From: a virus
Virus record (IMG/VR): IMGVR_UViG_3300020478_000061
Coordinates: 1-25,179 of that record
Direction: 5' to 3' (one strand)
Length of the DNA: 25,179 nt
Part shown: piece by piece, positions 1 to 25,179 of the stretch
Numbering within the stretch: the first letter of the stretch is position 1
Layout of the letters: each line of letters opens with the position of its first letter
Notes under the pieces: generated by a model
Databases searched by the model: none
What the model was told of the DNA's origin: nothing
The model's input: only the letters and a program-made list of their open reading frames with translations
Translations under genes and position numbers: made by a program

Positions 1-311
1 AGTCATTCAAGTTCCGTGCATTCTTCGAGGCTTGGTCATCTAACATCCAAGCATTACAGCAAAACTTCCAGAACGCCAATACGATGGCTGAGTACCAAGC
101 AAATGCTAAGGTACGTCAGATGGATCGTAAAGGTAACATCATTCGTACCTATAAGTTCGAAGGAATATGGCCATCAAACGTTGGTGCCATTGAACTAGAC
201 TGGGGTAACAATGATACTCCTGAGGAGTATTCTGTTGAGTTCCAGGTACAATACTGGACTTATGATACAGACATTAATACAGGGAACAATAGTGGGTCTT
301 CCTCAAACTGA
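1..311 (+). CDS. 19: Tail tube protein gp19, C-terminal part (5' end cut by window)
   Basis: This is the last ~102 codons of the T4-type tail tube protein; the reading frame is open from base 3 to the TGA at 309-311. gp19 polymerises into the inner tube of the contractile tail through which DNA passes. The recognisable part is the C-terminal beta-rich segment: a YKFEGIWPSN stretch followed by AIELDWGNND and ending with FQVQYWTYD, the hallmark end of T4-like gp19 proteins. A short Ser/Asn/Gly-rich tail follows. The ATG at 84 lies inside the domain and is not the real start. It sits immediately before portal gene 20, the normal T4-like order (18-19-20), so sheath gene 18 is expected upstream of the window. 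Identification is from remembered family motifs and gene order. Confidence 0.88.
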   Translation, partial: SFKFRAFFEAWSSNIQALQQNFQNANTMAEYQANAKVRQMDRKGNIIRTYKFEGIWPSNVGAIELDWGNNDTPEEYSVEFQVQYWTYDTDINTGNNSGSSSN

Positions 312-317
312 TAAATA
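310..317 (+). promoter_or_regulatory. Putative gp55-dependent late promoter for gene 20
   Basis: GATAAATA matches the T4-like late promoter core (TATAAATA) and lies 33 bases before the gene 20 ATG. It overlaps the TGA stop of gene 19 (309-311). The motif is visible; its activity is inferred. Confidence 0.55.
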
Positions 318-349
318 GATCTATAAAGACAAGTTATCAGCTGAGATAA

Positions 350-1975
350 ATGACTCAACTTTTTGGTTATTCTCTTGAACGTGCCAAGAAGGACTCCGCA
401 AAGGGTCCTTCTTTCGTGCGTAAAGAATCTGAAGATGCGGCCACACCTATTGCAGGTGGTGGCTTTTTTGGTACCTCCATAGATTTGGATGGTTCCTATA
501 AAGATGAGATGGATCTCATCCGACGTTACCGTGAAATGTCAATTCATCCTGAATGTGACAGAGCAGTGGATGACGTTGTTAATGAAGCTATCGCTGGAGA
601 TATCGATGATACTCCTGTGGATGTTGAGTTGTCTAACTTAGAAGTTAGTCAAAAGATCAAAAATAAAATACGTGAAGAGTTTATGAACGTTCTTCACTTA
701 TTAGATTTTGATAAAAAAGCGTATGATATATTTCGTAGATGGTACATTGATGGAAAGATATATTATCATAAGTTAGTTGACTATAAGAATCCTAGACGTG
801 GTATCACAGAACTAAGATACATTGACCCACGTAAGATTCGTAAAGTAATTGAGTACGAACAGCAGAAGGACAAACAGTTTATTGATCCTCGTACTATGGA
901 AGCACAAGTTGCTCCACGTACTGCTGAGTATTACATTTATAATCCTAAAGGTATCAGAGGAATGGAGAACTCTGGTGTAAAGATTGCACCTGATTCCATT
1001 GCGATGACTCACTCTGGTCTTAAGGATTTAAATAAGAATGTTATAATGTCGCACTTGCACAAGGCGATTAAAGCACTTAACCAGCTGAGGATGATTGAAG
1101 ACTCACTGGTTATCTATCGTTTAAGCCGTGCACCAGAAAGAAGAATATTCTACATTGATGTAGGAAATCTTCCTAAGCAAAAAGCAGAACAGTACCTCCG
1201 TGAGGTAATGTCCCGCTATAGAAATAAGTTAGTATACAATGCTGACACTGGTGAGATCAGAGATGATCGTAAGTTTATGAGTATGCTTGAGGACTTCTGG
1301 CTACCAAGAAGAGAAGGTGGCAGAGGTACTGAGATCACAACTCTACCAGGTGGACAAAACTTAGGTGAACTAGAAGACGTAAAGTATTTCCAGAAGAAAC
1401 TTTATCGTGCGCTTAATGTACCTGAGTCTCGTCTCGAATCAGAATCAACATTTAACTTAGGTCGTGCTGCTGAAATTACTAGGGATGAAGTCAAGTTCCA
1501 GAAGTTTGTAACAAGACTTCGTAAGAAATTCTCTGAGTTATTTCACGATCTACTTAAAACACAATTAGTGCTCAAAGGTATAATCTCACTTGAAGAGTGG
1601 GATGATATGTCAGAGCATATACAGTATGATTTTATTGCTGACAATTACTTTAGTGAACTTAAGGAGAAGGAAATTCTCACTGAGCGTCTAAATCTATTGA
1701 CTGCAATGGATCCTTTTGCAGGTAGATACTTCTCTCTTGATTATCTTAGGAGGCAAATTCTTAAGCACACTGATGCTGAGATTAAGCAGATTGATAAGCA
1801 GATGGAGAAGGAAATTGCCGATGGTAAACTACCTGATCCTGCGTCTATAGATCCCGCAACTGGTATGCCAATGGAAGACCCTATGGGTCAAGGAATGGAA
1901 GAAATGCCAGAAGATATGGGTCCAACTGGGGTGCAAGCAATTGCTCCTGCAGACTATAAACGCGGAGAATTCTAA
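350..1975 (+). CDS. 20: Portal vertex protein gp20
   Basis: The 541-residue product is the dodecameric portal at the unique capsid vertex. It nucleates prohead assembly, docks the terminase and later joins the neck. Length agrees with T4-like portal proteins (T4 about 524 residues). Recognisable segments include the N-terminal region with RRYREMSIHPECDRAVDDVV, the EFMNVLHLLDF segment, the RAPERRIFYIDVGNLPKQKA stretch and the PGGQNLGELEDVKYFQKKL stretch, all typical of cyanophage gp20 (a common marine myovirus marker). The C-terminus is rich in Met, Pro and acidic residues. The start at 350 has no strong Shine-Dalgarno but follows a late promoter-like box. It lies between gene 19 and the gp21 region, as in T4. 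Confidence 0.97.
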   Translation: MTQLFGYSLERAKKDSAKGPSFVRKESEDAATPIAGGGFFGTSIDLDGSYKDEMDLIRRYREMSIHPECDRAVDDVVNEAIAGDIDDTPVDVELSNLEVSQKIKNKIREEFMNVLHLLDFDKKAYDIFRRWYIDGKIYYHKLVDYKNPRRGITELRYIDPRKIRKVIEYEQQKDKQFIDPRTMEAQVAPRTAEYYIYNPKGIRGMENSGVKIAPDSIAMTHSGLKDLNKNVIMSHLHKAIKALNQLRMIEDSLVIYRLSRAPERRIFYIDVGNLPKQKAEQYLREVMSRYRNKLVYNADTGEIRDDRKFMSMLEDFWLPRREGGRGTEITTLPGGQNLGELEDVKYFQKKLYRALNVPESRLESESTFNLGRAAEITRDEVKFQKFVTRLRKKFSELFHDLLKTQLVLKGIISLEEWDDMSEHIQYDFIADNYFSELKEKEILTERLNLLTAMDPFAGRYFSLDYLRRQILKHTDAEIKQIDKQMEKEIADGKLPDPASIDPATGMPMEDPMGQGMEEMPEDMGPTGVQAIAPADYKRGEF

Positions 1976-1978
1976 ATA
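1972..1978 (+). promoter_or_regulatory. Putative late promoter before the gp67/68-position gene
   Basis: CTAAATA is a common variant of the T4-like late promoter core. It contains the TAA stop of gene 20 (1973-1975) and lies 20 bases before the next ATG (1999). Activity is inferred from the motif and position. Confidence 0.45.
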
Positions 1979-1998
1979 GTACTGATTGAGGATTAATT

Positions 1999-2205
1999 AT
2001 GCCTAGTGATGTCGCTATGAACATTGTTAACAAACTGTTTACTGGATCGAAAGATCTTAGTACAGAAGTTGACAAAGCAATGATGGCCGTTTCTGCTACA
2101 GCAATAGATGCTAAGAAGCAGGAGATGGCTAAATCATTTTTAGATACACCGCCCGAACCAGAAGAGGAGATCTCAACTGATGAAACTGATAACGGAAACG
2201 ATTGA
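1999..2205 (+). CDS. Small prohead-core-position protein between gp20 and gp21
   Basis: A 68-residue protein lies between the portal and the prohead protease, where T4 carries the small prohead core genes 67 and 68. The N-terminal 50 residues look helical (AMNIVNKLFTGSKDLSTEVD) and the last ~18 are strongly acidic with prolines (TPPEPEEEIS followed by Asp/Glu/Asn). T4 gp67 is likewise a small highly acidic core protein, so a prohead core role is a reasonable inference, but I cannot show sequence homology. GAGGATTAATT precedes the ATG and supplies a GAGG Shine-Dalgarno. The 3' end overlaps the gene 21 start by 26 bases. It is too conserved in position and codon structure to be a chance frame, but its function is unproven. 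Confidence 0.7.
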   Translation: MPSDVAMNIVNKLFTGSKDLSTEVDKAMMAVSATAIDAKKQEMAKSFLDTPPEPEEEISTDETDNGND

Positions 2206-2830
2206 AGACATAAAGGTTCTTGAGGAATCCACCAAGAGTGGTAAAAAGAATCTATATATCGAGGGAACTTTCCTTCAAGGTAACCTAAAAAATAGGAATG
2301 GTAGATACTATCCTATTAATACTTTGGAGCGTGAAGTAAACAAGTACAATGAATCTTTCGTTAAAAGTGGAAGAGCACTTGGCGAACTTGGTCACCCTGA
2401 TGGTCCAACTGTAAATTTGGATCGCGTGTCTCACTTAATTACTTCACTCGTAAGAGAGGACACGAATTTCAGAGGTAAAGCAAGGATTCTGGATACCCCT
2501 ATGGGTAACATAGCTAAGAACTTACTCGGTGAAGGAGTTAAGCTTGGCGTTTCTTCGAGAGGGATTGGATCACTCAAAGAAGAAGATGGATGTAAAGTAG
2601 TTGCTGATGACTTTATACTAGCAACCGCAGCTGATATTGTTGCTGATCCTTCCGCACCTGATGCTTTTGTCAACGGTATAATGGAAGGTAAGGAATGGGT
2701 ATGGTCAAATGGTGCCATACTAGAATCAGATTTAGAGCGTGTTCAGAAGTCATTGAACAATGCACCATCCCGCAAAGTCCTGGAGGAGAGAAAGCTTTCC
2801 GCGTTCTCACAGTTCCTTGGAACTTTGTAA
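2180..2830 (+). CDS. 21: Prohead core scaffold protease gp21
   Basis: The 216-residue product is the T4-type prohead maturation protease (serine peptidase family of T4 gp21). It is packaged in the prohead core, activates itself, and cleaves scaffold, core and capsid proteins. Visible landmarks are LYIEGTFLQ with NRNGRYYP (residues 25-45), the His motif GELGHPDGP (His72) and the Ser motif GVSSRGIGS (Ser125/126). A C-terminal PSAPDAFV segment also matches T4 gp21. Length is near T4's 212. The start overlaps the upstream small gene by 26 bases, suggesting translational coupling. It lies directly before scaffold gene 22, as in T4. Confidence 0.95.
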   Translation: MKLITETIEDIKVLEESTKSGKKNLYIEGTFLQGNLKNRNGRYYPINTLEREVNKYNESFVKSGRALGELGHPDGPTVNLDRVSHLITSLVREDTNFRGKARILDTPMGNIAKNLLGEGVKLGVSSRGIGSLKEEDGCKVVADDFILATAADIVADPSAPDAFVNGIMEGKEWVWSNGAILESDLERVQKSLNNAPSRKVLEERKLSAFSQFLGTL

Positions 2831-2832
2831 TG

Positions 2833-2840
2833 TATAAATA
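2833..2840 (+). promoter_or_regulatory. Strong late promoter candidate for genes 22-23
   Basis: A perfect TATAAATA, the T4 late promoter consensus, lies 3 bases after the gene 21 stop and 40 bases before the gene 22 ATG, in the short intergenic gap. No comparable box precedes gene 23, so this promoter probably serves both genes. Confidence 0.7.
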
Positions 2841-2866
2841 TTTTTAGCAAAACAACTTGATGTACG

Positions 2867-2872
2867 AAGGAG
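2867..2872 (+). promoter_or_regulatory. Ribosome binding site that fixes the gene 22 start
   Basis: AAGGAG sits 8 bases before the ATG at 2881. An upstream in-frame TTG/ATG (2857/2860) would put this site inside the coding sequence, so 2881 is the better start. Confidence 0.8.
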
Positions 2873-2880
2873 ACACCAAA

Positions 2881-3891
2881 ATGTCCGAAGAGAATACTGA
2901 AGTAAAGGTAACCGAAGAACAGGAAGTCACCGAAGCAAAATTCGACGGTGCCGTTGCTGACGGTTCTACCTTAGGATCTGTTGAAGTTCTAGGAGGTCCT
3001 ACTCCACAGAACTCTAAGCCCGATGATGAGTCTAATAAATTAAAGGCTCCTTCACAGACACAGGCTACTCCACCTCAAACAAAACCAAGTGCAGCTTCAG
3101 GTCAGAAGGCCGAGTTCAGCACAAAGGGTGATGTTAAAGCAGGTGTTGAACTAGAAGGTGATAACCTGATAGAAGTTGATGTTACTGCAGACGTTGAAGC
3201 TCTCACCAATGGTGAAGATCTTAGCGAAGAATTCAAAGAGAAAGCAGCAACAATCTTCGAAGCAGCAGTTGTTAGCCGCCTCAACGAAGAATTGGATAAA
3301 GTACACGAAGAGTACTCCAAGACTTTAAATGAGGAAGTAGAAAAAGTTAAGTCCGAACTAGCAGAACAAGTTGATGAGTATCTAACATACTCTGTTCAGC
3401 AGTGGATGGATAAGAACAACCTCGCAATTGAAGCTGGACTCAAGTCCGAGATTGCTGAGAGTGTAGTATCAGGACTTAAGAAAGTATTCGTCGAGAACTA
3501 CATAGAAGTTCCCGAAGAAAAAGCAGATATCATCAACGAGATGGCATCTGAACTTGATTCAATGGAAGCAAAACTCAACGAGCAAGTATCAAACAACGTT
3601 GAACTCACCAAACAAATTGGCAGTTTTGTCAAGAATGGGATTGTGAAAGAGATCTCCGAAGGTCTAGCATCTACTGAGAAAGAGAAGCTAGAGAGTCTCG
3701 CTGAAGGTGTTGAGTTTGAAGATGAAGAGTCATTCCGCAGCAAGGTTAGCCAGCTGAAGGAATCTTATTTCCCAAGCAAGCCTGCTCCAGGTACTGAAAC
3801 AGTAGCTGAAGATGCAGAGCCTGTTGTGGACACAGATATGACGGAATCGATGTCTAAGTATGTCGATGCACTCCGTCGCTGGACTAAGTGA
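2881..3891 (+). CDS. 22: Prohead core scaffolding protein gp22
   Basis: This 336-residue protein is the main internal scaffold on which the capsid shell assembles; gp21 degrades it during maturation. The C-terminal two thirds is a long acidic coiled coil (residues roughly 90-290, rich in Glu, Lys, Leu, Val). It contains a GLKSEIAESVVSGLKKVF segment followed by NYIEVPEEKADI, which closely resembles T4 gp22. The N-terminal ~90 residues are low-complexity (Pro, Thr, Gln, Ser, Gly), and so is the segment near residue 300. This makes the protein longer than T4 gp22 (about 269 residues). The start at 2881 is chosen from the AAGGAG spacing. It sits between gp21 and gp23, as in T4. Confidence 0.93.
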   Translation: MSEENTEVKVTEEQEVTEAKFDGAVADGSTLGSVEVLGGPTPQNSKPDDESNKLKAPSQTQATPPQTKPSAASGQKAEFSTKGDVKAGVELEGDNLIEVDVTADVEALTNGEDLSEEFKEKAATIFEAAVVSRLNEELDKVHEEYSKTLNEEVEKVKSELAEQVDEYLTYSVQQWMDKNNLAIEAGLKSEIAESVVSGLKKVFVENYIEVPEEKADIINEMASELDSMEAKLNEQVSNNVELTKQIGSFVKNGIVKEISEGLASTEKEKLESLAEGVEFEDEESFRSKVSQLKESYFPSKPAPGTETVAEDAEPVVDTDMTESMSKYVDALRRWTK

Positions 3892-3932
3892 GATTTAGTC
3901 AAACCTTTAATGTAAATTAATCCTATTTTTCC

Positions 3933-3938
3933 AAGGAG
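3933..3938 (+). promoter_or_regulatory. Ribosome binding site of gene 23
   Basis: AAGGAG lies 10 bases before the ATG at 3949 with an A-rich spacer, as expected for the most highly expressed protein of the phage. Confidence 0.75.
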
Positions 3939-3948
3939 TAAAAAAGCA

Positions 3949-5295
3949 ATGTTCAATGCAGAACAGTTGCAGGAAAAGTGGAACCCCGTTCTAGAGGCCG
4001 AAGGTGTTGATAACATCAAGGACAACTATAGAAAGGCAGTTACCGCAGTCCTGCTCGAAAACCAAGAAAAATTTCTCAGAGAGGAGGCTGGTGTACTAAC
4101 TGAAGCCGCTCCTACTATGAGTGCAGGTACAGGTGGATTTAGTGCAGGTAGCACAGCCACTGGTCCTGTTGCAGGTTTCGACCCTGTTTTGATCAGTCTG
4201 ATTCGTCGTAGTATGCCTAAGCTTATTGCTTATGACATCGCTGGCGTTCAGCCAATGACTGGTCCTACAGGATTGATCTTCGCAATGCGTTCACGCTACG
4301 GTACAAACCGTACTGCTGGAGCTGAAGCATTCTTCAACGAAGCAGATACTGAGTTCTCAGCAGAGAACGCAGCAAGCGATCTAGGACGTACTGCACAGTC
4401 AGGTTCAAACCCAGGTCTTCTTAACGACAGTGGAACCTATAATACTTCAGACGGTATGCCAACGGCAGAGGCTGAAGCATTAGGTGATGCTGCTGGAAAC
4501 CAGTTCGCTGAAATGAACTTCAGCATTGAGAAGGTAACAGTGACCGCTAAGTCACGTGCCCTCAAAGCTGAGTACAGTTTAGAATTGGCTCAAGACCTCA
4601 AAGCCGTTCACGGTTTGGATGCTGAGTCCGAGTTAGCAAACATTCTTTCAACAGAAGTTCTTGCTGAAATCAACAGAGAAGTTGTTAGATCTGTATACAA
4701 GGTTGCAAGACCTGGTGCTCAGAACAACACTGCTACTGCTGGAATATTCGACCTCGATGTTGACTCCAATGGTAGATGGTCTGTTGAGAAGTTCAAAGGT
4801 CTTCTCTTCCAGATTGAAAGAGATATGAACGCAATCGGGCACGAAACTCGTCGCGGAAAGGGGAACATATTGATTTGTTCCGCTGACGTTGCTTCTGCAC
4901 TATCAATGGCTGGTGTACTTGATTACACTCCTGCCCTTGCTGGTAATAGTAACTTACTTCCAGACGACAACAGCAGCACCCTTGCTGGTACTCTTAACGG
5001 TCGTATCAAGGTCTATGTTGACCCTTACTCTGCTAACGTTAGTGATCGTCACTACTATGTTGGTGGGTACAAAGGATCTTCTGCCTATGATGCTGGAATA
5101 TTCTACTGCCCTTACGTTCCACTACAGATGGTACGTGCAGTCGGACAAGACACCTTCCAACCAAAAATCGGATTCAAGACTCGTTATGGTCTTGTTGCCA
5201 ACCCCTTCGCTGAAGGAACCGATCAAGGACAGGGAGATCTCGATCCTAATAAGAACCGCTACTACAGACGTGTTCTTGTTGACAACCTTATGTAA
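3949..5295 (+). CDS. 23: Major capsid protein gp23
   Basis: The 448-residue product is the T4-like major capsid protein (HK97 fold), forming the hexamers of the head. Landmarks include the N-terminal propeptide-like helix (residues 1-52), the SLIRRSMPKLIAYDIAGVQP segment, GPTGLIFAMRSRYG, and the C-terminal KIGFKTRYGLVANPF, all diagnostic of gp23. A likely gp21 processing site is LTE/AAP after Glu52, fitting the protease preference for a hydrophobic residue followed by x-Glu. The length is shorter than T4 gp23 (521) but usual for cyanophages. Codon use appears enriched in C-ending codons compared with nearby genes, consistent with high expression. A strong terminator follows. No separate vertex gene 24 is seen after it. 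Confidence 0.97.
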   Translation: MFNAEQLQEKWNPVLEAEGVDNIKDNYRKAVTAVLLENQEKFLREEAGVLTEAAPTMSAGTGGFSAGSTATGPVAGFDPVLISLIRRSMPKLIAYDIAGVQPMTGPTGLIFAMRSRYGTNRTAGAEAFFNEADTEFSAENAASDLGRTAQSGSNPGLLNDSGTYNTSDGMPTAEAEALGDAAGNQFAEMNFSIEKVTVTAKSRALKAEYSLELAQDLKAVHGLDAESELANILSTEVLAEINREVVRSVYKVARPGAQNNTATAGIFDLDVDSNGRWSVEKFKGLLFQIERDMNAIGHETRRGKGNILICSADVASALSMAGVLDYTPALAGNSNLLPDDNSSTLAGTLNGRIKVYVDPYSANVSDRHYYVGGYKGSSAYDAGIFYCPYVPLQMVRAVGQDTFQPKIGFKTRYGLVANPFAEGTDQGQGDLDPNKNRYYRRVLVDNLM

Positions 5296-5322
5296 GAAGC
5301 ATATATTCTTACTTCAAGACAA

Positions 5323-5347
5323 GAGACCCTACGGGGTCTCTTTTTTT
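5323..5347 (+). terminator. Rho-independent terminator after gene 23
   Basis: A perfect 7-bp stem, GAGACCC (5323-5329) with GGGTCTC (5334-5340), closes a TACG tetraloop of the very stable UNCG class and is followed by seven Ts. It ends the capsid transcript from the promoter at 2833. Confidence 0.9.
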
Positions 5348-5356
5348 GTGCTATAA

Positions 5357-5364
5357 CATAAATA
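5357..5364 (+). promoter_or_regulatory. Putative late promoter before the 54-residue gene
   Basis: CATAAATA lies directly after the gene 23 terminator and 20 bases before the ATG at 5384. Its position makes sense as a fresh late start downstream of the terminator. Confidence 0.6.
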
Positions 5365-5383
5365 CTGTGACGCTTAGTATACT

Positions 5384-5548
5384 ATGAACGGACGTATTGA
5401 TAAGGTCGCAATGACAGCTCGACTTATTAAGTTGAAGAATTATATTCACGATAAGCAGTGGTACCCCCATTGGGATGATAAAGAAAGGTGGGCCGCACAA
5501 CAAGCATTGAACAACGCATTGGATATATTAGACGAGTATTGGGAGTAA
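5384..5548 (+). CDS. Small 54-residue late protein of unknown function
   Basis: A 54-codon frame runs from ATG 5384 to TAA 5546-5548. The product begins MNGRIDKVAMTARLIKLKNY and contains HDKQWYPHWDDKERWAAQQA, ending in DEYWE. It looks like a compact all-helical protein with many tryptophans and alternating charges. It is placed between the gene 23 terminator with its late promoter-like box and the next late promoter-like box at 5549, so it fills the gap exactly as a real gene would. I do not recognise a named family. Short proteins at this location occur in related cyanophages as far as I recall, but I cannot confirm it here. There is no strong Shine-Dalgarno. Confidence 0.72.
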   Translation: MNGRIDKVAMTARLIKLKNYIHDKQWYPHWDDKERWAAQQALNNALDILDEYWE

Positions 5549-5556
5549 GCTAAATA
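5549..5556 (+). promoter_or_regulatory. Putative late promoter before the gp3-like gene
   Basis: GCTAAATA directly follows the TAA of the 54-residue gene and lies 27 bases before the ATG at 5583. Confidence 0.5.
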
Positions 5557-5582
5557 GATAAGGATGACCACTAATATAGTTA

Positions 5583-6140
5583 ATGTCTTTCACTTCTCAA
5601 ATAGAAAATAGGAATTTCTTAAGTCCAGGTGGCTTCCGCTTTACTTTGGGTAAGTATCCCAAGGTAGCATACTTTGCTCAAGCAGCAAATATCCCAGGGA
5701 TATCTGTGGGTGAAGTGCAACAACCTACTCCATATAGGACAACCTATAGAGAAGGTTTTATGACTTACCAACCATTCTCCTTAAGGTTTATGGTGGATGA
5801 GGATCTGGAAAATTATCTTATCATTCATAACTGGATGCGTGGTCTGGCTACTCCTGATAACTATGCAGAGCGTGAGAACCTAGACACAGTTGAAATGAAT
5901 GCACCATCTAAGTCTATTGGTAATTTAAATTTTGCTGATGGTACCTTATTTGTTTTAAGTTCTAACTTCCAACCTAAGTTCCAGATATACTTTAGAGATT
6001 TAAATCCAACAAATCTAACTACTCTAGAATTTGATGGTAACTTATCTGACACAGAATACTTTAGTGCTCAGGTAGATTTTAATTATCTTTCATACCAAAT
6101 ACAAGATCTAAACGGAAAACAAATTCAAAAATTAACCTAA
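5583..6140 (+). CDS. 3: Tail completion / sheath stabiliser protein, gp3-like
   Basis: A 185-residue protein of the T4-like tail tube superfamily. The segment with ANIPGISVGE and the later DEDLENYLIIHNWMRGL stretch (residues about 34-90) is the pattern shared by tube and tube-end proteins such as gp19, gp54 and gp3. The length fits T4 gp3 (176 residues), which caps the tail tube and stabilises the sheath. In cyanomyoviruses gene 3 commonly lies between gene 23 and uvsY, exactly this position. The assignment rests on length, fold signature and order. A different tube-like protein (gp54 or a gp19 paralogue) is the main alternative. It is transcribed late, judged by the box at 5549. Confidence 0.72.
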   Translation: MSFTSQIENRNFLSPGGFRFTLGKYPKVAYFAQAANIPGISVGEVQQPTPYRTTYREGFMTYQPFSLRFMVDEDLENYLIIHNWMRGLATPDNYAERENLDTVEMNAPSKSIGNLNFADGTLFVLSSNFQPKFQIYFRDLNPTNLTTLEFDGNLSDTEYFSAQVDFNYLSYQIQDLNGKQIQKLT

Positions 6141-6144
6141 CATT

Positions 6145-6573
6145 ATGGATCCCCTTGAATCTGTGAAGCAGCAATGGGCTGCTGATTGTATCATTGATGA
6201 GGAGAAATTGGATCAGGAATCATTAAAGATCCCTTCTCTTCACGCTAAGTATATGGATTTTTATTCCAAATATAATTTGATATTGGCAGATAATAAGTCG
6301 AAACTGAAAATAATATTGCGAGATAAATGGATATACTATAACGGTAAGGCTTCACCAGAAGTCTACAGGGAGAATCCTTTTGACTTAAAAATTCTTAAGG
6401 GTGACCTGCAGAAATTTATAGAAGCGGATGAGGACATAAGGACTCAGGTTTTAAAAATAGAGTACTTCGAAACTCTGATAAATTATATTGATGGTATATT
6501 GAGGCAGATAAACAGTAGAACGTATCACATTAAAAATGCTCTAGAGCATAGAAGATTTGAAGCGGGATTCTAA
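6145..6573 (+). CDS. uvsY: Recombination mediator UvsY
   Basis: The 142-residue product matches T4 UvsY (137 residues). UvsY is the hexameric mediator that loads the UvsX recombinase onto ssDNA covered by gp32, and is needed for recombination-dependent replication. Visible features are the N-terminal DPLESVKQQWAADCIIDEEK, the KYNLILADNKSKLKIILRDK segment and the C-terminal ILRQINSRTYHIKNALEH. It begins 4 bases after the previous gene, and its TAA shares one base with the uvsW ATG (TAATG), suggesting coupled translation. The uvsY-uvsW order is as in T4. Confidence 0.93.
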   Translation: MDPLESVKQQWAADCIIDEEKLDQESLKIPSLHAKYMDFYSKYNLILADNKSKLKIILRDKWIYYNGKASPEVYRENPFDLKILKGDLQKFIEADEDIRTQVLKIEYFETLINYIDGILRQINSRTYHIKNALEHRRFEAGF

Positions 6574-8054
6574 TGACTGTCATATCGAAAAAGAACGAGG
6601 TCTATCTTAGGGTAGATACGGAGCAGTATATCCATCAGGAACTGGCAGACTATTTTACATTCGATGTTCCTAATGCTAAGTTCCTTCAGAGACAGAGGAG
6701 ATATAAGTATTGGGATGGTAAGATTCGTCTGTACTCTCCTGGTACTGGAGAATTATATGTAGGGTTATATGATTATTTGATAGAGTGGTTGGATAAGAAA
6801 CACTATGATTACACTATCAAGGACAGTGAAAACTATGGAAAACCAACAGACACCCTCGATGCCATCTCTCCCACAGCAGTATATGGTTTTGTTAGATCTC
6901 TGGGTCTGCCTTTTAAGCCAAGAGATTACCAACTACGAGGACTTTATTCAGCTCTCAAGTATAACCGTAGGTTATTATTATCACCAACTGGGTCTGGAAA
7001 ATCATTTATAATATACTGTTTAATTCGTTGGCACCTACAATTTAATAGAGAAATACTATTGGTTGTACCTACTACATCGTTAGTAGAACAAATGTATACT
7101 GATTTTGAATCTTATGGATGGAAAGCTGAACACTATTGCAATCGAGTCTACGGAGGACACGAATATGATCAACGGTCTCCTGTGGTCATATCTACGTGGC
7201 AGTCTGTCTACAAGAATCCTAGGAATTTCTTTAACAGGTTTGATGTTGTTATCGGCGATGAAGCGCACCTCTTCAAGTCGAAGAGTCTAACTAAACTTCT
7301 TACTAAGATGCACGGTTGCAAGTATCGTGTTGGATTGACAGGTACATTAGATGGTACGGAAACCCACCAACTGATACTAGAAGGATTATTTGGACCAGTA
7401 GAACAAGTAATAAGAACAAAACAATTACAGAAAGAAGGACACCTATCTGATCTTAAGATCAACATCCTAGTGTTGAAGCACGATTACAGAGAATTTGAAA
7501 CGTATCAAGAAGAGATAGATTATATAATTTCACACGACGAAAGGAATAAAATCATTACAGGACTTGCGCGTGATCTCTCTGGAAACACGCTAGTGCTATT
7601 TAATTTCATCGAAAAACACGGAGACCCATTGTGGGATAGGCTAAATAGTATTAACAAAAGCAAAAGATTATTTTTTGTACACGGTGGAGTTGATGCTGAA
7701 GAGCGAGAAGAAGTCCGTCACATATGTGAAGAGACTAATGACGCAATCATCTTAGCTTCTTATGGTACCTTTAGCACTGGTATTAATATCCGTAACTTAC
7801 ATAATGTGATTTTTGCTTCTCCATCTAAATCTAGAATACGTAATTTACAATCAATAGGACGTGCTCTTCGGAAGCACGACTCTAAAGCTAGAGCAACCCT
7901 ATATGATTTCGCTGATGACATTAGTAATGATTCTAGTCATAACGCAACTTTAAACCATTTATTTGCTAGAATAAAGTTGTACAAAGAAGAGAAATTTGAT
8001 TATTCCATCACTGAAATTAACTTAAATGGCAATCAGTTACATCAAACACGATGA
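6573..8054 (+). CDS. uvsW: RNA-DNA and branched-DNA helicase UvsW
   Basis: A 493-residue superfamily 2 helicase, close to T4 UvsW (503). UvsW unwinds R-loops and branch-migrates recombination and stalled-fork intermediates, switching replication from origin-driven to recombination-driven. Motifs in order: N-terminal DNA-binding region with RRYKYWDGKIRLY (residues 42-54), Q-like PRDYQ (117-121), Walker A SPTGSGKS (137-144), DEAH box GDEAH (228-232), motif III GLTGTLDG, motif V-like TFSTGINI and motif VI QSIGRALRK. All catalytic motifs are intact. It overlaps uvsY by 1 base and the next gene by 29 bases. Confidence 0.96.
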   Translation: MTVISKKNEVYLRVDTEQYIHQELADYFTFDVPNAKFLQRQRRYKYWDGKIRLYSPGTGELYVGLYDYLIEWLDKKHYDYTIKDSENYGKPTDTLDAISPTAVYGFVRSLGLPFKPRDYQLRGLYSALKYNRRLLLSPTGSGKSFIIYCLIRWHLQFNREILLVVPTTSLVEQMYTDFESYGWKAEHYCNRVYGGHEYDQRSPVVISTWQSVYKNPRNFFNRFDVVIGDEAHLFKSKSLTKLLTKMHGCKYRVGLTGTLDGTETHQLILEGLFGPVEQVIRTKQLQKEGHLSDLKINILVLKHDYREFETYQEEIDYIISHDERNKIITGLARDLSGNTLVLFNFIEKHGDPLWDRLNSINKSKRLFFVHGGVDAEEREEVRHICEETNDAIILASYGTFSTGINIRNLHNVIFASPSKSRIRNLQSIGRALRKHDSKARATLYDFADDISNDSSHNATLNHLFARIKLYKEEKFDYSITEINLNGNQLHQTR

Positions 8055-8484
8055 AGAGTTCTTTGGTATAGCTAAACTCACCAATGGTGAAGAGCTATTA
8101 GCGAAGATGCTCGTCTTTGAAGATTCAGAATCACAGGACGGTTCGGGAGATGACCTACTATTTGTGTCTGAACCTGCTAAGGTTCACGCCACTGATATGG
8201 TTAAGGACGGACAGCGTGCTAGTTTAGTTGGATTAAAGAAGTGGATGGTCTTTTCCGATGAGGAATTTTTTATTATACCTGAAGGACATATACTATCAAT
8301 CGCTCCAATGTCAGCGGAGACGGTCACTATGTATAAGTTATTTGTAAGAGCAGAGTTTAAAGGTGAGAACGTAGACCCTTCACAAATGAAACACAAAGAG
8401 ATACAGGTGAATCAAAATATGGGACTAGTTGGTAAAGTAGAGGAGGCTCGTAGAAACTTAGAGAACCTATTCAAAGAAGAGTAG
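8026..8484 (+). CDS. Conserved cyanophage protein of unknown function
   Basis: The 152-residue protein begins inside the 3' end of uvsW, so the two are probably translated together. It has a beta-rich N-terminus with AKLTNGEELLAKMLVFED (residues 16-33), then alternating strands (KKWMVFSDEEFFIIPEGHIL), and a charged helical C-terminus ending GKVEEARRNLENLFKEE. The N-terminal shape (strand, x-NGEE turn, strand) recalls small Sm-like barrels, but this is only a resemblance and I claim no function. It ends the uvsY-uvsW operon; a weak stem-loop and a new promoter-like region follow. Confidence 0.85.
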   Translation: MAISYIKHDEEFFGIAKLTNGEELLAKMLVFEDSESQDGSGDDLLFVSEPAKVHATDMVKDGQRASLVGLKKWMVFSDEEFFIIPEGHILSIAPMSAETVTMYKLFVRAEFKGENVDPSQMKHKEIQVNQNMGLVGKVEEARRNLENLFKEE

Positions 8485-8499
8485 CTATAAGTTTCCCTT

Positions 8500-8530
8500 C
8501 AACCCCGACAGTGTTGAGTCTAATTATTTT
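8500..8530 (+). terminator. Weak possible terminator after the uvsW operon
   Basis: CTTCAAC near 8497-8503 can pair with GTTGAG (one G-U) around a loop of about 9 bases. A T-rich tract follows at 8521-8532. The stem is short, so this is a low-confidence call. Confidence 0.3.
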
Positions 8531-8557
8531 TTGACCTCTTGTCAAGCTCATTGACAA
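8531..8557 (+). promoter_or_regulatory. Phased TTGAC/GTCAA repeat array upstream of gene 55 (possible operator)
   Basis: TTGAC (8531-8535), GTCAA (8541-8545) and TTGAC (8551-8555) are three alternately oriented half-sites spaced exactly 10 bases apart. The last two extend to a perfect 7-bp inverted repeat, TTGTCAA/TTGACAA (8539-8545 with 8551-8557). The last half-site doubles as a consensus -35 box. The arrangement resembles a protein-binding operator on one DNA face; that role is inferred. Confidence 0.4.
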
Positions 8558-8580
8558 AATACCTATTGAGGTGTTAAAAT
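8551..8580 (+). promoter_or_regulatory. Host-type sigma70 promoter for gene 55
   Basis: TTGACA (8551-8556) is a perfect -35 box, followed 18 bases later by the -10-like TAAAAT (8575-8580). It would start transcription near 8587, giving an 18-base leader before ATG 8605. This is the expected early-type promoter for a regulatory gene read by host RNA polymerase. Confidence 0.55.
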
Positions 8581-8604
8581 TTCTTTGTGATTGAAGATAC
8601 AATT

Positions 8605-9084
8605 ATGTCAATCGTAATGCGTAAAACCAAGAATCAACACTATGTAGATAACGCTAAGTTTCTAGAAGCCCTAGTCAATTACAAGGGTAGAGTTTCTGAT
8701 GCGAAAGATCTAGGAAAGCCTAAACCTAGAATAGATGAGTACGTAGGAGATTGCTTTCTTAAGATTGCAACACACTTGTCATATAGACCTAACTTCATCA
8801 ACTATATGTACAAGGAAGATATGATATCAGATGGAGTAGAGAATTGTGTACAGTACATAGATAATTTTGATCCAGGAAAATCCAGAAACCCGTTTGCTTA
8901 TTTCACACAGATAGTTTACTATGCATTCCTACGCCGTATTGCTAAAGAGAAACGTCAGCAATCGATTAGGGAAAAGATCATCGAGAAGTCTGGATACGAT
9001 CAGGTCTTTCATACGGACGATCACAACGCTTCCGATTATAATAATATAAAGAATAGAATTGAGATGGGGAATAGGTACAACTGA
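8605..9084 (+). CDS. 55: Late-transcription sigma factor gp55
   Basis: The product (159 residues from ATG 8605) is the T4-type divergent sigma factor that directs host RNA polymerase to TATAAATA late promoters, working with the gp45 clamp. Segments matching T4 gp55 are EDMISDGVENCVQYIDNFDP (region 2-like), RNPFAYFTQIVYYAFLRRIAKEK, and the charged tail. An in-frame GTG at 8587 would add six residues, but the predicted transcription start falls at about that base, so ATG 8605 is preferred. A short C-terminal segment replaces the longer T4 tail. Its stop (TGA 9082-9084) overlaps the next ATG. Seven late boxes elsewhere in this window are its expected targets. Confidence 0.92.
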   Translation: MSIVMRKTKNQHYVDNAKFLEALVNYKGRVSDAKDLGKPKPRIDEYVGDCFLKIATHLSYRPNFINYMYKEDMISDGVENCVQYIDNFDPGKSRNPFAYFTQIVYYAFLRRIAKEKRQQSIREKIIEKSGYDQVFHTDDHNASDYNNIKNRIEMGNRYN

Positions 9085-9230
9085 TGGATGTAAAAAAAGA
9101 ACTTGACGCTGTGGTACAATACCTCGGTGGTACTCTCGCTGAGTATTCTACATTAGACTCTATGGGTCGCTCATCCAAAAAGATCGTTATTGAGTATGAC
9201 ATCAAACAAAAAGATTCTGCTGATAACTGA
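9084..9230 (+). CDS. Small 48-residue protein between gp55 and gp47
   Basis: A 48-codon frame starts at ATG 9084 (the A is shared with the gene 55 stop) and ends at TGA 9228-9230, inside the 5' end of gene 47. The product starts MDVKKELDAVVQYLGGTLAE and continues with YSTLDSMGRSSKKIVIEYDI. It looks like a helix followed by a strand. It fills the 111-base gap between genes 55 and 47 and is tightly coupled at both ends, which supports translation. I recognise no family. Confidence 0.6.
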   Translation: MDVKKELDAVVQYLGGTLAEYSTLDSMGRSSKKIVIEYDIKQKDSADN

Positions 9231-10254
9231 TCAGCATTTTGGTGCAAGGAATGACAATCAAGTATTCATAGATAAGTATCAGCAGTTCTATTCTGATACG
9301 GTAATTCCTTTCATCAAAAAGAATAAGATAGAACAGGTAATATGTTTGGGTGATACGTTTGATAAACGTAAAGCAATTAATTTTCACTCACTAGACTCTG
9401 CTAGAGAGATGTGGTTTGACCCTCTCAGGGAGATGGGTATCCAGATGACTATGCTCATTGGTAACCACGACATCTATTATAAGAATACAATCAAGACTAA
9501 TGCACCCCAACAGTTGTTGGGTGAGTATGATAACATTGAGATATTAACTGAACCTTGCTATAGAACATTTAATGGTGTTAGGATCCTTATGCTACCTTGG
9601 ATCTGTGATGACAATAGAAAGAAAATACATCAGATGGTTGATGAGTCAGATGCCAAAGTATGTTTCGGACATTTAGAATTATCAACTTTTGAGGCATTGC
9701 CTGGTATAGTAATGGATCACGGTGATGATCCTACTAGGTATGAGAAATTTGATCTGGTATGTTCAGGTCATTTCCATATGAAATCTAGGAGAGGTAATAT
9801 AAACTATCTTGGTAACCCGTACCAATTATACTGGAGTGATTACGGTCAGAGAAGAGGGTTCCACACACTAAATACTAGTAACTTACGCTTATCGTTCCAC
9901 AAAAATCCACACAATATCTTTAACAAGGTATACTACGATGATATCAGCTCATCTTATGATGTTCCTCCTGATAGCACTAGCCTTGCTGGATCGTATGTAA
10001 AGCTAATCGTGCACAATCGGGAAAACCAGGTCTGGTTTGATCGGTACATTCACCACTTACAAGATGTGGGTGTTGCAGATCTAAAGATCATAGAAGACGT
10101 AACGCTTGAATTAAAAGACGCTGACGAATCAATAAAAATGGAGGATACTGTCACGATACTGGAACAATACGTAAACGATTTGGATGATTCAATTGATAAA
10201 CCTAACGTTGTTAAAATTTTAAAATCATTGTATACTGAGGCTATTAATATCTGA
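9196..10254 (+). CDS. 47: Recombination endonuclease subunit gp47 (Mre11/SbcD type)
   Basis: The 352-residue product is the nuclease half of the T4 gp46/gp47 complex, which resects dsDNA ends to give 3' tails for UvsX and degrades host DNA. Calcineurin-like phosphoesterase motifs are complete: TDQHFG (Asp12, His14), GDTFDKR (Asp53), GNHD (89-92), FGHLE (about 158-162) and GHFH (191-194). Length is close to T4 gp47 (339). ATG 9196 is chosen because it starts just before the first strand; a TTG at 9190 is less likely. The gene overlaps the preceding small frame by 35 bases and the next gene by 1 base (TGATG). Confidence 0.95.
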   Translation: MTSNKKILLITDQHFGARNDNQVFIDKYQQFYSDTVIPFIKKNKIEQVICLGDTFDKRKAINFHSLDSAREMWFDPLREMGIQMTMLIGNHDIYYKNTIKTNAPQQLLGEYDNIEILTEPCYRTFNGVRILMLPWICDDNRKKIHQMVDESDAKVCFGHLELSTFEALPGIVMDHGDDPTRYEKFDLVCSGHFHMKSRRGNINYLGNPYQLYWSDYGQRRGFHTLNTSNLRLSFHKNPHNIFNKVYYDDISSSYDVPPDSTSLAGSYVKLIVHNRENQVWFDRYIHHLQDVGVADLKIIEDVTLELKDADESIKMEDTVTILEQYVNDLDDSIDKPNVVKILKSLYTEAINI

Positions 10255-10517
10255 TGTTCGTCTTACTCGACAAAAGAACAGGTGGTGTGTACGCTGTCAC
10301 AGATGAGAGTGTGCCACAGAAAGTTGTGCAAATTTTTGTTGACAAAGATGACGCGGACCGCTATTATCAGATGCTTGAGGCTGTAGACTACAGTCGGAAG
10401 TTAGAAATAAGTGAAGTTGAAAAGGATGTAGTAATAACCAACTGCCTAGCACACGGTTATGCTTACTCCATCATCAGACCTGATGACTTTGTTATTCCTC
10501 CACTAGATATTAAATGA
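10254..10517 (+). CDS. 87-residue protein between gp47 and gp46
   Basis: A small acidic protein begins MFVLLDKRTGGVYAVTDESV and contains QIFVDKDDADRYYQMLEAVD; its C-terminus is hydrophobic and proline-bearing (DDFVIPPLDIK). It has an alternating strand-helix look with no catalytic signature that I can name. T4 also has small genes (46.1, 46.2) between 46 and 47, but I cannot show they are related. It is coupled on both sides: 1-base overlap with gene 47 and a 4-base ATGA overlap with gene 46, so it is certainly translated with the nuclease complex. A role as an accessory or regulator of that complex is inference. Confidence 0.85.
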   Translation: MFVLLDKRTGGVYAVTDESVPQKVVQIFVDKDDADRYYQMLEAVDYSRKLEISEVEKDVVITNCLAHGYAYSIIRPDDFVIPPLDIK

Positions 10518-12232
10518 TTGTCTTTGAAAAGATCCGTTGGAAAAACTTCCTATCAACAGGGAACCAATTTACAGAACTCGGATTGAATCAAATTGATAGT
10601 ACTCTAGTAGTAGGGTGCAACGGTGCTGGCAAGTCCACTATGCTGGATGCTTTGTGCTTTTGTCTTTTTAATAAACCATTTAGAAAGGTTAGTAAGGGTC
10701 TACTTGTTAACAGTGTCAATGAGAAAGACACCTTAGTAGAACTAGAATTTACTATAGGTACAATAGAGTATAAGGTAATACGTGGAATTAAACCTGCTAA
10801 GTTTGAGATCTATCGTCAAGGAATACTACTAGATCAGGATGCTGCTAATAGAGACTACCAGAAATACCTTGAGCAAAGCATATTAAAATTAAACTTTAAG
10901 TCATTTACACAGGTGGTCATACTAGGGAGTAGTACATTTGTTCCCTTTATGCAACTTCCTGCTGGACATAGAAGAGAAGTTGTAGAAGATATACTAGACA
11001 TACAAGTCTTTTCTCATATGAATATGCTCCTGAAGGAGCGTATTAAAGATAACAATGAGTCTCTAAGAGACTGTAAATATGAATTACAGATTGCTGATGA
11101 AAGAATTATCTCTCAGTGTAAGACTCTGAATAGTTTAACATCAGTCAATGATAAGAGAATAGAATTACAGCAGGGACAGTTTGATATTAATGAGGAGAGA
11201 ATGAAAGATGTACAGAAGAAGAGAGCGAAGATAGAGAAGCAGATTGATAACCTTGCTGATTCTGAGAAGGAGTTTGACTCACTAGAGAAACAGTACAGTA
11301 AGATAAAGGATCTACGTTCTAAACTACAAGGTAAACTTGAGAGAACTACTAAAGACTTTGAGTTCTTCCAAGATAATTCTTCTTGTCCTATGTGTACTCA
11401 GGATATTGAAGAATCATTTAGAACTATGAAGATAGGTATCCTAGGTAGAAAGAAGGATGATGTACTGGATGCCACGGAACAATTAAAGGAACAGTTGGTA
11501 GAACTACGGGCTAATATGGCTCTTATGAAAGATAACCACGAGTCTGTGATGGAGTATAGGTTTGAAGTTCAGTCTCTTATAAAAGAAGAACAGAGATTGA
11601 TGAAGACTAATACTGATATATTATCTCTGTTAAAAGATCTAAGTAACCAACCTGAGATCGCTGGTGTACAGGAGGAGTTGGAGAGATTAAGAAAGGAGTA
11701 TGATGATAAGGAGTCTGCTTGTGCTGAGGTTAATAAGATGGCTCAAGATTATAAGCTGGCTGGTACCCTATTAAAGGATGGTGGTATCAAGGCAAAGATT
11801 ATTTCAAAGTATATCCCTATTATAAACCAGTCCATCAACAGAAACCTATCTGCTATGGACACATATATTAACTTCACACTTGACGAGGAGTTCCAAGAGG
11901 TTATAAAATCTAGGTATCGTGATAAGTTTTCGTATGCTTCCTTCTCTGAAGGTGAGAAGCAAAAGATTGACCTAGCTTTACTCTTTACTTGGAGACACGT
12001 TGCTAAGTTAAAGAATTCTGTCAGGACTAACATCCTTATACTAGATGAGGTATTCGATTCTTCACTAGATACTACAGCTACTGAGGAACTACTTAAGATC
12101 CTTAAAGGTATGAGTAAGGAAACTAATCTATTTGTTATATCACACAAGGGTGAGATACTAGCAGAGAAGTTCAGTCGTACACTAAGGTTTGGTAAAGTAA
12201 ATGGTTTCTCTAAGATTATAGAAGATGTTTGA
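10514..12232 (+). CDS. 46: Recombination endonuclease ATPase subunit gp46 (Rad50/SbcC type)
   Basis: The 572-residue product is the SMC-like ATPase partner of gp47. Domain order: Walker A GCNGAGKS (34-41), a long coiled-coil arm, zinc hook CPMC (Cys291-Cys294) at its tip, a returning coiled coil, ABC signature ASFSEGEKQKIDLALL (about 475-490), Walker B ILILDEVFDSS (about 505-515) and the late His in ISHKGE. All expected elements are present and the length matches T4 gp46 (560). The start overlaps the preceding stop (ATGA), and its 3' end overlaps the following oxygenase gene by 8 bases. Confidence 0.96.
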   Translation: MIVFEKIRWKNFLSTGNQFTELGLNQIDSTLVVGCNGAGKSTMLDALCFCLFNKPFRKVSKGLLVNSVNEKDTLVELEFTIGTIEYKVIRGIKPAKFEIYRQGILLDQDAANRDYQKYLEQSILKLNFKSFTQVVILGSSTFVPFMQLPAGHRREVVEDILDIQVFSHMNMLLKERIKDNNESLRDCKYELQIADERIISQCKTLNSLTSVNDKRIELQQGQFDINEERMKDVQKKRAKIEKQIDNLADSEKEFDSLEKQYSKIKDLRSKLQGKLERTTKDFEFFQDNSSCPMCTQDIEESFRTMKIGILGRKKDDVLDATEQLKEQLVELRANMALMKDNHESVMEYRFEVQSLIKEEQRLMKTNTDILSLLKDLSNQPEIAGVQEELERLRKEYDDKESACAEVNKMAQDYKLAGTLLKDGGIKAKIISKYIPIINQSINRNLSAMDTYINFTLDEEFQEVIKSRYRDKFSYASFSEGEKQKIDLALLFTWRHVAKLKNSVRTNILILDEVFDSSLDTTATEELLKILKGMSKETNLFVISHKGEILAEKFSRTLRFGKVNGFSKIIEDV

Positions 12233-12794
12233 CACTCCTTATTACAGAGATTTTAAAACCTTTAAAGAACACGAGATGTTTAAGGAGAACTTACTCTCTC
12301 GTAGACACGAGTTCTGTGTGTTTGATAATATATTTTATGGTAAAGGATATTCTACTATAGGATCACAAGAGAATTTACATAAGGAGTACCCATACTTTAC
12401 TGATTATATAATGGGTGCTATGAGGGAGTATGATGATAAGTTAAAGGTTACTAGGATGTGGGTTAACATCAATCCTACAGGTGCATACCAGACTAGACAC
12501 AACCACGCTGACTCAGATTTTGCAGGTACCTATTACCTACAGGTTCCAGAGGAGGACTCAGGTTCTATCCAGTTCTATAATCCATCACCAGTGGTGGAAG
12601 CAATGCATAGGATGAGACCCTACCATAACTTCACTCATATGCATATCCCTACTGAGACAGACCTATTAATATGGCCAGGTTTCCTAGATCACGAGGTGAT
12701 GTATAACCATTGTAAGGAGGAACGGTGGACAGTTTCTTTTCTGATGTCCTTGACAGACGAAGACAGACGTGATAGATTTCCTGGTATGATATAA
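12225..12794 (+). CDS. Putative 2OG-Fe(II) oxygenase
   Basis: A 189-residue double-stranded beta-helix protein of the phage 2-oxoglutarate/Fe(II) dioxygenase type. The metal site region is TRHNHADSDFAGTYYLQVP, with His92, His94 and Asp96 giving an HxD pair at 94-96 (or an HxH at 92-94). The distal ligand is His156 in FLDHEV, and Arg167 in ERWTV probably binds the 2-oxoglutarate carboxylate. The GTYYLQVP...GSIQFYNP pattern places it near the TIGR02466-like family. The substrate is unknown; such enzymes are abundant in cyanophages. It overlaps gene 46 by 8 bases, and its stop lies inside the late promoter at 12790. Confidence 0.85.
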   Translation: MFDTPYYRDFKTFKEHEMFKENLLSRRHEFCVFDNIFYGKGYSTIGSQENLHKEYPYFTDYIMGAMREYDDKLKVTRMWVNINPTGAYQTRHNHADSDFAGTYYLQVPEEDSGSIQFYNPSPVVEAMHRMRPYHNFTHMHIPTETDLLIWPGFLDHEVMYNHCKEERWTVSFLMSLTDEDRRDRFPGMI

Positions 12795-12797
12795 ATA
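12790..12797 (+). promoter_or_regulatory. Strong late promoter candidate before the Lys-rich gene
   Basis: A perfect TATAAATA contains the TAA stop of the oxygenase gene (12792-12794) and lies 22 bases before ATG 12820. AGGAGGG (12797-12803) follows immediately but is rather far (16 bases) from the ATG. Confidence 0.65.
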
Positions 12798-12819
12798 GGA
12801 GGGAACCTTCTATAACCCA

Positions 12820-13164
12820 ATGAAAAAAGGATTTCGTCTCTTACCAGATGCTCTTCAACCTGAAGCTAAGTTTCAACCTTGGCTAAGTGAGAAGTATGGT
12901 GACAGCTGGGATACTCCAGAGTATCGTAAGAAGAGAGACGAGAAAGAGAAAGACCTGAAGTTCCAAAGGGACAAGATGCAGCACGGTCCTAAAAAGACTG
13001 GTGTTAGCAGGGACAGTCAAACATATAAGGACTTCAAAGCAAAACAAAAGCAGTCACATACTCCTCCCAAACGTAATGCAGATGGTGTCGTTGGGTATCA
13101 TAAGGGAAAAAAAGGACGCATTAGGAGAGGTGCCGATGGAAAAACAGTCTTTAAACCAGATTGA
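12820..13164 (+). CDS. Basic Lys-rich protein of unknown function
   Basis: A 114-residue strongly basic protein. The N-terminus has an ordered-looking segment (FRLLPDALQPEAKFQPWLSE); the rest is dominated by Lys, Arg, Gln, Gly and Asp and looks disordered, with PKKTGVSRDSQTYKDF in the middle and VVGYHKGKKGRIRRGADGK near the end. No enzyme motif is seen. Such a composition suits nucleic-acid binding or packaging with the genome. It follows a perfect late promoter, unlike the neighbouring replication genes, which suggests a virion or late role. The function is inferred only from composition and promoter. Confidence 0.8.
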   Translation: MKKGFRLLPDALQPEAKFQPWLSEKYGDSWDTPEYRKKRDEKEKDLKFQRDKMQHGPKKTGVSRDSQTYKDFKAKQKQSHTPPKRNADGVVGYHKGKKGRIRRGADGKTVFKPD

Positions 13165-13309
13165 AGATAACTCTGAATGGTACAATGCCTTAATACAGGA
13201 AATGAACGAGAAGTACAATGACGACCCCGAACTGGATTCACAATTCTGGGAAAGAGCCCAAAAGAAAGCTCAAACCTCAGGCATTACGTCAAGCACGAGC
13301 AAGGCGTAG
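13136..13309 (+). CDS. Small 57-residue acidic protein
   Basis: The real start is probably ATG 13136, preceded by AGGAGAGG at 13123-13130; a longer frame in this phase overlaps the Lys-rich gene extensively and is not favoured. The product starts MEKQSLNQIEDNSEWYNALI and continues with EMNEKYNDDPELDSQFW, ending Ser/Thr-rich. It is acidic and helical. It overlaps the Lys-rich gene by 29 bases, so the basic and acidic products would be made together from the late promoter at 12790. No family is recognised. A hairpin follows. Confidence 0.72.
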   Translation: MEKQSLNQIEDNSEWYNALIQEMNEKYNDDPELDSQFWERAQKKAQTSGITSSTSKA

Positions 13310-13331
13310 ACAGTTGATAAAGAGTCTACTA

Positions 13332-13359
13332 AAGACCTCCGAACGACCTCGGAGGTCTT
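13332..13359 (+). terminator. Strong hairpin, possible terminator without T-run
   Basis: A perfect 11-bp stem, AAGACCTCCGA (13332-13342) with TCGGAGGTCTT (13349-13359), closes a 6-base loop (ACGACC). No real T tract follows (ATAGTATG). It lies between the late small genes and the CobT-like gene, so it may end transcription weakly or protect or process an mRNA end. Confidence 0.6.
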
Positions 13360-13365
13360 ATAGTA

Positions 13366-13377
13366 TGTGTATACACA
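13366..13377 (+). promoter_or_regulatory. 12-bp perfect palindrome upstream of the CobT-like gene
   Basis: TGTGTATACACA is self-complementary and lies 9 bases before the ATG at 13387. It could be a dimer-binding site or a weak stem over the start region; no function is demonstrated. Confidence 0.35.
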
Positions 13378-13386
13378 CGAGATCAA

Positions 13387-15567
13387 ATGACAGTAAACAC
13401 AGGAGTCAAAGGACAACTAGCAAAATTACTTGCTACTGAAGACCTAATCATTGAGCACAGACAGTGCCAGACTGCATCCTTCAATGTAGACACAAGAGTT
13501 TTGACTCTTCCCATCTGGGATAAAGCAACTGAGAATGTATATGATCTACTAGTATCACACGAGGTAGGACACGCATTATTCACACCAAATGTATGGCCAG
13601 ATGCAAAGTGCCCTCAGTCATTTGTTAACGTTACAGAGGATGCTAGGGTAGAGAAGTTAATCAAGCGTAAGTATGGTGGACTTCCAAAGACATTCTATAA
13701 TGGGTACCAAGAATTAGATCACCTAGACTTCTTTGAAACTAAGGATAAGGAACTAGAGGAGTTAGGTTTGATCGATAGAATTAACTTATACTATAAGGTT
13801 GGTGCCTTCACTCCTATCCCTTTCAAGAACTCAGAGGAAGAGAAGTTCTGTGAGAGAGTAGGATTAGCAGAGTCCTTCGAAGCAGCAGTTCAGATAGCAG
13901 AAGAGATCTATGCATATATGAAGGAAGAGAAGGAGAAGGAAGAAGTACCTGCACCAAAGGATGATCCTGCAGATCTTGACACACCTAGTTACGGTTCTTC
14001 ACAAAGTAGCGATGGCAACAAGGGTGAGTTAGAATCTGAATCTGACCAATCTGATGAGGCATCAGATGATGGATCAGAGGAGACCACAGAGAACAATACA
14101 AGTATTGGTGGTGTCCACGCTGGTGACGTACCAGATATAGAGGCAGAGACCGACAAATCTTTCAACGAGAAGACTAAAGATCTTATCGATGAGAGGCAAT
14201 ATCGTGAATCTGTATACGTTGAACTTCCTAAGTTCACGGCAGAGGATGTATCCGTCGGTGCTGCTTCTATACTAAACCACAACAGACAGCATTTTGAAGT
14301 TGAGTGCAGAAAAGAACCAGACGAAGATTCAAGAGAGTATGTATATTACAAGGAGGAGAATTATGAGCAAACATATGCTAAAGTAAAGAGTGACTACGAT
14401 CAGTTTCGTAAGAACTCACAGAAGGAGGTGAACTACCTTGTTAAGGAATTTGAATGCAGAAAATCTGCTAGTGCCTACGCTCGTGCTACTACTAGTAGGA
14501 CTGGAGTACTGGACACAAAGAAATTATCCACATATAAGTTTAACGAAGATCTTTTCAAGAAAGTAACTACCATACCTAATGGTAAGAACCACGGAATGAT
14601 CTTCCTACTAGACTGGTCTGGATCAATGTCAGAGTGCTTACTGGATACAGTTCAGCAGGTACTACAACTCTCTTGGTTCTGCCAGAAAGTTTCTATACCA
14701 TTTGATGTGTATGCTTTCACTAATGATAGTTACGCAGCAATGTTAAAGATAGGTGATAGAGATCCTCAAGTGGATATCATTAAACCTGTAATAGGACAGT
14801 TAGCATTACAGAATGACTTTACTTTAATGCATTTCTTATCTTCTGATCAGAAGAAGAACGATCTAGAAGATGCAATGATGTATCTTTACTTCAATACTAT
14901 GGCAATCTCTGAGAGAGGATGGTATTACGAGTCTAGATTCAGATGTGCAACTGGTATGGGTCTATCTGGTACACCATTGAATGAAGCAATCGTTGCTCTA
15001 CACGGTGTTATTCCTAAGATGCTTAAGAAGGTAGAGAAGGTTTCTCTATGCATCTTATCTGATGGTGAGTCTGCTAGTTGTGGATACTATACTGATAGGT
15101 ACAATTATATGGGCAAACCATATGCTAACTGCATCAATCAGGGTTGCTATCTAAGAGATAGAAGACTTGGTAAGACTTATGAGAAGATGCCTTACCATCC
15201 TATGTTACAGACAGGGGTATTTCTTGAGCACCTACGTGACAAGTTCCCACAAATCAATGTACTAGGATTCAGATTAATTCAGGGTAGGGAGGTAAATAGT
15301 TACCTGAACAATATCCTAGGGTGGAACACTGAGGAAGCAGAGAGTGCTAAGATTGATTATAGAAGGAACAGATCCGCTATCGTCAAGGCATTACACTACC
15401 ATCAGTTGTATGTTCTTCCTACAAAGAATCAGGATACTACTGAGTACCTAGATGAACTAAAGGACGATGCTACTAAGGCACAGATCACCAGTGCATTTAA
15501 GAAGCAGTTCAAAGCAAAGAAGATGAACAAGAAGGTTCTTCGAGCGTTCATTGAGACAGTTGCATAA
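13387..15567 (+). CDS. VWA-domain protein with N-terminal HEXXH motif (CobT-like)
   Basis: A 726-residue protein paired with the AAA+ gene that follows. Residues 52-66 contain VSHEVGHALFT, a zinc-metallopeptidase-type HEXXH (His58, Glu59, His62). It is followed by a NVTEDARVEK segment (81-90) that could supply the third ligand. Residues about 175-245 are a Glu/Asp/Ser-rich linker. The C-terminal half is a von Willebrand A domain with MIDAS motif DWSGS (409-413), SGTPLNEA and LSDGES. This layout fits cobaltochelatase CobT and the predicted metallopeptidase/VWA proteins that partner MoxR-type ATPases. The second reading explains the HEXXH better. A cobalt chelatase role is possible but unproven. 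It ends at a strong terminator. Confidence 0.85.
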   Translation: MTVNTGVKGQLAKLLATEDLIIEHRQCQTASFNVDTRVLTLPIWDKATENVYDLLVSHEVGHALFTPNVWPDAKCPQSFVNVTEDARVEKLIKRKYGGLPKTFYNGYQELDHLDFFETKDKELEELGLIDRINLYYKVGAFTPIPFKNSEEEKFCERVGLAESFEAAVQIAEEIYAYMKEEKEKEEVPAPKDDPADLDTPSYGSSQSSDGNKGELESESDQSDEASDDGSEETTENNTSIGGVHAGDVPDIEAETDKSFNEKTKDLIDERQYRESVYVELPKFTAEDVSVGAASILNHNRQHFEVECRKEPDEDSREYVYYKEENYEQTYAKVKSDYDQFRKNSQKEVNYLVKEFECRKSASAYARATTSRTGVLDTKKLSTYKFNEDLFKKVTTIPNGKNHGMIFLLDWSGSMSECLLDTVQQVLQLSWFCQKVSIPFDVYAFTNDSYAAMLKIGDRDPQVDIIKPVIGQLALQNDFTLMHFLSSDQKKNDLEDAMMYLYFNTMAISERGWYYESRFRCATGMGLSGTPLNEAIVALHGVIPKMLKKVEKVSLCILSDGESASCGYYTDRYNYMGKPYANCINQGCYLRDRRLGKTYEKMPYHPMLQTGVFLEHLRDKFPQINVLGFRLIQGREVNSYLNNILGWNTEEAESAKIDYRRNRSAIVKALHYHQLYVLPTKNQDTTEYLDELKDDATKAQITSAFKKQFKAKKMNKKVLRAFIETVA

Positions 15568-15576
15568 GTTGCACAC

Positions 15577-15602
15577 AGGGGGTTCACAACCCCCTTTTTT
15601 AT
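15577..15602 (+). terminator. Rho-independent terminator after the CobT-like gene
   Basis: AGGGGGTT (15577-15584) pairs with AACCCCCT (15588-15595) around a CAC loop, followed by a run of Ts to 15600. It separates the VWA gene from the AAA+ gene, so the latter probably has its own promoter. Confidence 0.88.
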
Positions 15603-15636
15603 TGTACAATTAGTACATACACAATTAAGCACAACA

Positions 15637-16746
15637 ATGCCTTTTACAACAGAAATCCCAGTCACAACCGATTCATTACTTGAGTACCTCAAGTCAAACT
15701 TTGGAGAAGAGGTTGGTGTACCCCAGTTACTATCAGCAGCAGATCAGTTCAAGTGCTCTGTAGTTACTGTCAAGAAGCGTTTGAAAGATTATAAGAATGG
15801 TATTGGTAAGTGGAACCTTACTGTTGCAGAGAGACTAGAGCGTACTTACAAGAACCCTGATGCTGCACCTGTAGAACCTGTAGCAGAACAGTGCTTAGTA
15901 CCACAGAAGGATTTGAACTATGTTCCTTTCGGTAATTTCAATGCTGTTAAGAAAATTGTTAAATCCAACATCTTCTATCCTACCTTCATTACTGGATTGT
16001 CTGGTAATGGTAAAACAGTCTCTGTTGAACAAGCTTGCGCTCAGCTAAATAGAGAGTTGATTCGAGTCAACATTACAATCGAGACCGATGAAGACGATCT
16101 TATTGGTGGGTTTCGCCTCGTTGATGGTTCAACGGTTTGGCATAACGGACCTGTCATTGAGGCACTAGAAAGAGGAGCAATATTGCTTCTTGATGAGATT
16201 GACCTTGCATCTAACAAGGTACTATGCCTACAACCAATCCTTGAAGGCAAGGGAGTGTTCCTCAAAAAGATCGGACGTTTTGTTAACCCTGCACCTGGTT
16301 TCAATGTTATTGCAACAGCGAACACTAAAGGAAAAGGATCCGATGATGGTCGCTTTATCGGTACTAATGTTCTCAACGAAGCATTCCTAGAAAGATTTGC
16401 GATTACTCTTGAGCAAGAGTATCCCACGCCACAGACTGAGATTAAAATTCTCCAGAACTATGGCAGGGGAACTGGTGCTTGCGAGGATGGTGACTTCTGC
16501 AAACGTTTAGTAGACTGGGCACAAGTCATTCGTAAGACATTCTATGATGGTGGAATTGATGAAGTCATTTCAACACGTCGTTTGGTTCACATCCTAAAGG
16601 CGTATGCAATCTTTGGATCCAAAGAGAATGCCATCAAGTATAGTATCAATCGCTTTGACGATGAGACTAAGCAAGCATTCTTAGATCTATATGATAAGAT
16701 TGACATTGACTTCAACAAAGAAGTTGACCAATCAGCATCTGTATAG
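15637..16746 (+). CDS. cobS: CobS-like AAA+ ATPase
   Basis: A 369-residue MoxR/CobS-type AAA+ ATPase. The N-terminal ~80 residues hold a helix-turn-helix-like region (FKCSVVTVKKRLKDYKNGIG). The ATPase core has Walker A GLSGNGKT (120-127), Walker B ILLLDEID (182-189), sensor 1 with NVIATANTKGKG (223-234) and the arginine finger in FLERF (Arg253). CobS hydrolyses ATP to drive cobalt insertion in aerobic cobalamin synthesis; cobS is a well-known cyanophage gene. Because host marine cyanobacteria make pseudocobalamin by a different route, its true partner may be the adjacent VWA protein. A terminator separates it from that gene, and it lies upstream of the sliding clamp region. Confidence 0.9.
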   Translation: MPFTTEIPVTTDSLLEYLKSNFGEEVGVPQLLSAADQFKCSVVTVKKRLKDYKNGIGKWNLTVAERLERTYKNPDAAPVEPVAEQCLVPQKDLNYVPFGNFNAVKKIVKSNIFYPTFITGLSGNGKTVSVEQACAQLNRELIRVNITIETDEDDLIGGFRLVDGSTVWHNGPVIEALERGAILLLDEIDLASNKVLCLQPILEGKGVFLKKIGRFVNPAPGFNVIATANTKGKGSDDGRFIGTNVLNEAFLERFAITLEQEYPTPQTEIKILQNYGRGTGACEDGDFCKRLVDWAQVIRKTFYDGGIDEVISTRRLVHILKAYAIFGSKENAIKYSINRFDDETKQAFLDLYDKIDIDFNKEVDQSASV

Positions 16747-16764
16747 TACACTAAGTAAGCAACT

Positions 16765-16929
16765 ATGGATCTTCCAATAGATGACAATGAGTTGAAAACA
16801 GTAATCGCCGCCCTTAAACTGGGTGGCGATACTGCGTTACACAACAAACTAAAACTTGTCAAGGAACTTCGAGACCTCGGACAACCTTACAAGAAGATCC
16901 TTCGAGAACAGTATGGTTACGTAGTATGA
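16765..16929 (+). CDS. Small 54-residue protein after cobS
   Basis: A 54-codon frame runs from ATG 16765 to TGA 16927-16929. The product begins MDLPIDDNELKTVIAALKLG and continues with LHNKLKLVKELRDLGQPYKK, an all-helical pattern with a helix-turn-helix flavour (KELRDLGQPYKKILREQYG). It overlaps the next gene by 4 bases (ATGA), so it is translated with the DUF3310-like gene and gene 45. No named family is recognised. DNA binding is possible but only a shape-based guess. Confidence 0.75.
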   Translation: MDLPIDDNELKTVIAALKLGGDTALHNKLKLVKELRDLGQPYKKILREQYGYVV

Positions 16930-17240
16930 GAAAGTACAGTGAAGACGAGATCTTGAAAGAGATCGAAGACTACATCGGGCAGACCTATAGAGGTCACTAT
17001 TCTGTCGGTAACGTACAGACCCTTGACCTAATCGATTCTGTTGGTGATGCTGAAGCATTCTGTAGGAGTAATGTCCTTAAGTATGCTTCAAGATATGACA
17101 GAAAGGGGACTGCCCGAAAGGATATCATAAAGATCATTCATTATGGTATGCTATTATTACATTTCAATGATAAGCGTAGCGCAGCAGATCAACGAAATGC
17201 TGCAAACTCTACAGCATTTGCTGTAGACTATGACAAATGA
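16926..17240 (+). CDS. DUF3310-like phage protein
   Basis: A 104-residue protein resembling the DUF3310 family, which phage annotations often label nucleotide kinase without biochemical support. The pattern seen is GHYSVGNVQTLDLIDSVG (residues 23-40), then FCRSNVLKYASRYDRKG (about 45-61), then a DIIKIIHYGMLLLHF helix. The same order (HY, then I-ID-I, then F-xxN-xxKY-xxR-x-xxKG, then DxxKxxHY) is the family signature as I remember it. There is no P-loop. It is coupled to the 54-residue gene upstream and sits 15 bases before clamp gene 45. The role may be in nucleotide or DNA metabolism; this is inferred. Confidence 0.7.
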   Translation: MRKYSEDEILKEIEDYIGQTYRGHYSVGNVQTLDLIDSVGDAEAFCRSNVLKYASRYDRKGTARKDIIKIIHYGMLLLHFNDKRSAADQRNAANSTAFAVDYDK

Positions 17241-17255
17241 TTTCCATTCTTTATT

Positions 17256-17933
17256 ATGACCCAAGTTAAACTCACCAAGGAAACCTTCAACACACTTAAG
17301 AACTTTGCAACTATCAACAAATCAGTGGTTATCGATACAGGGTCTAAGATCCGTACGATATCTATTAACAAAAACATATATGCTTCTGCTGAAGTTTCCG
17401 AAGAGTTTCCTTCACAAGTCCCGATTTACGACTTGGGTGTATTTCTCTCTGGTCTCTCACTCTTTGAGCAACCTATCTTCGATTTCTCAAACGATAGTAA
17501 ACTTGTCGTCAGAGACGAAACAAAGTCCCACTTCACAAACTTCACGTACAGTGACCCATCATTAATTGTACAACCACCAGATAAGGAGATCACCTTACCA
17601 TCTGTGGACGTTGAGTTTATTTTAAAACCAGCAGTGCTGGATAAACTCTTACGTGCTTCTAGTGTGTATCAGGTACCTGATCTATGCTTGTATACTAAGG
17701 AAGGGGATATGTTACTGAAGGTATGTGACAAGAAAAATGATACTGCTAATAGTTTTGAGGTTCCTGTAGGTAAATCAGATGATACATTTTGCTACTGTTT
17801 CAAGGTAGAGAATCTTCGTCTGCAACCTGAGGAGTATAATGTACAAATATCAGGTGCACGTATAGCACGATTCGTTTCTACAAACGAAAGACACCTTGAG
17901 TACTTTATAGCACTGGAGCCTGATTCTAAATGA
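17256..17933 (+). CDS. 45: Sliding clamp gp45
   Basis: The 225-residue product is the trimeric DNA polymerase processivity clamp, also the mobile activator of late transcription through gp55. Length matches T4 gp45 (228). Recognisable segments are the N-terminal VKLTKETFNTLKNFATIN, the FPSQVPIYDLGVFLSGLSLF stretch, FILKPAVLDKLLRASSVYQV and a C-terminal YFIALEPDSK. The order 45-44 is as in T4. Its stop overlaps the gene 44 start (ATGA at 17930-17933). Confidence 0.94.
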   Translation: MTQVKLTKETFNTLKNFATINKSVVIDTGSKIRTISINKNIYASAEVSEEFPSQVPIYDLGVFLSGLSLFEQPIFDFSNDSKLVVRDETKSHFTNFTYSDPSLIVQPPDKEITLPSVDVEFILKPAVLDKLLRASSVYQVPDLCLYTKEGDMLLKVCDKKNDTANSFEVPVGKSDDTFCYCFKVENLRLQPEEYNVQISGARIARFVSTNERHLEYFIALEPDSK

Positions 17934-18862
17934 CTTTTCTCTGGACTGAAAAATACAGACCGAAGAAAATTGATGAGTGCATCCTTCCCGATAGTCTGAA
18001 AGAAGTCTTTCAGAAATTTGTTGAGAAGGGTGAACTCCCTAATCTTCTGTTAGCAGGACCTCCTGGCATTGGTAAGACTACCGTTGCCAAGGCATTATGT
18101 AATCAGATAGGTGCAGATTTTTATCTTATAAACGGTTCGGATGAAGGGAGGTTCTTAGATACTGTACGTAATAATGCAAAGAACTTTGCTAGTACAGTAT
18201 CTCTTTCTTCTAACGCACCACACAAAGTTATTATTATTGATGAAGCAGACAACACCACGCACGATGTTCAACTCCTTCTTAGAGCGAGCATCGAAGAGTT
18301 TCAAAACAATTGTAGGTTCATCTTCACCTGTAATTACAAGAACAAAATTATCGAACCTCTTCACAGCAGATGTTCAGTGGTTGAATTCTCAGGGGGAAAT
18401 AAACAACAACTCGCTGCGTCCTTCTTCAAGAGGGTACAAGAGATCCTTGATAAAGAAAGAGTTGTCGCACCTCCTAAGGTTCTTGCGGCGTTAGTACAAA
18501 AATATTTCCCTGACTTTAGACGTACTCTTAATGAGTTACAGAGATATGCATCTAGTGGTCAGATAGATTCTGGTATCTTAGCATCAGAAGTTAATACTAA
18601 TCTAAATGATCTGGTATCTTTCCTTAAGACTAGAGAGTTTACTAAGATGAAGAAGTGGGTAGTACAGAATCTTGACAATGAACCCACACAAATAATGCGA
18701 AATATATACGATGCGTTGTACGATTATCTAAAACCTGCTAGTATACCAGAAGCAGTTCTTGTCATTGGTGAATACCAGTACAAGGCAGCGTTCGTAGCAG
18801 ACCAAGAAATTAACTTGGTTGCTTTCCTTACTGAACTTATGATGAGGTGTGAATTCAAATGA
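17930..18862 (+). CDS. 44: Clamp loader ATPase subunit gp44
   Basis: The 310-residue product is the AAA+ clamp loader large subunit that, with gp62, opens gp45 and places it on primed DNA. Motifs: N-terminal FLWTEKYRPKKIDECILP, Walker A GPPGIGKT (43-50), Walker B IIIDEAD (101-107), the RFC box SRC (146-148) and the C-terminal collar helices. Length equals T4 gp44 (319) closely. It overlaps gene 45 and the following small gene by 4 bases each. Unlike T4, gene 62 does not follow; a 3.5 kb accessory block intervenes. Confidence 0.96.
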   Translation: MTFLWTEKYRPKKIDECILPDSLKEVFQKFVEKGELPNLLLAGPPGIGKTTVAKALCNQIGADFYLINGSDEGRFLDTVRNNAKNFASTVSLSSNAPHKVIIIDEADNTTHDVQLLLRASIEEFQNNCRFIFTCNYKNKIIEPLHSRCSVVEFSGGNKQQLAASFFKRVQEILDKERVVAPPKVLAALVQKYFPDFRRTLNELQRYASSGQIDSGILASEVNTNLNDLVSFLKTREFTKMKKWVVQNLDNEPTQIMRNIYDALYDYLKPASIPEAVLVIGEYQYKAAFVADQEINLVAFLTELMMRCEFK

Positions 18863-19149
18863 AACACGCAGACCTTGATGCTCTAGACCGTCTTATGAAG
18901 GACGAGGAGGAGGTGGTTTATTCTCAAAAGGCAAACCACTATGACAAGCATACTTACCCACTGTACAAGTACCATAACAGTCCTAAATCGTGGAGTAAGA
19001 ATGGTACAGTAAGTGTACATTGTTATGAAGGTAAAGTAGAAATCAGAATCTTTGAGTCTGGTAGTATAAATGTACATAAGATTGAAATTCAATCTGATGG
19101 TCCTGTTGGTGCACGTATCACAGAGGAACTGGATCCCGTACAAGAATGA
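18859..19149 (+). CDS. 96-residue protein of unknown function after gp44
   Basis: A small protein starts MKHADLDALDRLMKDEEEVV, with an aromatic and His-rich middle (YDKHTYPLYKYHNSPKSW) and a beta-rich C-terminus (VSVHCYEGKVEIRIFESGSI). No known signature is recognised. It overlaps gene 44 by 4 bases (ATGA) and the next small gene by 4 bases, so it is co-translated with the clamp loader. It opens the accessory block between genes 44 and 62. Confidence 0.82.
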   Translation: MKHADLDALDRLMKDEEEVVYSQKANHYDKHTYPLYKYHNSPKSWSKNGTVSVHCYEGKVEIRIFESGSINVHKIEIQSDGPVGARITEELDPVQE

Positions 19150-19313
19150 AGATTACTCAAAAGATTATCGATGATCTCACTGTCGCATTGGCTCATACCA
19201 AGAAAGATGGTACTGAGAACTGGAAGGATGGTGATGAGATTGATGTGTGCTTAGGTGGTACATTTGCCAACGACAAGTTCATCTCTCTCATCAATAGATC
19301 AAAGGAAAAATGA
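19146..19313 (+). CDS. 55-residue protein of unknown function
   Basis: A 55-codon frame runs from ATG 19146 to TGA 19311-19313. The product starts MKITQKIIDDLTVALAHTKK and continues with DGTENWKDGDEIDVCLGGTF, looking like a helix and then a beta hairpin. ATGA overlaps on both sides show that it is part of the same translationally coupled chain. It is not recognised. Confidence 0.72.
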   Translation: MKITQKIIDDLTVALAHTKKDGTENWKDGDEIDVCLGGTFANDKFISLINRSKEK

Positions 19314-19891
19314 AAGTAGGATTTGTATCCCAAGAGACTCAGGACTTCTTACACGAAGTCCTTTGTCGTGACAATACATTCCCTTGGTTCTTCCAAGAAT
19401 TCACTTCCAAATATAATGGAAATGCTGAAGTGTGTCGCATCACTGGGTATGAAGAACATCCTTACTTTGCACATATAATGGCTCACGATGGTGAACCAAA
19501 GTCTGATGCATATGAAGCAGTCTTTAAGAGACTATGGGATGAGATAGATCCTACTGGGACACAACCTATCATACGTGCACGTGCTGCTAAGGTGATGAAA
19601 AATGATTATCATACACCTCCAACACAACCTCACGTAGATGCACCATTCCCTCATCACGTTATGATATATTATTGTAACGATAGTGATGGACCTACCATTC
19701 TTTATAAAGAGAAGTACAATGGTAAAACTGTAACAACCGTTACACCAAAGCAATATATAGAACCAGAGAAAGGAAAGTTTCTTATCTTCGATGGGTTAAC
19801 TTATCATTCTGGTTCTGCACCAAAGAGAAATTCTCACAGAACTATTTTGAATATTAATTTCTATGGACATCCACGAGTTCTTTCCAGTTAA
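19310..19891 (+). CDS. Putative 2OG-Fe(II) oxygenase
   Basis: A 193-residue 2-oxoglutarate/Fe(II) dioxygenase-like protein. The facial triad is clear: HVD (His108, Asp110) in QPHVDAPFPHHVMIYY, then a GPTILY strand, then His166 in GLTYHSGSAP, with Arg177 in HRTILNINFYG as the 2-oxoglutarate anchor. This is the canonical HxD...H...R layout of the phage 2OG-Fe(II) family. The substrate is unknown (protein side chain, nucleobase or small molecule). It is the first of four oxygenases in the block between genes 44 and 62 and overlaps the next gene by 29 bases. Confidence 0.87.
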   Translation: MKVGFVSQETQDFLHEVLCRDNTFPWFFQEFTSKYNGNAEVCRITGYEEHPYFAHIMAHDGEPKSDAYEAVFKRLWDEIDPTGTQPIIRARAAKVMKNDYHTPPTQPHVDAPFPHHVMIYYCNDSDGPTILYKEKYNGKTVTTVTPKQYIEPEKGKFLIFDGLTYHSGSAPKRNSHRTILNINFYGHPRVLSS

Positions 19892-20471
19892 ATTCTATAC
19901 CTTTGATAATCCTGAACTAGCAGAACCTATGCTAGAGGCATTACAGGGGGAACAGAGGAGTCTATTTAACCTACCTAATATGGTAGAGACTACTAAAGGT
20001 AATCTGCATACTCTTCCTGAGTTTGAACCTTTAACTAACTGGATAGAAGAATGTCTAGAAGAGATTAAAAAGGAAAACCAATATCAGATGGAAGGTAAGT
20101 TCCAAGTATCTTTGATGTGGGGTAATGTATCAGGACCTGATATGGGTGGGTGTCATCAAGCACACCGTCATCCTTTTGCATATTATTCTGGTATATACTA
20201 TCTTACTACAGGGTCACCAACGATCTTCCAGGATCCTCTTACACCTCGTACGATGAATCAATTGGAGATCATTAGTAAGACCTATGAAAATGCCATAGCC
20301 ATAGAGCCTCAGGTAGGTCAGTTAATCATCTTCCCAAGTTGGATGGTTCATTGGTCTGTACCACACCACGGAGATAAATTAAGAGCAGGTATTGCTTGGA
20401 ATGCTTTACCTGTAGGTGGTGTAAACTTCGGACCTTATGGTCAGAATATGGTAGACTTGGAATTAAAGTAA
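19863..20471 (+). CDS. Putative 2OG-Fe(II) oxygenase, TIGR02466-like
   Basis: A 202-residue protein with the TIGR02466/2OG-FeII_Oxy_5 look: an EFFPVKFYTFDNPEL start, then a metal region HQAHRHPFAYYSGIYYLT (His98, His101, His103) and a TIFQDPLTPRT strand. The distal motif FPSWMVHWSVPHH has His163, and Arg174 in KLRAGIAWN is the likely cofactor anchor. The canonical Asp of HxD is not visible; HxH takes its place, as I recall for this family, so the exact metal ligands are uncertain. It overlaps the previous gene by 29 bases and the next by 1 base (TAATG). Confidence 0.82.
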   Translation: MDIHEFFPVKFYTFDNPELAEPMLEALQGEQRSLFNLPNMVETTKGNLHTLPEFEPLTNWIEECLEEIKKENQYQMEGKFQVSLMWGNVSGPDMGGCHQAHRHPFAYYSGIYYLTTGSPTIFQDPLTPRTMNQLEIISKTYENAIAIEPQVGQLIIFPSWMVHWSVPHHGDKLRAGIAWNALPVGGVNFGPYGQNMVDLELK

Positions 20472-21016
20472 TGTTACTTTCGCCATTCGGACCTGTTTTG
20501 TTTAAGAGTACTCTTCCTGAGAAGTATAGGAAAGCACTATTAGATGAAGCTTATCTCTGTAAGGATGATGCTTCACCTATTTTAGTCGGACAGATTGAGG
20601 AGCAACTTTATATTTACCCTGATGAAAGGTTGATGAAACCATTATACTATGGGTTGAGAGAGTATTTGAAGGAGGAATATAATGGTAACTTTGAAGTCAA
20701 ACCTATGTGGGTTAACTTCCAACAAGCAGGTGACTGGCAACCAGTCCATAACCACGATGGAGATTTTAGTTTTGTTATTTATCTAGATGTACCAGAGGGT
20801 ATATATGATGAACCAGAAGCAGCAGGTTCAATCTATTTTACCTATGGTGAGAAGCAACCACATTCAAATAGTGTATTCGGACCAGTCAAACCAGAGAAGG
20901 GTGACTTCTGGATCTTCCCTTCGTGGATGAATCATTATGTGTATCCCTTCAAATCTTCTGGACAACGCATATCAATGTCTGGTAACATACATATGTACCT
21001 TGAGGGATCTTATTGA
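20471..21016 (+). CDS. Putative 2OG-Fe(II) oxygenase, TIGR02466-like
   Basis: A 181-residue protein starting at ATG 20471 (one-base overlap with the previous stop); a longer frame from 20396 is a read-back into the upstream gene and is not used. Motifs: KPMWVNFQQAGDWQPVHNHD with His93 and His95, then Asp96/Asp98, the strand FVIYLDVPEG, the distal site FPSWMNHYVYPF with His155, and Arg166 in GQRISMSGNIH. It resembles the oxygenase at 12225 and the one just upstream, so the three may be paralogues. The substrate is unknown. Confidence 0.82.
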   Translation: MLLSPFGPVLFKSTLPEKYRKALLDEAYLCKDDASPILVGQIEEQLYIYPDERLMKPLYYGLREYLKEEYNGNFEVKPMWVNFQQAGDWQPVHNHDGDFSFVIYLDVPEGIYDEPEAAGSIYFTYGEKQPHSNSVFGPVKPEKGDFWIFPSWMNHYVYPFKSSGQRISMSGNIHMYLEGSY

Positions 21017-21855
21017 TGGTTAAATTGAAAACCCCTCTTCGTTATCCTGGAGGTAAATCTAGGGTAGCGGTACGGTTGTCAGAACAGATACCAAATAATA
21101 TAACTGAGTATCGTGATCCATTTATGGGTGGCGGTTCTATGGCACTACAGGTTAGTACAAAGTATCCTGAGATACCAATATGGGTTAATGATAAATATTG
21201 GCAACTGTATAATTTCTGGGGTCAACTTCAATCCTATGGTGAAGAACTATCTGATACTCTAAATGAATACAAACTAAAGTATCCTAACCCAGAGAAAGCA
21301 CAGAAGTTATTCAAGGATTGTAAGGAAAATATTAGCGAACAAGATGACTTTACATCTGCTGTATATTTTTGGATACTTAACAAGTGTTCCTACAGTGGAC
21401 TAACAGAGAACTCATCATTCTCTCCTCAAGCATCTGATAATAATTTTACCTTAAGAGGTATTGAAAACTTAAAAGAATACCAGAAGTTAATACAGCATTG
21501 GAAGATAACCAATGAGGATTATTCAGTTTTACTAGAGGCTAAAGGTTCTAAAGATTCATTCATCTTTTTAGATCCACCATATGACATAAAGGATTTTCTT
21601 TATGGTAAGAAAGGTGGTATGCATAAAGGGTTTGATCATAAGAAATTTGCTCAGGATTGTGACCGTTGTGTACACAACTGGATGATCACATATAATATAA
21701 ATGATAACATCAAAACATTGTTTGAGGATTATCACCAAGAAGAGTTTGGTATCACGTATGGTATGCAACACCGTGCTGATAATACTAGGAAGAAAGAACT
21801 TCTTATAACAAACTACGATCCAATACCGACTGCAGTCGAGGAACTATTTGTATGA
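21016..21855 (+). CDS. dam: DNA adenine N6-methyltransferase, Dam/D12 class
   Basis: A 279-residue D12-class N6-adenine DNA methyltransferase. Visible motifs: RYPGGK (9-14, AdoMet-binding motif X), DPFMGGG (34-40, motif I), VND (57-59) and the catalytic DPPYD (186-190, motif IV). An NKCSYSGLTENSSFSP stretch (122-137) matches the family's conserved N-x-C...G block. Length agrees with Dam (T4 259, E. coli 278). ATG 21016 shares its A with the previous stop; a TTG at 21013 is a weaker alternative. The recognition site is not provable from sequence; GATC is the default guess. It is the only methyltransferase here and has no restriction partner, so protection or timing of phage DNA is likely. Confidence 0.9.
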   Translation: MVKLKTPLRYPGGKSRVAVRLSEQIPNNITEYRDPFMGGGSMALQVSTKYPEIPIWVNDKYWQLYNFWGQLQSYGEELSDTLNEYKLKYPNPEKAQKLFKDCKENISEQDDFTSAVYFWILNKCSYSGLTENSSFSPQASDNNFTLRGIENLKEYQKLIQHWKITNEDYSVLLEAKGSKDSFIFLDPPYDIKDFLYGKKGGMHKGFDHKKFAQDCDRCVHNWMITYNINDNIKTLFEDYHQEEFGITYGMQHRADNTRKKELLITNYDPIPTAVEELFV

Positions 21856-22373
21856 TTGAGATCATTGATGATTTATTCCCACCCAAATTAGTATCAAGAG
21901 GGTTCTACTACCTAGAGACATATCCTAATTGGGATTTTCTTGCTGATAGTCCAGACAGTTCTGAAGCATATACCTTAGGTAAGTGTTTTGAGAATGATGA
22001 CTATGAGGATATTGCTAAAGAGTTTATGGGGTATATGGACAGACAAGATTTTAGAAGAGTATTATACAATGCTTTTCAGTCTAGTGATTGTCCTAAACCA
22101 CACGTAGATTCACAGTCACCTAAGGGGTTTACCTATATGATATACCTTAATCCTGACTGGGATGTATCTATGGGTGGTGAAACAATATTTGTTGATGAAC
22201 CTACAGGTGAAATTATAAAGTCTGTAGTACCTAAGCGTGGTAGATTGGTTAAGTTCACTTCTGAAATACCACACTCTGCTAGACCTCCCTTGCGTGATGC
22301 TATGAGAAAGAGGTATAGTATGGTATTCCAAACACATCCTATAGGATTAGAAACCCTAGGTGATTTATTATGA
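21852..22373 (+). CDS. Putative 2OG-Fe(II) oxygenase, prolyl-hydroxylase-like
   Basis: A 173-residue protein with the P4H-like dioxygenase core: HVD (His84, Asp86) in KPHVDSQSPKGFTYMIYLNP, the GGETIFVDEP strand, the SVVPKRGRLVKF strand, the distal His141 in EIPHSARPP, and Arg154 in KRYSMVFQ. This subclass is close to prolyl 4-hydroxylase/PF13640-type proteins and is clearly different from the TIGR02466-like ones upstream. It overlaps dam and gene 62 by 4 bases each (ATGA). The substrate is unknown. Confidence 0.87.
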   Translation: MIEIIDDLFPPKLVSRGFYYLETYPNWDFLADSPDSSEAYTLGKCFENDDYEDIAKEFMGYMDRQDFRRVLYNAFQSSDCPKPHVDSQSPKGFTYMIYLNPDWDVSMGGETIFVDEPTGEIIKSVVPKRGRLVKFTSEIPHSARPPLRDAMRKRYSMVFQTHPIGLETLGDLL

Positions 22374-22774
22374 GCATCCGTGACCAGTATCCTTTAAAAG
22401 ATTATCTTAACTCAGTAAATTTTAATAAGGAGAATCTCTTAGAGCGTGATGGTGATTGGGGTAAACATTATCCACCATATGTTGTCAACAAATGTTTGAG
22501 TGGGTTTATGGATACTGTAATCTATTCTAATGAAATGAATAGATTATATAATTTAGATAAAGATCTCCAGTATTCTTTTTATCTAAATAGTTTGCGTAAG
22601 AAAAAACGTTTCTCTCCTTGGCAGAGAAAAGAAAAGATTCAAGATCTTGAAGTCATCAAACAGTACTTTCAGTACTCAGATGAGAAAGCCAAAGATGCGT
22701 TACGTATTCTCACAAAAAATCAAATTGAATTGATTAAATCTAAATTGAATACTGGAGGATACAATGATGGTTGA
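22370..22774 (+). CDS. 62: Clamp loader small subunit gp62
   Basis: A 134-residue protein matching the cyanophage form of gp62, the non-ATPase clamp loader subunit that forms a 4:1 complex with gp44. Segments remembered from this family are PPYVVNKCLSGFMDTVIYSN and FYLNSLRKKKRFSPWQRKEK. T4 gp62 is longer (187), but cyanophage versions are short. Its position immediately before regA agrees with T4 (44-62-regA). The separation from gene 44 by about 3.5 kb is the oddity. It overlaps regA by 11 bases. Confidence 0.88.
   Translation: MSIRDQYPLKDYLNSVNFNKENLLERDGDWGKHYPPYVVNKCLSGFMDTVIYSNEMNRLYNLDKDLQYSFYLNSLRKKKRFSPWQRKEKIQDLEVIKQYFQYSDEKAKDALRILTKNQIELIKSKLNTGGYNDG
22754..22758 (+). promoter_or_regulatory. 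Shine-Dalgarno for the upstream regA start
   Basis: GGAGG lies 5 bases before ATG 22764 (8 before ATG 22767), inside the end of gene 62. It favours the longer RegA form over the start at 22806/22809. Confidence 0.65.
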
Positions 22775-23198
22775 GCGAGTCGCAGAAATTGCGTGGTCTC
22801 CTGAGATGATGGTTGAGGTTACTCTACGACAACCAGATGATTTTTTAAAAGTGAGAGAAACACTAACAAGAATTGGAGTTGCTTCTCGAAAAGAAAAGAA
22901 ATTATTTCAGTCTTGTCACATACTTCATAAGAAAGGTAAGTATTATATTGTACATTTCAAAGAGTTGTTTGCGTTAGATGGTAAGCACGCTAACCTAACA
23001 TCGAATGATGTACAACGTCGTAATAGAATTACTAAGTTATTATCTGACTGGGGACTTGTTTCTATATGTGAAGATAACCACATAGATGACATTGCACCAT
23101 TGAATCAGATCAAAGTAATTGCCTTTAAAGATAAGAGTGATTGGATATTAGAATCAAAATATAATATAGGTAAGAAGAAACAGCCAGTTGAAGGCTAA
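22764..23198 (+). CDS. regA: Translational repressor RegA
   Basis: The product (144 residues from 22764) is the T4-type RNA-binding repressor that blocks ribosome access to start regions of early mRNAs. The conserved block begins at residue ~16: MVEVTLRQPDDFLKVRETLT, then FQSCHILHKKGKYYIVHFKE, nearly identical to T4 RegA. T4 RegA (122 residues) would start at the ATG equivalent to 22809, so this phage carries about 14-15 extra N-terminal residues. The strong GGAGG supports the upstream start. The bases ATGATGGTTGAG occur at both starts (22764 and 22806). Autogenous control at this duplicated site is plausible. Its stop lies in a late promoter-like box. Confidence 0.94.
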   Translation: MMVERVAEIAWSPEMMVEVTLRQPDDFLKVRETLTRIGVASRKEKKLFQSCHILHKKGKYYIVHFKELFALDGKHANLTSNDVQRRNRITKLLSDWGLVSICEDNHIDDIAPLNQIKVIAFKDKSDWILESKYNIGKKKQPVEG

Positions 23199-23201
23199 AT
23201 A
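23195..23201 (+). promoter_or_regulatory. Putative late promoter before the membrane-protein cluster
   Basis: CTAAATA contains the regA stop (23196-23198) and lies 22 bases before ATG 23223, suggesting late expression of the downstream membrane-protein genes. Confidence 0.5.
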
Positions 23202-23222
23202 ACACTTAGCGACACAAATCAA

Positions 23223-23660
23223 ATGGCTGAGGAAAAACTCGTAGAAGAGGAAAATGAAAAAAAGAAAGGTCCTTTAGGTAAGTTAAAGGATAAGATACTT
23301 CCAGACCAAGAGGAACAAGCTGCTATCATTAGTACATTTGTACGACTTGGAGTTCTTGTGTGGTCGGGCGGGATCTTGACCCTTAATTATGTTGCTATCC
23401 CAGGTATTCCTCAACAAAAAATAGATCCAACTTTCATAGCTTCGGTTTTTACTGGAGTTTTAGCGAGCTTCGGAATTCAGACAGCTTCTAAGAAAGGTGA
23501 TGGTACTATGAAGATGAACGGTAATGCACCTGGAACAGTTACTAAAAAAGAATTAGAAACATTAATTGAGAAAGCATCTCAAACTGCACCAGCACAAACA
23601 ATTCGATTTGAACAGGCTCCATTGGTTATTCAACCAGGGAACCAACCCCCTAAGACATAG
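23223..23660 (+). CDS. Two-helix membrane protein, holin-like candidate
   Basis: A 145-residue protein. The first ~32 residues are charged (EEKLVEEENEKKKGPLGKLK). They are followed by two hydrophobic segments, residues about 35-58 (STFVRLGVLVWSGGILTLNY) and about 68-88 (FIASVFTGVLASFGIQTASK), joined by a short Pro-containing loop. A long polar C-terminal tail rich in Thr, Gln and Pro follows. Charged N-terminus, two membrane helices and a late promoter are compatible with a holin, but the tail is long and no holin family is recognised. Alternatives are a phage envelope or photosynthetic-membrane protein. It starts the cluster leading to heme oxygenase. Confidence 0.8.
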   Translation: MAEEKLVEEENEKKKGPLGKLKDKILPDQEEQAAIISTFVRLGVLVWSGGILTLNYVAIPGIPQQKIDPTFIASVFTGVLASFGIQTASKKGDGTMKMNGNAPGTVTKKELETLIEKASQTAPAQTIRFEQAPLVIQPGNQPPKT

Positions 23661-23670
23661 GTAATTAACA

Positions 23671-24216
23671 ATGAATAAATGGTTTATGATTAGCCTAGGC
23701 AGTGTCCTAGGCTTAGGGCATATAGGTATGATAGGACTTCTTGCTAATCGCAACAACTTTCCTGTAGTGAATTTGCCTGTTGGTGAGCATACAGCGTACA
23801 CTGTAATGGCAGGTAAGGATGGTTATACTATAAACTATCGTGCCAATGATCCTAAAGTGATGCGTGTGGAAAGGGATGTCAAGAAGAAGGCTGGGTTTCT
23901 GGGACTGGGAAACAATACGTACAAAGGGTTTGAAGAGTACACGGTCACTGGGGCTAAACATCTACAGTCTAAAGGAGGTGGAGATGCAGCAGCGTCGGGA
24001 AAGTCTGTCGCGTGCATCGAGGCAGTCGGTGGTGGAAAGTCTACGGGAAGGCTTGTCGGGTCTAGTCTTGGTGCTAGTGTTGCTCCTTCCGTTACTGGTA
24101 TTCCTATCGTTGGCTGGTTGGCTGCTGGTTGGATAACAATGTTTGGTGGTGACCAAGGTTCCAACGTAGGTGGTATAATGACAGAAAGTCTCACAGAGGA
24201 GTGTAACGAGGTCTAA
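23671..24216 (+). CDS. Membrane protein with N-terminal anchor and glycine-zipper-like segment
   Basis: A 181-residue protein with an N-terminal hydrophobic segment (residues 4-26, FMISLGSVLGLGHIGMIGLL) that looks like a signal anchor. A soluble middle follows (KDGYTINYRANDPKVMRVER), then a small-residue-rich C-terminal segment (about 128-160, VGSSLGASVAPSVTGIPIVG) with repeated G/A-xxx-G spacing like glycine-zipper membrane proteins. Two Cys (115, 178) could pair outside the membrane. The function is unknown; I see no enzyme motif. An 8-bp inverted repeat lies in its 5' coding end. Its stop and the next ATG share one base (TAATG). Confidence 0.8.
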   Translation: MNKWFMISLGSVLGLGHIGMIGLLANRNNFPVVNLPVGEHTAYTVMAGKDGYTINYRANDPKVMRVERDVKKKAGFLGLGNNTYKGFEEYTVTGAKHLQSKGGGDAAASGKSVACIEAVGGGKSTGRLVGSSLGASVAPSVTGIPIVGWLAAGWITMFGGDQGSNVGGIMTESLTEECNEV

Positions 24217-24485
24217 TGCAAGCTCTAATAATCTTTATGTCCTTCCTGGACTTCATCTTCTATCCAACGATAGTTGCTACTATTGTTGCAGTTATTGCTG
24301 AACAGGTAATAAGAAGAGCATCACAGTCAGAGAGGGCAGTTCTCATTTCTATGGGGTTCCGAAAGTTCTTTTACAGGCAAGCACTTATAGTAAACTTGCT
24401 ATGGTTCTTAGGTTATGCTATACTGATGTTCACAGTGGGCAGACAGGCACCCCAACAAATGCCTGATATGATCTGGCAAGGCTAA
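24216..24485 (+). CDS. Small two-helix membrane protein
   Basis: An 89-residue protein with two clear hydrophobic helices, residues about 3-27 (IIFMSFLDFIFYPTIVATIV) and about 54-76 (RQALIVNLLWFLGYAILMFT). They are separated by a basic loop (RRASQSERAVLISMGFRKFF), which predicts that loop on the cytoplasmic side. It is coupled to the preceding gene by 1 base and immediately adjacent to heme oxygenase. The function is unknown; it may work with the preceding membrane protein. Confidence 0.8.
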   Translation: MQALIIFMSFLDFIFYPTIVATIVAVIAEQVIRRASQSERAVLISMGFRKFFYRQALIVNLLWFLGYAILMFTVGRQAPQQMPDMIWQG

Positions 24486-25028
24486 ATGAGTATTAAAGAA
24501 CTTACGATGGGACATCACAAGGCAGCAGAGGAACAACCCTTTGTCGGGGTTATGTTCTCTGGTAAACTTGATGCCCGAACTTATGCAATCTTTGCATACA
24601 ACCAGTACCTAATGTATGAAGCATTAGAAAATGCTGCTCTCGATAAAGATGTATTGGGATATGATTTCCCTGATATCAATAGAGCATCTGCTTTGAAAGC
24701 AGACTACTTAGAACTATGGGAAGAGGCATCACCTCCACCTGTTCTTGAGACTACAAAGAAATTTGTAAAGTATATTAGTGAGGTAGAGGATCCTGATAGT
24801 ATCTTTGCTCACGTGTACACCAGACATATGGGTGACCTTATGGGTGGACAGATGCTTAAGTCTAAGGTACCTGGTAAGTCATTAGTATATGAATTTAAGT
24901 TCCCTGATCTACTCAAGGTTAATATACGTAAGCGTCTTAAGGATGAGATGGTAGAGGAAGTGAAGACAGCATATGGTTTCGCTACTGATACATTCAAGGA
25001 AATGTGGACTTACGTTGAGAAGGGTTAA
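24486..25028 (+). CDS. ho1: Heme oxygenase Ho1 (cyanophage type)
   Basis: A 180-residue heme oxygenase, opening heme to biliverdin IX-alpha, CO and Fe(II). Cyanophages carry ho1 to supply biliverdin for phycobilin synthesis. Landmarks: a short N-terminus leading to HHKAAEEQPF with proximal His11 (H-x-x-A-E), an all-helical core, and the distal-helix motif MGDLMGGQ (115-122). Gly116, Asp117, Gly120 and Gly121 are kept, with Met replacing the usual Ser. It is shorter than host HO1 (about 240) because the C-terminal membrane-proximal tail is missing, as in other phage versions. No bilin reductase (pebS/pcyA) is seen in the window; it could lie downstream. It overlaps pyrE by one base. Confidence 0.9.
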   Translation: MSIKELTMGHHKAAEEQPFVGVMFSGKLDARTYAIFAYNQYLMYEALENAALDKDVLGYDFPDINRASALKADYLELWEEASPPPVLETTKKFVKYISEVEDPDSIFAHVYTRHMGDLMGGQMLKSKVPGKSLVYEFKFPDLLKVNIRKRLKDEMVEEVKTAYGFATDTFKEMWTYVEKG

Positions 25029-25179
25029 TGACTGACAAATTACACAAGGACACGCTCCTCAACCTGTTAAAGGAGAGGGCATATAAGCGTGGAGAGTTTA
25101 AATTATCATCTGGCAAGGAGTCAGAACATTATGTTAACTGCAAACCTGTAACTTTATCTTGTGAGGGTAATGCACTCTT
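25028..25179 (+). CDS. pyrE: Orotate phosphoribosyltransferase, 5' part (cut by window)
   Basis: The first 50 codons of a type I phosphoribosyltransferase of the OPRT kind, which joins orotate and PRPP to give OMP in pyrimidine synthesis. The visible N-terminal signature is AYKRGEFKLSSGKESEHYVN followed by CKPVTL, matching the conserved GEF-L-SG-x-S-x-x-Y opening of PyrE. The PRPP loop and catalytic region lie beyond the window. It starts one base inside the ho1 stop (TAATG), so the two are co-translated. Pairing with ho1 suggests an accessory host-metabolism cluster. Confidence 0.8.
   Translation, partial: MTDKLHKDTLLNLLKERAYKRGEFKLSSGKESEHYVNCKPVTLSCEGNAL

Follow-up and report, generated by a model that had tools for sequence, protein, structure and literature searches.

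A block of 2OG-Fe(II) oxygenase genes and a dam gene between the clamp loader genes 44 and 62 of uncultivated cyanophages

Genes located between 44 and 62

The window, that is, the whole stretch of 25,179 nucleotides analysed here from virus record IMGVR_UViG_3300020478_000061, carries genes 45, 44, 62 and regA around a set of inserted genes, and the interval thus has the layout of an accessory slot. Open reading frames and profile matches confirmed the claim of a first-pass annotation that seven coupled genes lie between 44 and 62. The features of the locus are the following:

17256..17933, + strand: gp45, sliding clamp (ORF); upstream anchor of the operon, also located 5' of gp44 in relatives
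17930..18862, + strand: gp44, clamp loader large subunit (ORF); 94% identity to closest relatives
18859..19149, + strand: orfA, 96 aa, no assigned family; accompanies the block in the closest relatives only
19146..19313, + strand: orfB, 55 aa; weak match to phrog_475, 98% identity in close relatives
19310..19891, + strand: OG1, predicted 2OG-Fe(II) oxygenase, PHD/P4H-like (phrog_274 2.5e-31, alignment, fold)
19863..20471, + strand: OG2, predicted PF13759/TIGR02466 oxygenase (profiles, alignment, tree, structure match)
20471..21016, + strand: OG3, predicted PF13759 oxygenase of a lineage other than OG2 (profile, alignment, tree)
21016..21855, + strand: Dam-type D12 adenine-N6 methyltransferase (PF02086, phrog_56, motifs, PADLOC, solved relatives)
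21852..22373, + strand: OG4, predicted PF13640 oxygenase, P4H/PHD-like (profile, alignment, nearest folds)
22370..22774, + strand: gp62, clamp loader small subunit (PF16790, phrog_225)
22764..23198, + strand: regA, translational repressor (PF01818, 7e-46); downstream anchor
12225-12794: OG5, a fifth 2OG gene of a lineage distinct from OG1-OG4, adjoining gp46

Consecutive genes share 4-nt ATGA overlaps (44/orfA, orfA/orfB, orfB/OG1, dam/OG4 and OG4/62) or 1-nt overlaps (OG2/OG3 and OG3/dam), so that the near-universal overlaps of 1-4 nt described earlier hold, with the 29-nt overlap of OG1 and OG2 as the single longer one in the block. Genes 44 and 62 of T4 are separated by 1 bp, in agreement with the earlier statement that they adjoin there. 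Because the genes overlap, the block appears to be tied to 44 and 62 and probably belongs to one predicted transcript with the replication genes, as the first-pass annotation had proposed. For orfA, no match was obtained in Pfam, PHROG, PADLOC or NCBIfam. The assignment of this ocean virus to the cyanophages is based on a haem oxygenase gene within the window and on a gene for a photosystem reaction centre carried by one of the contigs that share the block.

Families and conservation of the block genes

By profile match, and in the case of OG1 by phrog_274 and fold, OG1-OG4 are predicted members of the 2OG-Fe(II) oxygenase superfamily, and the earlier count of four such enzymes from at least two subclasses stands (two PF13759, one PF13640, and OG1). 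OG1 matched Pfam weakly (0.0016, below the cut-off) and phrog_274 strongly, its alignment contains invariant H108-x-D110, H166 and R177, corresponding to HxD...H...R, and its AlphaFold model (pLDDT 83) folds as a 2OG oxygenase with structural matches to 3dkq, PHD2 and PiuC (Z about 14). OG4 matched PF13640 (1e-10, above the Pfam cut-off), with H84-x-D86, H141 and the arginine R154 invariant in its alignment. The Pfam family matched by OG1 and OG4 is other than that of OG2 and OG3, which matched PF13759 (OG2, 5e-15; OG3, 5e-17; both above the cut-off); OG2 also matched TIGR02466 (NCBIfam), and OG3 was below the cut-off of that model. Alignments revealed invariant H93-x-H95, H155 and R166 in OG3 and H101-x-H103, H163 and R174 in OG2, which has no Asp at the usual ligand place. 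A profile alignment of OG2 with OG4 placed H101/H103 on the HxD, and another alignment was ambiguous. As the same HxH is present in the solved relatives 2rg4 and 3bvc, it is regarded as a trait of the PF13759 family. Structure comparison of OG2 gave matches to 3bvc/2rg4 (Z 16.6 and 16.3) and to AlkB and ABH2 (Z about 14) and does not discriminate between a protein and a DNA substrate. None of OG1-OG4 matched a TET/JBP or AlkB family in Pfam, PHROG, PADLOC or NCBIfam. For OG1 and OG4, the closest proteins of solved structure are hydroxylases of proteins and oxygenases of small molecules, and the oxygenase folds fit prolyl hydroxylases and AlkB about equally well.

The D12-class methyltransferase named in the first-pass annotation was recovered with PF02086 (96 bits against a cut-off of 22, 4e-27, Pfam), with phrog_56 (1e-78) and with PADLOC MTase_II/oMTase; its solved relatives are 7m6b, DpnII 1 methylase and other Dam structures, and its motifs RYPGGKS and DPPY are invariant in an alignment of 17 sequences. 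The protein is below the cut-off of the NCBIfam 'dam' model (98 vs 115 bits). No restriction gene was seen beside dam, suggesting an orphan methyltransferase, and the GATC count of the window (124 vs 137 expected) is uninformative on the Dam target site.

The order OG1-OG2-OG3-dam-OG4 is kept in about 21 distinct IMG/VR contigs from uncultivated cyanophages at 50-98% identity, and comparison of the window with two close relatives gave dN/dS values of 0.02-0.26 for every gene (0.05-0.07 for orfA in close relatives), indicating purifying selection. From the recurrence of the order and from these values it is evident that the arrangement is not due to chance. A near-identity DNA search of phages returned a 50-bp match only. 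OG1, OG3 and OG4 look like additions to an older core, and relatives of all three are also located outside the slot, that of OG4 adjoining nrdB in contig L132. The idea that OG2 and OG3 arose by recent tandem duplication was rejected, since in the tree OG2, OG3 and OG5 are separate lineages.

The 44-62 cargo slot and the OG2 lineage

Among 49 IMG/VR loci selected by gp62, the 44-62 interval was empty in none and contained Dam in 22, a DruA-family protein in 23, neither in 4 and both in 0. In cyanomyoviruses this interval is used as a cargo slot, and Dam within it is a common cyanophage arrangement, so that the splitting of 44 and 62, emphasised in the first-pass annotation, is not itself new. 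The comparison with other cyanomyoviruses that it had called for showed the block order and OG2 with dam to recur and the cargo to be varied, including DruA-family proteins, pcyA and peptide deformylase. Phosphoribosyltransferase-like, desaturase-like and glycosyltransferase-like ORFs, judged by eye, were also noted in the slot. The alternation of Dam and DruA suggests one recurrent need, perhaps the protection of replicating DNA. The slot is not among the hot spots that Sullivan et al. listed (PMC3037559), and no description of it, of the Dam-OG2 pair or of the Dam/DruA alternation was found in the open-access literature.

Counted by profiles plus a hand correction that added the DruA-slot 2OG genes of loci L047 and L048, 2OG genes were present in the slot in 6 of 22 Dam loci versus 3 of 23 DruA loci, a difference that is not significant (p = 0.28; p = 0.69 after merging near-identical contigs). 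Complete cyanophages contain 3-12 PF13759 and 3-13 PF13640 matches scattered genome-wide and at most one dam.

The OG2 copies in the slot form one clade (SH-aLRT 85, or 95 with one long outsider, in quick trees in which many forks are weakly supported), separate from the remaining PF13759 copies that these genomes carry. In a sample mostly gathered by using OG2 itself, OG2 occurred in the slot on 47 distinct gp44 backgrounds, with dam in all of them wherever the contig reaches and DruA in none. Members of this clade lie upstream of dam in five cultured phages (S-WAM1, P-RSM6, P-TIM40, S-SZBM1 and S-H38) and also in the window, where OG3 is located between OG2 and dam. The slots of dam-bearing Syn9 and S-MS29 are without OG2. 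Because the gp44 tree indicates one or two gains of OG2 only, the tie between OG2 and dam is one of long co-inheritance with few independent events and not one of independent association. For independent contrasts the tree offers just 2 independent pairs. Outside the slot, the neighbours of OG2 relatives are another 2OG gene and genes for tryptophan halogenases instead of DNA-modifying genes. Oxygenase homologues scattered without linkage to dam, which had been named as evidence against a joint modification module, were found for the superfamily and not for the OG2 lineage. From that proposal, OG2 remains as a persistent positional partner of dam, and the reading of the whole combination as a joint module is not supported.

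Interpretation and comparison with known systems

On balance, we lean towards a cargo slot with an old Dam-OG2 core that was enlarged into a five-gene cassette. The old core would be a gene pair in which OG2 precedes dam, either immediately or with one gene in between, and in one group of uncultivated cyanophages this pair would have been enlarged by OG1, OG3 and OG4 and then inherited as a block, its genes being co-expressed with gp44 and gp62. Dam may methylate adenine N6 in replicating phage DNA, either as a protection against restriction or as a mark of new DNA, and OG2 may be a non-haem iron hydroxylase tied to the work of Dam. We consider the hydroxylation of proteins more likely than the oxidation of m6A. 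The nearest folds of OG1 and OG4 are protein-hydroxylase-like, and the neighbours of OG2 relatives outside the slot are not DNA-modifying; the target of OG2 would more probably be Dam, a replisome protein or a host protein than methyladenine. OG1, OG3 and OG4 may hydroxylate further targets, probably proteins, and would not have to share a substrate with Dam.

A smaller yet appreciable chance is given to the explanation that oxygenases and Dam are hot-spot cargo, neighbours without a common task whose fixed order stems from the shared ancestry of one group. The diversity of slot contents, the 2OG genes throughout these genomes and in the DruA slots of L047 and L048, and the confinement of the five-gene carriers to one part of the gp44 tree would all be expected; however, such cargo does not account for a single OG2 lineage kept with dam over a much wider set of phages, nor for the tight coupling of the block genes and the purifying selection on all of them.

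DNA hypermodification, in which Dam forms N6-methyladenine and at least one oxygenase oxidises m6A or another base during replication, so that nucleases are escaped, is considered improbable. The GNAT superfamily is that of Mom of phage Mu, an adenine modifier. The DruA family (PF14236, formerly DUF4338), the alternative cargo of the slot, has been called GNAT-like (PMC10853773), OG2 is paired with dam inside a replication gene run, and its structural matches include AlkB and ABH2, enzymes that act on methylated bases; the families PF13759 and PF13640, the missing TET/JBP or AlkB match in the four databases, the solved relatives of OG1 and OG4 and a block without a glycosyl- or acyl-transferase partner argue against it. 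A more specific two-step modification, in which OG2, with an unusual HxH iron site, would oxidise the m6A made by Dam and the added oxygenases would extend this chemistry to an undescribed base, is rated as more doubtful still. That the enzymes mainly deplete 2-oxoglutarate and so alter host NtcA signalling, a general proposal for the 2OG oxygenases of cyanophages (PMC3037559) that was repeated for a phage encoding 24 of them (PMC9602691), is scarcely credible here, as it leaves the distinct conserved lineages, the fixed order and the OG2-dam tie unexplained and a plain sink should have no use for several divergent active sites that are each conserved.

What goes beyond the ordinary at this locus is the conserved five-gene order and the distinct OG2 clade upstream of dam. 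Few unexplained genes of cyanophages are as numerous as those for 2OG oxygenases, and according to a 2022 paper the functions of these enzymes in viruses had not been specifically investigated (PMC9602691). One lineage kept next to a methyltransferase in the clamp-loader run of five cultured phages turns this into a question of function with a named pair, strains and a readout, and the persistence of OG2 with dam is a testable case for joint work.

Among known systems, Syn9, S-MS29 and S-SCSM1 have a dam of the same D12 family at the same place (52-53% identity, overlapping gp62), but their 44-62 interval contains no oxygenase. S-WAM1, P-RSM6, S-SZBM1 and S-H38 have the order 44-2OG-dam-62 with a 2OG gene of the OG2 lineage, and P-TIM40 has 44-2OG-2OG-dam-pcyA-62 with an OG2-lineage gene upstream of dam. 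These five phages have one or two PF13759 genes in the slot and lack OG1, OG3 and OG4 there, whereas the window has four oxygenases from two families; the OG2 of the five phages is just 32-44% identical to that of the window. The solved proteins 3bvc and 2rg4 (PF13759/TIGR02466), both uncharacterised, share fold and family with OG2 and the family with OG3; what differs is the location of the phage form next to Dam. PHD2/EGLN, the Pseudomonas P4H whose structure was determined with EF-Tu, and PiuC resemble OG1 and OG4 in structure or sequence and share HxD...H...R with them, although identity is low (9-20% for OG1) and the likeness is one of sequence and fold. With TET/JBP or AlkB the superfamily fold is common and AlkB matches OG2 structurally, but a sequence-family match is lacking and the block offers Dam as its one possible partner enzyme for hypermodification.

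Gene layout and protein families

The right half of the window (25,179 bp, a virus record) carries, in this order, cobT, cobS, gp45, gp44, seven genes, gp62 and regA, followed later by haem oxygenase. The genes between gp44 and gp62 are listed in order, with a fifth oxygenase gene last:

18859-19313: orfA (96 aa) and orfB (55 aa), small proteins
OG1: 2OG-Fe(II) oxygenase
19863-21016: OG2 and OG3, 2OG-Fe(II) oxygenases
dam: D12-class adenine methyltransferase
OG4: 2OG-Fe(II) oxygenase
12225-12794: OG5, 2OG oxygenase (PF13759) of its own lineage, directly after gp46

The first-pass annotation had described seven closely coupled genes separating 44 from 62, and this is borne out by ORFs, families and directly read junctions, which comprise 4-nt ATGA overlaps at five junctions, 1-nt overlaps at OG2/OG3 and OG3/dam and a single longer overlap of 29 nt at OG1/OG2. 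Starts of OG3 and dam were set at ATG 20471 and 21016, mechanical ORF calls having begun at TTG further upstream. Comparison with two close relatives indicates purifying selection on the window's genes. OrfA and OrfB belong to no family, and comparison with the closest relatives shows strong purifying selection on both. OG5 also occurs upstream of cobT in relatives.

In Pfam, OG2 and OG3 match PF13759 and OG4 matches PF13640; OG1 has a weak Pfam match and a clear match to phrog_274, and OG2 also scores above the NCBIfam threshold for TIGR02466. The dam product is a D12-class methyltransferase whose motifs are intact, and no gene for a restriction partner was seen next to it. Although phrog_274 bears the label 'DNA endonuclease V', its members tested here are 2OG oxygenases; judged from sequence, the name appears to be a spreading annotation error. 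The S-SM2 'denV' (L092:2612-3169), so named by phrog_274 and the public record, is a 2OG-Fe(II) oxygenase by PF13640 (6e-7).

In alignments, OG1 and OG4 keep HxD...H...R and OG2 and OG3 keep HxH...H...R, OG2 having no conserved acid at the usual position. Whereas 2OG oxygenases usually have HxD...H, the PF13759 proteins OG2, OG3 and OG5 have HxH...H and possibly an all-histidine iron site. As 2rg4 and 3bvc, relatives with solved structures, likewise have HxH, the motif is a family trait. The OG2 model (pLDDT 80) is nearest to 3bvc (Z 16.6) and 2rg4 (Z 16.3), followed equally by prolyl hydroxylases and AlkB (Z about 14), and the OG1 model (pLDDT 83) to PHD2-like structures, PiuC and other oxygenases.

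Dam or DruA between gp44 and gp62

Dam is common between 44 and 62 in cultured cyanophages. Among 49 IMG/VR loci (within L003-L080) selected solely by a gp62 relative, the gap measured 399-4205 bp and contained Dam in 22, a DruA-family protein (about 370 aa, PF14236, phrog_19197) in 23, neither in four and both in none (exclusivity p = 4e-10, uncorrected for kinship). Example intervals are L058:1693-2811, L061:6940-8000 and L092:4937-5995. About nine changes between Dam and DruA were placed on the gp44 tree, with four independent Dam/DruA pairs on well-supported branches. Such occupancy and switching among relatives mark the slot as a cargo site. An earlier paper mentions DruA-like proteins in Synechococcus phages (PMC12774648), and no published account of the alternation was found in the open-access literature. 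DUF4338/DruA has been described as GNAT-like (PMC10853773), on which ground the slot protein might be an alternative DNA-protecting enzyme.

A small protein of about 79 aa, distinct from OrfA and OrfB, occurs in 37 of the 49 slots. Other cargo includes:

L044:3807-4322: phosphoribosyltransferase-like ORF (by eye)
L058:914-1696: desaturase-like ORF (by eye)
L231:2382-2849: peptide deformylase
L087:6845-7543: pcyA

The OG2-dam lineage and the cassette

A tree of 73 PF13759 proteins, among them further copies from the same genomes, placed the OG2-type slot copies in one group (SH-aLRT 85, or 95 when a single long branch from elsewhere is included) and OG3 and OG5 in separate lineages. A profile search with OG2 found slot copies followed by dam wherever the contig extends far enough. 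In 47 distinct gp44 backgrounds with OG2 in the slot, including the window, dam was present in 47/47 and DruA in 0/47, most of this sample having been collected by OG2 itself. Since one or two gains of OG2 suffice on the tree and most of the sample was drawn by OG2, the pairing reflects prolonged co-inheritance, as opposed to pairings that arose repeatedly and independently. The OG2-dam pair is also present in five cultured phages. A weak PF13759 match beside DruA in L074 was placed outside the lineage by its score.

The order OG1-OG2-OG3-dam-OG4 was found again in about 21 distinct contigs, five close relatives having 80-98% identity and the remaining carriers about 50-73%, in which orfA and orfB were not recognisable. 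A photosystem reaction-centre gene on one member contig shows that the group infects cyanobacteria.

Substrates and comparison with known systems

In the surveyed loci, 2OG genes in the slot showed no significant association with Dam. Complete genomes contain 3-12 PF13759 and 3-13 PF13640 matches each; S-SCSM1 has 24 2OG genes (PMC9602691), and a published description has those of S-SZBM1 scattered (PMC9146016). An OG4 relative (about 54%) at L132:554-2184 overlaps the end of the ribonucleotide reductase small-subunit gene (nrdB), which shows that OG4 is not tied to dam; in L231, an OG4 relative sits between OG2 and dam.

Out-of-slot OG2 relatives (L256:3372-8559, L275:3423-8597) form a cluster with a PF13640 oxygenase and tryptophan halogenases; the enzymes of this cluster may together hydroxylate and halogenate a single target, and the cluster adjoins large opposite-strand ORFs that may be structural. 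These neighbours, those of OG4 relatives and the resemblance of the OG1 and OG4 folds to PHD/P4H enzymes point to proteins or small molecules rather than bases, and the pairing of OG2 with Dam points to DNA; protein is tentatively ranked first as OG2 substrate. Of the first-pass annotation the observed arrangement stands, and joint DNA modification by the oxygenases and Dam is a hypothesis that can be put to cultured strains.

In T4, 44 and 62 lie one base apart, whereas seven genes intervene in the window; the slot and its ingredients are known, and the enlarged cassette with its conserved order and the lineage that joins OG2 to dam are new elaborations of this known arrangement.
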